A DNA stretch of 64,000 bases from Acetivibrio saccincola (GTDB lineage: Bacteria; Bacillota; Clostridia; Acetivibrionales; Acetivibrionaceae). Below, piece after piece: positions 1 through 64,000 of this stretch. Under the pieces are notes generated by a model. The model was not told the origin of the DNA and searched no databases. It saw only the letters and a program-made list of their open reading frames with translations. Numbering within the stretch: the stretch's first letter is position 1; every line of letters starts with the position of its first letter. Position numbers and translations under genes: made by a program. The stretch is from assembly GCF_002844395.1 (NCBI RefSeq), contig NZ_CP025197.1, positions 1,178,001-1,242,000 on the forward strand, written 5' to 3'.

Positions 1-914
1 GAAAGCAATCCCTTGTGGAATACGGGTTCAGGCTGCCTTCAGCTTTTGACAACAGACCCCTTAAATTTGAAGAATTTGAAGAGAGAATAAATCAGATTAT
101 ATTTGTAAGTGCAACTCCTGCTGAATATGAAATTAAAAACTCAAAACAGATAGTTGAACAGATAATAAGACCTACGGGCTTAGTTGACCCTGAAGTAATA
201 GTAAAGCCTGTTGAGGGGCAAATAGATGACCTTATCGGGGAAATTAGTGAAAGAGTTGAGAAAAACCAAAGGGTGCTTGTTACCACGTTGACTAAGAAAA
301 TGGCAGAGGATTTGACAGATTACTTAAAGGAAATGAATTTTAAAGTAAAATACCTTCACTCAGATATTGATACCATTGAGAGGATGGAAATAATACGGGA
401 GTTAAGGCTTGGGGTTTTTGATGTTTTGGTGGGAATAAATCTTTTGAGGGAAGGACTGGATTTGCCGGAAGTATCCCTTGTTGCCATATTGGATGCAGAC
501 AAGGAAGGTTTTTTGCGTTCAGAGACATCCCTGATACAGACTATTGGAAGAGCGGCAAGAAATGTTGAGGGCAAGGTAATAATGTATGCTGATGAGGTTA
601 CTAAATCCATGCAAAGGGCAATAGATGAGACAAACAGGAGAAGAAGGATACAAATGGAGTACAATAAAACCCACGGTATTACTCCAAGGAGCGTAGTAAA
701 GGGAATACGTGATGTTATAGAGCCGGTAAAGGCAGCGGAAGAGGATGCAAGTTATAAAATTGACAAAGACAAAAAAACAATGACTAAGGAAGAAATAAAA
801 GAACTTATTGATAAAATTACCGCTGAGATGAAACAGGCAGCAGCAGAGTTGCAGTTTGAACGGGCTGCAGAACTGCGGGATATATTGATGGAATTAAAAG
901 AAAAAGCAAAATGA
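1..914 (+). CDS. uvrB: UvrABC excinuclease subunit B, C-terminal part
   Basis: This is the last third of UvrB, the damage-verifying helicase-like subunit of nucleotide excision repair. The frame is open from the first base, so the start lies outside the window. The visible part holds the second helicase domain, with a conserved QTIGRAARN helicase motif, and ends in a UVR coiled-coil (last 40 residues, FERAAELRD) that in the family binds UvrC. uvrA follows 115 bases downstream in the same direction. The intervening bases carry a promoter, so the two genes need not be one transcript. The identification is secure. Confidence 0.96.
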
Positions 915-936
915 AAGTTTTTTACCGAACTTATGT

Positions 937-964
937 TTGATTTTTAGTGTTAGTTTGGTATAAT
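937..964 (+). promoter_or_regulatory. Likely sigma-A promoter for uvrA
   Basis: TTGATT (937-942) and TATAAT (959-964) are separated by 16 bases and lie 65 bases before the uvrA start. No LexA box was recognised by eye next to it. Confidence 0.5.
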
Positions 965-1029
965 ATTGTGGTAAGATTTTTAGAGGAAAATAAAAATCAT
1001 ATTAAATAATAGGGAAATAAGGTGTAAAT

Positions 1030-3879
1030 ATGGTAAGAGATAAAATTTTTATAAAAGGTGCAAGAGAACACAATCTGAAAGATATAGATGTTGAAATACC
1101 AAGGGACAAACTGGTTGTAATTACAGGGGTAAGTGGTTCAGGCAAGTCGTCTCTTGCCTTTGATACCATTTATGCTGAAGGTCAGAGGCGTTATATTGAG
1201 TCCCTGTCATCCTATGCAAGGCAATTTTTGGGACAGATGGAAAAGCCGGATGTGGATTATATAGACGGGCTGTCCCCGGCAATATCCATAGACCAGAAGA
1301 CCACCAGCAGAAATCCCAGGTCCACCGTTGGAACGGTGACGGAAATACACGACTATTTAAGGCTTTTATATGCACGGATAGGTGTACCCCATTGCCCTTC
1401 CTGCGGAAAGGAAATTTCACAGCAGACTTTAGATCAGATGGTTGACAGCATTATGCAGCTGGAGGAAGGGACAAGGATACAGCTTTTAGCCCCTGTGGTA
1501 AGGGGAAGAAAGGGAGAGTACAAAAAGCTTTTAGATGACATAAAAAAATCCGGATATGTAAGGGTCAGGATAGACAATGAAGTGATGGATGTAAATGAAC
1601 CCATTGAGCTGGAAAAAAATAAAAAACACAATATTGAAATTGTGGTGGACAGGATTATAGTCAAACCTAATATACAAAAAAGACTTGCAGACTCAATTGA
1701 AACTGTATTGAAGTTAAGTGACGGGGTACTTATTGTTGATGTAATCGGAAAAGAAGAAATTTTATTTAGTCAAAATTTTGCATGTACAGACTGTGGAATC
1801 AGCATGGAGGAGTTAACGCCAAGGATGTTTTCTTTCAACAACCCTTACGGGGCTTGTCCCAGCTGTACAGGACTCGGCTCTTTACTGAAGGTTGACCCGG
1901 ATTTGGTTATACCAAATAAAAAGCTGTCTTTAAAAGAAGGGGCAATTGCAGTTGCCGGATGGAATTTAGCTAAGGATGACAGCTATGCAAGTATGTATAT
2001 GAATGCTTTGGCAAATCATTATAACTTTAGCCTTTCCACCCCTGTTGAAGACTTGCCTGAACATATTTTGGACGTAATCCTCTATGGAACAAAAGGTGAA
2101 AAGGTATTGGCAGAATATAACGGAAAGTATGGGGATGGAACTTTCATGACCTCTTTTGAGGGAATAGTAAACAGTGTGGAGAGGCGGTATAATGAGACAC
2201 AAAAGGAAGAAATGAAGCAGTATTATGAACAGTTTATGAGTGAGAATTTGTGTTCAGAGTGTAATGGTGCCAGATTGAAAAAAGAGGTTCTTGCAGTAAC
2301 GGTGGGCGGGAAAAATATTCATGAGGTCAGCTGTATGTCTGTGGGAGATGCAAAGCAATTTTTTAAGGATATAAATTTATCTGAAAGGGACAGGCTGATA
2401 GCCCGCCAGATATTGAAGGAAATAAATGAAAGATTGGGATTTTTGGTGGATGTAGGTTTAGATTATCTTACATTGTCAAGAGCTGCCGGCACACTTTCAG
2501 GGGGAGAAGCTCAGAGAATAAGGCTTGCTACCCAGATAGGTTCAGGTCTTATGGGAGTCTTGTATATTTTAGATGAACCTAGTATAGGACTTCACCAGAG
2601 GGATAATGAAAAGCTTTTGAGAACTCTTAAAAAGATGAGGGATTTGGGAAACACCCTTATTGTGGTTGAACATGATGAAGATACAATGTATGCAGCGGAC
2701 TATATTATAGACTTAGGCCCGGGTGCGGGTATCCACGGCGGGGAAATTGTTGCAAAGGGAACTGTGGAAGAAATAAAGCAGAATCCAAAATCCATTACAG
2801 GACAGTATCTAAGCGGTAAAAAGTCCATTGATATTCCCAAAAAGAGAAGGGAGCCAAATGGAAAGTGGCTTAAAGTAGTTGGAGCCAGGGAGAATAATTT
2901 AAAAAATATAGATGTAAGTTTTCCTTTAGGGGTGCTTACTTGTGTAACAGGAGTTTCTGGCTCAGGAAAGAGTTCCCTTGTAAACGAAATTTTGTACAAA
3001 AGGTTAGCCAGTCAGTTAAACAGGGCAAGAACTAAAGCAGGTGACCATGACGATATTATAGGCATTGAACATCTTGACAAAGTAATAGATATAGACCAGT
3101 CCCCTATAGGCAGGACACCTAGATCCAATCCCGGAACTTATACGGGTGTATTTGATATTATACGTGAACTTTTTGCAGAAACCACTGAGTCCAAAACCAG
3201 AGGGTACAAAGCAGGACGCTTTAGTTTTAATGTCAGGGGCGGACGGTGCGAAGCATGCAGGGGGGACGGTATAATTAAAATAGAGATGCATTTTTTACCG
3301 GATATTTATGTGCCATGTGAAGTGTGTAAAGGAAAGAGGTATAACAGGGAGACTCTTGAAGTAAGGTACAAGGGTAAGAATATTGCAGAGATTCTTGATA
3401 TGACTGTTGAAGATGCACTGGAGTTTTTTAAAAACATTCCTAAGATACAGAGAAAGCTGCAGACACTGTATGATGTGGGCTTGGGATATATAAAGCTGGG
3501 ACAGCCTTCAACAACCCTTTCAGGGGGGGAAGCCCAGAGAGTTAAACTTGCCACTGAGCTTTCTAAGAGAAGCACAGGCAGGACAATGTATATACTAGAT
3601 GAGCCCACCACAGGACTTCACACAGCAGATGTCCACAGGCTTACAGATATTCTCCAAAGGCTGGTGGAGGCAGGCAATACAGTGGTGGTAATTGAACACA
3701 ATTTGGATGTTATTAAGATAGCGGATTATATTATAGATTTAGGGCCTGAAGGGGGAAGCAACGGAGGATATATTGTTGCCCAGGGGACACCTGAAGAAAT
3801 TATAAGAGTTGAAAATTCCCATACCGGAAGATTTCTTAAAAGAATTTTAAGTCCTGTTCCTAAGCTTAAAGTGCTGTAA
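1030..3879 (+). CDS. uvrA: UvrABC excinuclease subunit A
   Basis: UvrA is the DNA-damage sensor and loading factor for UvrB. At 949 residues it has the normal family length. It has two ABC ATPase modules, with Walker A motifs of the form GVSGSGKSS near residues 33-41 and again in the second half, and two LSGGEAQR signatures. Cys-x2-Cys pairs match the family zinc modules (CPSCG, CTDCG/CPSCTG and [15 protein letters not shown]). The ATG start is preceded by a modest AAGGTG ribosome site. The gene follows uvrB, a common arrangement in Firmicutes. The frame is intact. Confidence 0.98.
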
Positions 3880-3908
3880 AAAGAAGTATGCCTTTAAAAA
3901 GAAATATA

Positions 3909-3938
3909 TTTGAAACTGTTGGATTTTTGAGTTTCAAA
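3909..3938. repeat. 9-bp inverted repeat between uvrA and asnA
   Basis: TTTGAAACT (3909-3917) and AGTTTCAAA (3930-3938) form a perfect dyad with a 12-base loop, just before a TATAAT at 3942-3947. There is no T-run, so it looks more like an operator or a weak terminator than a standard terminator. No T-box signature was seen between here and asnA. Confidence 0.35.
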
Positions 3939-4157
3939 TGTTATAATGTGAATTGGTTAATTTTATAGATTGTGCTGTAAGACGCCTTCAATTATCTCCG
4001 TTTATTAAGTAAGGAGAGTATAATTAAGTAATGAGAGTATAAAAACAAGGATAAAAAAGAAGGGAGGAGTTACGTTAAAACAAGAAATTATAAAATTTAG
4101 AAGTGCGTTGGGTACAATCTTGTTATAAATTTTATAAAGTTTTGCGTAACGTTTTTT

Positions 4158-5180
4158 ATGTTGAACGGCGGAAAAAAAATTATTATACCTTCAGGATATA
4201 AATCATCTTTATCCATAAGAGATACTGCAAAGGCAATTAAAATAATTAAAGATTTTTTTGAATTGGAACTTGCTAAAGCATTAAACCTTGAAAGGGTATC
4301 GGCACCACTTTTTGTAAGACCTGAGTCAGGAATGAATGACAATTTAAGTGGTGTTGAAAGACCTGTGTCTTTCAATGTAAAGGCAATAAATGAAAATATT
4401 GTAGAAATTGTACACTCCTTGGCTAAATGGAAGCGTATGGCATTGAAAAGATATGAATTTAGCGTTGGAGAGGGTTTATATACAGATATGAATGCTATAA
4501 GAAGGGATGAGGAATTGGGCAACCTTCACTCCATATATGTAGATCAGTGGGATTGGGAAGTGGTAATAAGCAAGGAAGACAGAAAAATTGAAGTGTTAAA
4601 GGAAACTGTCAAAAAGATCTATAATGCACTGAAGAAAACCGAAGACCACATATGCAGCAAATTTCCTGTTATTAAAAAAACCCTTCCGGATGAAATATAT
4701 TTTATTACAACCCAGGAGCTTGAGGATATGTATCCTGATCTTTCCCCTGTTGAGAGGGAGGATAAAATAGCAAAGGAAAAAAGTGCTGTTTTTATAATGA
4801 AAATAGGGGGGATATTAAAATCAGGGATAAAGCACGGTGAAAGAGCTCCTGATTATGATGATTGGAATCTGAATGGGGATATATTATTGTGGTACCCCCT
4901 ATTGGACAGAGCTATGGAAATATCTTCAATGGGGATCAGGGTGGATGAAGAAGCACTGCTAAGGCAGTTGAAGGAAGCAGGTTGTGAAGACAGGAAAAAT
5001 CTTTTATTTCACAGGGAATTACTGGAAGGCAGACTTCCTTATACAATCGGTGGAGGAATAGGTCAGTCAAGGATGTGTATGTATTTGTTAAAAAAAGCAC
5101 ATATCGGGGAAGTACAAGCTTCTGTATGGCCTGACTCTATGATTGAAATTTGTGATAAAGCAAATATAAAGTTACTTTAA
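4158..5180 (+). CDS. asnA: Aspartate-ammonia ligase (asparagine synthetase A)
   Basis: AsnA makes asparagine from aspartate, ammonia and ATP. It is related to class II aminoacyl-tRNA synthetases. The 340 residues match the family length (about 330). Conserved stretches include [57 protein letters not shown] and the C-terminal IGGGIGQSR loop. The ribosome site before this ATG is poor, although an AGGGAGGAG lies about 90 bases upstream; the family N-terminus still fits this start. asnS follows 82 bases later, so synthesis and tRNA charging of asparagine are probably co-transcribed. Confidence 0.95.
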
Positions 5181-5262
5181 TAAAATTCCAGCAGCTAATT
5201 TAACCAATTGAAATATAAAATAGTTCAAAAAGAAGATACAAATAATATAAAAAGGAGTAGGT

Positions 5263-6663
5263 ATGCAGATGAAAGCTACTAGTATAAAAAGCCTGTATAG
5301 GGAAACAAAAAAATATATAGACAGTAATATTGTTGTTGCCGGCTGGGTAAGGACAATAAGAGATTCTAAAGCCTTTGGGTTTATTGAATTAAATGACGGG
5401 ACTTTTTTTAAGAACCTGCAAGTGGTTTTTGAAGATGAAAAAATAGATAATTTCAAAGAAATAGCAAAACTTCCCGTTGGTTCAGCAATAATAGTACATG
5501 GGAAGCTGGTTGAAACACCCGGGGCAAAGCAGCCATTTGAAATAAAAGCAGACAAGATAGAAATTGAAGGGCTGTCACAGCCGGATTACCCACTTCAGAA
5601 AAAAAGGCACTCATTTGAGTTTTTAAGGACAATTGCACATTTAAGACCCAGGACAAACACCTTTTCAGCTGTGTTTAGAATAAGGTCCCTTGCTGCTTAT
5701 GCAATACATAAGTTTTTCCAGGACAGGGGTTTTGTATATGTGCACACACCAATAATTACGGGAAGCGATGCGGAAGGTGCCGGCAAAATGTTCAGAGTTA
5801 CAACTTTAGACTTAGACAATGTACCAAGACAGGAAGACGGCAGTATAGACTATTCAGAAGATTTCTTTGGAAGAGAGACAAATTTAACAGTCAGCGGACA
5901 ATTAGAAGGCGAAACATATGCTATGGCATTTAGAAATATATACACTTTCGGGCCTACTTTCAGAGCCGAAAACTCTAATACTCCAAGGCATGCCGCAGAG
6001 TTTTGGATGGTAGAACCGGAGATGGCTTTTGCAGATCTTAACGACAATATGGAAGTTGCTGAGGATATGTTAAAGTATATAATAAAATACTGCATGGAGA
6101 ATGCCCCGGAAGAAATGGAGTTTTTCAATAACTTCGTAGACAAAGGACTGTTTGACAGATTAAACAATGTGGTAAACTCTGATTTTGTCAGAATAACTTA
6201 TACAGAGGCAATTGATATTCTGCTGGAATCTAAAGAAAAATTTGAATATCCTGTTAAGTGGGGGTGTGACCTTCAAACAGAGCATGAAAGGTATTTGACT
6301 GAAAAAGTGTTTAAAAAACCGGTATTTGTAACTGATTATCCTAAAGATATAAAGGCATTTTATATGAAGCTGAATGATGACAACAAGACTGTAGCAGCAA
6401 TGGACCTCCTTGTACCCGGTGTGGGTGAGATTATAGGGGGAAGCCAGAGGGAAGACAGGGTTGAAGTTTTACAGCAGCGTATGAAGGAGTTAAATCTTAA
6501 AGAAGAGGAATACTGGTGGTATGTAGACCTTAGAAAATACGGCGGAACAAGGCATGCAGGTTTTGGCCTTGGCTTTGAAAGGGCAATAATGTACATTACA
6601 GGTATGACAAATATCCGAGATGTAATACCTTTCCCAAGGACAGTAAATAATGCTGAGTTCTAG
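5263..6663 (+). CDS. asnS: Asparaginyl-tRNA synthetase
   Basis: This class II aminoacyl-tRNA synthetase attaches asparagine to tRNA-Asn. The 466 residues are the full length. The N-terminal OB-fold anticodon-binding domain (about residues 20-105, [12 protein letters not shown]) is followed by the catalytic core. Motif 2 is in [16 protein letters not shown], where the Asn-type loop separates AsnRS from AspRS, and motif 3 is [12 protein letters not shown] near the end. An AAAGGAG ribosome site precedes the ATG; a second ATG two codons later is also possible. It lies between asnA and an ABC gene pair with short gaps. Confidence 0.97.
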
Positions 6664-6696
6664 TTTTCATAGGGGTAAATTTTTACGGGGTTAAAT

Positions 6697-7323
6697 ATGT
6701 TTAAATTAATTAATGTTGTCTACAAGAATATTTTGCATATAGAACGGTTGGAAATTCCAAAAAATAAAGTTACATGTATAGTTGGGGAAAGCGGGAGTGG
6801 AAAATCCACTCTTCTGTGCCTTCTTAATAAGCTGATAAGCTGTGACAGAGGGGAAATATATTATAATGATTTGCTTATAGATGATATAGATTCTGTAGAA
6901 CTTAGGCGGAAGGTGGTTATGCTTCCCCAACAGCCGGTTGTTTTTCCGGGGAGTATAAAGAAAAATTTACTTATAGGGCTTAAGTTTTCAGGAAAACCTG
7001 AAGAGAAGGATGATAAATTAATCAAAGTTTTAGAAATGGTTTCCCTAAAAAAGAAGCTTGATGACGATGCAGAAAAGCTTTCCGGCGGGGAAAAGCAGAG
7101 GATGGCCCTTGGAAGGGTAATTTTAATGAAACCGGAGGTATTTTTACTTGATGAACCATCTTCTGCATTAGATGATAAAACAGAAGAGGTGGTAATTGAA
7201 AGGGTGGTAAAGCATATAAAAGCAGAAAATAAAACCCTTGTCATGGTTACCCACTCTAAAAAGATAGCTTTAGATTATTCTGACAACATTGTAGAGATAA
7301 AAGGGGGGAGGGTCATAAAATAA
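6697..7323 (+). CDS. fetA: ABC transporter ATPase, FetA/YbbL type
   Basis: This is a short (208 residues) ABC ATPase. Walker A is GESGSGKST (about residues 30-38), the Q-loop is LPQQP, the signature is LSGGEKQR and Walker B is VFLLDEPSSALD. The partner permease starts one base after this gene ends and belongs to the FetB family, which makes this the FetA subunit. In E. coli the FetAB pair has been linked to iron export and oxidative-stress tolerance. That substrate has not been shown here and is inferred from family only. Confidence 0.85.
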   Translation: MFKLINVVYKNILHIERLEIPKNKVTCIVGESGSGKSTLLCLLNKLISCDRGEIYYNDLLIDDIDSVELRRKVVMLPQQPVVFPGSIKKNLLIGLKFSGKPEEKDDKLIKVLEMVSLKKKLDDDAEKLSGGEKQRMALGRVILMKPEVFLLDEPSSALDDKTEEVVIERVVKHIKAENKTLVMVTHSKKIALDYSDNIVEIKGGRVIK

Positions 7324-7324
7324 A

Positions 7325-8101
7325 ATGGAGGATATGATAGAGCTTCAATTGTGGCAGGTTGTTGCTGCTTATGCATTTGTTATTTTGTTATTACTAATTG
7401 TAAGGCTTAAAGGGATTCCCAGGGAAAAGGAAATATTGATATCTTCAGTCAGAATGACCCTTCAGCTAATATTAATTGGATATTTACTAACTTATATATT
7501 TGAAAACCCATCCCCGGTATATTCAGTGATAATACTTGCAGTTATGGAAATGTTTTCTATATATACAATTCTGAAAAGGACCAAAATTAGCTTTATGTCA
7601 AAATTAGGACGTATTATAGCTTTTTCAATGTCCCTTGGAAGTATCACCTGTTTTTTTTATTTTCTTTTTATTGTTATAAATATTTCCCCGTGGTATGAAC
7701 CCCGGTATTTTATACCCATTGGGGGAATGCTTATAGGTAATTCTATGACGGGAATTACATTGGGAGTGAACAGGCTGGTTGATGGGATGACCTCCAAAAA
7801 ACATTTGGTGGAAGGAGCCCTGATGCTTGGGGCAACACCTAAAATGGCAACAAAGGCCATTGTTGATGATGCCTTTGATTCTGCCATACTTCCTACCATT
7901 AACTCTATGCTTGGCATGGGAGTGGTTTTTTTGCCGGGAATGATGACAGGTCAGATACTGTCAGGAGCTTCCCCGGTGGATGCAATATGCTATCAGATAG
8001 CCATTATGCTTGGTATTTTAGGAAGTGTGTCACTAACGGTAATTTTGTTTGTCCAGTTAGGGTGCAAGACTTTCTTTAATGAGCAAAAGCAGCTTTATTA
8101 A
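7325..8101 (+). CDS. fetB: ABC transporter permease, FetB/UPF0014 family
   Basis: This 258-residue membrane protein has about seven hydrophobic segments. It has the family pattern GMLIGNSMTGITLGVNR followed by EGALMLGATPKMA and the PGMMTGQILSGASP loop, which is typical of UPF0014/FetB. It is adjacent to its ATPase and is the last gene before a strong terminator. ATG 7325 is used here; ATG 7334 is an alternative but has its GGAGG too close. A role in metal (iron) export is by family analogy. Confidence 0.85.
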   Translation: MEDMIELQLWQVVAAYAFVILLLLIVRLKGIPREKEILISSVRMTLQLILIGYLLTYIFENPSPVYSVIILAVMEMFSIYTILKRTKISFMSKLGRIIAFSMSLGSITCFFYFLFIVINISPWYEPRYFIPIGGMLIGNSMTGITLGVNRLVDGMTSKKHLVEGALMLGATPKMATKAIVDDAFDSAILPTINSMLGMGVVFLPGMMTGQILSGASPVDAICYQIAIMLGILGSVSLTVILFVQLGCKTFFNEQKQLY

Positions 8102-8166
8102 AAATGTTTATTATTCCATGTTATTATTATAGCTAAAAATAACTTTAAAATAGTTAAAACAACTTT

Positions 8167-8207
8167 AAAAACCACCTTTCCGTAAATGAGGAAAGGTGGT
8201 TTTTTTA
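8167..8207. terminator. Bidirectional terminator between fetB and the CBM2 gene
   Basis: A 13-bp perfect stem (8169-8181 with 8190-8202) has an 8-base loop, with a T-run on the right and an A-run on the left. It can end transcripts from both converging genes. Confidence 0.9.
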
Positions 8208-8221
8208 TTGTAATTTAATTT

Positions 8222-9487
8222 TTAATTTACTTTGCATTTTACCCCGTTAAGTTCAAAATCATCAGGTGTTCTGTTTCTACCGGAATACCCCATGTTAAAT
8301 CCAAAGCTTACTTCTCCTTTTGCAGGAATTTCACCGGTGCCTAATATTGACGAACCTGTTACTTTAACTGAATTACCCTTTTGTTCAAGTTGTGCCTGCC
8401 AGAGATCATTAATTTTTTGGTTGTCAGGGAAACTCCAAGTTAGTGTCCAATTTTTTATAGGCTCTGAAGTATTGTTTTTAATAGTAACCATGACAATTGC
8501 ACCATTTCCCCAATCGCCTTTTATATCGTATGTTACAATGTAATCCCCGTATTTTGGAGGCTCCACAGGCTTAGTGGTAGGTTCTGTAGTAGGTGAAGTT
8601 TTTGGTGTGTTCTTAGGAGTGGTGGTAGGTTTAGGAGTAGGAGTAATAACAGGTTTTGTAGTATTTTTAGGAGTGGTGGTAGGCTTTGGAGTAGGAGTAA
8701 TAACAGGTTTTGTAGTATTTTTAGGAGTAGCAGTAGGTTTTGAAGTAGGAGTAATAACAGGTTTTGTAGTATTTTTAGGTGTGGAAGAAGGCTTTGAAGT
8801 AGGTGTAATAACGGCTCTTGAAGTATTTTTAGGAGTGGTGGTAGGTTTTGAAGAAGGAGTAGCAGCAGGTTTTGTAGTGTTTTTAGGAGTGGCGGAAGGC
8901 TTTGAAGAAGGAGTAGTAGCAGGTTTTGTAGTATTTTTAGGATTGGTTGATGGATTTGAAGTAGAGGTAGCAGCAGGTTTTGTAGTGTTTTTAGGACTGG
9001 TAGAAGGACTTGTAGTAGTGGTTGGAGTAGAGTCAGGTTTTGAAGAAGGCTGCGTAGTTACAGGTGTTGAAGTATTTTCTTCCTTGTCATGAGTTTCTTC
9101 AGAGTCTGTATGTTCTATGTCTGGAACATTTGTGTCAAAATCATCCGAGTCTGAATTATCTTCAATATTATCTTCAAAATCATCTTTAATGTCATCAGTT
9201 GTATTATTTGACTGTCCGGGTGGGGCTGTGACATCATCAGAGACTGTTTCACCGGTGTTTTGGTTATCTGTGCCTGGTGATTTAGGCAGTTCATTATTAG
9301 CATCAACAATTAACTTGTTACCTGATGAATCATTATTAGAAACGTTTTTGGCAGAATTATTCTTTTCATTATTAATTGAAAAAGATACTATAAAAGAAGT
9401 AACTGTAATTAATATAATTGTAAAAGCAAAAATAATTTTCTTCCTAAACTTAACATTGTACAGTAATTTTTTCATAACAACTCTCAT
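8222..9487 (-). CDS. Membrane-anchored or secreted protein with Thr/Pro repeat linker and C-terminal CBM2
   Basis: This 421-residue protein has a basic N-terminus and one hydrophobic segment (about residues 17-37), probably an uncleaved anchor or signal peptide. An acidic Asp/Glu/Asn/Ser-rich stretch (to about 140) and a long Thr/Pro/Lys linker (about 140-312) with seven 18-residue repeats follow. The C-terminal 109 residues look like a family-2 carbohydrate-binding module, with IKNWTLTWSF, a Trp in NDLWQA, and the closing GEVSFGFNMGYSG. No catalytic domain is present. The anti-sigma (RsgI) N-domain that carries CBMs in related cellulolytic clostridia is also absent. It may hold the cell to cellulose or display a binding module. 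The start is uncertain: ATG 9475, preceded by GAGAG, is as likely as ATG 9487. Confidence 0.8.
   Translation of the reverse strand: MRVVMKKLLYNVKFRKKIIFAFTIILITVTSFIVSFSINNEKNNSAKNVSNNDSSGNKLIVDANNELPKSPGTDNQNTGETVSDDVTAPPGQSNNTTDDIKDDFEDNIEDNSDSDDFDTNVPDIEHTDSEETHDKEENTSTPVTTQPSSKPDSTPTTTTSPSTSPKNTTKPAATSTSNPSTNPKNTTKPATTPSSKPSATPKNTTKPAATPSSKPTTTPKNTSRAVITPTSKPSSTPKNTTKPVITPTSKPTATPKNTTKPVITPTPKPTTTPKNTTKPVITPTPKPTTTPKNTPKTSPTTEPTTKPVEPPKYGDYIVTYDIKGDWGNGAIVMVTIKNNTSEPIKNWTLTWSFPDNQKINDLWQAQLEQKGNSVKVTGSSILGTGEIPAKGEVSFGFNMGYSGRNRTPDDFELNGVKCKVN
8618..8995 (-). repeat. Seven 54-bp direct repeats inside the CBM2 gene
   Basis: Each unit encodes 18 residues beginning PKNTTKP and continuing with a Thr/Ser/Pro/Lys half such as TPTSKPTAT. 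Seven full units cover protein residues 165-290, and a partial eighth unit follows. The last two full units are identical in protein sequence, pointing to recent duplication or gene conversion. Copy number could vary between strains. Confidence 0.85.
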
Positions 9488-9530
9488 GTATACTGTGGAA
9501 ATAGTTTACATTTCCACAGATGGTATACAT
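9450..9530 (-). CDS. Possible 26-codon upstream reading frame overlapping the CBM2 start
   Basis: A strong GGGAGG ribosome site at 9536-9541 precedes an ATG at 9530 that opens a 26-codon frame out of phase with the CBM2 gene. The frame ends with TAA at 9450-9452, inside the CBM2 coding region. The CBM2 ATGs themselves have poor ribosome sites, so translation of this short frame may deliver ribosomes to them or compete with them. It is equally possible that the peptide itself has no function. Confidence 0.3.
   Translation of the reverse strand: MYTICGNVNYFHSIHESCYEKITVQC
9486..9530. promoter_or_regulatory. Long imperfect dyad in the CBM2 leader
   Basis: The arms CTGTGGAAAT (9493-9502) and ATTTCCACAG (9510-9519) are perfectly complementary with a 7-base loop. 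They are flanked by ATGTATAC (9486-9493) and GTATACAT (9523-9530), also complementary. The structure lies between the strong upstream ribosome site and the CBM2 start, so it could be an RNA hairpin that controls translation or a protein operator. Confidence 0.5.
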
Positions 9531-9630
9531 ATTATACCTCCCTTCAAATTATATTACCTTTAAAACTGAGCACTTAACCTCCTTTAATGTGGTCTTTAAT
9601 ACGGCATCTTAATATGTAAGGCACCTTAAA

Positions 9631-9659
9631 ATGGTATCAAAATTGCAGCATTTTGACAA
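9631..9659 (-). promoter_or_regulatory. Likely promoter of the CBM2 gene, with an operator-like spacer
   Basis: On the minus strand TTGTCA (9659-9654) and TACCAT (9636-9631) are 17 bases apart, with a TG one base before the -10 box. The spacer contains the dyad CAAAAT-GCTGCA-ATTTTG, an operator-like placement. The rest of the non-coding stretch 9531-9828 is AT-rich and holds no gene I can support. A second GGAGG near 9582 precedes only an 8-codon frame. Confidence 0.45.
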
Positions 9660-9828
9660 TAGTATTTTATAATAGGTATTAATAAACAGTATATTAATAA
9701 CTGCATTTAAAATATTTTCTAATGGTAACACCTTAGTTACAGTGCTGCCTTATTATAATTATACTAAGATTTTCGTTTTATTACAATAAAATATCATAAT
9801 AAAGTAAGCATTTAATGGGTCTTATGGT

Positions 9829-10395
9829 TTAGAGGATAACAAGACCGATTAAAGCAGAAAGCACTACAACCAATATAGGGTGTGGTTTAAACTTTAAACT
9901 TGATAAAAAGACAAGCAGGAAAACCAGGGTGCTTTTAAAATCAAATGAAGATATAATTGCATTTAAACTAAATCCTGACTGACTGTCCGGATTTAGTATA
10001 GAGGTTTCAGCCAAAAACACCACTGCTGAAAAAATTAAACCAATTGTTACAGGACGTATTCCTTTTAAAATCCATTCTACAGCTTTACTGTCTTTAAACT
10101 GTGCAAAATAGTGGGCGACAGTAACCATAATAATAAATGAAGGAAGGACTAGGCTAAGCGTTGCAGTGGTTGCACCTAAAATGCCGGCGGCACCGGCACC
10201 CACATAAGTTGCGGTATTGACAGAAATAGGTCCGGGAGTCATCTGGGAAATGGCGATTATATCTGCAAATTCAGTGGAGCTTATCCAGCCATAGTACTCC
10301 ATTTCAGCCTGTATAAGAGAAATTATTGCATAACCTCCTCCAAAACTAAATAATCCTATTATAAAAAATACTTTAAAAAGAGTAAAATAAATCAT
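9829..10395 (-). CDS. Chromate transporter family protein, half-size (second of pair)
   Basis: This 188-residue membrane protein has one CHR domain. Its N-terminal SFGGGYAIISLIQAE and the ISQMTPGPISVNTATYVG loop are the family marks, followed by four or five hydrophobic segments. Short CHR proteins work as heterodimeric pairs in other bacteria, and the partner lies 64 bases upstream in the same direction. Chromate efflux is the named family role; the substrate here is unproven. A GAAAGG ribosome site precedes the ATG. Confidence 0.88.
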   Translation of the reverse strand: MIYFTLFKVFFIIGLFSFGGGYAIISLIQAEMEYYGWISSTEFADIIAISQMTPGPISVNTATYVGAGAAGILGATTATLSLVLPSFIIMVTVAHYFAQFKDSKAVEWILKGIRPVTIGLIFSAVVFLAETSILNPDSQSGFSLNAIISSFDFKSTLVFLLVFLSSLKFKPHPILVVVLSALIGLVIL

Positions 10396-10459
10396 AATTT
10401 CAAACCTTTCTGTATTTTTGCTTTTGTTTATATTTTAATTGATATTTATACTTATACTT

Positions 10460-11020
10460 TTATTTATGCTTTAAGTATCCTAAAAAGCCTAAAACACCGC
10501 CTATAAGTATAGTGAAAACAGGGTGGACATTTAAAAACACTATAAGTATAAATGAAGCTATGGCAATTAATATGGATATATATCCTTTTAAAGCTGATTT
10601 AGCAAGTCTTATTGCTGTTACTAAAATAAGGGCGGTAACTCCGGCCCTGACGCCGGCAAATATTTTTTGTACATATATATTATCCCTTAAACTTAACAGC
10701 AACTGGGCAATTAAAAGTATTATTAAAAATGAAGGAAGAGTTACACCTACTGCGGCAAAAAAAGCACCCCTAATTCCTGCTTTTTTATAGCCGATAAATG
10801 CTGAGGATTTTACAGCAATTATTCCTGGAAGTGACTGCATTATTGCAAACATGTCAAGGATTTCTTCCCTGTTTAGCCACTTTTTATTTTCCACAGCTTC
10901 TTTCTCTATAAGTGGAAGCATTGCATATCCACCACCTAGTGTAAAAGCACCTATTTTAAAAAAAGTAATAAAAATTTCAAAACTTTCATAAATTTTTTCT
11001 TTTATCATATTTATACTCAC
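10460..11020 (-). CDS. Chromate transporter family protein, half-size (first of pair)
   Basis: This 186-residue CHR-domain protein has LGGGYAMLPLIEKEAV near the N-terminus and the MQSLPGIIAVKSSAFIG loop that matches the second family motif, plus several membrane spans. It is transcribed ahead of the second half-size gene, and together they equal one full-length ChrA. Both retain the Gly-rich motif, so neither looks degenerate. The start ATG follows an AAAGGTGAG ribosome site. Confidence 0.88.
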   Translation of the reverse strand: MSINMIKEKIYESFEIFITFFKIGAFTLGGGYAMLPLIEKEAVENKKWLNREEILDMFAIMQSLPGIIAVKSSAFIGYKKAGIRGAFFAAVGVTLPSFLIILLIAQLLLSLRDNIYVQKIFAGVRAGVTALILVTAIRLAKSALKGYISILIAIASFILIVFLNVHPVFTILIGGVLGFLGYLKHK

Positions 11021-11167
11021 CTTTTATATATCCGCTTATTAAAAAATATAATCAAAAAAATCCTCCTTATGTATAATAGCATTAATAAGCTGATTTATAA
11101 AGGAAAAAAATTCTCATAAAAAACAAGACTTTTTTAAGACTTTTTTAAAAAATAGTCGTATTATATT

Positions 11168-11199
11168 TTGACAGGTAAAATTGTTGTTCAGCAATTTTA
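11168..11199 (+). promoter_or_regulatory. Candidate promoter and dyad ahead of the PspC gene
   Basis: TTGACA (11168-11173) is followed at once by the dyad TAAAATTG (11176-11183) / CAATTTTA (11192-11199). No -10 box at ideal spacing is clear. The dyad would overlap any -10 and could be an operator for this envelope-stress operon. Confidence 0.3.
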
Positions 11200-11264
11200 T
11201 AAACTGCTGCAAATATATTTAAGTAATATTATAAGTAAAAATTGCAATTAAAAGGAGGAGAAAA

Positions 11265-11717
11265 ATGGGAAAAAGAATAACACGCTCTAGAAGAAACAAG
11301 GTTATAGAAGGTGTATGCGGAGGGATAGCTGAATATTTTGGTATTGATCCTACCATTGTAAGGCTTGGGTTTTTAATTTCGATTTTTTTCGGGGGAACCG
11401 GTATACTTGCTTATATCGTTGCAGTAATTGTTATCCCTGAAGAAGATGAATATGTTCCTCACAATTTTTATAATGAAGGTGAAAGTTTTAGTGATGGTTT
11501 TGATGAGGAAAAAGATTTTAGCAAAACCATGGGGGATAGCGTGGAAGGATTTGGTTCAAATGAAGACAGAAATAAAACATTTGTAGGACTTGGTCTTATT
11601 ATTTTTGGAGGAATGCTTTTATTAAGGCATTTCATTAGTTTGAAATATGTATTTCCAATTATATTGATGATTATAGGTATAGTTATTATATATAGGGGGG
11701 GAAAAAAGACATTATGA
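11265..11717 (+). CDS. PspC-domain membrane protein
   Basis: The N-terminal 60 residues are a classic PspC domain: a basic start (KRITRSRRNK), GVCGGIAEYFGIDPT, then a transmembrane helix ending VIPEED. An acidic linker and two further hydrophobic segments near the C-terminus (about 103-145) follow. PspC-family proteins sense or respond to membrane stress. The gene starts after AAAGGAGGAG and overlaps the next gene by four bases, so the two are translationally coupled. The 150-residue length with an extra C-terminal membrane region is common in Clostridia. Confidence 0.88.
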   Translation: MGKRITRSRRNKVIEGVCGGIAEYFGIDPTIVRLGFLISIFFGGTGILAYIVAVIVIPEEDEYVPHNFYNEGESFSDGFDEEKDFSKTMGDSVEGFGSNEDRNKTFVGLGLIIFGGMLLLRHFISLKYVFPIILMIIGIVIIYRGGKKTL

Positions 11718-12679
11718 AAAAAAACAGTTTAGGTGTGGGATTGGTTTTTATATTTATTGGTGTTGTTATAATAGCATGGCAGCTGAAAGTTTTGGATTTA
11801 TCCTTTATTAATTCAGTATTTGGATTTGTGTTTAGAAATCTCACTGAAGTAATATCTATGATACTCATAGTTATAGGTTTGAATATTATTTTTAGAAAAT
11901 ACCGTTTTGTAAAGGTAATCACATGGGTGGCTTTTTTTGCGGTCATTATTGCCTTAAGCCAGTTATACCCGTTAAAATCTAAAGGACTTTTTATTTTAAG
12001 AGATGAAGTTAGCGAAAATGGCAATTATGAAAATGGCGATGGTGAAAACAGAAATTATTTTGAAATAAACAAGGAAGAAGATACTTTATATGGGGAGTTG
12101 GATATTAACTTAGGTATGGTTAAAATTAATGTTGATTCAACTGATGATAAGCTTATTAAAGGGGAAATCAGAGGCATAAACTTTAAAGAACCTGTGATAA
12201 ATTATAAGGAAGGTAACAAAAAAGCAAAAATTAAAATTAAGGCACCTGATATTAAAAATTTACTTAACGTGGAAAATATCAAAGATGGGAATTTAGATTT
12301 ATTTTTAAATAAAGATGTTTTGTGGGACATAGATTTAAACTTAGGTATGGTGGACACAGAATTTGATACATCGGATTTACAGGTAAAGGAGCTAAATTTA
12401 AATGGTGGGGCAGGAAATTTTAAATTAATTATAGGGGAGAGACAGAAAGAAATAGAAGTAGAAGTTAATGCAGGAGCCTCTAATGTTGAAATTTATGTTC
12501 CTAAAAATTCCGGGGTAAAAGTTAAAAATACAGGTGTATTGAGTACAATGGAGTTTAACGGCATTAAGGCAGTAAAAGACGGTAAACATTATATTTCAGA
12601 AAATTATGATGATGCAGAAAACAAGATAAAAATAGATGTAAAAATGGGAGCCGGGAATGTATCAATAAATGCTAAATAA
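11714..12679 (+). CDS. LiaF-like / toastrack-domain membrane protein
   Basis: The N-terminal third has about four hydrophobic segments. The rest (about residues 115-321) is a beta-rich domain of the LiaF C-terminal / DUF4097-like (toastrack) type, with two repeats of an LDINLGMVKIN-like strand (residues about 130 and 210) and GAGNFKLIIG and GAGNVSI turns. In Bacillus, LiaF restrains the cell-envelope response system LiaRS. No LiaRS pair is visible here, but an ECF sigma factor follows. It overlaps the PspC gene by four bases. The exact role is inferred. Confidence 0.75.
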   Translation: MKKNSLGVGLVFIFIGVVIIAWQLKVLDLSFINSVFGFVFRNLTEVISMILIVIGLNIIFRKYRFVKVITWVAFFAVIIALSQLYPLKSKGLFILRDEVSENGNYENGDGENRNYFEINKEEDTLYGELDINLGMVKINVDSTDDKLIKGEIRGINFKEPVINYKEGNKKAKIKIKAPDIKNLLNVENIKDGNLDLFLNKDVLWDIDLNLGMVDTEFDTSDLQVKELNLNGGAGNFKLIIGERQKEIEVEVNAGASNVEIYVPKNSGVKVKNTGVLSTMEFNGIKAVKDGKHYISENYDDAENKIKIDVKMGAGNVSINAK

Positions 12680-12741
12680 ATTTTAAATGCTGGATAATTT
12701 TATATCCTAAATAAATTTCATATAAAAAATGAACTAATCAG

Positions 12742-12815
12742 GCTTTAAGTGCGTCATTATTATAGAAGAACCATTAAGGGGCTTTTAAAAGGGACACTTA
12801 AAGCTTATTTTTTAT
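12742..12815 (+). terminator. Terminator after the PspC/LiaF-like operon
   Basis: GCTTTAAGTG (12742-12751) pairs with CACTTAAAGC (12795-12804) and is followed by TTATTTTTTATTT. The 43-base loop contains a smaller hairpin. Confidence 0.7.
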
Positions 12816-12883
12816 TTAACTTCAAAAGCTTACAGATAAAACTAACATAATTTAACAGATGAAACAAAAAAGAGTACGGGGGT

Positions 12884-13411
12884 GTGGAGGTGGAAGAAGA
12901 AATAATGGTTGAAGCTGCCAAAAAAGGAGACAAAAAAGCATTTGAAGCAATAGTTAAAAAATATCATAATGTGCTGTACTATACAGCCCTTGGGATAGTA
13001 GGTTCAGGATGGGAGGCTCTTGATATATGCCAGGAAACATTTATTAAAGCCTTTAACTCAATAAATTCGTTGAAAGACAAGAGTAAATTCAGATCATGGA
13101 TAAACAGGATTCTTGTAAACAAATGTAATGACTATTTTAGAAAGAATAAGAATGAGGTTTGTGTAGATTTTATAGAAGAAACTGGAGGATTTATTGAAGA
13201 GGGGAGTGAGGAAAGTATTGATTTGTTGAGAGCACTGTCTTCTTTAAAGGAAAATAGCAGGGTGGTGTTGACTTTAAGGTATTTTCAGGATCTTTCCTTA
13301 AAAGAAATAGCGGCAATTTTAGATATACCTGAAGGAACGGTTAAGTCCAGATTAAGCAACGGGCTTGAGGAGATGAGAAAATTAATGAAAGGATATAAAA
13401 ACAGCGGCTGA
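12884..13411 (+). CDS. ECF-type RNA polymerase sigma factor
   Basis: This 175-residue ECF sigma factor has a sigma-2 region (about 25-95: DICQETFIKAF and SKFRSWINRILVN) and a sigma-4 region (about 115-170: LTLRYFQDLSLKEIAAIL then PEGTVKSRLSNG). It is followed 86 bases later by its apparent zinc-finger anti-sigma factor. The start is uncertain: GTG 12884, GTG 12890 and ATG 12905 are in frame, and the GGAGG at 12886-12890 best serves ATG 12905. It probably autoregulates its operon, but its target promoters are not evident in the window. Confidence 0.92.
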   Translation: MEVEEEIMVEAAKKGDKKAFEAIVKKYHNVLYYTALGIVGSGWEALDICQETFIKAFNSINSLKDKSKFRSWINRILVNKCNDYFRKNKNEVCVDFIEETGGFIEEGSEESIDLLRALSSLKENSRVVLTLRYFQDLSLKEIAAILDIPEGTVKSRLSNGLEEMRKLMKGYKNSG

Positions 13412-13497
13412 GATTTTATTAGCTTAATAAATTATACAATGAAATTATACAAGGAGTGAGAAAAACCTATTTTAAGAATAATTAAGGAGGGGAAGAA

Positions 13498-14400
13498 ATG
13501 AATTGCAATGACGTTAAAGGGCTAATGGAAGAATATATAATGGGAGAGTTGGATGTAAATACTTTCAATGAATTAAAAAAGCACATTGACGGGTGCAGCA
13601 GCTGTAAAACAGAATATGATGAGACAAAAAAATTAATAGGAGGTCTTAAAAAGTTGAAAGAATCAATTAAAATAAAAGATGACATATTAGAACTAAACAA
13701 GAAAAACATATTAAAAAATACTAAAGAGAAAAAGTTTAATATGAAGCGGTTTTTTTCAGGCATAGCTGCAGGTATGTTTGTTATTATGTTTCTTTTTACA
13801 GGTTCCATTGTGGCATTTCCCACATTTGCATCTAATTATGTACCGGAGGGAATCCCGGTAATAAGGCAGCTAAAGGAAATTCAAAATAACTATAATGAAG
13901 CTAAGGTGGAAATTGAAGAAATAAAGAGGGAAAATGATTATATAAAGCAGCAAAACGAGGAAATGAAACTGGAAAATGAAGAACTAAAAAGGACAATAAA
14001 AGAAATTGAAGGAGAGAATATAACAGAATACCAAACCAGTGAAGGAATTGATCCTGCTGACAATCAAATTATACAGGGAATGGTAATCCGTTTTGTTAAA
14101 GCCCTGTACAGGGGAGATATTGAAACAATGAAAGAGATGTGTAATGATGAATTTAAGGGGAAAATAGCTAATGAAAGGACTGAAATACTATTTAGCAATG
14201 ATGGAAGCTATGTATATTTAAATGATACAAATGTTATTTTTACCCAAATCACAAATGTTGCTAAAGAAGGAGATGTATATTACGTATTTGTCAGGTTAAA
14301 TGACGGAATTTATGAAGATGCAGCAGATTATCAGTTGAATTTTGAATTAGAAAAAATAAATGGAGAATTTTTAATTAGCTTTGTTGGAAAAGATGCGTAA
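13498..14400 (+). CDS. Zinc-finger anti-sigma factor with coiled coil and extracytoplasmic domain
   Basis: The protein has 300 residues. It begins with a zf-HC2 anti-sigma domain (residues 1-50) with the H-x3-C-x2-C motif HIDGCSSC. One transmembrane helix follows (about 84-104), then a Glu/Lys/Asn coiled coil (about 120-175) outside the membrane. The C-terminal domain (about 185-300) resembles an NTF2-like/DUF4878 fold (IRFVKALYRGDIETMKEM). It presumably holds the preceding ECF sigma at the membrane until a surface signal is sensed. A strong AAGGAGGGG ribosome site precedes the ATG. Confidence 0.85.
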   Translation: MNCNDVKGLMEEYIMGELDVNTFNELKKHIDGCSSCKTEYDETKKLIGGLKKLKESIKIKDDILELNKKNILKNTKEKKFNMKRFFSGIAAGMFVIMFLFTGSIVAFPTFASNYVPEGIPVIRQLKEIQNNYNEAKVEIEEIKRENDYIKQQNEEMKLENEELKRTIKEIEGENITEYQTSEGIDPADNQIIQGMVIRFVKALYRGDIETMKEMCNDEFKGKIANERTEILFSNDGSYVYLNDTNVIFTQITNVAKEGDVYYVFVRLNDGIYEDAADYQLNFELEKINGEFLISFVGKDA

Positions 14401-14420
14401 GAAAGCAAGGAATGTATATT

Positions 14421-14456
14421 AAGACTGCAGCTTTTAAAGTTGTAGTCTTTTTTTAT
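14421..14456 (+). terminator. Terminator after the anti-sigma gene
   Basis: An 11-bp stem (14421-14431 with 14439-14449, two G-U pairs) has a 7-base loop and is followed by a T-run. Confidence 0.85.
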
Positions 14457-14573
14457 TTTATAATGATTATAAGTTTAAAATTACAATATTACCATATAAC
14501 TACTAGTAATTTTCCCAAAAATAAAGTATAATATTATTATAGGTGTATAAAAAAATACTGGAGGTGCTATTAA

Positions 14574-14909
14574 ATGCTACTGAAAGACTTGCTAGAAAGA
14601 AATAAAAGGGAAAGAGAAAAGGCTGCAAAAAGAAAAGCTGCAAAGAATGCTGCAATTGGCGCAGGAGTAGGAACGGTACTTGGATTGGCTGCAGGATTGT
14701 TATTTGCACCTAAGTCAGGAAAAGAAACCAGGCAGGATATAGCTGAAAATGCTAAAAAAGCTGCTGATAAAGTATCTAAAGGTACGAAAAAAGTTGTTGA
14801 GAATGTTAAGCACTCCATGGAAGATGTTAAAGGAAAAATTTTAGAGGTTAAGTCCAGAAAGAAAGCCCAGGCAGAAGCTGAAGATTCCTCTGAGGAGACT
14901 GAAGAATAA
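14574..14909 (+). CDS. YtxH-domain small membrane protein
   Basis: This 111-residue protein has a charged Lys/Arg/Glu N-terminus. A Gly/Ala-rich hydrophobic segment (about residues 24-42, ending LLFAPKSGKETR) is the YtxH hallmark, and it is followed by an amphipathic Lys/Glu helix of the late-embryogenesis/apolipoprotein type. YtxH proteins are general-stress membrane proteins of unknown biochemical role. A good GGAGGTG ribosome site precedes the ATG. The downstream DUF948 gene is a usual companion in Firmicutes. Confidence 0.85.
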   Translation: MLLKDLLERNKREREKAAKRKAAKNAAIGAGVGTVLGLAAGLLFAPKSGKETRQDIAENAKKAADKVSKGTKKVVENVKHSMEDVKGKILEVKSRKKAQAEAEDSSEETEE

Positions 14910-15107
14910 ACTTAAAGATTTACACTTTTCTTTTCTGTTGCTTTTCAAGTGTGTTTTAGTTTTTCTACTATGTCTTCAAAAGTTCCAGATATTCATAACC
15001 GGGCTTATAAGAGCTAAAGCAGAACAAAAAGACAGATATGTACAGATGATAACCAAGACCCTGCTTAGACTCAATTAGGCTTAATAGATAACAGAGGGGG
15101 CTTTGTA

Positions 15108-15482
15108 ATGTACACACTGCAAGATATTGGGACGTTTATACTTTATTTTTTTGGTATAATTGCTGTTATTGGGGCAATAATAGCAGTTATATTTCTTGTC
15201 AATACTTTAGTTAATGTCAATAAAGTTCTCAAAAGAGTGGACAGAATTATTGAAAAAAATGAAGACAAAATTTCCCAGACTGTTGATAATGTCAATGAAA
15301 TTACCAGAACTGTAAAATACGGAGTGGACAAGGTGGAATCTACCACTCAGGCTATAGAGGAATCTGTTTGTGATGCCATTATAAGTTTTACTGAAAAAAC
15401 AGACAGTTTTTTTGACTTTGTTACTATTTTAAAACATATAATAAAGGCAATTTTAAAAGTTTTTCCTTTTAACAAAAAATAA
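15108..15482 (+). CDS. DUF948-type membrane protein
   Basis: The protein has 124 residues. An N-terminal transmembrane segment (about 9-34) is followed by a helical, coiled-coil-like region (VNKVLKRVDRIIEKNEDKISQTVDNVNEI), as in DUF948 proteins that accompany YtxH in Bacillus and Clostridia. It starts after an AGAGGGGG ribosome site and ends just before a strong terminator. Function unknown; membrane-associated stress role by association only. Confidence 0.75.
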   Translation: MYTLQDIGTFILYFFGIIAVIGAIIAVIFLVNTLVNVNKVLKRVDRIIEKNEDKISQTVDNVNEITRTVKYGVDKVESTTQAIEESVCDAIISFTEKTDSFFDFVTILKHIIKAILKVFPFNKK

Positions 15483-15490
15483 TAAGAGTT

Positions 15491-15546
15491 AAAAAAGGAG
15501 CTGTGGCACAAACAGTTAAAAACTACTTTCCACAGCTCCTTTTTTT
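15491..15546. terminator. Bidirectional terminator between the DUF948 gene and cheW
   Basis: A perfect 16-bp stem (15491-15506 with 15530-15545) starts with an A-run and ends with a T-run, so it serves both converging genes. Confidence 0.93.
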
Positions 15547-15553
15547 AAATCTA

Positions 15554-16033
15554 TTAAACAGGACAGTTTATTTGCTTATCAATTACTTTTTTAACAAGTG
15601 CGTCAGGGTCTAATAATAGAAGGAGTTTGTCATTTTCCATTTTAGCTATACCTTCAAGAAAGCTTCTGTCAAATTGGGAGTCAAATTCAGAGGGGGATAC
15701 AATTTTTTCATCTTCTAATATTAATATTTTGTCAACAGAATCAACGATAAGCCCAATTAGTTTGGAATTTATATTAACAAGCAATATCTTGGGTTTTTCT
15801 TCATCCCAGTCTTTATCACTCAAATTTAAGTCCTTTTTAGGCATATTAAGCATTTCTCTTAAATTCAATATGGTATAAATTGTATCCCTTAAATTTATAA
15901 GTCCTTCAATGTAGGGTGGGGAGTTGGGAATTTTAAATATTTCATGGTAATTTATTATTTCTATTACGTAGTCTATTCTGATTGCTAAACTGTTATCATC
16001 CAGCTTAAATACAACATATTGATTATTAGCCAT
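15554..16033 (-). CDS. cheW: CheW-like chemotaxis coupling protein
   Basis: This 159-residue single-domain CheW scaffold normally links chemoreceptors to the CheA kinase. Family signs are the N-terminal VFKLDDNSLAIRIDYVIEI strand pair, YIEGLINLRDTIYTILNLR, and LIGLIVDSVDKIL. No other chemotaxis gene is nearby, so it may couple a distant array. A GGAGG ribosome site lies nine bases before the ATG. The gene stands alone between two non-coding gaps; 16034-16190 upstream holds nothing I can name. Confidence 0.9.
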   Translation of the reverse strand: MANNQYVVFKLDDNSLAIRIDYVIEIINYHEIFKIPNSPPYIEGLINLRDTIYTILNLREMLNMPKKDLNLSDKDWDEEKPKILLVNINSKLIGLIVDSVDKILILEDEKIVSPSEFDSQFDRSFLEGIAKMENDKLLLLLDPDALVKKVIDKQINCPV

Positions 16034-16190
16034 AATGATACCTCCAATATTGTAATAATAACTACATAGAATGAGTATAATGGATGTTTTTTAGATGAAG
16101 GTTAGCGAGTATAAATTAATTGAGCAATTTAAGCGACAACATAGCACATTGAAAGACAAGTCCTTTATTCTATTATACCAAATTTACAAC

Positions 16191-17393
16191 TTAAGTTCTA
16201 TAACTTCCGTTAATTTTAACATAGTCATAGGAAAAATCACATGTCCATATTCTGTCTTTGAAAGTTCCTTTTTTTAAATTAACTTTAATTTGTACTTCAT
16301 CTTTTTCTAATATTTTTTTAGCTTCCCCTTCGTCAAAGTCCAGTGCGGTTCCGTTTTTGCAAACTAAAAGGCTGCCTATTGAAATGTCTATTAAATTTGG
16401 GTCAAATTCTGCTCCGGAATAGCCGGCAGCAGTTATTATTCTGCCCCAGTTGGCATCTTCACCGAAAATTGCCGTTTTTACAAGAGGGGATTTGGCAATG
16501 GATGATACCATTTTATAAGCATCATCACTGCTGGCTGCACCTTCTACCACAACTTCAATTAACTTTGTGGCACCTTCCCCGTCTTTTGCAATTGAGCGTG
16601 AAAGATGTTCACAAACAAATTCAAGTGCAGATTTGAAAGTGTCGTATTCAGTACCTTCATTTAAAATTCCAGGGTTTTCAGCTTTTCCGTTTGCAAGTAT
16701 TACAACCATGTCACAAACACTGGTGTCGCCATCAACGGAAACCCTGTTAAATGTATGTGCAACTGCTTCTTTTAATGCTTTATCAAGAAGTTCCTTTGAA
16801 ATGTTAACATCCGTTGTGATAACACTTATCATTGTAGCCATATCAGGATGTATCATGCCTGAGCCTTTTGCAATAGCTCCAATTCTTGCCTTTTTCCCTT
16901 GAATATCTATTTCCACAGCCATTTCTTTTTTCACAAGGTCGGTGGTCATTATGGCCTCTACTGCATCATTTGAGCCTTCAGGGGATAGCTTTAAAGCAGT
17001 TTCTTTAACCCCATTAAGTATTTTGGGCATATCTAAAGGCACGCCTATAACGCCGGTTGAACCTACCAATATATTTTCAGGATCACAGCCTAGAAGATTT
17101 CCTGTAACCTCAGCAATTTCCTTTGCATTTTTAAATCCTGCCTCACCAACACAGGCATTTGCATTTCCGCTGTTTATAACCACTGCCTTAGCACAGCCCT
17201 TTTTTATGTACTCCATAGTCAATTGCAGTGAATGACCTTTTACTACATTTTTAGTAAATACTCCTGCAGCAATTGCAATGTCATCAGAACATATAATGGC
17301 AAGATCTTTTTTGTTGTCCTTTTTTATCCCGCAGGAAACCCCTGCAGCTTTAAATCCTTTTGGTGCTGTAACTCCACCTGATATAATTTTCAT
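16191..17393 (-). CDS. argJ: Glutamate N-acetyltransferase / amino-acid N-acetyltransferase
   Basis: ArgJ is bifunctional. It makes N-acetylglutamate and recycles the acetyl group from N-acetylornithine in arginine synthesis. The start is set at ATG 17393 (400 residues) because MKIISGGVTAPKGFKAAG is the family N-terminus and CGGAG lies just upstream; a longer frame to 17480 has no support. The self-cleavage site GEGATK, with Thr as the nucleophile of the new beta chain, is present, as are NSGNANAC and SVDGDTSVCDM. No other arg gene is adjacent, which is unusual. Its leader carries a hairpin that is repeated about 210 bases further upstream. Confidence 0.95.
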   Translation of the reverse strand: MKIISGGVTAPKGFKAAGVSCGIKKDNKKDLAIICSDDIAIAAGVFTKNVVKGHSLQLTMEYIKKGCAKAVVINSGNANACVGEAGFKNAKEIAEVTGNLLGCDPENILVGSTGVIGVPLDMPKILNGVKETALKLSPEGSNDAVEAIMTTDLVKKEMAVEIDIQGKKARIGAIAKGSGMIHPDMATMISVITTDVNISKELLDKALKEAVAHTFNRVSVDGDTSVCDMVVILANGKAENPGILNEGTEYDTFKSALEFVCEHLSRSIAKDGEGATKLIEVVVEGAASSDDAYKMVSSIAKSPLVKTAIFGEDANWGRIITAAGYSGAEFDPNLIDISIGSLLVCKNGTALDFDEGEAKKILEKDEVQIKVNLKKGTFKDRIWTCDFSYDYVKINGSYRT

Positions 17394-17702
17394 ATATGTC
17401 AACTCCGTTTTTATGCTTAAAGATGATGTAATTGTCTTTAAGCATAAGATTTTTTTATACTTTACATGTAAATTATACATAAATTATAATTACTATTCAA
17501 TAAAATTTAGATATTTTAATTTGCTTTTCTGTAATTCTATTCTGTTTTTTAAAAAAATTATTCTGCTATATCATTTTGTATAGTATAAAAGCAAAGGTTT
17601 TACATATATTTCAACTGCATTTTTGCAGCTAAAGATGATATAATCATCTTTAAGTGTTGGATTTAACATATAAAATAAAGTACTATTCAATATATTTTTT
17701 TA
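17387..17702. repeat. Diverged direct duplication of the argJ leader
   Basis: Bases 17391-17500 and 17603-17696 are diverged copies of one sequence. Both run from CATATAT-TCAACT through TTTTT and TAAAGATGAT-TAAT--TCTTTAAG to TACTATTCAATA. Each contains a hairpin: a perfect 13-bp stem at 17411-17423/17435-17447 in the first, and TAAAGATGAT/ATCATCTTTA at 17630-17652 in the second. The first copy covers the argJ start and ribosome site; the second sits alone in the gap. The arrangement suggests a duplicated regulatory leader. Confidence 0.6.
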
Positions 17703-17861
17703 AAAAGGGTATATAGACCTATTTATATTGGGTATAAATTATATTATAATTAAGTATACTTGAATAGACATTTATAAGAACCTCTTAGATTGTTAAAATT
17801 TTAATGCACTTATGTTTTAATCCAAACTTAGCTGATACCTGGACATTCCAAGTAAAAACAA

Positions 17862-17890
17862 TTGAAATAATGTGTTACTAAGGTTATAAT
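17862..17890 (+). promoter_or_regulatory. Likely sigma-A promoter for lon
   Basis: TTGAAA (17862-17867) and TATAAT (17885-17890) are separated by 17 bases and lie 73 bases before the lon start. I saw no CtsR or CIRCE heat-shock operator by eye. The gap 17394-17962 otherwise holds only the duplicated argJ leader. Confidence 0.65.
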
Positions 17891-17962
17891 GGTGAAGATT
17901 AATGGCTTCGCTGTTTGCATTTTGTAAGAACAATACAAATTTAGAAGCAGGGGGATGGTAAA

Positions 17963-20398
17963 ATGTCTGGTGAAAGAAAGGTAATAAAAAAACAGGTGTT
18001 ACCGCTACTACCTCTAAGAGGATTGACAGTATTTCCCCATATGATACTGCACTTTGATGTGGGAAGGATAAAGTCCATCAAAGCCTTGGAAGAAGCAATG
18101 ATAAACAACCAATTAATTTATCTGGTTGCCCAAAAGGATGCCAAGAATGATTCTCCTACTGAGGATGATATTTATAGAATTGGAACTATATGCAAGGTTA
18201 AGCAATTGTTGAAGCTTCCTGGAGATACAATAAGAGTTTTAGTGGAAGGTATAAGCCGGGCAGAAATTTCTGAGTATACTCAGGTAGAGCCGTTTTTTAT
18301 GGCTGAGGTTGTAGAAAAAATTTATATTGATGATGATGAAAACCAAGTTGAAATTGAGGCACTGAAAAGAAGGGTATTGTCAACTTTTGAAGATTATTCA
18401 AAATTAAGTAATAAAGTATCACCTGAAACGGTTTTATCAATAATGAATATTGAGGATCCGGATCAATTGGCAGATATAATAACCTCAAACTTAGTGTTAA
18501 AGGTTGAGCAAAAGCAGGAAATTCTCAATGAATTTAAGCCTAGTGTGAGACTTAAAAAATTATTTGAGGTTCTTGTAAAAGAAATTGATATTATGCAAAT
18601 TGAAAAGGAAATCAATATTAAAGTCAGAAAACAAATTGATAAAATGCAGAAAGAGTACTATTTAAGAGAGCAGTTAAAGGCAATACAAAATGAATTAGGA
18701 GATAAAGACGGCGTTGCAGGTGAGGTAGAAGAATACAAGAAAAGGTTACGTGAAGGAAAATATAATGAGGAAGTTGAAAACAAGGTATTGAAGGAGTTAG
18801 ACCGCCTTGTTAAGATGCCTTCAGGTTCTGCAGAAGGTTCTGTAATAAGGACCTATATTGACTGGCTTTTGGATTTGCCCTGGAATACTAAAACTGAGGA
18901 AATTATTGATTTAAAGCGTGCAGAGGATATTTTAGACGAGGATCATTATGGGCTTGAAAAGGTAAAGGAAAGAATAATAGAATATCTTGCAATCAGAAAA
19001 CTAAAAAATGACCTTAAAGGACCTATTCTTTGTCTGGTGGGACCGCCGGGAGTGGGTAAGACATCAATTGCAAGATCCATTGCAAGGGCATTAAACAGGA
19101 ATTATGTGAGGATATCTTTAGGCGGTGTAAGGGATGAAGCTGAAATAAGAGGGCATAGAAGGACGTATGTAGGCTCAATGCCGGGAAGAATTATTGCTGC
19201 TCTTAAACAGGCAGGTTCAAAGAATCCTCTCATTCTTTTGGATGAGATTGACAAAATGAGCAGTGATTTCAGGGGCGACCCTGCATCAGCTATGCTTGAA
19301 GTACTGGATTCAGAACAAAACTTTGCATTCAGGGATCACTATATAGAACTCCCCTTTGATTTGTCGGATGTTTTGTTCCTGACAACTGCCAATACCCTTG
19401 ACACCATTCCAAGACCTCTTTTAGACAGGATGGAAGTAATTCAACTTACAAGCTACACTGAAGAAGAGAAGGTAAATATCGCCACAAAATTCTTGTTCCC
19501 TAAACAGATTAAGGAACATGGTCTTAAAAAGGGAAATATAAGGATTGATGAAAGAGCGGTAAGGGAAATTATAAATTGCTATACAAGGGAATCAGGAGTA
19601 AGGGGATTGGAAAGGCAAATAGCAAGTGTTTGCAGAAAAGTTGCTAAAAAGATTGTAGCTACAAACCAAAAAACAGTAAAAATTACTGCATTAAATATAG
19701 AAAAGTATTTGGGTACCAGAAAGTACAAGTACGATTTGGCAAATGAAAAAGACGAGGTTGGTATTGCAACAGGTTTAGCCTGGACACCGGTAGGTGGGGA
19801 CACTTTGTCTATAGAAGTGACCCTTATGGAAGGCAGCGGAAAACTGGAGCTGACAGGACAGTTAGGAGATGTTATGAAGGAGTCTGCAAGGGCTGCAATG
19901 AGTTTTATACGCTCTAGGGTGGATTTGTATGGAATTGATAAGGATTTTTATAAGAAGTACGATATCCACATTCACGTTCCGGAGGGAGCCATACCAAAAG
20001 ACGGACCTTCTGCAGGTATAACACTGGCTACGGCAATGGTTTCTGCCCTTACAAATATACCGGTTAAGAAAAATGTGGCTATGACCGGTGAAATAACTCT
20101 AAGAGGAAGGGTTCTGGCAATAGGTGGGCTTAAAGAAAAAGTACTGGCAGCCCACAGGGCAGGTATAGATACCATTATTCTGCCTGTTGACAATAAAAAA
20201 GATTTAGACGAAATTCCTGAAAATGTTAGAGGAAAAATAAAATTTGTCATTGCAGAGGACATGGAAACGGTATTAAAGACAGCTCTTGCACAGGGGGAAA
20301 TAAAATACAAAACTGTAAATGCACAAAAGGAAGAGAAAATAATTATAAGCAAAGAAGGCGGATTGGATAACCTGAACAATACAATGATAGAACAGTAA
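17963..20398 (+). CDS. lon: ATP-dependent protease Lon
   Basis: LonA degrades misfolded and regulatory proteins in the cytoplasm. Its 811 residues are the full length. The N-terminal substrate-binding domain (about 10-205) and a coiled coil are followed by the AAA+ module, with Walker A GPPGVGKT at 360-367 and Walker [11 protein letters not shown]. The protease domain has Ser683 in DGPSAGIT and Lys726 in GLKEKVLAA, the catalytic dyad. A GGGGG ribosome site precedes the ATG. It is monocistronic, with its own promoter and a hairpin after the stop. Confidence 0.98.
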
Positions 20399-20404
20399 AA
20401 ATAA

Positions 20405-20460
20405 AAGCTCCTTAAGTTAATAATCCCTATGGAGGCTGAAATTTATTAACTAAGGAGCTT
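20405..20460. terminator. Long hairpin between lon and a broken minus-strand gene
   Basis: Bases 20405-20423 pair with 20443-20460 with a single bulged base. On the minus strand the stem runs into TTTTATTTTT, a good terminator; on the plus strand the T-run is missing. This suggests that it originally ended a minus-strand gene as well as lon. Confidence 0.6.
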
Positions 20461-20476
20461 AAATTATACCTAAAAT

Positions 20477-20830
20477 TCATGTTTGAAACAATTTTTTTAG
20501 TTGTTCATTTTTCTTTTCAAAGTCATTAACCCATTTTTTCCATTTAGCTTTGTCATTGTCTGTTGGAACGGTTGTGTCGTTGTATAAAGTATTTTGAATG
20601 TTTTCTTCGTAATAATTGTCCCTAGTATGGCAAATATTCTATTCCCAGTCCAACTATATCTTGAAATTCTTTAATTTCGGTATGCGGTAATGTATAACTT
20701 TGCAAAAGAATTTTGGATCATTTCTACAAGCAAAAAAGTTATATGGAAGTAATTCAACTCACTTATTCTTTTTACCTTAAGTCCGGCCAAGTTACGCACG
20801 ATTTTGTGAAAGCTTATAGTTTAAGCTTCT
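20477..20830 (-). pseudogene. Remnant of an unrecognised minus-strand gene
   Basis: No intact frame exists here, but protein-like segments lie in order on the minus strand. The upstream one contains LNYFHITFLLVEMIQNSFAK. In another frame it continues with TLPHTEIKEFQDIVGLGIEY to a TAG. After a shift, KAKWKKWVNDFEKKNEQLKK ends at TGA 20479-20477, just before the terminator hairpin. At least two disruptions are needed to join them. The function is not recognisable. Bases 20831-21019 hold nothing else I can name. Confidence 0.45.
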
Positions 20831-21019
20831 ACATGTTGATATTCTTTTTCTGACTACATTATAAAGACAAATTAAACAACAAAGTTTTTTGGGTTATTAC
20901 TTGCATAGGGGTAATCAGAAATGTTAAAATTAATAGGGTAAAAATATTAAGTGGGTAAAGTAAAGTCTTTTCTTCTTATAAATGACATGGGAATAAAAAA
21001 TCTGAGTATGTGAGGACAA

Positions 21020-22705
21020 ATGCTGAAAAAAATATCAGATATACACACTAAATACAAGCACTACATTATAATAATAATTACAGGTGCTGCTGCATACGCT
21101 CTTTTGGAAATAGCCGGGCTATTTGAAGAAGAGTTTGAACGAATTATGAGCATAGCAAACTACCTGACTTGGCACTATCTGTTTGAGTTCATTAGTATAC
21201 TTGTCTCATTTTCAGTATTCGTAGTGTCCTACTACACCTATGACCAGACGCGGAATTTAAGAACGGTTTTTTTGGGAAGTGTCTTCTTTACCATAGGCAT
21301 GATAGATATGTTCCACACTTTAAGCTTTAAAGGAATGCCAGATTTTTTCATAGAAAATGTAAGTGCCAACAGAGCCACTACTTTTTGGATTTTAGGAAGA
21401 CTTATTTCGGCAATTGGATTTTTAATTGCAACTATAATTCCGCCAAAGCGGAAATCCAAAATAAGAAAGGAAATATTTTTGATTATCCCTATGGCAATAA
21501 GCGTTTTTTTGCTTAATGTGGTTACGTACCACCCGGATTTTTTTCCTCCCATGTTTATAGAAGAATACGGACTTACAAAATACAAAATATACTCGGAATA
21601 CCTTATAGTTATATTGTTTGCTGTTGTAGCCCTTATACTTATTTATGAATACAAAAAGAAAAAGGACAATGTAATTTTTCTATTTGTACTGTCTTTAATT
21701 ATCAGTATATTCAGTGAAATGGCATTTGTACTGTATGAGAGTGTATATGATATTTACAACTACTTAGGGCATATATATAAATTTATTGCATTTTTCCTCA
21801 TATTCAGGGGGGTTTTAATCAGCAGTATAAAAAAGCCCTATCTTCAGCTGCACAGGGCAAAAGAACAGCTTAAAGACCATGCAGAAAACTTAGATAAAAA
21901 GGTTTATGAAAGAACCATTGAAATAAAGAAATTAAATGACAGGCTTTTAGATGATATAAAATATGCAAGAAGTATTCAGGAATCAATGTTTTCCTTTAAG
22001 GTGCCTGAAAACAAAAACATTTCTTTTGAAGTAAGATATTTTTCTGCTGAAAGAATAAGTGGGGATTTTTACAGCATTTTTAAAATTGATGAAGGCAATA
22101 TAGCCTTTTACATAGGGGATGTATCGGGACACGGGGTTCCGGCAGCTATGCTGACTATTTTTTTAAACCAGACGGTAAGATCCCTTTTAGATTTAAATAA
22201 TTCAAAAGGTGATTTAAGCCCCGGCAGTATATTGGATGATACTTATAAGGCTTTTAATAAAACTAATTTTGGTGATGATGTGTATATTGTTATGTTATTT
22301 GGAGTGTATAATATAAAAAGCGGCCGGTTAAAATGGTCTTCTGCAGGACACAATGTGGAACCCCTTATTATAAAGAAAAATGGCAAAATCCATGAAATTA
22401 AAATAAAAGGTTTTCCTATATGCAAATTAATTGAAATCTACAACGAAAAGTACCAGGACCATATCACTGAAATTGAGCCCGGGGACAGGGTGATGTTTTA
22501 TACAGACGGTCTTATAGAAGCAAGGAATTCTTCCGGAGAGTTTTACGGGACCGGGAGGCTGGAAAATGTGCTAAAGAGCAATTTAAACAAACCTTTAAAA
22601 TATATGGCGGATGTAATATGTGACAGTGTTTTTGAATTTATGGGCAGCAAAAATACGCAGGATGACATTACATTTTTTATATTGGAAAGAAGAGAGCAGC
22701 ATTAA
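21020..22705 (+). CDS. MASE3 membrane sensor with SpoIIE-type protein phosphatase domain
   Basis: This is a 561-residue signalling protein. Residues 1-275 form about eight membrane spans of the MASE3 sensor type (HYLFEFISILVSFSVFVVSYYTYD, MIDMFHTLSFKGM). A coiled-coil linker (about 280-320) leads to a SpoIIE/PP2C phosphatase (about 335-560) with metal-binding GDVSGHGVPAAM, MFYTDGLIEARN and the terminal TQDDITFFIL. Such proteins dephosphorylate anti-anti-sigma factors in partner-switching pathways. No anti-sigma or STAS partner is nearby, so its target is unknown. A GTGAGG ribosome site precedes the ATG. Its last four bases overlap the convergent gene. Confidence 0.88.
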   Translation: MLKKISDIHTKYKHYIIIIITGAAAYALLEIAGLFEEEFERIMSIANYLTWHYLFEFISILVSFSVFVVSYYTYDQTRNLRTVFLGSVFFTIGMIDMFHTLSFKGMPDFFIENVSANRATTFWILGRLISAIGFLIATIIPPKRKSKIRKEIFLIIPMAISVFLLNVVTYHPDFFPPMFIEEYGLTKYKIYSEYLIVILFAVVALILIYEYKKKKDNVIFLFVLSLIISIFSEMAFVLYESVYDIYNYLGHIYKFIAFFLIFRGVLISSIKKPYLQLHRAKEQLKDHAENLDKKVYERTIEIKKLNDRLLDDIKYARSIQESMFSFKVPENKNISFEVRYFSAERISGDFYSIFKIDEGNIAFYIGDVSGHGVPAAMLTIFLNQTVRSLLDLNNSKGDLSPGSILDDTYKAFNKTNFGDDVYIVMLFGVYNIKSGRLKWSSAGHNVEPLIIKKNGKIHEIKIKGFPICKLIEIYNEKYQDHITEIEPGDRVMFYTDGLIEARNSSGEFYGTGRLENVLKSNLNKPLKYMADVICDSVFEFMGSKNTQDDITFFILERREQH

Positions 22706-23250
22706 TATTTTTGATTGATATAACTGTCTACAAGAGAGCGCCTTTCTTCAAAAATAAATACATTTTCTTCAATAAGCATGTTTAATAATACTTCGTTTTT
22801 AGAGTGAAATATTAAATTGTCGTAATCTTTATAAACAATTTCAAATAACTTTTTTTTAAGGTTGGGTGATTTTACTTTAACAAAATAGGCTTCAACTCCA
22901 CGAAAATCAATGAACTTTAAGAATTTCATTGTCACATTGTCTTTTTTTGAATAAAAGTAGTTGGACAATTCTAAATAATCACTTCTGGCTCCATGGTTTT
23001 TCCTTAGATCATGAGCTTTTTTCTGATAATATTTTGCCAGCACATTATAATATTGATAGTTGTAAATAGCTTTTTTTACATTATCTATTTTCCTGAAAGG
23101 TTTTATATTTAGTGCTGTTATGCAATCATAATTTGCTTCAATAAATTCTGCCTTTGATAAATCACCTTTTGAATATTGCTGCAAAAGGCTTTTTCTGTGT
23201 AATAAAAACTGATCGAATTTGTTAGGTACAATTATTCTTTTAGGCAACAT
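22702..23250 (-). CDS. Conserved clostridial hypothetical protein (possibly DUF6648-like)
   Basis: This is a 182-residue soluble, Lys/Tyr-rich protein with no signal peptide or membrane span. It is mostly helical by composition, with a Tyr/Lys cluster (IYNYQYYNVLAKYYQKK, about 85-102). I do not recognise a function; the overall look matches a small family restricted to Clostridia. The ribosome site is weak (TTGG). It runs toward, and overlaps by four bases, the phosphatase gene. It lies 61 bases downstream of mecA on the same strand and could share its transcript. Confidence 0.7.
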   Translation of the reverse strand: MLPKRIIVPNKFDQFLLHRKSLLQQYSKGDLSKAEFIEANYDCITALNIKPFRKIDNVKKAIYNYQYYNVLAKYYQKKAHDLRKNHGARSDYLELSNYFYSKKDNVTMKFLKFIDFRGVEAYFVKVKSPNLKKKLFEIVYKDYDNLIFHSKNEVLLNMLIEENVFIFEERRSLVDSYINQKY

Positions 23251-23311
23251 AACTATCCAACCAATCTTTTTTATATTTTATTTATTTTGTTAAAGTTTTA
23301 TTTTTGTGAAG

Positions 23312-23938
23312 TTAAAAGTAATTTGCAATTGTTTCAATAGCAGTACCTTCTATAACTTTTACTGCATATTCATTTAAATAACCTTCATAAAAGTTGCTGT
23401 TTTTTATTTTCCGTCCATATTCATTTAAAATTAAATCAAATGCACTTAAATTGTCTACAGACCATAAACTTCTGGTTAGAAGAAGATAGTAGGTGTCTTT
23501 AAACTTATACAGTGTGCTTTCCCCTGAATAAATATCTGATAGTCTTTTAGATAAAACACATAAGTTTTCAAAATCGTCAAAAGAATACATAACCAAAGTG
23601 GAGCATACTCTTTTAGCTTTCTTTTTAACTCTCAGGTCTGCTCTTCTAAATCTGTTTTTGATATATTTATGAATGGATTCAAATTCATTTTCTTCATCCA
23701 TTTTGGTTATTAAAATTATAAAGCCTTCATCAGCGTCAGCAACAGCTTCAATACATAATTGGGCATCTGAAGCGGTAAAGCCTAGCTGCATTTCTGCCTG
23801 TTCCATCATGTCCCAAAACAATTCCTGTGTTTCCGGAGAATTGTAATTTAAGGAATTCAAATCAATATTCCTCTCCTCTAAATCATTAAATGAAATTGTA
23901 ACTTTAATTTTATTTTCATTTATTTTTTCTATTTTCAT
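23312..23938 (-). CDS. mecA: Adaptor protein MecA
   Basis: MecA recruits substrates such as ComK, or proteins for quality control, to the ClpC-ClpP protease. The 208-residue length is typical. The N-terminal MKIEKINENKIKVTISFNDLEERNI, followed by QELFWDMMEQAEMQLGF, is the family signature. The variable acidic middle is short here, and a C-terminal ClpC-binding domain follows. A clear GGAGGTG ribosome site lies before the ATG. clpC is not in the window. Confidence 0.9.
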   Translation of the reverse strand: MKIEKINENKIKVTISFNDLEERNIDLNSLNYNSPETQELFWDMMEQAEMQLGFTASDAQLCIEAVADADEGFIILITKMDEENEFESIHKYIKNRFRRADLRVKKKAKRVCSTLVMYSFDDFENLCVLSKRLSDIYSGESTLYKFKDTYYLLLTRSLWSVDNLSAFDLILNEYGRKIKNSNFYEGYLNEYAVKVIEGTAIETIANYF

Positions 23939-24121
23939 TGGACACCTCCATTGTTTTAGAAATTAATAGATTCCTATACTTATATTATACTTGTTAATAG
24001 TAAAAAAGAGAAGGCTAAAAACTAGATTGATTAGTTTTCCATAAAAACAAAATATAGGTTGTGTTATATCCTCAAAATTATTCAAATAATAATACAAAAG
24101 CAACAATAGGGAGGATATTTA

Positions 24122-24943
24122 ATGTCTGTAAATAATATATCGGCAAACTTAGAAAATAAAAAAGTAAATTCTGATGTAATATATAATAAAGAAAAAGATT
24201 TTTATAAGGGTGCAGCCGGAGAATTGAGAATGCGGGCAGAAGGCTTATTTAAAAAAGCAAAAGAGAAGGGAATATCCATTGAGGATGTGTCTATTAGTGT
24301 GGTAAAAGAAAACAAAGTAAATTTTCCTGGCATTGGGAAAATTGAGCTTCCTGCTTATTTAGTAAAAGTCAGGGGAAGGGATATGACTAGCGGCCAGGTT
24401 ATTGTAGACGGGAAGCAAATTGACTATTACAACAGGTTTCAAAAATATGTGGCAGAAAAAATTGAGGAGAAAAATGCCCCTATAAAAGAAGGTAAATTGG
24501 ATTATTTGTTGACAGATTGGGAAAAATTCAAAATAGGAAAAGAACTTATTGATGATAAAGAATTTGGCTTGGAAAAAACAATAACTGGAGCTTGTGACAG
24601 GATAATCAGAAAATTAATGGGTGAAAATGACTGGTTGTATCCCGAAGAAGCAAGACTTTTAGATGAAGAATTCTACTATGTCCAGGACCAGATTAATAAA
24701 AGCAGTAAAAAGAAAGTTAAAACTCCTGACAAAAAAGCTACAACAAGGCAAATAAACTACCTTAAACAAAAATTAAAAAACGCAGGATTAAACGCTGATG
24801 ATGAGTTTATTTTAAAAATGGTTTTAAAAGAGGCGGGTTTTGAAAGTTTAGAAGAAATAAGCGTAACAGATATGAGTAAAATAATAGAAGGACTGGATAA
24901 TATAATTACAGAGGTGAAGGAAGCAGTAAAAAATATTAATTAA
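24122..24943 (+). CDS. Unrecognised protein with a C-terminal helical domain resembling phage recombination proteins
   Basis: This is a 273-residue soluble protein rich in Lys and Glu. Residues 30-200 show no family I know, although VNFPGIGKIELPAYLVKVRGRDM suggests a beta-rich core that could recognise a ligand. Residues about 205-265 (TTRQINYLKQKLKNAGL, then SLEEISVTDMSKIIEGL) have the pattern of a helical tail seen on single-strand annealing and other phage-type DNA proteins. That resemblance is by eye and tentative. It has a GGGAGG ribosome site, stands alone, and has ordinary local base composition. Confidence 0.65.
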   Translation: MSVNNISANLENKKVNSDVIYNKEKDFYKGAAGELRMRAEGLFKKAKEKGISIEDVSISVVKENKVNFPGIGKIELPAYLVKVRGRDMTSGQVIVDGKQIDYYNRFQKYVAEKIEEKNAPIKEGKLDYLLTDWEKFKIGKELIDDKEFGLEKTITGACDRIIRKLMGENDWLYPEEARLLDEEFYYVQDQINKSSKKKVKTPDKKATTRQINYLKQKLKNAGLNADDEFILKMVLKEAGFESLEEISVTDMSKIIEGLDNIITEVKEAVKNIN

Positions 24944-25009
24944 AAATAAATATATTTTATATATAAATATTTGTAATAAAAAAATAACAACTTTTAAATT
25001 CAAATTTTG

Positions 25010-25039
25010 TTGAAATAGGACAGTTTGTGTGATTATAAT
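25010..25039 (+). promoter_or_regulatory. Likely promoter of the maf-mre-PBP2-minC operon
   Basis: TTGAAA (25010-25015) and TATAAT (25034-25039) are separated by 18 bases, 143 bases before the maf start. No other strong promoter was seen before mreB. Confidence 0.6.
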
Positions 25040-25181
25040 AATAAGTGTGCCGGTTTATAATATTTATTAGAGAAAAATGCCGCAAAAAAAGAACTCAGTT
25101 TATATTTCATTACATTTACAAGGGGATAAGTAAAAATATGCATAAACATTTAATTTTAGCAAGCTATATGAGGTGATTACC

Positions 25182-25772
25182 ATTAGAATAGTATTAGCAT
25201 CCTCATCACCCAGGAGGTCTCAGCTTTTAAGCCAGGTAGGCCTGGATTTTGAGGTTATAGAGCCTGATATTGATGAAACCAACGGGTTAGATTTGGAAGC
25301 TTCCCGGTTGGTGGAGTTTTTGGCATATGAAAAAGCACATTTTGTGGCAAAAAAAATATCAAATAATTTAAAAGAGGATGAAAAATGCCTTGTTATCGGG
25401 GCAGATACAATAGTTAAAAAGGAAAAGATTTTAGGAAAACCACAAAACAGTGAGGAAGCTTTTCAAATGTTAAAGTACATCCAGGGTTCCTGGCATAAGG
25501 TTTTGACAGGGGTCGCTGTTATTGATGCTTCTACTATGAATGGGATAAGTGATTTTGAGGTAACTGATGTAAAAATGAAGGAACTTAGTGACAGTACCAT
25601 AAAGGCATATATTGAAACAAAAGAACCTCTTGACAAAGCCGGTGCATATGGAATTCAAGGTATAGGTTCAATATTTATAGAGAAAATAAACGGCTGTTAT
25701 TTTAATGTTGTAGGACTGCCTTTGGCAAAATTAGATACTTTATTGAAAAAATTTGGTGTTTCTATAGTATAA
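25182..25772 (+). CDS. maf: Maf-family nucleotide pyrophosphatase (house-cleaning)
   Basis: Maf proteins hydrolyse non-canonical or modified nucleoside triphosphates and can arrest division. Family motifs are VLASSSPRRSQLL at the N-terminus, GADTIV, LGKPQNSEEAFQML and AGAYGIQGIGSIFIEKINGCYFNVVGLPL. The start is unusual. The family N-terminus (Met-Arg/Lys-Ile-Val-Leu-Ala-Ser) aligns with the ATT codon at 25182, which sits four bases after AGGTGAT. The only in-frame GTG (25173) lies inside that ribosome site. It heads the mre gene cluster, as in Bacillus. From ATT the protein has 196 residues. Confidence 0.9.
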   Translation: MRIVLASSSPRRSQLLSQVGLDFEVIEPDIDETNGLDLEASRLVEFLAYEKAHFVAKKISNNLKEDEKCLVIGADTIVKKEKILGKPQNSEEAFQMLKYIQGSWHKVLTGVAVIDASTMNGISDFEVTDVKMKELSDSTIKAYIETKEPLDKAGAYGIQGIGSIFIEKINGCYFNVVGLPLAKLDTLLKKFGVSIV

Positions 25773-25801
25773 TGGTTATTAGCATGGAAGGAGAATAAAA
25801 T

Positions 25802-26824
25802 ATGGGTATATTTTCAAGGGATATAGGGATAGATTTAGGTACAGCAAATACACTAGTGCAGGTAAAGGGTAAAGGAATTATTGTAAGAGAACCATCAGTG
25901 GTTGCAATAAATAAAAGAACCAGGGAAGTACTTGCAGTTGGCGATACTGCTAAAAACATGATAGGAAGGACCCCGGGGAACATAGTTGCAATAAGACCTA
26001 TGAAAGACGGGGTTATAGCGGACTTTGAAACAACTCAGAGCATGCTTAAGTACTTTATAAAAAAGGCAATGTCCAGGGGAATGTTTGGAAAACCCAGGGT
26101 AGTTGTATGCGTACCGTCAGGTGTTACAGAAGTGGAAAAAAGGGCGGTGGAAGAGGCAGCCACCAATGCAGGCGCAAAAGAGGCATTTTTAATTGAAGAG
26201 CCTATGGCTGCGGCAATTGGGGCAGATCTTCCTGTTGAAGAACCATCCGGAAGCATGGTGGTGGACATTGGAGGAGGAACCAGCGAGGTAGCTGTAATTT
26301 CCCTTGGTGGTATTGTTACCAGCAAGTCCCTGAGGGTTGCCGGTGACGAATTTGATGAATCTATTGTGAACTATGTCAAAAAAGAATATAATTTAATGAT
26401 AGGTGAAAGAACGGCAGAAGAAATAAAAGTTAAAATAGGGGCTGCTTATTTAAGACCTAAAGAAGAGTCTATGGAAATAAGGGGGAGGGACTTAATTACA
26501 GGACTCCCTAAAAACATAGTAATAACATCTACAGAAGTTGCCGAAGCTTTAAAAGAGCCTATAAATTCAATAGTAGATGCAATAAAATATACTCTTGAAA
26601 AGACGCCGCCTGAACTGGCTGCTGATATTATGGACAGAGGTATTGTACTTACAGGAGGAGGGGCACTTCTTAGCGGTTTAGACCGGTTAATCAGAAGCGA
26701 AACAGGTATGCCTGTTTCAGTTGCAAAAAATCCTTTAGACTGTGTTGTTCTTGGTACAGGAAGGGTTGTAGATGAAATAGAAACATTGCGGAAATTGCTT
26801 ATTCCTCCAAAGAAAATTAGATAG
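25802..26824 (+). CDS. mreB: Rod-shape-determining actin homologue MreB
   Basis: MreB forms membrane-bound filaments that guide elongation of the side wall. The 340 residues contain the actin ATP-binding motifs DLGTANTLV (phosphate 1), [14 protein letters not shown] (phosphate 2) and [11 protein letters not shown] (adenosine). An AAGGAG ribosome site precedes the ATG. It sits between maf and mreC, and the order maf-mreB-mreC-mreD is the usual Firmicute arrangement, so the protein very likely works with MreC, MreD and the PBP2 encoded three genes downstream. Confidence 0.97.
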
Positions 26825-26836
26825 GGGGGATACCTC

Positions 26837-27664
26837 TTGAAAAAATTATTTAAAAAAAAATTATTTTTACTATTGCTTGTTACAATTGTTATTTTAATTG
26901 TAATAGGTGTATCTTCCCGTAAAAACAGCAAGATAAATTATCTGGCAAGTGCATTTAATTTTATCATGTCCCCATTGCAGCAATTTACCAGTTATACTGC
27001 TGATAAAGTTGATGAGCTGACGGGTTATTTTGGGGATGTTAAAACATTGAGAGAAGAAAATAAGAAGCTAAAAGAGCGGGTCGAACTTTTAGAGGACGAA
27101 GTAAGGAAGCTTGAATCATACCGTGAAAAAAATGAAGAGCTGAAAGAGGCATTGAATATAAAAGAACAGTTTAACGATTTTGAATTTTGCGGTGCAGATA
27201 TAATAGCAAGGGATGCAGGCAACTGGTTTAATGTCTTCACCATTAATGTGGGCAGTAAAGACGGTGTATCTGAAAGTGATATTGTAATAGCTCAAAATGC
27301 CCTGGTGGGCAGGGTAATGTCAGCGGATATAATGTCATCAAAGGTCATTTCCATTATTGATGTTGACAGTACTGTAAGTGCCCGTATAGTGAGAACAAGG
27401 GATTTGGTTGTGGTAAAGGGTGATTTAAAGCTTAAGGACGATGGCCTTTGCAGAATTGAATATATTGAACCGCATATTGATATATCTGTTGGAGATACAA
27501 TTGAAACTTCCGGATTAGGAGGAATTTATCCTAAAGGAATAGTGATAGGGGAAGTAAAAGAAGTAAGGCAGATAAATAATGAATTAAACAGGTATGCAAT
27601 AATTGAACCGGCTGTTGATTTTAAAAGAATTGAAGAGGTATATGTTTTAAAGAGAAAGTACTAA
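26837..27664 (+). CDS. mreC: Rod-shape-determining protein MreC
   Basis: MreC is the single-span scaffold that links MreB filaments to the wall-synthesis enzymes. The 275 residues comprise a basic start, one membrane helix (about 8-27), a coiled coil (about 55-95, LREENKKLKERVELLEDEV) and the extracytoplasmic beta-barrel domain (about 110-270, with NVFTINVGSKDGV and GLGGIYPKGIVIGEV). It begins at TTG with a GGGGGA ribosome site. mreB ends 12 bases before it and mreD begins 31 bases after. Confidence 0.95.
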   Translation: MKKLFKKKLFLLLLVTIVILIVIGVSSRKNSKINYLASAFNFIMSPLQQFTSYTADKVDELTGYFGDVKTLREENKKLKERVELLEDEVRKLESYREKNEELKEALNIKEQFNDFEFCGADIIARDAGNWFNVFTINVGSKDGVSESDIVIAQNALVGRVMSADIMSSKVISIIDVDSTVSARIVRTRDLVVVKGDLKLKDDGLCRIEYIEPHIDISVGDTIETSGLGGIYPKGIVIGEVKEVRQINNELNRYAIIEPAVDFKRIEEVYVLKRKY

Positions 27665-27695
27665 TTTTTATGGGTGTCAAAGGTGGAGAGAATTG

Positions 27696-28211
27696 ATGAG
27701 GATAAAAATAATAGGATATACTCTTATGATGGTTATTTTTGGGTTGTTACAATCAACAGTGCTGGATTATCTGAAAATATTTAATGTAAAACCAAATTTA
27801 CTTATGGTTTTTATTGTAATTGTGGCTTTTTTAGGAAATAATATTGAGGGGGCAATAGTTGGTTTTTTTAGTGGTCTTATACACGATATGATTTCCGGGA
27901 AAGCCATTGGGTTTTATGCTTTATTAGGTTTATATCTTGGTTTTTGTGTAGGTTCTTTAAATAAAAGACTGTATAAAGAAAACATTTTTGCAGTTATTTT
28001 TTTTATACTTGTCTCTACAGTGGTTTATGAATACAGCGTATACTTTTTTCATACAATCTTCCGCCACAGCTTAGACTTATTTTATCCGCTAAGGAGTGTA
28101 ATTTTGCCTTTAGCATTGTATAACGGAATTGTCTCTATATTTATTTATATATTTGTTTATAAAATTAATGAAAAGTATGAAGCTTCTAAAAAACTATCCA
28201 GAAAGTACTAA
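27696..28211 (+). CDS. mreD: Rod-shape-determining protein MreD
   Basis: MreD is the integral-membrane partner of MreC. The 171 residues from ATG 27696 hold five or six hydrophobic segments, with the typical VKPNLLMVFIVIVAFLGNNIEGAIVGFFSGLIHD start. The ATG at 27696 is chosen over the adjacent TTG because GGTGGAG lies eight bases before it. Identification rests on topology, the short conserved motifs and position after mreC. Confidence 0.9.
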   Translation: MRIKIIGYTLMMVIFGLLQSTVLDYLKIFNVKPNLLMVFIVIVAFLGNNIEGAIVGFFSGLIHDMISGKAIGFYALLGLYLGFCVGSLNKRLYKENIFAVIFFILVSTVVYEYSVYFFHTIFRHSLDLFYPLRSVILPLALYNGIVSIFIYIFVYKINEKYEASKKLSRKY

Positions 28212-28249
28212 TGATAAATACCAGGTAAGAAGGTAGAGGTGGTGTAGTT

Positions 28250-30370
28250 TTGAAAGAAAAAAAACGTCAAAGATATATAGTTATAGCTATAGGTCTTTTA
28301 CTGGCATTTACAGCAATTATATTTCAATTGGTAAATCTTCAGATAGTCCGGGGAAAGGAGTTTGCACAAAAGTCCAAAAGAAGAATTATCAGTGAGAGGG
28401 AAATTATTGCCCCCAGAGGGAATATCGTTGACAGAAACGGGCTTCCAATAGCGGTTAACAGGACGGCACATAATGTGAAGCTGGCTGCAACAGACTTGAA
28501 AGCGCCGGAATACAATGAAATGATTTTAAAACTTATAAATGTATTTGAGGAATATAATAATGGTTCATATGAAAAGAATCTTGAAAACTATCTTACATTT
28601 GACCCTATAGAATTTGGACCTGCTTTAGAATCAGAAGAAGCCCTTGAAAAGTGGAAAAGCGAAATGGTTATTAAAGAAAAAGATATAGAGAAATTGAAAA
28701 CCCCTGAAGATGTTTTCAGATATTTCCGTGAAGAAAAGTTTTCAATTGATGAAAAGTATACTGATGAGGAAGCTTACAAAATAATGACAGTAAGATATGA
28801 TATGCTTATAAAATACAGTCCTTCAAGCCCAGTTTTAATTGCAAAGGATGTTAGTATGGAAACGGTGGCACAGCTGGAGGAAAGGCATTTTGAATTTCCG
28901 GGGATAATAATTGACAGTGTTCCTCAAAGAAGATACATTGATGCTACTTCTGTTGCACATGTGCTGGGATATATCGGCGTTATAAACCAAGAAGAATATG
29001 AAAGACTTAAAGAAGAAGGTTATAAACTAAACGATATGTTAGGAAAGACAGGTATAGAGCTTTCGGCAGAAAAAGATTTAAGGGGTATTAACGGTCAAAA
29101 AAGAGTTGAAGTTGATACAAAAGGAAGGCTTACCAGGGAACTTAGCAGCAACCCTGCAGTTCCGGGGAATGATATTGTGCTTACAATAGATTCACGCCTT
29201 CAGAAAGTTGCCATGGAATCTTTAGAGAGAAATATAAACAGGATTAATGCCCTAGCGGAGGAAGATCCTAAAAGATATCAGGGAAATGCAGAAGCAGGGT
29301 CGGTGGTTGCCATTGATGTTAGAAATGGTGAAGTACTTGTTATGGCTAGTTACCCCACTTATGACCCAAATGTATTTTTGTCAAACAGTAAAGAAGCACA
29401 GAAGGCACGCATGGATCTTAATGACCCAAATAATACTGCAAGACCTCTTATTAACAGGGCTATACAGGGAGTGTATGCTCCAGGGTCTGTTTTTAAGCCT
29501 ATTACTGCAATTGCAGGTATTGAATCTGGTAAAATTTCAAAAGGCAGGGATTATATTACCTGCAGAGGAAGGCACAATATAGGGGGATGGAATTTTGAGT
29601 GTCTTCTTTACAGAAACTACAGGGGATCTCATGGAAGACTGGATTTGGCAAGGGCTATGGGTACTTCTTGCAACATTTATTTTCATGAACTTGGAGTTGA
29701 TACAGGCATAGATATAATTGATAAATGGTCAAAGTATTTTGGATTAGGAGAGCGAACCGGGATAGAATTACAGTGGGAAGCTGCCGGAACAAGGGCAAAT
29801 AAAGAAACTAAACGGAAGCTTAGAAATGAAGAATGGAGACCGGCTGATACTGCACAGGTTGCAATAGGTCAGTTTGACAATCTTTTCACACCATTACAGC
29901 TTGCTAACTATACCAGTACTTTGGCTAACGGAGGCAAGAGATATTCTCCTCATATAATAAAAGAAGTGAGGAAGCACGATGGTTCAATAGTAAGGCAGGC
30001 AAACATAGAATATGAAGAATTGCCTTTATCTGAAGGAACAATGGAATATATAAATGAAAGCTTGAAGGCGGTTATAAGTGAAAATTATGGTACTGCATAT
30101 GGTTATTTTAATGAATTGCCGGAAGGAATAACTGTAGCCGGAAAAACCGGAACCGCCGAAACGGGTACAGGTACGTCAAATGCTTTATTTATAGCATATG
30201 CACCGGCAGAGAACCCTGAAATTGCAGTTGCGGTGGTTATAGAAAAAGGGGTATGGGGTTCTAATGCAATTCCCGTTGCAGTTGATATATTTAAGGAATA
30301 TTTTGGAACCAACACTAATATTTTGCCGGAAGACAGCATAACCACGGATAAAGTAAGATTTACAAGATAA
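28250..30370 (+). CDS. mrdA: Penicillin-binding protein 2 (elongation transpeptidase)
   Basis: This is a class B high-molecular-weight penicillin-binding protein that cross-links peptidoglycan in side-wall growth. It has an N-terminal membrane anchor (about 10-30), a pedestal/dimerisation domain (about 50-270), then the transpeptidase. The catalytic Ser413 is in PGSVFKP, the second motif is S473-C-N475, and the third is K632-T-G in AGKTGTAET. The 706 residues are typical. The start is TTG 28250 after an AGAGGTGG ribosome site. Location between mreD and minC supports the elongasome role. Confidence 0.95.
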   Translation: MKEKKRQRYIVIAIGLLLAFTAIIFQLVNLQIVRGKEFAQKSKRRIISEREIIAPRGNIVDRNGLPIAVNRTAHNVKLAATDLKAPEYNEMILKLINVFEEYNNGSYEKNLENYLTFDPIEFGPALESEEALEKWKSEMVIKEKDIEKLKTPEDVFRYFREEKFSIDEKYTDEEAYKIMTVRYDMLIKYSPSSPVLIAKDVSMETVAQLEERHFEFPGIIIDSVPQRRYIDATSVAHVLGYIGVINQEEYERLKEEGYKLNDMLGKTGIELSAEKDLRGINGQKRVEVDTKGRLTRELSSNPAVPGNDIVLTIDSRLQKVAMESLERNINRINALAEEDPKRYQGNAEAGSVVAIDVRNGEVLVMASYPTYDPNVFLSNSKEAQKARMDLNDPNNTARPLINRAIQGVYAPGSVFKPITAIAGIESGKISKGRDYITCRGRHNIGGWNFECLLYRNYRGSHGRLDLARAMGTSCNIYFHELGVDTGIDIIDKWSKYFGLGERTGIELQWEAAGTRANKETKRKLRNEEWRPADTAQVAIGQFDNLFTPLQLANYTSTLANGGKRYSPHIIKEVRKHDGSIVRQANIEYEELPLSEGTMEYINESLKAVISENYGTAYGYFNELPEGITVAGKTGTAETGTGTSNALFIAYAPAENPEIAVAVVIEKGVWGSNAIPVAVDIFKEYFGTNTNILPEDSITTDKVRFTR

Positions 30371-30462
30371 ATCCAATATAAACTTTAATTTGTATTATAT
30401 TTTAATGTTATATTTATATTTTGTGTCATATTTAAATGTTATATTATATGGAGGAAGTAAAA

Positions 30463-31146
30463 ATGAGGAACAACAGTATAGTTTTTAAGGGCACATCGGA
30501 CAGTTTAATTGTTATTATGAAAGAAGAAGCAGATTTTGAGACTATTTTAGAGGAGATGGAGTTTAAAATTTCTTCTAATGAAAGATTTTTTAAAGGTGCT
30601 GACCTAAAAGTTAAATATAGGGGGAAAAAGCTTTCAGAGGAGGAAGAAAACAAAATATTTGAAATTTTGAAAAACAAGAGCGGGGCAAAAATTACAAGTT
30701 TTGAAAAAGACACAAATATACCTGTGGAAGTAAAAAGAGAACCTGCTGCAAAGCCGCATCCAATAATTAAGATGAGTAACTTTTATTTTAAAGGCATTGA
30801 AGAAGGGATTACAAAGTTTCACAGAGGTACAGTACGCTCAGGACAGCTGCTGCGCTTTGACGGCAACATAGTGGTTATAGGGGATGTAAATCCAGGAGGT
30901 GAAGTAATAGCGGCTGGAAATGTGGTGGTTATGGGTTCTTTGAGGGGGATTGTTCATGCAGGTTCTGACGGCAACAGGGAGGCTATAGTTGTTGCTTTGA
31001 ATTTAAACCCAACCCAACTTAGAATAGCAGATGTAATTACCCGCTCACCGGATGATAAGCAAATTGAAAACCAATTTATACCTGAAATGGCTTATATAAA
31101 AGACAATTTTGTGTATATTGACAGATATCTGCCTTCTAAAGGCTGA
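30463..31146 (+). CDS. minC: Septum-site-determining protein MinC
   Basis: MinC blocks FtsZ polymerisation away from midcell. Starting at ATG 30463, which has GGAGG at a good distance (unlike ATG 30436), the protein has 227 residues. An N-terminal FtsZ-inhibiting domain (about 1-100) is followed by the C-terminal beta-helix that binds MinD, with FDGNIVVIGDVNPGGEVIAAGNVVVMGSLRG. It lies 92 bases after PBP2, but minD has its own promoter, so minC probably ends the mre transcript. Confidence 0.95.
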   Translation: MRNNSIVFKGTSDSLIVIMKEEADFETILEEMEFKISSNERFFKGADLKVKYRGKKLSEEEENKIFEILKNKSGAKITSFEKDTNIPVEVKREPAAKPHPIIKMSNFYFKGIEEGITKFHRGTVRSGQLLRFDGNIVVIGDVNPGGEVIAAGNVVVMGSLRGIVHAGSDGNREAIVVALNLNPTQLRIADVITRSPDDKQIENQFIPEMAYIKDNFVYIDRYLPSKG

Positions 31147-31198
31147 ATATTTTAAACTTAAAAGAATGAAAAAACTGAAAAAATGATAAATTGTGTAA

Positions 31199-31227
31199 TT
31201 GACAAATTGTTAAAAGATATATATAGT
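31199..31227 (+). promoter_or_regulatory. Likely sigma-A promoter of minD-minE-mgsA
   Basis: TTGACA (31199-31204) and TATAGT (31222-31227) are 17 bases apart, 124 bases before the minD start, close to consensus. Confidence 0.7.
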
Positions 31228-31350
31228 TTAGGTGAGGGTTTATAAAATTTTTCTGTAAAATAAATAAAATTAATGCTCTTTAAACCTAAATGCATAGTAT
31301 CTTTTGCTTTAAACATTCTTAATCGATTACATGTTGGGAGGTAAACATAA

Positions 31351-32151
31351 ATGGGAGAGGTTATAGTAATAACTTCAGGAAAAGGCGGGGTTGGTAAAAC
31401 TACTTCTACTGCTAATATAGGAACAGGTCTAGCACTAGAGGGTAAAAAGGTGGTTTTACTTGATACAGATATAGGGCTTAGAAATTTAGACGTGGTAATG
31501 GGACTTGAGAATAGAATTGTGTACGACATTGTAGATGTTGTTGAAGGCACATGCAGGTTAAAACAGGCATTGATAAAGGATAAGAGATATACTGGTTTGT
31601 ATCTTTTACCGGCAGCTCAAACCAGAGACAAGTCTGCTATTACTCCGGAACAAATGCTTAATTTGTGTGAGGAATTAAAGCAGGAATTTGACTATATACT
31701 GGTGGATTGTCCTGCAGGTATAGAGCAGGGTTTTAAAAATGCAATTGCAGGGGCAAACAGGGCTATAGTGGTTACAACTCCTGAAGTATCTGCTGTCAGG
31801 GATGCAGACAGGATAATAGGTCTTTTAGAAGCTAATGAAGTTAGAAATCCAAAACTTCTTATAAACAGGGTACGTCAGGACATGGTGAAGCGCGGGGATA
31901 TGATGTCTATAGACGATATTATTGATATTTTGGCAATTGATCTTATAGGTGTTGTTCCTGATGATAAGAAAATAATTGTATCCACAAATAAGGGAGAGCC
32001 TGCTGTGGTGGACAACAAATCTCTTGCAGGACAGGCTTACAGGTCAATAACAAAAAGAATAATGGGACAGGATGTTCCGCTGCTAAACTTAGAGAATGAA
32101 GAAGGTTTCATGTTTAAGATAAAGAAGTTATTTGGTTTGAAGGCAAACTGA
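31351..32151 (+). CDS. minD: Septum-site-determining ATPase MinD
   Basis: MinD is a membrane-associated ATPase that carries MinC to the cell ends. The 266 residues contain the deviant Walker A GKGGVGKTTS (about 10-19), switch I LLDTDIGLRNLDVVMG and VDCPAGIEQG. The C-terminus FMFKIKKLFG forms the amphipathic membrane-targeting helix. A strong GGGAGG ribosome site precedes the ATG. It is followed after 13 bases by minE. Confidence 0.97.
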   Translation: MGEVIVITSGKGGVGKTTSTANIGTGLALEGKKVVLLDTDIGLRNLDVVMGLENRIVYDIVDVVEGTCRLKQALIKDKRYTGLYLLPAAQTRDKSAITPEQMLNLCEELKQEFDYILVDCPAGIEQGFKNAIAGANRAIVVTTPEVSAVRDADRIIGLLEANEVRNPKLLINRVRQDMVKRGDMMSIDDIIDILAIDLIGVVPDDKKIIVSTNKGEPAVVDNKSLAGQAYRSITKRIMGQDVPLLNLENEEGFMFKIKKLFGLKAN

Positions 32152-32164
32152 GAGGAGGAAAATT

Positions 32165-32449
32165 ATGTTCTTAGATTTATCTAAGTTATTTGGCAAACCT
32201 AAAAAGTCTAAAGATTTTGCAAAGGAAAGGCTTAAGCTGGTGCTAATTCACGACAGGGCAAATGTTTCTCCTCAGTTTTTAGAAATGGTAAAAGGAGAAA
32301 TAATAAAAGTTATTTCAAATTACATGGATGTGGATGAGGACGCTTTGGATATTAAGATGACAAGGACAAAAGCAGAAGAAGGGGACGGGGTTGTTCCTGC
32401 TTTGGTGGCAAATATACCCATTAGAAAAGTAAAGAACAGCGGTAAATAG
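32165..32449 (+). CDS. minE: Cell division topological factor MinE
   Basis: MinE drives release of MinD from the membrane and so sets up oscillation. The 94 residues start with MFLDLSKLFG, the membrane-binding amphipathic stretch, followed by the MinD-contact helix (AKERLKLVLIHDRA, about 19-32) and the dimerisation domain. It has a GAGGAGG ribosome site and follows minD closely. A MinE-based system is normal in many Clostridia, whereas Bacillus uses DivIVA/MinJ. Confidence 0.94.
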   Translation: MFLDLSKLFGKPKKSKDFAKERLKLVLIHDRANVSPQFLEMVKGEIIKVISNYMDVDEDALDIKMTRTKAEEGDGVVPALVANIPIRKVKNSGK

Positions 32450-32467
32450 ACGGTTTGGAATGATAAT

Positions 32468-32863
32468 ATGAATATAGCCTTAATTGCTCATGATAAGAAA
32501 AAAGAATTAATGGTGTCATTTTGTATTGCCTATAAGAATATACTTGAAAAACACAATCTTTTTGCTACCGGGACTACTGGAGCGGTAATCGTCGAGTCAG
32601 CAGGTCTTAAAATAGAAAAGTTCCTTCCTGGATTAATGGGAGAGCAGCAGATAGGAGCCAGGGCTGCTTATAACGAATTGGATCTTGTTATCTTTTTCAG
32701 AGACCCTTTAACTGCTAAATCTGACGAACCAGATGTAAACTACCTGCTTAAATTATGTGATATGAACAACATTCCCTTTGCTACAAACCTTGGGACAGCT
32801 GAGATGCTGATAAAAGGTCTGGAAAGAGGGGATTTAGATTGGAGAGAACTAATTAATAAGTAA
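32468..32863 (+). CDS. Methylglyoxal synthase-like protein with altered active site
   Basis: This 131-residue MGS-like-fold protein follows minE by 18 bases. The phosphate-binding motif ATGTTG, the early His (ALIAHDKKK, His8) and the Asp in FFRDPL are conserved with E. coli MgsA. Two positions differ. The catalytic Asp71 in GGDQQVG is Glu59 here (MGEQQIG), and His98 in PHDPDV is Asp86 (SDEPDV); Asp101 is kept as Asp89. Databases would call it mgsA, but it may be a slower enzyme, act on another phosphate ester, or be regulatory. The ribosome site is weak (TTTGGAA). Confidence 0.8.
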
Positions 32864-32905
32864 ATTAGCTGACAAATTAGTTAAATTTTAATTTATATAT
32901 ATTTA

Positions 32906-32961
32906 AATTATATATAAATTAATTATATATAAACCAATTATTAAAACTAATTATATATAAA
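32906..32961 (+). repeat. Three copies of AATTATATATAAA
   Basis: The 13-base motif occurs at 32906-32918, 32921-32933 and 32949-32961 in the AT-only gap after mgsA. It is probably slippage-derived or spacer DNA; no function is visible. Confidence 0.5.
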
Positions 32962-33014
32962 CTGCAAAGAATTAATTTGCATATAAAATAGCTATGGCAA
33001 AAGACAATTATAGA

Positions 33015-33047
33015 AAAAACCTCTTTTATTATTTAAAAGAGGTTTTT
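33015..33047 (+). terminator. Terminator closing the minD-minE-mgsA-like transcript
   Basis: A perfect 14-bp stem (33015-33028 with 33034-33047) has a 5-base loop and ends in five T residues. It lies upstream of the next gene and shows that the long frame starting at 32994 is not coding there. Confidence 0.85.
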
Positions 33048-33119
33048 GTAATATTCCTCAAAATAAAAAATATAATTTACTGTAATAAAAATTTCACAAC
33101 AAGAGGAAGTGCTGTACAA

Positions 33120-34067
33120 GTGGAAGATATTATGATAAGAAACAGATACCCAGGACAGTCAGTCCGATACAGGAGAAGGACGAGAAAAGTTAAGAGGCAA
33201 AAGAGACATGGAAGGAAATCCTTTAATATAATTCAAAAGATTATATTGCAGACGGCTTTGTGTATTTTTCTGGCAGTCTTTGCAGTAATCATAAAAGTGG
33301 CAGACAGCCCTGTTACAAATTATATTGAAAATAAAATAACAGGTATACTGTCTTATAATGTTGATATCAAAGATTTTCTTTACAAAATGGACAATTTTAT
33401 TCAAAAAGCAGATGAAAAAAATCATGAAAAAGATGAAAATGTTAAAGAAGATGAAAAGCAAATTGCCATATCCGGTGATAATCCATATGGTGGTAATGCC
33501 CGTGATAATAATGAGGCTATAAATGTAAACAGTGATGTTGCAAATGGGGATTTTGCAAGTGATGATTATAAAGTTTTAAGCATGGATGAAAACAATATAT
33601 ATTACGGGGAGTTTTCAGAAGAAAAAAGGGTTGACAGCATAAGCTATAGCGTTGAAGATGAGCATTTATTTGTTATTCCTGTTGGAGGGACGGTATCCTG
33701 CTTTTTTGGGGAAAAGAAAGAATCATCAAATGGTACTGAAGATTATCATACAGGCATCAATATAGAAGCTGAAGCAGGAACTCCTATAAGGGCAGCTCAT
33801 AACGGGGAAGTATTGGAAGTTGGGGAGGACTTAGAGAGGGGCAAATTTATAGAGGTGAAACATAAAAAGAATCTAAGGGTAATATATTCTAACTGTTCAG
33901 AGTTGTTAGTAGAAAAAGGTCAATACATTAGTAAGGGAGATGTCATAGCAAGAGTGGGGAATACTGCTAATTTTAAAATCCCGTCCCTTTATTTAATATT
34001 CCTTAAAGATGATATACCTGTAAATCCATTAGATTATATTGATGTTACTAATAAGCAAGATGTATAA
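33120..34067 (+). CDS. spoIVFA: SpoIVFA-like protein with degenerate LytM/M23 domain
   Basis: In Bacillus, SpoIVFA anchors and restrains the intramembrane protease SpoIVFB during sporulation. From GTG 33120 (AGAGGAAG upstream; ATG 33132 is an alternative) it has 315 residues: a very basic N-terminus, one membrane helix (about 38-58), a Lys/Glu/Asn-rich linker and a C-terminal M23-like domain (about 220-310). In that domain the metal-site Asp of HxGxD is Asn (HTGIN), and the usual HxH is IYSN, so zinc peptidase activity is unlikely. The next gene, overlapping by eight bases, is the matching M50 protease. Confidence 0.82.
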   Translation: MEDIMIRNRYPGQSVRYRRRTRKVKRQKRHGRKSFNIIQKIILQTALCIFLAVFAVIIKVADSPVTNYIENKITGILSYNVDIKDFLYKMDNFIQKADEKNHEKDENVKEDEKQIAISGDNPYGGNARDNNEAINVNSDVANGDFASDDYKVLSMDENNIYYGEFSEEKRVDSISYSVEDEHLFVIPVGGTVSCFFGEKKESSNGTEDYHTGINIEAEAGTPIRAAHNGEVLEVGEDLERGKFIEVKHKKNLRVIYSNCSELLVEKGQYISKGDVIARVGNTANFKIPSLYLIFLKDDIPVNPLDYIDVTNKQDV

Positions 34068-34962
34068 AATAGATAATGAGAATAATGGTAAAATAAAAAA
34101 ATATGTTAAAGTAAGAGTAAATCCTTTGTTTATTGTTTTTGTCCCGTTAATGGTATATTTTAATTATTTTCCCCAATACTGTATTATATATTTTTCCATG
34201 ACAGTTCATGAATTAGCCCATATTTTTACGTCAAAATTAATGAAAGCTAAATTACAGTCAGTTAAAATATTGCCAATAGGAATACATGCTGAAATTAAAT
34301 ATAATTATTTGTCTTTGGTAAAGCGCTGTTTAATAAATATAAGCGGTCCCATTGCGAACCTTCTGTTTTTCACTGTATGTTTCATTTTAAAAGCATATTG
34401 TTTGTATGATATGCTTTTTTTTATCTATGCAAATATTTCACTGGCAGTATTTAATTTGCTGCCTGTATACCCTTTAGACGGAGGGAAGCTGTTAAAAGAT
34501 ATTCTTGAAACAAAACTGGGTTTTTTTAAAACTTCGAAGTACATAAGGAGAATATCCCTGGTATTCTTAATATTGATGTCTTTTTTAGGAACACTTCAAT
34601 ACATCACCAGCGGTTATAATATAAGCCTATTGGTTTTGGTTATATATCTTTTATTTAATTTTAAAAATAATAAAACGGAGGTAGCGTTAATGAATGTAAA
34701 AAATCTTGTATACAGGGGTTCAAGATTTAAAAAGAAAGGCATATATCCTGTAAGGGAGTTGGCTGTGATGGAGACAAAGAGTTTAGGTGATGTTATAAAG
34801 AGTATGGATTTTGATAGATTCCACATTATATATGTACTTGATGAAAATATGAAGTTGATTGATGTGGTTACGGAAAAAGAGGTTTTAGACTATGCAATTA
34901 AGTACAATACACAGATTTCTTTTAAAGACTTGTTTGAAGACTGCAAAAAAACTCCACTTTGA
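34060..34962 (+). CDS. spoIVFB: SpoIVFB-like site-2 (M50) intramembrane metalloprotease
   Basis: SpoIVFB cleaves pro-sigma-K in the mother cell in Bacillus. The 300-residue protein from ATG 34060 has several membrane spans. The zinc motif is HELAH (His50, Glu51, His54) and the third ligand Asp140 is in YPLDGGKLL. The last 80 residues look like a single CBS-type regulatory domain (MDFDRFHIIYVLDENMKLIDVV), as in Bacillus SpoIVFB. ATG 34060 is preferred over 34039 because it overlaps the upstream stop and matches the domain start. A terminator overlaps the stop codon. Confidence 0.88.
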   Translation: MYKIDNENNGKIKKYVKVRVNPLFIVFVPLMVYFNYFPQYCIIYFSMTVHELAHIFTSKLMKAKLQSVKILPIGIHAEIKYNYLSLVKRCLINISGPIANLLFFTVCFILKAYCLYDMLFFIYANISLAVFNLLPVYPLDGGKLLKDILETKLGFFKTSKYIRRISLVFLILMSFLGTLQYITSGYNISLLVLVIYLLFNFKNNKTEVALMNVKNLVYRGSRFKKKGIYPVRELAVMETKSLGDVIKSMDFDRFHIIYVLDENMKLIDVVTEKEVLDYAIKYNTQISFKDLFEDCKKTPL

Positions 34963-34975
34963 AGTGGAGTTTTAA
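34947..34975 (+). terminator. Terminator overlapping the spoIVFB stop
   Basis: A 12-bp stem AAAACTCCACTT / AAGTGGAGTTTT (34948-34959 with 34962-34973) runs into a T-run. In practice the innermost pairs open to form the loop. It also faces the convergent metF. Confidence 0.75.
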
Positions 34976-34993
34976 GATTATGAAATTTTATTC

Positions 34994-35866
34994 TTATTTT
35001 TGAAGTAAGTTGAGATTTTCAAGGATTTTTCTTGTGGATTTAGCCCTGTTCATGGTTAGAAGATGGATGCCGTCCACTCCGTTGTCTATTAAATCCTGTA
35101 TTTGCATACATGCATATTCTATACCTGCTTTTAACATATCATCAGGATTACCGCCGTATTTATCCATGATAATAACCAATTGTGCAGGAATTGACGCACC
35201 GCAAAGAGATGCAATTCTTTTTATCTGGTCTGCTCTAAAAACAGGCATTATACCAGGCGTTACAGGGCAGGTAATTCCTAAAGAAATGGCTCTGTCTAAA
35301 AAGTCATAAAATATTCTGTTGTCAAAAAATAGCTGTGTAACCAAGAAGTCAACCCCGGTATCCACTTTGTTTTTTAAATTTATAAGGTCATCTTTAATGC
35401 GGGGGCTGTCTACATGTCCTTCAGCATAGGCAGCAGCAGCTATGCATAGGTTGCTTCTTTTTTTAATATGCTCTATCAGTTGGCTTGCATATTGGTATAC
35501 ATTTTTACTGAAATCGAAATCAGGCTGGTCTCTGGGTGGGTCTCCCCTTAGGGCCAATACATTTTCCAACCCTTCATTTTCTAAAGAATCTATAAGTGAA
35601 TCTATTTCTTCTTTAGAATGTCCCACACATGTAAAGTGCGCCATACTTTCTATTTTGTAGTCTTTTTTTATTTTTGATGCAATTTCAATGGTACGGTCTT
35701 TGGCACTGCCTCCCGCTCCGTAAGTTACACTTATAAAATCAGGTTTTAGCTTTTTAAAATCTTCTAATTTGTCATATATGGAATCTAAAGGCATATCAAG
35801 TTTAGGTGGAAATATTTCAAAGGAAATAACAGGTTTTTTGGTTTTAAATAAATCAATAAGTCTCAT
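34994..35866 (-). CDS. metF: Methylenetetrahydrofolate reductase
   Basis: MetF reduces 5,10-methylene-THF to 5-methyl-THF with FAD, for methionine synthesis or the acetyl-CoA pathway. The 290 residues show the barrel start SFEIFPPK, VTYGAGGSAKDRT, the ALRGDPPRD loop, and VTQLFFDNRIFYDF with TPGIMPV. An AGAGGAG ribosome site precedes the ATG. The gene stands alone with its promoter region in the gap that also holds the riboflavin-operon promoter. Confidence 0.95.
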   Translation of the reverse strand: MRLIDLFKTKKPVISFEIFPPKLDMPLDSIYDKLEDFKKLKPDFISVTYGAGGSAKDRTIEIASKIKKDYKIESMAHFTCVGHSKEEIDSLIDSLENEGLENVLALRGDPPRDQPDFDFSKNVYQYASQLIEHIKKRSNLCIAAAAYAEGHVDSPRIKDDLINLKNKVDTGVDFLVTQLFFDNRIFYDFLDRAISLGITCPVTPGIMPVFRADQIKRIASLCGASIPAQLVIIMDKYGGNPDDMLKAGIEYACMQIQDLIDNGVDGIHLLTMNRAKSTRKILENLNLLQK

Positions 35867-36108
35867 CTCTAATCTCCTCTTTTATATGTATTTGGAACAT
35901 TTACTACAAAAATTATATCATAAAAACATCTACTGTCAAGTATATTTAAGTACATTTATATACAGCCAAAGATAATGACAGATATTTAAAGTACATTTAA
36001 ATACAATTAAAATTTCGTTATAAATTATAGGAAATTCATGCAGGAAACTCTCAAAAAGGAAAAGCCCCTTGCATTAAAGATACATGTATTTTGTTTAGCA
36101 ATTTAACC

Positions 36109-36137
36109 TTGACAAATTATATTGAGAATAGTATTAT
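36109..36137 (+). promoter_or_regulatory. Likely sigma-A promoter of the riboflavin operon
   Basis: TTGACA (36109-36114) and TATTAT (36132-36137) are 17 bases apart, with an alternative -10 TATAAT at 36135-36140. A leader of about 235 bases separates it from ribD. Bases 35867-36108 contain nothing else I can name. Confidence 0.7.
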
Positions 36138-36146
36138 AATAGCAAG

Positions 36147-36380
36147 ATAAGTTTAAAAACGCCTTTTTAACAGGCAAGCTTTAAAAAAACCTTAAAGGGG
36201 CAAATTTACGTTTATGAGAACCTTCTTAAAAGGAAGGTTTTTCTATTTTATTGTCTTTTTTATTGTTTTTTGTGTCCGGGATATGGTTAATATATTGTTT
36301 ATCTTTACTCTTACAAAGGTAAAAGAAGCTGGAGATTCCTGGCTAAAAGGCGTTGTTATTATACAGAATGGGGTTTTTTT
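36147..36380 (+). promoter_or_regulatory. Riboflavin-operon leader with internal terminator-like hairpin
   Basis: Three hairpins follow the promoter: GCC/GGC around 36161-36175, CTTTAA/TTAAAG near 36179-36197, and a terminator-like AACCTTCT/GGAAGGTT (about 36221-36241) with a T-rich tail. The upstream AAAACCTT can pair with the AAGGTTTT of the terminator, so an alternative antiterminated fold is possible. I looked for the conserved FMN-riboswitch (RFN) blocks and did not see them. A 63-codon frame from ATG 36214 covers the hairpin but has no ribosome site. Confidence 0.45.
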
Positions 36381-37475
36381 ATGCGAAGTCATGAAAATTA
36401 TATGAAAAGAGCCATAGAGTTAGCAAAAAAAGGATGGGGAAGAACAAATCCAAATCCTCTTGTAGGTGCTGTCATTGTAAAAGACGGCAAAATTATTTCT
36501 GAAGGGTTTCATGAAGTGGTAGGAGGAAGTCATGCGGAAGTTTGTGCAATTAATAATGCCGACACTTCTGTTGCCGGAAGTACAATGTATGTAAATTTAG
36601 AGCCTTGCTCCCATTACGGAAGAACCCCGCCCTGCGTGAAGGCAATTATAGAAGCCGGAATAAAAAAAGTTGTTGTGGCAATGATAGACCCAAATCCTAA
36701 AGTTTCAGGAAAAGGTGTGAATATTTTAAAAGAAGCAGGGGTAGAAGTTGAAGTAGGGGTAATGGAAAAAGAGGCAAAGGCTTTAAATGAGATATTTATA
36801 AATTATGTGGTAAATAAAAAGCCTTTTGTAATTATGAAAACCGCCATGACTTTAGACGGGAAAATTGCAACTTTTACAGGAAGTTCTAAGTGGATTACAG
36901 GTACCGAGGCAAGAAGATACGTGCATATTATAAGAGACAGGGTGTCGGCTATAATGGTGGGTTCAAACACTGTAATAAAGGATAATCCTTTTTTAACTAC
37001 AAGGCTTGAGAATAAGGAAGGAAAAGACCCTGTAAGGATTATTGTAGACGGCAAGGGAATTGTGCCTGAGGACAGCAATGTATTTAATTCCTCGTCAAAA
37101 GCACCTGCTATACTTGCCACCACTTTATCCATTGATAAAGACAAAGAGAAAAGATTGACGGAAAAGGGTGTAAAAATAATAAAAACAGAAGGCGAACATG
37201 TGGACTTAAAATTATTAATGGATGAACTATATAAAATTAATATAGACAGCATATTGCTGGAGGGAGGGGGAACCCTTAACAGCTATGCTATTTCTTCAAA
37301 AATAGTGGATAAAGTTATGTTTTTTATAGCACCAAAGATAGTGGGAGGAAAAAATGCTGTTACTCCCGTTGAAGGTTGTGGAATAGATAAAATGGAAGAT
37401 GCGTTGGAAATAAAAAATGTTTCGGTAAAAGAGTTTGGGAATGATATACTAATTGAAGGATACCTTGAGAAATAA
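36381..37475 (+). CDS. ribD: Riboflavin biosynthesis deaminase/reductase RibD
   Basis: RibD performs the deamination and then the side-chain reduction of the pyrimidine intermediate. The 364 residues comprise a cytidine-deaminase-like zinc domain (1-150) with His51 and Glu53 (GSHAEV) and Cys76 and Cys85 (EPCSHYGRTPPC), then a DHFR-like reductase domain (about 150-360) with MTLDGKIA, SKWITG and LLEGGGTLN. The ribosome site is weak (TGGGG). It heads ribD-ribE-ribBA-ribH, all in one direction with short gaps. Confidence 0.97.
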   Translation: MRSHENYMKRAIELAKKGWGRTNPNPLVGAVIVKDGKIISEGFHEVVGGSHAEVCAINNADTSVAGSTMYVNLEPCSHYGRTPPCVKAIIEAGIKKVVVAMIDPNPKVSGKGVNILKEAGVEVEVGVMEKEAKALNEIFINYVVNKKPFVIMKTAMTLDGKIATFTGSSKWITGTEARRYVHIIRDRVSAIMVGSNTVIKDNPFLTTRLENKEGKDPVRIIVDGKGIVPEDSNVFNSSSKAPAILATTLSIDKDKEKRLTEKGVKIIKTEGEHVDLKLLMDELYKINIDSILLEGGGTLNSYAISSKIVDKVMFFIAPKIVGGKNAVTPVEGCGIDKMEDALEIKNVSVKEFGNDILIEGYLEK

Positions 37476-37496
37476 AACAAGAAACAGGTGAAGGAA

Positions 37497-38150
37497 ATGT
37501 TTACTGGTATTGTTGAAGAAATAGGAACACTAAAGGAAATAATACCGTCAAGTCAATCAATTAAATTGACTGTTTGGTGTGAAAAAGTTATACAGGATGC
37601 AAAGGTAGGGGACAGTATAGCTGTAAACGGTATATGCCTTACTGTTACAGAGTTTACAGACAAAAGTTTTATTGCTGATGCTATGCCTGAGACTATGAGA
37701 AAGACAAATTTGGGAAGCTTAAAGGTTGGAGGAAAAGTAAATCTTGAAAGGGCCTTAAGGCTGGGAGACCGATTGGGCGGGCATATTGTAACAGGGCATA
37801 TTGATGGTACCGGGAAAGTTGTAAACAGGTGGGAGGAAGACAATGCAATATGGCTTGAGATTACTGCAAGTCCGAATATATTAAAATACATAGTTCAAAA
37901 AGGCTCGGTGGCACTGGACGGAACCAGTCTTACAATTGCAGGTGTGGGGGAGAGTAACTTCAGGGTTTCATTAATACCCCTTACAGCAGAAATGACCACC
38001 CTTAAAAACAAAAAATACGGGGATATAATAAATATAGAATGTGATATAATAGGAAAATATATAGAAAAACTGCTAAGTATAGATGTCAGGGACAGTGAGC
38101 CGGGAAAAAAGATAGATTTGGATTTTTTAAAAAAGTACGGATTTGCTTAA
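37497..38150 (+). CDS. ribE: Riboflavin synthase, alpha subunit
   Basis: The enzyme dismutates two 6,7-dimethyl-8-ribityllumazine molecules to riboflavin. The 217 residues consist of two lumazine-binding barrel repeats, starting MFTGIVEEIG and again near FTGH-like GHIVTGHIDGTGKV. The start is placed at ATG 37497, which gives the canonical N-terminus and sits after AGGTGAAGG, rather than GTG 37488. It follows ribD by 21 bases. Confidence 0.96.
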   Translation: MFTGIVEEIGTLKEIIPSSQSIKLTVWCEKVIQDAKVGDSIAVNGICLTVTEFTDKSFIADAMPETMRKTNLGSLKVGGKVNLERALRLGDRLGGHIVTGHIDGTGKVVNRWEEDNAIWLEITASPNILKYIVQKGSVALDGTSLTIAGVGESNFRVSLIPLTAEMTTLKNKKYGDIINIECDIIGKYIEKLLSIDVRDSEPGKKIDLDFLKKYGFA

Positions 38151-38197
38151 AAGAGGATGTGGCACAGTAATTTGGTGTAGCACAGAAGGGAGGATTT

Positions 38198-39439
38198 ATG
38201 TTGAAGTTTAATAAAGTAGAAGAGGCCATAGAAGATATAAAACAGGGAAAGATGGTAGTTGTAGTTGATGATGAGGACAGGGAAAATGAAGGGGACTTAG
38301 TGATGGCGGCAGAAAAGGCCACCCCTGAGAGTATAAATTTTATGGCAACTTATGGCAGGGGAATGATTTGTGCACCATTGACCAAAGCCAGGGCGGAGGA
38401 GCTAAAGCTTGATCTTATGGTTGAAAAAAATAAGGAACGTATGAAAACCGCTTTTACCGTTACTGTGGACCATAAGGATACCACTACAGGCATTTCTGCT
38501 TTCGAAAGGGCTAAGACAATAAAGGAACTTGCCAACAAAGATGCAAAAGCTGAGGATTTTTTGAGGCCGGGGCATGTTTTCCCCCTAGTTGCCGTGGAAG
38601 GCGGGGTTTTAAAAAGGGCAGGACACACAGAAGCTGCTGTGGATTTGGCTAAAATGGCAGGTCTTTATCCTGCAGGGGTAATATGCGAAATAATGAATGA
38701 GGACGGCACAATGGCAAGAGTTCCCCAACTGATGGAGTATGTGAAAAAACATAATCTAAAAATTATTACAATTGCAGATATTATAAGCTATAGACGAAAT
38801 ACTGAAAAACTTATTAAAAAGGCTGCAGAGGCAAAAATGCCTACAAAGTATGGGGAATTTAAAATTGTTGCATATGAAAATGCTATTAACGGGGAACATC
38901 ATGTGGCGTTGGTAAAAGGTGATATTTCCGGTACAGATGAGCCGGTGCTGGTGAGAGTTCATTCAGAATGCTTAACAGGAGATGCCTTTCATTCTTTAAG
39001 GTGTGACTGTGGTGAGCAGCTGGAAGTCGCTTTAAAAAAGATAAATGAAGAAGGAAGAGGCGTTCTTTTATACATGCGTCAGGAGGGCAGAGGAATAGGT
39101 CTTGTTAATAAGGTGAAGGCTTATGAGCTTCAAGATGAGGGAAAAGATACTGTAGAGGCTAATATATTGTTGGGTTTTCCGGCAGATTTAAGGGAGTATG
39201 GAATTGGAGCTCAAATATTAAAAGACCTTGGTTTGAAGAAAATAAAACTTCTTACAAATAACCCTAAAAAACTGGTAGGGCTAAAAGGGCATGGTTTAGA
39301 ATTAGTTGAAAGAGTTCCAATTGAAATAAAAGAAAATAATGTTAATAAATTTTACCTAATGACAAAAAAAGAAAAAATGGGACATATGCTGTCAAGTTTA
39401 ATTTCAAAAGAGGATAAGGAGGACAACAAAAATGGTTAA
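38198..39439 (+). CDS. ribBA: Bifunctional DHBP synthase / GTP cyclohydrolase II
   Basis: RibBA supplies both precursors of riboflavin. The N-terminal half (about 1-205) is 3,4-dihydroxy-2-butanone-4-phosphate synthase with [16 protein letters not shown] and [11 protein letters not shown]. The C-terminal half (about 210-405) is GTP cyclohydrolase II with the zinc ligands in [16 protein letters not shown] and the RQEGRGIGL loop. The 413-residue fusion is standard in Firmicutes. A GGGAGG ribosome site precedes the ATG, and the end overlaps ribH by eight bases. Confidence 0.97.
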
Positions 39440-39896
39440 GATGAATCATGGAAAGCTTATTGCAACAGGTTTAAAATTCGGAGTGGTAGTTGGGCGTTTT
39501 AATGAATTTATAAGTGGCAAACTTCTAGACGGCGTTATAGACGGACTTGTAAGGCATGGTGCTGAGGAGTCAGACATTGAAGTTTTCTGGGTGCCGGGAG
39601 CCTTTGAAATCCCATTAATGGCTCAAAAAATGGCAAAATCCCAAAAATACCATGCAATAATTTGTATTGGGGCAGTGATAAGAGGAAGTACACCTCATTT
39701 TGATTACGTTGCAAATGAAATGTCAAAGGGAATTGCAAAAGTATCTTTAGACGAGGGTATGCCGGTGGTGTTTGGAGTGCTTACAACAGACACAATTGAG
39801 CAGGCAATAGAAAGAGCTGGTACAAAAGCCGGGAATAAAGGCTATGAGGCAGCAGTAACAGCTATTGAGATGACAAATTTATTGAAGCTTTTATAA
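39432..39896 (+). CDS. ribH: 6,7-dimethyl-8-ribityllumazine synthase
   Basis: RibH condenses the products of RibD (after dephosphorylation) and RibB to lumazine and usually forms 60-subunit capsids. The 154 residues show [34 protein letters not shown] (with the catalytic His) and [16 protein letters not shown]-type ribosome bases lie in the ribBA end, so translation is coupled. It is the last gene of the operon. Three imperfect copies of TTTTATAATATTGAA follow in the spacer before the terminator. Confidence 0.97.
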
Positions 39897-40002
39897 TATT
39901 TTGAATATAGATATTGAATACGGACTTTTATAATATTGAATATAATCAATATTAAATGTAGTATATTGAAATTTTATAATATTGAAATTTCCGTTGTATT
40001 TT

Positions 40003-40043
40003 AAACCTTCAGGCAGAATACTGTCCACCTGAAGGTGTTTTTA
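40003..40043 (+). terminator. Terminator of the riboflavin operon
   Basis: ACCTTCAGG (40005-40013) pairs with CCTGAAGGT (40028-40036) and is followed by GTTTTTAATTTT. Confidence 0.8.
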
Positions 40044-40655
40044 ATTTTCCTTAAATTTTTTTAAAAATTCTTCCTGTTCTTTTTTAAGAAGTAAAAGATA
40101 CTTCTTTAATAAATTAGGCGTATGTACATCGGTATAAATAATTTTCAGTCCGTATTCGTAGTTATGAGTGTCTTTGGTTTTTCTAATGACAACAGCTTTC
40201 AATTTAATGGTAATACCAACGTGTAAATCAAAATTTAATTCCTGATATAAAGGAAATTCATGTTTTGAATGTACCATCATGCCATTAAAACTAATATTTT
40301 TTACCATGGCAAGATTTTTTGTCTTAGATTGTCCGATTGTTGCCTCTGCATAAATAGAAACTGGAAATCTTACGAATAATCTTTTATTTGTGGTTTTCTC
40401 AAAGCTGTCAATTTTAACCTTTAATGTGTTTTTGGATTTGTCCATACCCAGAAGGGTGCAACTGGATATGTAAATTTCATCCTTCTGTTCATGACCAAGA
40501 ACTATCGGATCTCCTATTGAGCAATTTAAAAGGGCGATGTCTTCAACAAGCTTGACGCAAACGGTATCACCGCTAGATTCAGTGACCAGACTTTTAAATA
40601 ATTTTGTTCCGGAGAAATGCCTGATTGATACAAGAGCACCTGTTTTTAATTCCAT
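40041..40655 (-). CDS. PilZ-domain (cyclic di-GMP-binding) protein, YcgR-like
   Basis: This 204-residue protein has a short N-terminal beta domain (about 1-90, similar in layout to the YcgR N-domain) and a PilZ domain (about 95-195). The two ligand motifs are present: RxxxR as RLFVR and NxSxxG as NISFNG. It should bind cyclic di-GMP and may act on motility, pili or polysaccharide. No cyclase gene is in the window, but the Tad pilus locus lies 12 kb away. A TTGGAG ribosome site precedes the ATG. Confidence 0.88.
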   Translation of the reverse strand: MELKTGALVSIRHFSGTKLFKSLVTESSGDTVCVKLVEDIALLNCSIGDPIVLGHEQKDEIYISSCTLLGMDKSKNTLKVKIDSFEKTTNKRLFVRFPVSIYAEATIGQSKTKNLAMVKNISFNGMMVHSKHEFPLYQELNFDLHVGITIKLKAVVIRKTKDTHNYEYGLKIIYTDVHTPNLLKKYLLLLKKEQEEFLKKFKEN

Positions 40656-40965
40656 ATTTTATCACTCCAATATCTTAGAAGTTTGTAGATGTTGTATTTA
40701 TTTGTATTTTAGGTGAAGCTAAAAAAATATAGTTCTTATTGATAAAGCCATTAATGTCTGCTGCTTGTTAAAAAGATGTTGATATTATAATTACATTATA
40801 ACATTAATTACGAATATTTAACATATTTATTTGATTTTTTTGATACTAAAATTTTTATTTTATTTACAAATTAATATTTATGCGAAAATTATGCGAAAAT
40901 TTTAAAGGATTAAATACTTCAATATAGAATACAATAATTATATTCAAACAAGTTGGGGGGATTCA
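40656..40965. other. Non-coding gap with a tandem 11-base repeat before glgC
   Basis: The 310-base gap separates the divergent PilZ and glgC genes. ATGCGAAAATT is repeated exactly twice (40880-40890, 40891-40901), about 75 bases before glgC, a candidate regulatory site. No clear sigma-A promoter was identified; GAATACAAT near 40927 is only a weak -10 candidate. Confidence 0.4.
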
Positions 40966-42246
40966 ATGCAAAATAAGGAGATTATTGCCTTACTGCTAGC
41001 CGGAGGTCAGGGAAGCAGATTAGGCGTACTAACAAAAAACATAGCAAAACCAGCTGTTTTGTACGGAGCAAAATACAGGATAATTGATTTCACTTTGAGC
41101 AACTGTGTCAATTCTGATATTGACACGGTAGGAGTATTGACACAGTACCAACCCCATGAACTCAATGCACATATCGGCATTGGGAAACCTTGGGATATGG
41201 ACAGGATAAACGGAGGAGTTACCATATTATCACCTTATCTCAAAGCAGAAAGAGGAGAGTGGTATAAAGGTACTGCAAATGCTGTTTTTCAAAATATTCA
41301 TTATGTAGATAAATATTCGCCTAAATATGTTGTAATTTTATCAGGTGACCATATTTATAAAATGGATTATTCAAAAATGCTTGACTTTCACAAAGAAAAC
41401 AATGCAGATGCCACAATTTCTGTAATAAATGTCCCCTGGGAGGAAGCAAGCAGATACGGTATTATGAATACTCATGAGGACCGCAGAATATATGAATTTG
41501 AGGAAAAACCACAAAACCCTAAAAGTAATCTTGCCTCAATGGGAATTTACATATTTACGTGGGAAGTTTTAAAGGAATATCTTATCCGTGATAATGAAAA
41601 TCCTAACTCAAGTCATGATTTTGGAAAAAATATAATTCCTATGATGCTTAGTGAAAATAGAAGTATGTGGGCGTATAGATTTAGCGGGTATTGGAGAGAC
41701 GTGGGAACTATACAGGCTTATTGGGAGTCTAATATGGATCTTATCAGCAGGGTACCGGATTTTAATCTTTTTGATCCTGCATGGAAAATATACACTTTTA
41801 ATCATGTGAAACCCGCCCATTATATAGGACCTAATGGAAGTGTAAAAAAATCCATTGTAGCAGAAGGCTGTATGATTTATGGAAAAGTAAAAAACTCTGT
41901 AATTTTCCCGGGAGTTTATATAGATGAAGGTGCTGAAATTGAAGACTCAATTGTCATGATAGACAGTGTTATAGGAAAAAACACCTTTATAAAGCAAAGT
42001 ATAATAGGCGAAAACGTAAGGGTTGGAAACAATGTAGTGGTGGGAGTTGGTGAAAATATAGTGAACAAGTTAAAACCGGAATTATATCATTCTGGTATAT
42101 CAGTTGTAGGAGAAAAGGCAGAAATTCCCGATAATTGCAGAATTGGAAAAAATGTAGTTATAGACACCCATATTACCCCTGAAGATTATTGTTCTTTAGA
42201 TATTGAGTCAGGAGAGAGCATATTGAAGGGAGGAGAGTGTGAATGA
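40966..42246 (+). CDS. glgC: Glucose-1-phosphate adenylyltransferase
   Basis: GlgC makes ADP-glucose for glycogen (granulose) synthesis. The 426 residues show the nucleotide-binding start [51 protein letters not shown] and FEEKP. The beta-helix regulatory domain is C-terminal. A GGGGGG ribosome site precedes the ATG. It overlaps glgD by four bases. Confidence 0.97.
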
Positions 42247-43364
42247 AAAGTACAATGGGAATAATTCTTACCGGCGGCAAGAATGACAGATTGAAAGAGC
42301 TGGCTGAGCACCGTTCAAGTACAGCTGTTCCGGTAGGTGGGAAATATAGAATGATAGATTTTGTTTTATCAAATATGGTCAATTCAGGAATAACCAATAT
42401 AGGAGTGCTTACCCAGTACAGCTTCCGCTCATTAATGGACCATTTGGGTTCAGGAAAGGAATGGGACTTAGACAGGAGAAATGAGGGGCTGTTTGTATTT
42501 CCTCCGTATCTTTCAGGTGAAAACTCAGGATGGTATCAGGGAAGTGCAGATGCCATGGTTCACAATATTACTTTTTTAGAGAGAAGTTTTGAAGAATATG
42601 TAGTTGTTGCCCAAGGCAACTGTGTTTATAAAATGCTCTTTGATGACATGCTTAATTATCATATTGAGAAAAATGCAGATATAACCATTGCTTATAGAGA
42701 TATGTATGATTTCCCCTATGAGGAATTGCAGTATATGGGGAATTTAGATGTGGATGAAACAGGACGGATAACTGATTTCCGTGAAAAGCATAAAAACCCG
42801 CCAACAACAATTTGTTCAATGGGAATATATATTTTAAAAAGAGAACTTTTGATTTCTTTGCTGCAGGAATGTGCAGCCCATGGAAAGTATGATTTTGTAA
42901 AGGATGTTCTTATTAAAAAGCTGAATGTGCTTAAAATTTATGGTTATAGATTTGACGGTTATTGGAGAAATATAAGTACTATTAATGCATATTACAGGAT
43001 TAATATGGAGATGTTAAATCCTGAAATCCGGCGCCAGCTTTTTGTTGAAAACGGCCGTGTCTATACAAAAGTTAAAGATGAATCCCCCGCAAAGTATAAT
43101 GAAGAGGCAGAAGTAAAAAATTCCATAGTTGCAGACGGATGTATAATTGAAGGAACGGTAATAGATTCGGTACTCTTTAGAGGTGTTACAGTTAAAAGGG
43201 ATTCAGTGATTAAAAACAGCATAGTAATGCAGGGTTCTGTAATAGAAGAAGGTGTAAATATAAAACACTTAATTGTAGATAAAAATGTCAGGATAACAAA
43301 GGGAATCAGCCTTCAGGGAACTGATACTTTTCCGGTAATTATAAGTAAAAATACAGTGGTTTAA
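42243..43364 (+). CDS. glgD: GlgD, regulatory subunit of ADP-glucose pyrophosphorylase
   Basis: GlgD is the GlgC paralogue that in Firmicutes forms a hetero-oligomer with GlgC and raises its activity. The 373 residues keep the fold ([53 protein letters not shown]). The catalytic loop differs from GlgC: SGDHIYKM becomes AQGNCVYKM, losing the key Asp. That fits a regulatory rather than catalytic role. It is translationally coupled to glgC and followed by a terminator. No glycogen synthase gene is adjacent. Confidence 0.93.
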
Positions 43365-43401
43365 AAAAATACAATGGTTTAAAAACTTAAGAATTATATA
43401 C

Positions 43402-43446
43402 AAAAAGGGATTGTTATATTTTGTAAAAATAATAATCCCTTTTTAT
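43402..43446 (+). terminator. Terminator after glgD
   Basis: AAAAAGGGATT (43402-43412) pairs with AATCCCTTTTT (43434-43444), with a 21-base loop, followed by T-rich sequence. Confidence 0.75.
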
Positions 43447-43514
43447 ATGTATTGAATGTTGTACAGCTATGTAATATAATTTTATAAAAGCTTAAAAACA
43501 GAGAGAAAGGTAGA

Positions 43515-44402
43515 ATGTGTATGAAAAAAGCAATCCTTATTTATAATGCTATTTCGGGGGATCAAAGTTTACCAAACAAATTAGATTACATAGTTTACAG
43601 GTTCCAAACCAATGATATTTTGCTCCAGCCATACAGGCTGAATAAAAACCATACACAGCTTGTAGAACTGCTAAAGAGCGGGCAGTTTGATTTTGTAATA
43701 GCATCTGGAGGGGATGGGACTATAAATTATGCTGGGAATATTATTTTGAAAGAGAAATTAGCAATTCCAATGGGGGTAATTCCATCCGGAACATGTAATG
43801 ATTTTGCTTCAATACTAAACATCCCCAACAAATTAGAGGATTGTTTAGACATTATACTAAAAGGTAAAACAAAAAAAGTTGATGCAGGTCTTGTAAATGA
43901 TAAGAAATACTTTTTTAGTTCTTTTGCAGGCGGGGCTTTTGTGGATGTGTCCTTTAGCACCCATAATGAGCTGAAAAAAACCTTTGGACCCTTTGCTTAC
44001 TATCTGAAGGCGTTAAGTGAGGTTAGAAGCCTCAAATCCTTTAGAATGAAATTTGAAACGGATGATGAAGTTTTTGAAGAAGAAATTTTGTTGTTTTTTA
44101 TACTAAACGGGGTGCAGGCAGGCGGTTTTAATAATTTAATCAAGGATGCAGATTATGCAGACGGGTTAATGGATGTAGTAATAATAAAAAACTGTAATCC
44201 TATTGATATGGCATCAATTTTTTTCAAAGTTGTGGGAAAGGGCATTCCGGACGACAACAAGAATGTAATTAAACTAAAGACAAAAAGATGTTTTATAGAA
44301 AGTTATGACGAAATAGCAGTGGCTATAGATGGTGAAGAAGGACACTGTTTACCTGCTAATATAGAGTTTGTACAAAGGAGTATTGAAGTATTTGCAAATT
44401 AA
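43515..44402 (+). CDS. Diacylglycerol/lipid kinase family protein (YegS/BmrU type)
   Basis: This 295-residue soluble lipid kinase has the phosphate-binding SGGDGTINYAGN (about 67-78), GVIPSGTCNDFA and the C-terminal beta-sandwich ending DGEEGHCLPANIEFV. The family phosphorylates diacylglycerol or related lipids and recycles membrane lipid. An AAAGG ribosome site lies upstream of ATG 43515; ATG 43521 is also possible. It stands alone between terminators. Confidence 0.9.
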   Translation: MCMKKAILIYNAISGDQSLPNKLDYIVYRFQTNDILLQPYRLNKNHTQLVELLKSGQFDFVIASGGDGTINYAGNIILKEKLAIPMGVIPSGTCNDFASILNIPNKLEDCLDIILKGKTKKVDAGLVNDKKYFFSSFAGGAFVDVSFSTHNELKKTFGPFAYYLKALSEVRSLKSFRMKFETDDEVFEEEILLFFILNGVQAGGFNNLIKDADYADGLMDVVIIKNCNPIDMASIFFKVVGKGIPDDNKNVIKLKTKRCFIESYDEIAVAIDGEEGHCLPANIEFVQRSIEVFAN

Positions 44403-44403
44403 A

Positions 44404-44439
44404 AAAGGGACTGCACTTTTTTAAAAGAGCAGTCCCTTT
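44404..44439. terminator. Terminator shared by the lipid-kinase gene and fabI
   Basis: AAAGGGACTGC (44404-44414) pairs with GCAGTCCCTTT (44429-44439). The T-run is on the minus-strand side (TTTTTTAA), so it serves fabI best; on the plus strand the tail is poor. Confidence 0.7.
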
Positions 44440-44485
44440 GCCTAACCACTATCCTTGTGTCCAAAAATGCTGCTTTTTTGCCCAA

Positions 44486-45244
44486 CTATATTCCCATTAT
44501 ATGATATCCGCTGTCTACATGAATGATTTCCCCGGTTACCCCACTGGATAAATCACTTAAAAGATACAAGGCAGTTTTGCCTACGTCTTCGGTAGTGACG
44601 TTTCTTCTAAGAGGGGCTTTTTCTTCCACAGTGTCCAGTATGCTTCCAAAGTTTTTAACTCCTTTGGCGGATAATGTTTTTATAGGACCTGCTGAAATAG
44701 CATTTACTTTAATTCCGGATGGTCCAAGATCCGAAGCCAAATATCTTACGCTGGCTTCTAAGGCTGCCTTAGCAACTCCCATAACGTTGTATCCGGGAAA
44801 AACCTTTTCAGAACCCATGTATGTAAGAGTTATTATACTTCCTCCCTCTGTCATTATCTCCTTTGCACGGCGGCTTACAGCCACTAGGGAGTATGCACTG
44901 ACATCCATGGCATGGGCAAAGCCTTCTCTGGAGGTGTATATAAAATCATTTTGTAAATCCTCTGTATTAGCATGGGCTATACTGTGAACAACCCCGTGGA
45001 TTGTGCCGTATTTTTCTTTAATGGCAGCGAATAAATTATCTATGTCCTGGTCAGAAGAAATATCGCATTGGAATATGGAATCAGCGCCAAGTTCTGAGGC
45101 ACCTTTTTTCTCTCTTTCCCCCTGGTATGTAATTATTATATTTGCACCTTCATTAATTGCAGCATTTACAATTCCCCAGGCTATACTCCACTTATTTCTT
45201 ACGCCCATAACAAGAATATTCTTGCCGGCAAGTAAATTTCCCAT
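44486..45244 (-). CDS. fabI: Enoyl-[acyl-carrier-protein] reductase (NADH)
   Basis: FabI carries out the last reduction of the fatty-acid elongation cycle. From ATG 45244 (AAAGGAG ten bases before) it has 252 residues; GTG 45250 is the alternative. It is a divergent short-chain dehydrogenase: GVRNKWSIAWGI dinucleotide loop, VHSIAHA, and the catalytic Tyr and Lys in GYNVMGVAKAAL, the FabI Tyr-x6-Lys spacing. ISAGPIKTLSAKG is the substrate loop. It stands apart from other fab genes. Confidence 0.95.
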   Translation of the reverse strand: MGNLLAGKNILVMGVRNKWSIAWGIVNAAINEGANIIITYQGEREKKGASELGADSIFQCDISSDQDIDNLFAAIKEKYGTIHGVVHSIAHANTEDLQNDFIYTSREGFAHAMDVSAYSLVAVSRRAKEIMTEGGSIITLTYMGSEKVFPGYNVMGVAKAALEASVRYLASDLGPSGIKVNAISAGPIKTLSAKGVKNFGSILDTVEEKAPLRRNVTTEDVGKTALYLLSDLSSGVTGEIIHVDSGYHIMGI

Positions 45245-45329
45245 AATCACACCGCTCCTTTACCAGTAGTTATTTTTGCAATTTGTAAAAAATCAAGGCT
45301 ATATAACACCCATGATACTGACAAAACAT

Positions 45330-45406
45330 TGGTGGGCGATAATGGACTCGAACCATCGACCCCCACGATGTCAACGTGGTACTCTAACCAGCTGAGCTAA
45401 TCGCCC
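45330..45406 (-). tRNA. tRNA-Val (anticodon GAC)
   Basis: The minus strand folds as a full cloverleaf. The acceptor stem is GGGCGAT/ATCGCCC, the anticodon stem CCACG/CGTGG has the loop TTGACAT (anticodon GAC), and the T-arm contains GGTTCGAGTCC. The 3' CCA is encoded (45332-45330). It would read GUC/GUU valine codons. It is transcribed toward fabI. Confidence 0.95.
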
Positions 45407-45436
45407 GAAATTAAGTATAAATAGTTTAAACTTACA

Positions 45437-45519
45437 GTGTATATACAATGTATTCACATTTGTACATTTGTACATATATATTGAGCACATCTATATTGTA
45501 CTACACATTGTATATACAC
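45437..45519. repeat. 15-bp inverted repeat upstream of tRNA-Val
   Basis: GTGTATATACAATGT (45437-45451) and ACATTGTATATACAC (45505-45519) are perfect complements 53 bases apart, and the space between contains the palindrome TGTACATTTGTACA. It may be a regulatory site or the remains of a small mobile repeat. It ends 50 bases before the first insertion sequence. Confidence 0.45.
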
Positions 45520-45852
45520 AAATCATTCTATAACGTATTCCTGTTTGTGTCAATGGTAAAAATCATTATGATAGCGTCAATTTATTGTAGGAAAAAGAAA
45601 AGTAGATGGCATCCCATTTTTTATTTGTGCAACTATTTCAAATAACGGTCTCTTAGTAACGAAAGTGTTTTACATCATTTTGAGCCTTATTTTCTTTTAT
45701 AATTCCTCTAACTTATTGTCTATTATACCATATAACTCTTTCTTTCTATAAAGAATTCATTTTACTCAATACTTGTGACAAATTAGTACGTTTTGTTATC
45801 TATGTTCCTTCACATTTTAACGCTACTTTTAAAAGAAAAAAGTATTTCTATT

Positions 45853-45936
45853 GTACCATTTTCCATTTTGTCAAGGCTAAAACAAGCGGGCAAAGCCCGG
45901 CCTTGACAAGTAGTAGGACTTCGCGGGTCATGGTAC
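45853..45936. ncRNA. Nested hairpin in the non-coding tail of insertion-sequence copy 1
   Basis: Three nested stems share one axis: GTACCAT (45853-45859) with ATGGTAC (about 45930-45936), TTGTCAAGGC (45868-45877) with GCCTTGACAA (45900-45909), and CGGGC (45887-45891) with GCCCG around the loop AAA. It is much more GC-rich than its surroundings. It lies about 140 bases beyond the transposase stop and is also present in copy 2. It could act in the RNA (terminator, protection from outside transcription) or as a transposase-binding structure. Calling it an RNA is inference. Confidence 0.4.
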
Positions 45937-46077
45937 TAAAGTTTTGCTTTTTTCTTTTCTTTTTCTTTTTTTATGTTTTTTCTTTTTCTTTGTCTTTTTT
46001 CCAGATATGTATAATTCCTATTGGATAGGCTTACTTGTAAACTTTCCCGTAATTTTTGCTTTATTATTACCTCATCC

Positions 46078-47529
46078 CTATCCGCATATACCTATAATAC
46101 GCCTTAATTCTTTATATAAACCAGCTTTACACCCCTTATGAATACCAGTTAAATTACTATTCCATACACTCTCATACCTGTTTGATGACTTCTTTAATTC
46201 CTTAATTAATTTTTCCTGAATTTCTTGCCTACTAGCTGCTAACTTTTTTTGTTTTTGTGCCATAACTATGTCATATACCTTACCGCCATTCTTCTTGTAT
46301 ATTATTAGCTTTGACATCTTTTCTACACCTTTTCTCGACCAGCCTTTAGGTCTTGAACTTAAACGGGATGAAAATACATGACTCACATGACCTTCAGCAC
46401 TACAACCCACTATTCCTCTGTTTGACCTTATTTCTATACCATCCCAATTATTTAAAATATATCGCTTTGCATTTTTTATAGCCTTTATTTTATTTTCATT
46501 ATCGCCTGTCTTTTCAATTATCTTTTTAAAAACCTTTGTTAGCATTTTTTTATCAGATAAATTCAAAGCCTCCTGTAAATCTTGGCTTATTGCTTCATCA
46601 TTTAAATGTGTGGTCGCAACTCTTACGTATTTTTGAAGATGGTATCTATCAAGTACAAATTTACTTTTTGAAAGACAGTTAACTCCTTGCCTTATCCATG
46701 ACGCCCCATCTCCTGATATATACACCGTCTCTAAAAAATCAACGTCATATTGTTTATATATGTATTCCGATACTTCAAGCCACAAATTTTCTGAATTATT
46801 ATACACTCCCCCAAAATATCGAACATTCTTTAATACTTTTCTCTTCTTATTACTTTTTTCAAAGTCAATTCCCTCATGCACATATACAAGTTTTGGCATA
46901 ATTGTATTTCTCTTGCCCTTCTCATTCTGTCTCAATATACTTTTTTGTTGTAATGCTACATGGTCCTCATCGGCCTCAACATACAATATTTTTACTTCTC
47001 TCTTTTTATCTACTTTTATTTCAGGCTCAACTATTTCAATATTATGTATTTTATTCATCACTGCTTGTTTGCTGATTTCATCAATATATGTCGCCTTTTC
47101 TCCTGCCTTTCTGTAGCTGCTGTCAGCTGCTTCATCTATTGCATTAATTACAACATCGGCACTTACTCTGTCATGTGGTTCTACACCTACAATCCTGTCG
47201 ACTAGGTGTTGTCTATTACCATTTTCCTTATGCTTAAAATATGTCCTGTTATAACTTAGTGTTCCAAATGTCGTTAAAATAGCTGTTTTATCTTTTCTTA
47301 TAATTTCCCAATACTGTTTCCTTATTTCACAGTTACGGAAATATTCATCCATATCTTCAAGCACTTCTTTAAGTATATCGCGTCCAAGTTTAAATAAATC
47401 TTCTTTTAGACCAAGAACAAGATCAGCTAAGTCTTTTCCTTCTTCAATAAAATTTTTTATCTTTTTTTCAATTCTTTTTACCCCAAATTCATTAAAATGT
47501 TGTATACTATTATACATAGAAGATGTCAT
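46078..47529 (-). CDS. ISLre2/UPF0236-family transposase, copy 1
   Basis: This 483-residue transposase appears intact. An N-terminal helical region and the Cys-poor DNA-binding part lead to the catalytic core with VYISGDGASWIRQG (first acidic residue), LDRYHLQKYVRV and the family block SAEGHVSHVFSSRLSSRPKGWS. It starts near the right end of its element, after GGATGACATC. It differs from copy 2 at ten residues by direct comparison, including Cys instead of Trp after GVN, so both are recent and may be active. Confidence 0.92.
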   Translation of the reverse strand: MTSSMYNSIQHFNEFGVKRIEKKIKNFIEEGKDLADLVLGLKEDLFKLGRDILKEVLEDMDEYFRNCEIRKQYWEIIRKDKTAILTTFGTLSYNRTYFKHKENGNRQHLVDRIVGVEPHDRVSADVVINAIDEAADSSYRKAGEKATYIDEISKQAVMNKIHNIEIVEPEIKVDKKREVKILYVEADEDHVALQQKSILRQNEKGKRNTIMPKLVYVHEGIDFEKSNKKRKVLKNVRYFGGVYNNSENLWLEVSEYIYKQYDVDFLETVYISGDGASWIRQGVNCLSKSKFVLDRYHLQKYVRVATTHLNDEAISQDLQEALNLSDKKMLTKVFKKIIEKTGDNENKIKAIKNAKRYILNNWDGIEIRSNRGIVGCSAEGHVSHVFSSRLSSRPKGWSRKGVEKMSKLIIYKKNGGKVYDIVMAQKQKKLAASRQEIQEKLIKELKKSSNRYESVWNSNLTGIHKGCKAGLYKELRRIIGICG

Positions 47530-47645
47530 CCTTTCTATTTATTATTTTTGCTTAATTAATATCTTAACAGGATGTCATCTTCTTTTCAATTATATATGGT
47601 ATTTTATGTCTCATTCCCTACAATAACTTTACGCTAACATCATTA

Positions 47646-48035
47646 TTAAAAAATATTAGTCAAAGACAGTGCTTCCCTGTCAGGGATGGTTTTTAAAAGC
47701 TGCTTTAAGGAGGCTATTTCAGCTAAAGCCAAGGTAGAATCCTTTGCGTCTATATATACAGACAGTCTTGATATAGAAGTGCTGATTGCATCTATATCAG
47801 AATGGTCCAGTAGAATGCTCCATTTTTTTTCTGTCTCAGGCCACTTTTCTATAATTTCTAAAAGATTATTTTTAGCCGGTTCCCAATTTTTCTCATAAAT
47901 ATTGGCTTCAGTTTTAAGAATTTTTTCTTCTATTACAAGGGTGGATGTTGCAAGGATTCTTGAAGCAAAAAATGATGCTCCGATTATTAATGCCAGAACC
48001 AGCACTATACTTCCTAAAATTTTTAAATTGTGCAT
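47646..48035 (-). CDS. DUF4363-type membrane-anchored protein
   Basis: This 129-residue protein has an N-terminal membrane segment (about 5-27) and a helical extracytoplasmic region containing EKNWEPAKNNLLEIIEKWPETEKKWSILLDH, typical of DUF4363. It overlaps the end of the DUF421 gene by one base (TAATG). The pair occurs together in many Clostridia, but its role is unknown. Its stop codon touches the target duplication of insertion-sequence copy 1; the frame was not changed by the insertion. Confidence 0.8.
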   Translation of the reverse strand: MHNLKILGSIVLVLALIIGASFFASRILATSTLVIEEKILKTEANIYEKNWEPAKNNLLEIIEKWPETEKKWSILLDHSDIDAISTSISRLSVYIDAKDSTLALAEIASLKQLLKTIPDREALSLTNIF

Positions 48036-48724
48036 TAATTATCCTCCCCTTTCTTTTCTTTAACTTGAAAATATAAATTGCCGGAAGAATCTAAACTTGC
48101 AAATAATACGTCTTTTATATTTTCCACCCCAAATTTTTTCAGTTCATCAGACAGCCATTTCTCGTCTAGATTTGCAGTTTTTAAATTAGCTGTATTTACA
48201 TTTCCGTCCACTATAAGATCAAGAGGTAAACCCTCATACTCAGTTTGAATATTAAGGTCTTCAGGGTTTAAAGGTCTTTTTTGGGATTTAGGGATAACGC
48301 TTAGCTGTCCGTTTGTCTCCAGTATGGCAAATTCCACATCTGAAATGTTGGATATATTTTTTATTCTTAACTGTTCTAAAAGCTCATTTATTGTAAACAT
48401 CTCTTTTTTAAGAGCTTGTTCTTTAAGTTTGCCGTTTTCAATTAAAACAGTGGGTCTTCCTGAAATAATAGCCCTTGTTTTGGCACTTTTAAGCCCGATA
48501 TAAGAAAAAAGTAGTTGTGCCACTAAAAGGGTGAGTATAGGAATAATTCCGTTTACCAATGGAACTCCTGTATTTTGCATTGCAACGGATGCAAGGTCAG
48601 ATATCATTATGGCTATAACAAGTTCAAAAGGCTGTAATTCCCCTATTTGACGCTTTCCCATTATTCTCATTACAATAATTACAAGTAAATATAATATTGC
48701 TGTCCTGACAAAAGATATCAGCAC
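48035..48724 (-). CDS. DUF421 (YetF-type) membrane protein
   Basis: This 229-residue protein has three N-terminal membrane helices (to about residue 80) and the conserved LVIIVMRIMGKRQIGELQPFELVIAIMISDLASVAMQ, followed by the DUF421 cytoplasmic domain with SGRPTVLIENGKL and LLEQLRIKNISNISDVEFAILETNGQLSVI. YetF-family proteins are common in spore formers, and some act in spore germination or membrane repair, but no role is assigned here. It is the first gene of a two-gene unit with DUF4363. Confidence 0.88.
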   Translation of the reverse strand: MLISFVRTAILYLLVIIVMRIMGKRQIGELQPFELVIAIMISDLASVAMQNTGVPLVNGIIPILTLLVAQLLFSYIGLKSAKTRAIISGRPTVLIENGKLKEQALKKEMFTINELLEQLRIKNISNISDVEFAILETNGQLSVIPKSQKRPLNPEDLNIQTEYEGLPLDLIVDGNVNTANLKTANLDEKWLSDELKKFGVENIKDVLFASLDSSGNLYFQVKEKKGEDN

Positions 48725-49041
48725 TATATCACCCTTTCTGTATAATTATTAATAGTTTTGCCAGGTATTTATTTTAAAATGTGTAGGAATTTATGGCTTA
48801 GCCGGGAATGGAGACTATTGCAAAAAACGGTGTTTAAAAAACATGAAAATGTTAGCAATTTAAATTAATAATGAGTCTTATTTAAATATTTTACCCTATT
48901 TATGATATATTTATGAAATTGGAATAAAACCGGCATAAATTACAGTATGCAATATAATAAAAATAATATAGAATAGGTTTAATTAATATAAAACAGGTTA
49001 GCTATACATAAATAAAAAGCAATTTTTCCGGGAGGAATATA
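48725..49041. other. Non-coding gap between DUF421 and the potassium genes
   Basis: The 317-base gap separates divergent genes and must contain both promoters. It is AT-rich with a short GC-richer patch (GCCGGGAATGGAGAC near 48801). I looked for the c-di-AMP riboswitch that often precedes potassium-uptake genes and did not recognise it. Nothing else is supported. Confidence 0.35.
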
Positions 49042-49656
49042 ATGCATGTAATTATAATAGGATGTGGAAAAGTAGGTTCAAGATTTGCAAATGTTTTATC
49101 TGAAGAAGGTCACGATGTTGTTATCATAGATAGTGACAGCAATTCTTTTAAATTGCTGTCTCCTGATTTTAACGGGATAACTCTTACTGGGGTACCCATA
49201 GACCAGGATGTTTTAAAAAAGGCAGGAATAAATACTGCAGATGCCTTAGCAGCTGTTACACCGGATGACAATATAAATATTATGGTTTGCCAGGTTGCAA
49301 AGGAGATTTTTAAAGTTCCAAAGGTGATAGCCAGAATATATGACCCTTCCAGGGAACATGTCTTTCACCATTTTGGATTGGAGACAATTTGTCCTACGGA
49401 TATTTCAGTTAATGTAATAAAGTCTATTATAATAGGCAAAAAAGAGGTTCAGACGCAAACCATTGGCAATAAAGCTATTTTATACAGACAGGAAAGAGTG
49501 GATAAATCCTATATAGGTAAAAAAGTAGAGGATATTGAATTGGATGAAAGTTCCCACTTATTTGCCGTTATAAGGGACAATGAGTTTAATTTTGCAAAAC
49601 CCGGTTTTGTACTTAAAAAAGGCGATGAAATTGTAATTGCAAGTAAAGGGGATTGA
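49042..49656 (+). CDS. Potassium-uptake RCK subunit (KtrA/TrkA type), first
   Basis: This 204-residue cytoplasmic gating subunit has an N-terminal RCK_N Rossmann domain with GCGKVG (about 8-13) and the acidic DSDS at the end of strand 2, then a C-terminal RCK_C domain (about 135-204). It would bind nucleotide and control a TrkH/KtrB channel such as the one encoded at 50414-51781. A GGGAGG ribosome site precedes the ATG. A second, different RCK gene follows after 61 bases. Confidence 0.9.
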   Translation: MHVIIIGCGKVGSRFANVLSEEGHDVVIIDSDSNSFKLLSPDFNGITLTGVPIDQDVLKKAGINTADALAAVTPDDNINIMVCQVAKEIFKVPKVIARIYDPSREHVFHHFGLETICPTDISVNVIKSIIIGKKEVQTQTIGNKAILYRQERVDKSYIGKKVEDIELDESSHLFAVIRDNEFNFAKPGFVLKKGDEIVIASKGD

Positions 49657-49717
49657 ATTTTTAATAGGAATTTATGTACTTTTATCAAAATTCATAAATT
49701 TCATATGGAGGTAAAAT

Positions 49718-50386
49718 ATGTATATTGTTATAGCGGGAGGGGGAAAGCTTGGATATTACCTTGTAAAAACCCTTCTTCCATATAAACATAAAATAGCTAT
49801 TATAGAGCCATTAGAGGATGTGTGCAATAAAATAGCAAATGAACTGAATATTCCTGTGGTAAACGGGGATGGAACAGATTTAGAAGTGCTTTCAGAAATA
49901 GAACTGCAAAAGTGTGATATTTTTATTGCAGTTACAGGAAAAGACCAGGATAATTTAATTGCGTGCCAACTGGCTAAGAGAAATTTTGGAGTGGAGAGGA
50001 CCATAGCAAGGGTCAATAACCCAAAAAATATTGAAATATTTCAAAAGCTGGGGGTGGATATCCCAGTCAGCAGTACATCCATAATAGCTGACCTTATTGA
50101 GCAGGAAGTGGATTACTCAGGCATAAAAACCCTTTTGAGACTAAAAACCGGGAAGCTGGTGCTGAATGAAATTTTAATAACTGATAAATCACCGGTGTGT
50201 GACAAAGCTTTAAAGGATATAAATATTCCTAAAGACTGTGTTGTTATTTCTGTAATCAGGGATGTGGAAGTTATTATACCAAATGGTTTTACAATATTAA
50301 AAGAAGGGGATTATATTATAACCGTCTCTTCAAGTGAGGACCAGGCAGAGCTTAAGGATTACTTTGTGGGTAAAGGAAAGCAATAA
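49718..50386 (+). CDS. Potassium-uptake RCK subunit (KtrA/TrkA type), second
   Basis: This 222-residue RCK protein shows GGGKLGYYL, VNGDGTDLEVLSEIEL and AVTGKDQDNLIACQLAK in the N-domain and a complete RCK_C domain. It is related to the preceding gene but not a recent duplicate. The two may form a hetero-ring or serve different channels. TATGGAGG serves as ribosome site. It converges with the TrkH-type gene 27 bases away. Confidence 0.9.
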   Translation: MYIVIAGGGKLGYYLVKTLLPYKHKIAIIEPLEDVCNKIANELNIPVVNGDGTDLEVLSEIELQKCDIFIAVTGKDQDNLIACQLAKRNFGVERTIARVNNPKNIEIFQKLGVDIPVSSTSIIADLIEQEVDYSGIKTLLRLKTGKLVLNEILITDKSPVCDKALKDINIPKDCVVISVIRDVEVIIPNGFTILKEGDYIITVSSSEDQAELKDYFVGKGKQ

Positions 50387-50413
50387 CTTGTAGCTTCTAA
50401 GTTTCAGGTATTT

Positions 50414-51781
50414 TTAGCCCACTATTATTTTTCCCTCAGGATATACCACATCTTGATTTTTCTTTTGGGCATTTTGTATTGTAAGAGCAATGGCAAAAGA
50501 GAGAGGACCTATTCTTCCCACCAGCATACCGATTATTATAAGAATTTTGCTTATGTTGCTTAAAATACTTACATCTATAGGGGACAGACCTACAGTGGCA
50601 ACTGCAGATGTGGATTCAAAAAGGGTGTCCAAAAAAGGAATATCCTCCAAAAACATGAGCACAGTTGTCAAGGTGATAACAATCATGGCACTAAGGCTGA
50701 CAATGGCAAGGGACTTAATTATGGTTTGGTGGGGAATTCTTCTCTTAAAAACAACAGCGTGTTCTGTTCCCCTGATTTGTGAAATAACGGCAACTAAAAT
50801 AACCCCGAAGGTGGTTAGTTTGACACCGCCTCCTGTGGAACCAGGTGCCGCACCTATAAACATAAGAAAAATTGCCATTGCTTTGGTTATCTCTTTCATG
50901 CTGCCTGTGTCAATGGTGTTAAAACCTGAAGAGCGGGTTGTTACAGATTGAAAAAATGAGGCATTTATTTTTTCAACTATACTGAGTTTGCCTAATGTAT
51001 AGGGGTTATTAAATTCTGAAAGGAAGAAAAATATCCCGCCAAAGACAATGAGAAATACAGTAAAAAGTAAAACTACCTTTGTGTGAAGGAGCAGCTCTCT
51101 CTTTTTGGGAAATTCCCATAAATTTTTCCACACAACAAAGCCAAGTCCGCCTAAAATAACAAGTATTGATGTAAAAAACAAAAGTACAGGGTCGTCATTG
51201 TAATTGGTAAGGCTTTGAAAATCCCCCAATATATCAAATCCAGCATTACAAAAGGAGGATATGGAATGAAAAATTGAAATGTAAAAGCCTTTAAAACCGA
51301 ATTTTGGAACAAACCTTGTAGCTAAAATAACGGCTCCTGCCAATTCAATTGAAAAAGTGGCAAGTACCACGTTTTTAATAAGGCTTAAAACACCGTCAAA
51401 GCTAAAATCACTTAGAGATTGTTGAGCTAATACCCTTGTTTTGAGACTTACTTTTTTTCCAAGCAAAATTGAGAAAAATGTGGCAAAGGTTACAAAACCC
51501 AAAGCTCCTGTTTGAATGAGAATCAGGATAACAATCTGGCCAAAAAGTGACCACTGGGCGGCTGTATCCACCACTACCAGTCCTGTAACACAGGTGGCGG
51601 ATGTGGCGGTAAACAGTGCAGTAAGAAAATCTGCTTTTTCAGCATTGTCATTTGAAGCAATGGGAAGGGTTAAAAGTAAAGTTCCCCAAAAAATAACCAC
51701 TATAAAGCTTAACAATATAATTTTAGTGGGATCTAAACGGAATAGCTTCCTGTTCTTTATATTAAATTGGAACTTAATCAT
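50414..51781 (-). CDS. TrkH/KtrB-type potassium transporter
   Basis: This 455-residue membrane protein has four M1-P-M2-like repeats. The four selectivity-filter regions can be located, including ATSATCVTGL, SSFCNAGF, TRSSGFNTID and STSAVATVGLS, each with a central Gly. It has about ten hydrophobic spans. It would import potassium, driven by the membrane potential or sodium, with the two RCK proteins encoded convergently. It is transcribed away from the Tad operon. Confidence 0.93.
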   Translation of the reverse strand: MIKFQFNIKNRKLFRLDPTKIILLSFIVVIFWGTLLLTLPIASNDNAEKADFLTALFTATSATCVTGLVVVDTAAQWSLFGQIVILILIQTGALGFVTFATFFSILLGKKVSLKTRVLAQQSLSDFSFDGVLSLIKNVVLATFSIELAGAVILATRFVPKFGFKGFYISIFHSISSFCNAGFDILGDFQSLTNYNDDPVLLFFTSILVILGGLGFVVWKNLWEFPKKRELLLHTKVVLLFTVFLIVFGGIFFFLSEFNNPYTLGKLSIVEKINASFFQSVTTRSSGFNTIDTGSMKEITKAMAIFLMFIGAAPGSTGGGVKLTTFGVILVAVISQIRGTEHAVVFKRRIPHQTIIKSLAIVSLSAMIVITLTTVLMFLEDIPFLDTLFESTSAVATVGLSPIDVSILSNISKILIIIGMLVGRIGPLSFAIALTIQNAQKKNQDVVYPEGKIIVG

Positions 51782-51908
51782 AAAAAATAATCACCGTGCC
51801 TTGGTATTATTAGCCATAACTTTCATTCTTCCCATTATATCATATTATGGATATGGCTGCAATGAGAAAACTTTGGTTTTAAATTGAATACTTTACATAA
51901 AAAAAGTC

Positions 51909-51937
51909 TTGGAAAATCTTATAATTTATAATATAAT
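51909..51937 (+). promoter_or_regulatory. Likely promoter of the Tad operon
   Basis: TTGGAA (51909-51914) and TATAAT (51932-51937) are 17 bases apart and lie 65 bases before the TadZ-like gene. Confidence 0.6.
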
Positions 51938-52001
51938 ATATAATAAGACATCTTTTAGTAGTTTCTGTTCTTAAAAAAACTATTCTGTTGAGGTATTTAA
52001 A

Positions 52002-53108
52002 ATGTATAAACTAAGGTTGGTAATAGCCGACAAAGATCAAGTCTACATTGATAACGTTACAGGTTTTATTTACTCAAAGTACAAAAACAAATTTTATATC
52101 AAGTCTTTTACAAATGAAAAATCCCTGTATGAGCATATTGATGAAACTGATAGAATTGATATTTTGTTGATTACACCGTCATTTTATAAAGAGGAAATTG
52201 ACTTAAAAAAAGTAGTTGCTCCAATAATTTTATCAACAGGGATTTTACCAAAGGAAATTAAAGACTTTGAAATAGTTAGCAAGTATCAAACGGGTACCAA
52301 TCTTGTAAATAATATTTTAAATATCTTTTCTGAAAGAAGTAATTTTAGCATTCATACTAAAGAAGGGTCTAATGACACAAAAATAGTTACTTTTTTCTCG
52401 CCGGTAGGGGGTGCAGGTACATCTACTTTAGCGGCGGCTACTGCTTTTCAATGTGTACAAAGTCAAATGAACACCTTTTATCTGAATTTTGAAGGTCTTT
52501 CTTCTACCAGAGCTTTTTTCAATTCTGTTGATAATGGTCAAAACTTATCAAGTATATTGTTTTTCCTAAAAGAAAAAAGCAAGAATTTATCTCTTAAAAT
52601 AGAAACCGGCAGATTAATAGATGATGCAACAGGGGTACACTATTTTCTTCCGCCGGAAAATAGTTTTGACTTAAAAGATATGGCTGTTGATGAAATGGAA
52701 AGGCTTATTGATGAGATGAAAGCAATGGCTTATTATGATGTGATTATTGCCGATATCAGCAGTGAGTTAAGTGATACTAACATATTGCTAATGCAGAAAA
52801 GTGATTGCATATTTTATGTTTTATCTTATGACAGGGTTTCAAAATTTAAATTTGAAGAGATGCTTAAGGCATTTGAGTTTTTAAATAAAAGAAAAGGTTT
52901 GGATTTTATTAACAAAGGTGAAGTTATACTGAATAAATGTACAGGTATTAATTTAGAAGCTTTAGATAATGTGACTTTAGGAGAAAAGACGGTTTTTGCC
53001 AAAATACCGTATATAAGCGGAATGGAAGCATCTGATGCCCACTACCTTGCAAATAGTGAAAACCCCATAGCAAATGCAGCAAACAAAATAATATACAAGT
53101 TGAAATAG
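52002..53108 (+). CDS. tadZ: TadZ/CpaE-like pilus-localisation ATPase
   Basis: The protein has 368 residues. An N-terminal receiver-like domain (about 1-105) lacks the usual phosphorylation residues and is followed by a ParA/MinD-type ATPase (about 125-368). The P-loop is altered: SPVGGAGTST (133-142) in place of KGGxGKT, so the signature Lys pairs are missing, as in several TadZ proteins. In other bacteria TadZ places the Tad machine at the pole. It heads the Tad operon and ends one base before the next frame. Confidence 0.82.
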   Translation: MYKLRLVIADKDQVYIDNVTGFIYSKYKNKFYIKSFTNEKSLYEHIDETDRIDILLITPSFYKEEIDLKKVVAPIILSTGILPKEIKDFEIVSKYQTGTNLVNNILNIFSERSNFSIHTKEGSNDTKIVTFFSPVGGAGTSTLAAATAFQCVQSQMNTFYLNFEGLSSTRAFFNSVDNGQNLSSILFFLKEKSKNLSLKIETGRLIDDATGVHYFLPPENSFDLKDMAVDEMERLIDEMKAMAYYDVIIADISSELSDTNILLMQKSDCIFYVLSYDRVSKFKFEEMLKAFEFLNKRKGLDFINKGEVILNKCTGINLEALDNVTLGEKTVFAKIPYISGMEASDAHYLANSENPIANAANKIIYKLK

Positions 53109-53118
53109 GGTGTTTAAA

Positions 53119-54357
53119 ATGGATATTAATAGCAAGGAAAAACTTATCCATGAAATAAGGGAAAGAATAAACGACAGTATTGATTTATCAAAGGATTATA
53201 CCGATGAAGAAATCAGGGAAGTAATAACCGGCGAAGTTTTTAAGGCATCTAAGGAGCATTATCTTAGCATTGGTGAAAAGAAGGAAATCACAGATGTGAT
53301 ATTTAACTCCATGAGAAGGCTTGATGTACTTCAGCCTATTATTGATGACAAAAGTATAACGGAAATAATGATAAACGGTCCGGATACAATTTTTGTTGAA
53401 AAAGACGGCAGGATTTTTAAAAAAGATGTCAGGTTTGAAAGTAGGAGAAAACTGGAAGATGTCATTCAGACTATTGTATCAAAGGTAAACAGGACGGTTA
53501 ATGAATCAAATCCCATTGTAGATGCAAGGCTTACAGACGGGTCACGTGTTAATGTGGTGCTTCCGCCTATAGCCTTAAACGGTCCCATTGTAACTATAAG
53601 AAAATTTCCTGAAAAGCCTATGACTATGGAACGGCTCATAAAGTTTGGTTCAGTGACGGAGGAGGTTGCAGAAGTCCTTAACAGGATGGTCAGGGCAAAA
53701 TATAATATTTTTATAAGCGGTGGGACGGGTTCCGGAAAAACCTCTTTCTTAAACGCCCTTTCAAATTTCATTCCAAAAGATGAAAGAATAATTACGATAG
53801 AAGACTCGGCAGAATTGCAAATTACAGGTATAGAGAATATTGTAAGGCTGGAGACCAGAAATGCTAATACCGAAGGAAAAGGTGAAATAACAATAAGAGA
53901 CCTTATTAAAGCCTCTCTTAGAATGAGACCTGAAAGAATTATAGTGGGTGAGGTTCGTGGTCCTGAAGCCATAGATATGCTCCAGGCCATGAATACAGGG
54001 CATGACGGTTCTTTATCCACAGGTCATGCCAACTCCACCAGGGATATTCTTTCAAGGCTTGAGACTATGGTTTTAAGTGGTTCCAATATACCATTAGACG
54101 CCATCAGGCAGCAAATTGCTTCTGCAATTGATATAATTATTCACTTGGCAAGACTTAGGGACAAATCGAGGAGAACCATGGAGATTACAGAAGTTGTGGG
54201 CTATAAAGACGGCAACATACTGTTAAACCCCCTTTATGTATTTGAGGAAGAAGGGGAAGATGAAGAAAAAAGAGTTATAGGAAAACTAAAGAGAACCAAT
54301 AACCAAATGGTTAAAAAGTTTAAATTTAAAATGGCAGGTATATCTGATGTTTTTTAA
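53119..54357 (+). CDS. tadA: Tad secretion ATPase TadA/CpaF
   Basis: This is the hexameric motor that powers both assembly and retraction of Tad pili. The 412 residues from ATG 53119 (AGGGTG upstream; an earlier GTG is less likely) show an N-terminal domain, GGTGSGKTSF (Lys207), ITIEDSAELQI, RMRPERIIVGEVRG (Walker B/Asp box) and TGHDGSLSTGHANS (His box). All the motifs of secretion ATPases are present. It lies between TadZ and TadB. Confidence 0.95.
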   Translation: MDINSKEKLIHEIRERINDSIDLSKDYTDEEIREVITGEVFKASKEHYLSIGEKKEITDVIFNSMRRLDVLQPIIDDKSITEIMINGPDTIFVEKDGRIFKKDVRFESRRKLEDVIQTIVSKVNRTVNESNPIVDARLTDGSRVNVVLPPIALNGPIVTIRKFPEKPMTMERLIKFGSVTEEVAEVLNRMVRAKYNIFISGGTGSGKTSFLNALSNFIPKDERIITIEDSAELQITGIENIVRLETRNANTEGKGEITIRDLIKASLRMRPERIIVGEVRGPEAIDMLQAMNTGHDGSLSTGHANSTRDILSRLETMVLSGSNIPLDAIRQQIASAIDIIIHLARLRDKSRRTMEITEVVGYKDGNILLNPLYVFEEEGEDEEKRVIGKLKRTNNQMVKKFKFKMAGISDVF

Positions 54358-54394
54358 GAATGTTTGATGTTTTCTTAAGAACAGGGGTGATATA

Positions 54395-55195
54395 ATGGAA
54401 TCTAAAACTTTAACTGTCACTGAAGAAAAGGATGTTCAAAATCAAAATGTTTTAATTGATTATGATGTTTATATTATGAAACCTGCTGAGAAATTACTTT
54501 ATATCCTTCTTGCTGCGGCCGTGCTATTTACAATCGGGTTTATATTCTATCAGAATATAATATTGTCACTGCTTTTGACTCCTTTTGCACTTTTTTATCC
54601 TAAAATAAAAACAAGGGAAATAATAAAAAAGAGGAAGAAGCTTTTAAATCTCCAGTTTAAGGACATGCTGTATGCCCTCTCCTCTTCACTGACTGCAGGT
54701 AAATCCCCGGAATCTGCATTTTCAGATGTGTTAAAAGATCTAAAAGTTCTATACCCCACCACCGATGTTTATATAATCAAGGAAGTTGAGTACATAATAA
54801 GGAAGCTGAATATGAATGAAACGGTGGAAGCTGCTTTAGATGACCTGGCAAAAAGAACAAAAATTGAGGATATTCAAAACTTTGTAGAGGTGTTTAAGAC
54901 CTGTAAACGGACAGGCGGGAATTTAGTGGCAGTCACCAGGAATTCATCAGATGTTATAAGTGAGAAGATTGAAATTATAGAGGATATAAATACTACAATA
55001 GCGGCTAAAAAGTTTGAACATAAAATTTTATCTGTTATGCCCATCTTTATGATAGTAGTTCTTTCACTGACAACGGAAGATTATATGGAGCCTTTGTTTA
55101 GCACTATACTAGGAAGGATTGTAATGACCGTTGCAATTATTATCATGGCAGCAGGCTATTTTATATCCCAGAAAATAATGGATATTAAAGTTTAA
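54395..55195 (+). CDS. tadB: Tad inner-membrane platform protein TadB-like
   Basis: This 266-residue type II secretion F-domain protein has two hydrophobic spans near residues 34-70 and two near the C-terminus. In between lies a cytoplasmic helical domain with FKDMLYALSSSLTAGKSPESAF and FVEVFKTCKRTGGNL. With TadC it forms the platform on which TadA acts. It starts after AGGGGTG and ends at the start of the TadC region with no gap. Confidence 0.88.
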   Translation: MESKTLTVTEEKDVQNQNVLIDYDVYIMKPAEKLLYILLAAAVLFTIGFIFYQNIILSLLLTPFALFYPKIKTREIIKKRKKLLNLQFKDMLYALSSSLTAGKSPESAFSDVLKDLKVLYPTTDVYIIKEVEYIIRKLNMNETVEAALDDLAKRTKIEDIQNFVEVFKTCKRTGGNLVAVTRNSSDVISEKIEIIEDINTTIAAKKFEHKILSVMPIFMIVVLSLTTEDYMEPLFSTILGRIVMTVAIIIMAAGYFISQKIMDIKV

Positions 55196-55213
55196 TTGCC
55201 GGGAGGTAGAAGC

Positions 55214-56080
55214 ATGCTGATAGCATCTTTAGCCGTACTTTTAGTATTTATGATACTGCTTCTTTCGTCTAAGAATAAATACAGGGAATACACAGAACCG
55301 TTGGATAAGGAAGAGTACAAATTAAAGGACCTTTTGTGTGTAGGGCTTTTTATCATGGACAAAATAAAGTATTCCTATAATACGGAATATGACAGGAAAG
55401 TTCTTGACAAAATATCTGAATTAAAAGGACCTAAGTATTCCGTTTACTATCTCCAAATTTATTGGGCTAATAAAATAACTCTTATGTTTATACTGCTTAT
55501 TCTGTTCTTATTTGTAGGGGTTTCCCAGGAAGAAATTACAACTGAATATTTGTTTTTTGGAGTATTTGTTTTAGCCTTGGTGGTTTTTGTGTCCTACAGG
55601 GAATTGGACAAAAAAGTAAAGGAAAGAAGACTTAGTATACAAATTGATTTTCCGGATTTTTTAAACCAGCTTGTTCTTTTGATAAGTGCAGGTATGACAG
55701 TTTCAAGGGCGTGGGAAAGAATTGTTGAGCAAAGTGAAAAGGATACTGTTTTGTATGATGAACTTAGAATTGTACTTGCTGATATCAGGGCAGGAAAGTC
55801 TGAAATAAATGCTTTTGAGGACTTTGCAAAAAGGTGCAGGATACCTGAAATAACCAGGTTTTCTTCTATAATCATTCAAAACATTAACAAGGGAAGCTCC
55901 GATATAGTACCGATGCTTTTACGCCAGGCCAGCGAATGTTGGGAAATGAGAAAACATGCGGCAAGAAGAATAGGGGAAGAGGCAAGTTCAAAACTGCTTT
56001 TTCCAATGATGCTGATGTTTGCGGCAGTGTTGCTGATAGTAGCAACTCCTGCAGTTATAGCCATTATGGGAAGTATGTAA
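55214..56080 (+). CDS. tadC: Tad inner-membrane platform protein TadC-like
   Basis: This is the second F-domain platform protein, 288 residues from ATG 55214, which has GGGAGG just upstream; an earlier TTG at 55196 is not needed. The F-domain shows IDFPDFLNQLVLLISAGMTVSRAWERI and RFSSIIIQNINKGSSDIVPMLLRQA, ending in a hydrophobic pair. It is located between TadB and the Flp pilin. Confidence 0.88.
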   Translation: MLIASLAVLLVFMILLLSSKNKYREYTEPLDKEEYKLKDLLCVGLFIMDKIKYSYNTEYDRKVLDKISELKGPKYSVYYLQIYWANKITLMFILLILFLFVGVSQEEITTEYLFFGVFVLALVVFVSYRELDKKVKERRLSIQIDFPDFLNQLVLLISAGMTVSRAWERIVEQSEKDTVLYDELRIVLADIRAGKSEINAFEDFAKRCRIPEITRFSSIIIQNINKGSSDIVPMLLRQASECWEMRKHAARRIGEEASSKLLFPMMLMFAAVLLIVATPAVIAIMGSM

Positions 56081-56101
56081 TTTTGGAAGGAGGTGATTTG
56101 G

Positions 56102-56302
56102 ATGCTTAAATTGATTAAAAGGTTTTTAAAAGAAGAGGACGGGTTAGGTACAGTTGAAATAGTCATAATTGTTGCGGTTTTAGTGGCTGTTGCATTGATT
56201 TTCAGAAGAGCTATATTTGATTTTGTAAGTAATATTATTAAAAAAATTTTTAATAATGATCTTGACGGTAAAATTTTAGAAGGTATAACTCCAACTCCGT
56301 AA
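56102..56302 (+). CDS. flp: Flp-type pilin
   Basis: This is the major pilus subunit candidate, with 66 residues. It has a short charged leader (MLKLIKRFLKEEDG), then the pilin motif GLGTVEIV with Glu five residues after the likely cleavage Gly, a 20-residue hydrophobic helix and a basic tail. It has an exceptionally strong ribosome site (AAGGAGGTGAT, six bases before ATG 56102), fitting high expression. It would be cut by the TadV-type peptidase at the end of the window. Confidence 0.85.
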   Translation: MLKLIKRFLKEEDGLGTVEIVIIVAVLVAVALIFRRAIFDFVSNIIKKIFNNDLDGKILEGITPTP

Positions 56303-56410
56303 AAACAGGAGGTAATCAGTTTTAAGAGATATTGGATTTATATTAGGGCAGAGGATATTTTGCCCTAATATATTGATTTTAATTTTTTTATGATAAAAGA
56401 GGTTTTAAAT

Positions 56411-57109
56411 ATGGGCTTTGGCAAGGTGTGGGAAAAAAAACTAAAAGACAATAAAGGAAGCATCACTGTTGAGGCAACGATAATTGTGCCTGTCGTTATC
56501 TTTACTCTCATAGCCCTTATACTTATCGGAGAATTTTTGTATCAGCAGTCATATATACAGTCTGTTGCTGACAGGACTGCATGCCGTGGTGCCGAAGTAT
56601 GGAATAATCCTTCAAAGGATATGATTATGGGATATATATCAAAGGATAAAATGAAAGATGTATGTCTTTATTGGAGGATACCCTTTTTGGAATCATCTAA
56701 GGCGAGAAATACAAAGCAGTCTAAAATAGAAGAGTATACAAAGTATCTAATGTCCCGTGTATCTATTTTGGATAAACCTGAAACATTAAATGTAACTGCA
56801 AAAATGGAAACAGATTACATAGTATATAAAAAAATAAGGGTAACCGTGGAAGCAGAGTATAAAAACCCTTTTGCTTCTGTTTTAAGGGTTTTTGGATTAA
56901 AAGACACAATAACAATCAGGGTACATTCAGAGGCAGTTGTAAATGAACCTGTGGAATTTATAAGGACTACGGATTTTGCACTGGATGTGGTAAAGGAAAT
57001 AGACAACGGGGTTTTTAAAGGCAAGGGAAGTGAAGTTGTTACTGATGTAAGAAAGGGTATTGGAAATATATTTGAAAAAATCCAGGATGTTGCCAGCGGG
57101 GCTGATTAA
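56411..57109 (+). CDS. TadE-like minor pseudopilin, first
   Basis: This 232-residue protein starts at ATG 56411, with AGAGG upstream. The N-terminal leader KLKDNKGSITVEATIIVPVVIFTL, followed by a membrane helix, is the TadE/TadF prepilin form with Glu near position +5. The remaining 190 residues are an extracellular domain. It is a minor component of the Tad pilus or an anchor for it. The gene ends one base before the next TadE-like gene. Confidence 0.82.
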   Translation: MGFGKVWEKKLKDNKGSITVEATIIVPVVIFTLIALILIGEFLYQQSYIQSVADRTACRGAEVWNNPSKDMIMGYISKDKMKDVCLYWRIPFLESSKARNTKQSKIEEYTKYLMSRVSILDKPETLNVTAKMETDYIVYKKIRVTVEAEYKNPFASVLRVFGLKDTITIRVHSEAVVNEPVEFIRTTDFALDVVKEIDNGVFKGKGSEVVTDVRKGIGNIFEKIQDVASGAD

Positions 57110-57110
57110 A

Positions 57111-58367
57111 ATGTTTCATATAAAGTGCATTAAAGAGAATAGAGGTGCATTGACTGTAGAAGCTGCCATTTCGCTTCCACTGTTTATTTGCGTATTTTTG
57201 AGCATAGCTTTCTTTATGAGGGTTGCATATATTCATAACAATGTGCAATATGCAATAAACGGTGCTGCCAATGAACTTTCAACGTACAGCTACTTATATT
57301 CAGTATCCGGGCTTCAGGCTTTGAATGATGAAATTTCCGGAAAAGCCGGTGAGTACGGGGAAAGTGCATCGGAACATATGACAGGAATTTTGGAGGCTTT
57401 TGATGCTTTAGGCAGCAATTTTCAGGGCAAAAACCGTGAAAATATGGATATTGACAACTTAAAAAATTTATTTGAAGACGGCGGCAGAGTTGTGGAAAAC
57501 GTTACAAGTGTTTTTAATGAGGTTAAAGATAATCCTCAAAAAGAATTTGTAAGCATTGCCGCCTTGTTTGCCGGAGCAGGATATGAAAAGATTAAAAGTG
57601 AGTTGTCAGCTCCAATGGTACGCTTCTTTATGAGAAAATATATAAATGAAAACATTTTTAACAGTAAAGGCGGTCCGGGTGTTTATATTGCTGTAAATGA
57701 AGGGGAAAGCCCTTATCAGGCATTTAAATTTAACAACCGCATTTTTGCGGACGGTAAAACAATTGATATAGTAGTGAGTTATAGAATTAAAACAGCTCTT
57801 CCTATAAATATAATACCTGAAATACATATGAAACAAAGGGCAATAGTCAGGGGGTGGATGAGTGGGGACGGTGAAGTAACTTCAGTTTCAGAATGGTCAA
57901 AAGAAGATGAAGATGATGCTGAAGACGGGGGTGGTGGAGAAGAGGAAGAAGATGAGGAAGGAGAAGAAAATGAAGATGATGAGGAAGAGGAAGAAGAGGA
58001 AGGCTCCATATGGGATTTGGGAAATTTCGAGTACGGAAGTTATATCAGTAAAAAAGAATTGGAAAAATATCAATCTGAAAATCCTGAAAATGCATATAAA
58101 GTAAGAAGTATTAACCTATATGCAAAAACTTATCAAGACTTAAGAAAAGCAAAAAGTTCAATACGGGGTACCATTAATGACTTCCATCTAAAGACAAAGG
58201 ATAACGGTGGTATAAATTCAAGAATTCTTATTGTGGTAGTTCCGGAGGGTTCTCTTACGGAAGAGGCAAAGAAGATGTTTAGTGAGCTAAAAGAGGAAGC
58301 AGCAAAAAAAGAGCCTCCTGTCACCATCATTGAAAAAGAAGGTTATGGAAAGCCAACGGGTCATTAA
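57111..58367 (+). CDS. TadE-like minor pseudopilin, second, with an acidic tract
   Basis: This protein has 418 residues from ATG 57111; the ribosome site GCGGGG is modest, and coupling to the preceding gene is likely. The N-terminus has the prepilin motif ENRGALTVEAAISLPLFICV and one membrane helix. A large extracellular region follows, interrupted by about 35 almost purely Asp/Glu/Gly residues (coded at about 57907-58005), then a further globular region to the C-terminus. The acidic tract could bind calcium or a basic partner. It is last in the operon. Confidence 0.8.
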   Translation: MFHIKCIKENRGALTVEAAISLPLFICVFLSIAFFMRVAYIHNNVQYAINGAANELSTYSYLYSVSGLQALNDEISGKAGEYGESASEHMTGILEAFDALGSNFQGKNRENMDIDNLKNLFEDGGRVVENVTSVFNEVKDNPQKEFVSIAALFAGAGYEKIKSELSAPMVRFFMRKYINENIFNSKGGPGVYIAVNEGESPYQAFKFNNRIFADGKTIDIVVSYRIKTALPINIIPEIHMKQRAIVRGWMSGDGEVTSVSEWSKEDEDDAEDGGGGEEEEDEEGEENEDDEEEEEEEGSIWDLGNFEYGSYISKKELEKYQSENPENAYKVRSINLYAKTYQDLRKAKSSIRGTINDFHLKTKDNGGINSRILIVVVPEGSLTEEAKKMFSELKEEAAKKEPPVTIIEKEGYGKPTGH

Positions 58368-58375
58368 AAACATAT

Positions 58376-58427
58376 GTACTATAAAAATAAGTACTATAAA
58401 TAAGTACTATAAATAAGTACTATAAAA
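58376..58427 (+). repeat. Four tandem copies of GTACTATAAATAA
   Basis: Copies run 58376-58390 (two extra A), 58391-58403, 58404-58416 and 58417-58427 (truncated). They lie between the converging Tad and PP2C genes, where a terminator would be expected but none is obvious. Confidence 0.7.
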
Positions 58428-58458
58428 GGGATGCTATTAAGAAGTCTTTGTGGTAATT

Positions 58459-59247
58459 TTAGCCATTATTATCTTTGTTTTGCGAAATAATAATAGCTGA
58501 TATGTTGTCATGAGCTTTTTTTGACTTGATTTTTTTTAGCATATTTGACAAGCATTCCTGTACATTGTTTTTATTTTTTGTGCATTTTAAAATATCTTTT
58601 AGAATTTCCTGTTCATCAAGATAGTTGTAAAAACCATCGCTGCACAGCAAAAAAACGTCGTTTTCCGTAACATAGCCCTTTGACTCATATAATTCAATAT
58701 TTCTTGTTCCTATACATCTTGTGAGTACATTTCTTTTAGGGTGGTTCAAAGCTTCCTTGTAAGTTATATTTCCTTCCTTTAGTTGTTCAGCTACCCAGGA
58801 ATGGTCTTCTGTAAGTTTTATGGTTTTTTTGTTTATAATGTATATTCTGCTGTCTCCAATATGCTTTAAAATATATGACCTGTCATATAAAAAGAGCATA
58901 GAGAGGGTGGAGCCCAAATTTTTATTTATTGAAACCCCATAATTTATCACAGTTTGATTGATTATTTGTATTATTTTTTTTAATTGTTCATCAACTAAAT
59001 CTAAACTGAAATTACTGGAGTAAAGTAATACCGGTAAATCCTTTTCCCACCACTTTTTAAATGTAGATATAATAATACCGCTTGCAACTTCCCCGGCAGC
59101 AAGTCCGCCCATTCCGTCTGCTATTACAAAAAGGCCAAACTCGCCAAAATGTGTTTCGCCGATTTTCACCAGCAGATTATCTTGATTTATCTTTTTAACA
59201 TTTCCCGCATCGCATATTGCTCCTACATTAAAAGATATATTGCTCAT
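58459..59247 (-). CDS. PP2C-family serine/threonine phosphatase
   Basis: This 262-residue PPM phosphatase has the metal-binding motifs NQDN, IADGMGGLAAGEVAS, GDSRIYI, LLCSDGFYNYL and HDNISAI in order. It has no membrane span. It follows the FHA gene by 41 bases in the same direction. Together they form a phospho-threonine reader and eraser beside the Tad operon, although no serine/threonine kinase is seen in the window. An AAGGAGG ribosome site precedes the ATG. Confidence 0.92.
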   Translation of the reverse strand: MSNISFNVGAICDAGNVKKINQDNLLVKIGETHFGEFGLFVIADGMGGLAAGEVASGIIISTFKKWWEKDLPVLLYSSNFSLDLVDEQLKKIIQIINQTVINYGVSINKNLGSTLSMLFLYDRSYILKHIGDSRIYIINKKTIKLTEDHSWVAEQLKEGNITYKEALNHPKRNVLTRCIGTRNIELYESKGYVTENDVFLLCSDGFYNYLDEQEILKDILKCTKNKNNVQECLSNMLKKIKSKKAHDNISAIIISQNKDNNG

Positions 59248-59288
59248 AAGTCCTCCTTAACAGGGAAAAACCCAGATAAACTTAAAAA

Positions 59289-60929
59289 TTATTTTTTAGG
59301 GATTTTGAATATATATTCACTATTTGCAAATACAATTACATCATTGTCTTTTATTTCATACTCCGTATTGCTGTTTAATCTTTCATTATTAAGATATGTA
59401 CCGTTTTTTGAATTAAGATCCTTTAAAAAATATTTTCCGTCCCTTGTTATTATTTCTGCATGTACCTTCCCAATTGCTTTGTTTTCAGTTACATAGTCAA
59501 CCTGGCCTTTTAACCTGCCAATTAAAAATTCAGGTTTGGTTATTTTAATTTCTTCTATTACACCGTCCCTGTTTGATTGCAGGTAAGGCGGGGAAATTTC
59601 GTAAGGGGTAAGCAATGTGGTTTCATCTGTATTATCTATTGAACTATCTTCAGGAGATAATAGTGTTGTATCATCAGAATAAATGGAGTTGGCAGCAAAT
59701 GTATTAAATTGGATGTTTTCCATTGGACTGTTTTTACTTTGTGACATGGAGATTATTTCTTTTTTGTTTGTATTTACTTTTGACTTTGGAATATTGGAAG
59801 GTTTTGAAAAAAAAGCTTTTGGGGAAGCTGCTTTTACAGGCGGAGGCTTTACAGCAGGTGTTTTTTTAGTTTTGGTGTCTTGGACGATATTTTTTTCGTT
59901 TAAAATATTTTTCCATATAAGAAAGCTTAAAGCCCCTCCTAAAATGGCAATGGCAACTATATTTGTTACCATATCATTTCCTAATGAATCTAATGCACCG
60001 GAGACCAGCAAAAGGACAGCTCCTATTATAATTATAAGCTGCAATATAACACCTAATGTAATAGCACCGGATTTATATTTCGCTTTTATCCGGCTGTTAT
60101 CAAGGATGTTGGTTGAAACTTTATTTTTTTGCTTTTCTGATTTTGGAATTTTAGGTATCGGATGGGGGTTGAAATCATCTTTTTTAGGTGGTATATTAAC
60201 CGATATTTTAGTTTTACTTAAGTATGATGAAAGAGAATTATCCTTTTGAGGTTTGGAAGGTTCTGTGCCTGAATCTTTAAATTCTTCGGAAGATTGGTCG
60301 GAAGACTTATTAAATGAGATGCTGTCAGCTTTCTTTGGAATTTCATTTTGGCTTAGTTCATTTAAAAATTTTTGAAATTCTAGTATATTAAAAGTATCCA
60401 GCTTAAGCAGGTTTATAACCCGCTTAATGAAATTGTCGTTGCCGGACTCGTCTATATTTGCACTGTTAATTATGAAGTTTTTAGTAAATTCTTTAAGTAA
60501 GGAATTAATGTTTAGCCCTTCCTGTACATCAAATGGAAGGTAAACAAGGGAAACTTCTAGATTGTTTGGATTTATGTATATGTAATCTTCCATTAGTAAA
60601 AATGAATTTTCTGAAAATAAATAATTTTTAGAATCTAAAATTGTTTTTGTGATACCTGAAAAAATTGCAACAAAATTGTTTTTATTTATTTTGTTACGTT
60701 TAAGGTACTGGGATAAAGACAGTTTAGAAGTTATGTTATAATACAAAGTATGTTTTTCATCTTTTTGCCTTATTTCTATGGGCAAAATATGTTTATTTGG
60801 ATTGTTTGCTAAAATACCTATTTGGTATTCGTGTATTTTTTCAGATGCATCCATGATTATTACAAGAAAATTGCCGGAAACATTGCTTTCATAGTTAAAT
60901 TCAAGATTCTTGCCGTAGAAATTAATCAT
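59289..60929 (-). CDS. FHA-domain membrane protein with DUF6382-like N-terminus
   Basis: The protein has 546 residues. The N-terminal domain (about 1-195) resembles DUF6382, a clostridial domain found with FHA. A Ser/Lys/Pro linker, two membrane helices (about 285-340), a second linker and a C-terminal FHA domain (about 455-546) follow, with LIGRLKGQ, KVHAEI and DLNSKNGTYLNNE. In FHA domains the loop before His usually has Ser (SRxH), contacting phosphate; here it is GKVH, so phosphothreonine binding may be weak or lost. A GGAGGAG ribosome site precedes the ATG. Confidence 0.85.
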   Translation of the reverse strand: MINFYGKNLEFNYESNVSGNFLVIIMDASEKIHEYQIGILANNPNKHILPIEIRQKDEKHTLYYNITSKLSLSQYLKRNKINKNNFVAIFSGITKTILDSKNYLFSENSFLLMEDYIYINPNNLEVSLVYLPFDVQEGLNINSLLKEFTKNFIINSANIDESGNDNFIKRVINLLKLDTFNILEFQKFLNELSQNEIPKKADSISFNKSSDQSSEEFKDSGTEPSKPQKDNSLSSYLSKTKISVNIPPKKDDFNPHPIPKIPKSEKQKNKVSTNILDNSRIKAKYKSGAITLGVILQLIIIIGAVLLLVSGALDSLGNDMVTNIVAIAILGGALSFLIWKNILNEKNIVQDTKTKKTPAVKPPPVKAASPKAFFSKPSNIPKSKVNTNKKEIISMSQSKNSPMENIQFNTFAANSIYSDDTTLLSPEDSSIDNTDETTLLTPYEISPPYLQSNRDGVIEEIKITKPEFLIGRLKGQVDYVTENKAIGKVHAEIITRDGKYFLKDLNSKNGTYLNNERLNSNTEYEIKDNDVIVFANSEYIFKIPKK

Positions 60930-61005
60930 AGAAGGGCTCCTCCTTTTTTAGGTGAACAATTTTGATTTGAAATATATAGAACAAGAAGTAATACTCTTAT
61001 ATACT

Positions 61006-61035
61006 ATTTTATCAAGAAAACAGGTGTATTGACAA
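61006..61035 (-). promoter_or_regulatory. Likely promoter of the FHA-PP2C pair
   Basis: On the minus strand TTGTCA (61035-61030) and TAAAAT (61011-61006) are 18 bases apart. The -35 box lies only eight bases from the target duplication of insertion-sequence copy 2. Confidence 0.55.
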
Positions 61036-61335
61036 CTATATTTTTAAAATAGGATAGCGTCAATTTATTGTAGGAAAAAGAAAAGTAGATGGCATCCCAT
61101 TTTTTATTTGTGCAACTATTTCAAATAACGGTCTCTTAGTAACGAAAGTGTTTTACATCATTTTGAGCCTTATTTTCTTTTATAATTCCTCTAACTTATT
61201 GTCTATTATACCATATAACTCTTTCTTTCTATAAAGAATTCATTTTACTCAATACTTGTGACAAATTAGTACGTTTTGTTATCTATGTTCCTTCACATTT
61301 TAACGCTACTTTTAAAAGAAAAAAGTATTTCTATT

Positions 61336-61419
61336 GTACCATTTTCCATTTTGTCAAGGCTAAAACAAGCGGGCAAAGCCCGGCCTTGACAAGTAGTAGG
61401 GCTCCGCGGGTCATGGTAC
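61336..61419. ncRNA. Nested hairpin in the non-coding tail of insertion-sequence copy 2
   Basis: The same nested stems as in copy 1 are present (GTACCAT/ATGGTAC, TTGTCAAGGC/GCCTTGACAA, CGGGC/GCCCG). The differences between copies near here (GACTTCG against GCTCCG, about 61400) fall outside the paired arms. Keeping the stems in both copies fits a selected structure, but the copies are too similar for this to be strong evidence. Confidence 0.4.
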
Positions 61420-61536
61420 TAAAGTTTTGCTTTTTTCTTTTCTTTTTCTTTGTCTTTTTTTAGATATGTATAATTCCTATTGGATAGGCTTACTTGTAAA
61501 CTTTCCCGTAATTTTTGCTTTATTATTACCTCATCC

Positions 61537-62988
61537 CTATCCGCATATACCTATAATACGCCTTAATTCTTTATATAAACCAGTTTTACACCCCTTATGA
61601 ATAACAGTTAAATTACTATTCCATACACTCTCATACCTGTTTGATGACTTCTTTAATTCCTTAATTAATTTTTCCTGAATTTCTTGCCTACTAGATGCTA
61701 ACTTTTTTTGTTTTTGTGCCATAACTATGTCATATACCTTACCGCCATTCTTCTTGTATATTATCAGCTTTGACATCTTTTCTACACCTTTTCTCGACCA
61801 GCCTTTAGGTCTTGAACTTAAACGGGATGAAAATACATGACTCACATGACCTTCAGCACTACAACCCACTATTCCTCTGTTTGACCTTATTTCTATACCA
61901 TCCCAATTATTTAAAATATATCGCTTTGCATTTTTTATAGCCTTTATTTTACTTTCATTATCGCCTGTCTTTTCGATTATCTTTTTAAAAACCTTTGTTA
62001 GCTTTTTTTTATCAGATAAATTCAATGCGTCCTGTAAATCTTGGCTTATTGCTTCATCATTTAAATGTGTGGTTGCAACTCTTACGTATTTTTGAAGATG
62101 GTATCTATCAAGTACAAATTTACTTTTTGAAAGCCAGTTAACTCCTTGCCTTATCCATGACGCCCCATCTCCTGATATATACACCGTCTCTAAAAAATCA
62201 ACGTCATATTGTTTATATATGTATTCCGATACTTCAAGCCACAAATTTTCTGAATTATTATACACACCCCCAAAATATCGAACATTCTTTAATACTTTTC
62301 TCTTCTTATTACTTTTTTCAAAGTCAATTCCCTCATGCACATATACAAGTTTTGGCATAATTGTATTTCTCTTACCCTTCTCATTCTGTCTTAATGTGCT
62401 TTTTTGTTGTAATGCTACATGATCCTCGTCTGCCTCAACATACAATATTTTTACTTTTCTCTTTTTATCTACTTTTATTTCAGGCTCAACTATTTCAATA
62501 TTATGTATTTTATTCATCACAGCTTGTTTGCTGATTTCATCAATATATGTCGCCTTTTCTCCTGCCTTTCTGTAGCTGCTGTCAGCTGCTTCTTCTATTG
62601 CATTAATTACAACATCGGCACTTACTCTGTCATGTGGTTCTACACCTACAATCCTGTCGACCAGGTGTTGTCTATTACCATTTTCCTTATGCTTAAAATA
62701 TGTCCTGTTATAACTTAGTGTTCCAAATGTCGTTAAAATAGCTGTTTTATCTTTTCTTATAATTTCCCAATACTGTTTCCTTATTTCACAGTTACGGAAA
62801 TATTCATCCATATCTTCAAGCACTTCTTTAAGTATATCGCGTCCAAGTTTAAATAAATCTTCTTTTAGACCAAGAACAAGATCAGCTAAGTCTTTTCCTT
62901 CTTCAATAAAATTTTTTATCTTTTTTTCAATTCTTTTTACCCCAAATTCATTAAAATGTTGTATACTATTATACATAGAAGATGTCAT
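61537..62988 (-). CDS. ISLre2/UPF0236-family transposase, copy 2
   Basis: This 483-residue intact transposase is the twin of the one in copy 1, with the same start context and the same GDGASWIRQGVN, DRYHLQKY and HVSHVFSSRLSSRPKGWS blocks. The ten substitutions between the copies are spread along the protein (for example Asp/Glu in AIDEAADSS and Gly/Val in NLTGIH). Neither copy has a frameshift. Confidence 0.92.
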   Translation of the reverse strand: MTSSMYNSIQHFNEFGVKRIEKKIKNFIEEGKDLADLVLGLKEDLFKLGRDILKEVLEDMDEYFRNCEIRKQYWEIIRKDKTAILTTFGTLSYNRTYFKHKENGNRQHLVDRIVGVEPHDRVSADVVINAIEEAADSSYRKAGEKATYIDEISKQAVMNKIHNIEIVEPEIKVDKKRKVKILYVEADEDHVALQQKSTLRQNEKGKRNTIMPKLVYVHEGIDFEKSNKKRKVLKNVRYFGGVYNNSENLWLEVSEYIYKQYDVDFLETVYISGDGASWIRQGVNWLSKSKFVLDRYHLQKYVRVATTHLNDEAISQDLQDALNLSDKKKLTKVFKKIIEKTGDNESKIKAIKNAKRYILNNWDGIEIRSNRGIVGCSAEGHVSHVFSSRLSSRPKGWSRKGVEKMSKLIIYKKNGGKVYDIVMAQKQKKLASSRQEIQEKLIKELKKSSNRYESVWNSNLTVIHKGCKTGLYKELRRIIGICG

Positions 62989-63180
62989 CCTTTCTATTTA
63001 TTATTTTTGGTTAATTAATATCTTAACAGGATGTCATCTTCTTTTCAATTATATATGGTATTTTATGTCTCATTCCCTACAATAACTTTACGCTAACTTA
63101 AAATAGTGTAATATTGTATCATTTTTCGTTGATAAATAAAAGAAAAATTTATGTAAAAATCCATTGCTAAATGATATAAT

Positions 63181-63285
63181 AGTATTAAAATAGAGAATTT
63201 GGATGCACCTACATTAGAAACTATTATAGATGAAATATTAGAGTATGAAAGTATAGAAGATATTAACAAATATCTAAAAGGATGA
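63181..63285 (+). pseudogene. C-terminal remnant, possibly of an Rpn-type nuclease (DUF4351-like tail)
   Basis: An open stretch of about 34 codons ends with TGA 63283-63285. It contains LDAPTLETIIDEILEYESIE and DINKYLK, the Leu-rich pattern of the DUF4351 tail found on Rpn/PD-(D/E)XK recombination-promoting nucleases. No start, ribosome site or nuclease domain is present, and it begins 84 bases from the insertion sequence. It is probably the leftover end of a deleted gene. The family link is a by-eye guess. Confidence 0.35.
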
Positions 63286-63321
63286 GTTCTTGCAAAAGGA
63301 ATAATTGCAAAATGTGGTCAT

Positions 63322-63366
63322 AAAAGACTCTAAACCAAAAGTTAGGATGGTTTAGGAGTCTTTTTA
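63322..63366 (+). terminator. Strong terminator before the prepilin peptidase gene
   Basis: Bases 63322-63337 pair with 63348-63364 with one bulge, followed by TTTTTATTT. It presumably ended the gene whose remnant lies just upstream. The rest of 63367-63562 is AT-rich and must contain the promoter of the next gene; no box was chosen. Confidence 0.85.
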
Positions 63367-63562
63367 TTTGCAAACATGGAAAAGGTATACATTTTGACAA
63401 CTGCCATTTTTAAATAGTATAATTTATATATTATATATATATAGAATAGCTTTTTGTTTTGACATAATGCCTTTCAGCTCTTGTTTTAAGCAGTATTTTA
63501 TTTATCTTTAATCTACTCAGGTTTATCATAATAAAATAAATTGTAAGGGTGGCTAATATCTT

Positions 63563-64000
63563 ATGGCGATTAAACTAACAGTACTCTTTATAACTTTAAT
63601 TCTGTCGGTGTATTTTGACTATAAGTACTTAAAAATAAAAAATTTTATAGTGTATCCGGCTATGTTGGCAGGATTTTTGATAAATTTAATCATGTCAGGA
63701 ACAGGAGGTCTGAAAGATTCTTTTTTGGGAATAATTGTACCCTTTATAACATTATTTTTATTTTATGCTTTAGGGTTTTTAGGAGCTGGTGATGTGAAGT
63801 TGTTTTCTGCAATTGCGGCTATAATGGGAATAAGATTTGTAATTTATTGTATGGCATATTCTTTTCTTTTTGGAGGATTTTTGGCGCTTTTAATAATGAT
63901 TAAAAGAAAGAACTTTTTTGAAAGATTTAAAAAACTGCTTTTATATTTAAGAGATTTGTTTATTTTTATGAAATTAGAAAAATATCAGGAATTTGACGGG
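63563..64000 (+). CDS. tadV: Prepilin peptidase, TadV/CpaA type (A24 family), partial
   Basis: The frame opens at ATG 63563 (GGGTGG upstream) and runs off the window after 146 codons. It is a small polytopic aspartic peptidase. The two family Asp residues are visible, one after the first membrane helix in VYFDYKYLKIKNFI and the other in FLGAGDVKLFSA (the GxGDxK motif). It should process Flp and the TadE-like proteins. Its position after insertion-sequence copy 2 suggests that the Tad locus extends beyond the window. Confidence 0.88.
   Translation, partial: MAIKLTVLFITLILSVYFDYKYLKIKNFIVYPAMLAGFLINLIMSGTGGLKDSFLGIIVPFITLFLFYALGFLGAGDVKLFSAIAAIMGIRFVIYCMAYSFLFGGFLALLIMIKRKNFFERFKKLLLYLRDLFIFMKLEKYQEFDG

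Follow-up and report, generated by a model that had tools for sequence, protein, structure and literature searches.

Why should an insertion sequence with a single gene carry some 500 bases of non-coding DNA with an elaborate hairpin inside? The question is raised by the window, i.e. the whole 64,000-nucleotide stretch of Acetivibrio saccincola DNA analysed here, in which two copies of such an element are found. An earlier note on this DNA described a non-coding tail kept in both copies and a three-level nested stem far richer in GC than its surroundings, and suggested that the tail acts as an RNA, an anti-transcription shield or a transposase site. The features concerned are as follows, in window coordinates.

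45570-47638, minus strand: complete ISLre2-family insertion sequence, 2069 bp, delimited by copy comparison and flanks, with the 8-bp repeat ATAATGAT at both sides
46078-47529, minus strand: ISLre2 transposase gene, 483 aa (NF033529 289.8 bits, PF06782 278.6 bits)
45570-46077, minus strand: non-coding tail, 508 nt, from ORF content and copy comparison
45831-45958, minus strand: whole nested hairpin with its outermost 12-bp A/T stem (arms 45947-45958 and 45831-45842), from the DNA fold
45853-45936, minus strand: middle 7-bp stem GTACCAT/ATGGTAC (arms 45930-45936 and 45853-45859)
45900-45909 with 45868-45877, minus strand: 10-bp stem TTGTCAAGGC
45870-45907, minus strand: conserved core, consisting of GTCAAGGC, CGGGC-TTT-GCCCG, the 9-nt bulge CTTGTTTTA and GCCTTGAC, from covariance model R1
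within 45887-45899, minus strand: inner stem CGGGC/GCCCG
45878-45886, minus strand: 9-nt bulge, on the 3' side beside TTGAC as elsewhere in the hairpin family
45869-45874, minus strand: TTGACA, putative -35 lying in the stem, from its position and the near-invariance of TTGAC in 60 members
45850-45855, minus strand: TACAAT, putative -10 at an atypical spacer of 13 (the family peaks at 17-18), bordering a 10x10 internal loop
61053-63097: second window copy of the element, with the same core by model R1 at 61353-61390, minus strand

The element belongs to the ISLre2 family, as its transposase scores well above the NF033529 cut-off of 200 bits and it possesses terminal inverted repeats (TIRs), imperfect in the window element, and a target duplication; the transposase, the TIRs and the copy-out-paste-in assignment are common to ISLre2 insertion sequences. 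The genome carrying the window (3.6 Mb, single contig) contains 30 full-length copies of 2045-2074 bp, 20 of which have an exact direct repeat of 7-9 bp at their ends, and the tail is present in all 30; the conservation claimed for the two window copies thus extends to the whole genome. The only open reading frames in the tail are portions of two 65-aa chance ORFs from the opposite strand. Eight or nine of the 30 copies share a block of differences at element positions 1849-2014, towards the end of the tail; it looks as though two subtypes had swapped tails. At three places (L041, L042 and L032) the last ~176 nt of the tail occur alone, fused to another repeated sequence. A separate repeat of the window, at 8548-9072, appears as seven 201-nt copies in register at a spacing of 54 nt, i.e. 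a 54-bp tandem repeat.

The three stems described in the earlier note, GTACCAT, the 10-bp stem and CGGGC with their complements, are all present as described, and the hairpin is indeed richer in GC than its surroundings (core 58%, 45850-45940 46%, remaining tail 27%). The nesting goes one level further, as folding of the tail hairpin as single-stranded DNA yields four levels, the fourth being the outermost 12-bp stem, which had been missed and which also covers some of the T-rich run that follows the hairpin. The putative -35 hexamer is paired in this predicted fold. The sequence folds better than most of its dinucleotide shuffles: the RNA fold of 45840-45950 gives z -2.9 on the minus and -3.7 on the plus strand, and the whole tail folded as DNA gives z -3.0. 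Across 45831-45958 only positions 45921 and 45918 vary in more than one of the 30 copies, both outside the four main stems; the other variation in the hairpin is confined to single copies, chiefly L027, which has a shortened hairpin.

The genome has 31 places with the pattern of the 10-bp stem and none with a reversed control pattern, and model R1 finds 34 places there: 31 of the ISLre2 type, one gene-less element and two of the IS6 family. The first lead beyond the insertion sequence was a match ~145 nt past one of its copies, where an inverted-repeat element without genes, with GGTAGTGTCAAAAG at its ends, encloses the same core; a related genome contains a comparable core-bearing element, also gene-less. 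Judged from sequence, the hairpin core is therefore not private to the window insertion sequence. In L091 (~190-464) and L096, the gene-less element with GGTAGTGTCAAAAG ends has a long nested inverted repeat around the core, and a separate cluster of at least six places (L194 inspected) looks like a gene-less element with GGTAGTGTAAAGT-type ends. The two IS6-family places, L316 (G000:C1:1296007-1296045) and L317 (G000:C1:1270490-1270528), represent a two-copy element of the same genome with its own version of the hairpin, in which a GGG/CCC stem is compensated.

The family core reads GTCAAGNN, a variable inner stem-loop, the bulge TTCATTTTA and N'N'CTTGAC, or, on the sense strand, GTCAAGGC, an inner stem-loop beginning with CG and ending with CG, TTCATTTYA and GCCTTGAC. 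A degenerate pattern of this core matched at least 120 stretches in the species-level genome collection, where our own arithmetic gives one or two by chance, and six stretches in viral contigs. When the 38/39-nt core was compared with sequence collections, only partial matches in three records were obtained for phages, and at least 80% of the core was covered in 11 of 14 plasmid records. The covariance model detected the core in 43 of 391 genomes of the class at E<=0.01, the window's own genome included, and recovered members out of the pattern's reach, some with an altered but still pairing outer stem (GTCAAGGG/CCCTTGAC, GGT/ACC, GGA/TCC, GCC/GGC and GAG/CTC). The window core scores 53.3 bits (E 6e-10) against this model, in whose alignment it is itself contained. 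The bare pattern GTCAAGGCN{12,40}GCCTTGAC was found in 23 of the 391 genomes, against 10 for the reversed control (hand count), and most of the extra matches were set aside, together with the cloverleaf palindromes of genus g60 (L127, L128 and L129); these are large palindromes with inner hairpins closed by a GTCAAGGC/GCCTTGAC stem and are perhaps a separate repeat family. A looser viral scan gave 26 stretches that are largely coding DNA (GTC AAG GCC, i.e. Val-Lys-Ala), and its new loci were left unused. Five of 47 distinct cores (L182, L206, L208, L241 and L253) were dropped as chance matches; L354, the same prophage sequence as the dropped L253, was kept among the 60 members used below. L253 and L354 are a phage contig and a chromosome with a similar hairpin between genes of 274 and 113 aa, taken by eye for a tailed prophage. 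A solo hairpin in genome G005 is a decayed copy and was set aside; R1 does not find it, and its flanking genes look by eye like recA and murJ.

The stems of the core covary strongly across many unrelated mobile elements. In a first set of 25 cores, chosen by hand from the 42 remaining, 22 cells were double-changed against 8.6±1.7 in shuffles; only pairs 11-13 provide free evidence there, because the pattern allowed no variation in the outer stem or the CG/CG pairs, and these three pairs stay paired through double changes. Among 57 distinct sequences, in an alignment fitted to the model, 97.5% of cells are paired and 86 are double-changed, against 26.0±3.4 in shuffles (reached in 0 of 500) and at most 21 for sliding partners. 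The test of compensatory changes proposed in the earlier note is thus strongly positive once the hairpin is followed outside the window insertion sequence, and a role for the tail, as suggested there, is upheld; the three specific roles named receive less support than a promoter active in single-stranded DNA, which we set out below.

The carriers of the core are diverse. The transposases lying upstream of the core or facing it were named by profile models, and are listed with the single-stranded DNA phages of three types in which the core is present.

ISLre2: the window element and L358, with fragments in L119 and L120 (the L120 match lies below the NCBIfam cut-off)
IS256: L143, L160 and L356, and L360 by Pfam Transposase_mut
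IS3: L152 and L352
IS6: L316, L328, L334, L341, L346 and L347
ISNCY: L336 and L342
Microvirus: L255, with Phage_F and a replication initiator, core on the coding strand
Inovirus: L256 (same sequence in L167), with an M13 protein I-like gene, core on the coding strand
Inovirus prophage: L185, with Zot-like and G2P-type Rep genes, core on the coding strand

The largest cluster of matches represents one mobile element, present at no fewer than 93 places among the 126 matches listed (few members inspected), which adjoins aadE in plasmid records. Mobilizable elements are further carriers of the core; L252 contains a piece of a Mob_Pre relaxase and a serine recombinase. In a Thiothrix plasmid the core and a Rep_3 initiator gene, ~350 bp apart, point in opposite directions. 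A site for the transposase is unlikely, because the core accompanies unrelated transposases and occurs in gene-less elements and in single-stranded DNA phages. In 16 of 18 cases, several of which are mutually related and one of which (L120) has a reading frame that enters the core, the core follows the transposase at its 3' side and shares its strand; the exceptions are the IS256 elements L356 and L360, with the core in the opposite orientation. The bias has p 5e-4, a value that refers to 15 of 16 cases and precedes the addition of L119 and L360. This tally omits L115, L117 and L125, where the transposases lie by weak or uncertain cores, and the far-side transposases of L126 (an IS701 fragment) and L247 (ISAs1). 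The core thus has one preferred orientation, in which its sense strand is also that of the transposase sense or of the phage coding sequence.

In most of the insertion sequences examined the core lies 13-170 nt past the transposase stop codon on the same strand, as would be expected of a structured RNA in the 3' UTR of the transposase mRNA, acting as a stabiliser, small RNA or regulator; GNRA-like loops and covariation would also fit RNA. We regard this explanation as unlikely, as gene-less elements and single-stranded DNA phages keep the core as well, no Rfam family is matched at gathering score in the window and 12 member loci apart from tRNA, and the one-strand arrangement of TTGAC and TAnnnT at 17/18 nt described below is not an RNA feature. 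At E<=5 Rfam added only low-scoring snoRNA, lncRNA and mitochondrial rRNA matches. The shield proposed in the earlier note, or a terminator, could draw on a T-rich stretch behind the middle stem on the plus strand, but an arm of the outer stem is itself part of this stretch. The hairpin is not an ordinary terminator, because no U-tract follows directly behind the core in the covariance-model members inspected, and the phage, gene-less and plasmid contexts would be left unexplained; we consider this explanation very improbable indeed.

For an analysis of the flank of the core, 171 rows with enough flank were dereplicated to 60 members, and the 3' flank lies outside the model. TTGAC in the 3' arm is near-invariant (T 59, T 59, G 57, A 59 and C 53 of 60). 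A -10 matrix peaks at spacers of 17 (z 5.8) and 18 (z 3.4), with a further peak at 12 (z 5.7) that we tentatively ascribe to the A/T-rich outer stem. TAnnnT at 17/18 nt occurs on the sense strand in 27 of 60 members and on the antisense strand in five (p 8e-6), despite the palindromic stem; a stricter set gives 15 against 4 of 38 (p 0.007), and TGnTA at spacer 17 is present in 18 of 60 members on the sense and one of 60 on the antisense strand. The predicted DNA pairing is 0.96-0.99 in TTGAC, 0.04-0.17 in the bulge and 0.63-0.85 in the spacer, and falls to 0.33-0.46 across the -10 after its first base. Among the strict 38, 23 inner loops are tri- or tetraloops, 19 of which read GNA or GNNA along the sense strand, and the mirror type is absent; GNA loops form very stable DNA mini-hairpins. 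The remaining 33 of the 60 members have no TAnnnT at 17/18, including a Brevibacillus/Paenibacillus IS256 group and the inovirus L167/L256. In the window copy and its nearest kin (L119, L126 and the IS3 element L152), the -10 candidate is found at a spacer of 13, in the loop between two stems, and one rationalisation is that this unpaired loop stretches the distance between -35 and -10.

A promoter in folded single-stranded DNA is favoured over a structured RNA because of the 17-18-nt spacing between -35 and -10; such a promoter would need both the covarying arms and the -10, whereas a plain duplex promoter would need no covarying arms and an RNA no -10. For the members with spacers of 17-18 nt, the -35, the extended -10 and their spacing would also be workable in duplex DNA, as an ordinary or cruciform-dependent outward promoter, which in an insertion sequence circle would be directed over the junction of the two ends towards the transposase; the promoters of the N4 virion RNA polymerase are a cruciform-dependent precedent. 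However, the covarying stems and the bulge upstream of the -35 would be left without a reason, and the spacer of the window copy is 13, so that a duplex promoter appears quite improbable.

Promoters and origins active in single-stranded DNA are already described for conjugative plasmids, ICEs and rolling-circle plasmids (PMC4595007, PMC9849209). According to excerpts of the latter, Frpo1 and Frpo2 are active in vivo, and Frpo2 of plasmid F is located upstream of ssb (PMC9849209). On the would-be template strand, the F region upstream of ssb reads CTGTCCTGGGC, a long inner stem and GTTCATTTACCCTGGACAG; a second F copy ~5 kb off reads GCATTTCACCCCTGGAC and has 85% identity over 327 aligned positions. 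By position, these two regions are taken to be Frpo2 and Frpo1, whose identity is given as 92% in the same excerpts (PMC9849209). Like the hairpin family, they form a stem-loop on one strand with an inner stem, a -35-like box in the 3' arm, and a 3'-side bulge (TTCATTTA or GCATTTCA) directly ahead of CCC(C)TGGAC, and they match the family in topology and in the side that carries the bulge. Unlike the hairpin family, Frpo drives genes of the leading region in the recipient, whereas in insertion sequences and phages the RNA would be antisense to the gene; the window copy is located in an insertion sequence, downstream of its gene, and not in a leading region. Local alignment of the TTCATTTTA-CCCTTGACA form to a 15.5-kb F stretch gave a score reached in 0 of 200 shuffles, with a query chosen after seeing F, and because of this choice the match is supportive, not independent proof. 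The score of the plain family consensus (the GCCTTGAC form) was reached in 22 of 200 shuffles, and model R1 did not recover Frpo, its best place scoring 2.5 bits and the motif itself about 0.

The sso of Gram-positive rolling-circle plasmids is described in excerpts of PMC4595007 as folding into a structure that RNA polymerase reads as a promoter, which yields a primer (PMC4595007). By these accounts, in the plasmids and in ICEBs1 folded single-stranded DNA acts as a promoter to prime the second strand, as we propose here. R1 at E<=10 found no match in pTA1060 6000-6900, pUB110, pC194 or the M13 stretch 5400-6100. Among the top-ranked matches in the open-access full-text literature we found no report of a single-strand promoter or sso inside an insertion sequence. 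A report on an insertion sequence that gives host range to an RCR plasmid was set aside, as its excerpts concern IS5 terminal repeats (PMC12016507).

The contexts of the family, i.e. single-stranded DNA phages, transfer elements and replicative insertion sequences, would suit a PriA-type site of primosome assembly, or a site for primase, equally, in place of a site for RNA polymerase. The window core even contains AAGCGG, which we take to be the E. coli n'-pas hexamer, but AAGCGG is not conserved across the hairpin family. The ssiA site of pAMbeta1 has the task that we propose for the hairpin and is described as needing PriA, and an identity with it was considered first and dropped, as the pAMbeta1 stretch downstream of rep/ori (2690-3250) showed no match. 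A primosome site would also leave the promoter spacing unexplained, and it has in our view little likelihood. In pAMbeta1, R1 gave only weak matches away from ssiA (14.4, 14.4 and 11.9 bits). Two identical hairpins of this plasmid (L283, 10233-10264 and 11087-11118), CAAGGG-CGAGCTTGCTCG-TTTATATA-CCCTTG, are family-like at 14.4 bits (E 0.21) and lie inside a longer direct repeat.

The hairpin is an accessory that is dispensable for ISLre2 transposition as such, because other multi-copy ISLre2 elements exist without the core. In a sample of the order, 23 of 58 genomes have an ISLre2 match, eight of them above the cut-off. Thirty further ISLre2 loci were inspected, several being fragments and none belonging to the window type, and the core was absent from all of them. 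The window genome also contains another kind of ISLre2 element of ~1.57 kb, nearly identical at the three of four places compared, and an ISLre2 element in another genome measures 1.78 kb (two copies compared); both therefore have much shorter non-coding parts than the window element. Of the two observations that the earlier note held to speak against its idea, relatives that transpose without the hairpin are thus indeed found, whereas a lack of covariation is not.

On the strength of the covarying arms, the promoter-like spacing and the carriers, we consider it probable that the hairpin is a cis-acting promoter in single-stranded DNA, of the Frpo/sso kind, carried by the insertion sequence as an accessory module. 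ISLre2, IS3 and IS256 are among the families described as copy-out-paste-in (PMC9333248); in copy-out, the joining of one strand yields a figure-eight, and the circle arises by replication (PMC7780238). We propose that whenever the sense strand becomes single-stranded, be it during copy-out of the insertion sequence, conjugative transfer of its carrier or as the viral strand of a phage, it would fold, and the folded arms would offer RNA polymerase a double-stranded -35 and spacer with the -10 already open. The polymerase would then transcribe the DNA 5' of the hairpin into a short RNA, which would serve as the primer of the complementary strand; in single-stranded DNA phages and transferred elements the same priming would convert the incoming strand. 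Priming is likelier than gene expression, because in insertion sequences and phages the RNA would run antisense to the gene next to it. It is conceivable, though we hold it with some doubt, that replicative DDE insertion sequence families have repeatedly gained one portable single-strand promoter that primes the second strand in copy-out, and that this module has been exchanged with single-stranded DNA phages, mobilizable elements and plasmids.

If true, this would provide a cis-acting replication signal for the copy-out pathway, and if an insertion sequence carries its own single-strand start signal, the second-strand step would become directly testable. One exchangeable DNA module would then join insertion sequences, gene-less elements, mobilizable elements and single-stranded DNA phages, and single-strand promoters, known from the leading regions of plasmids, would be extended to the transposons of Firmicutes.
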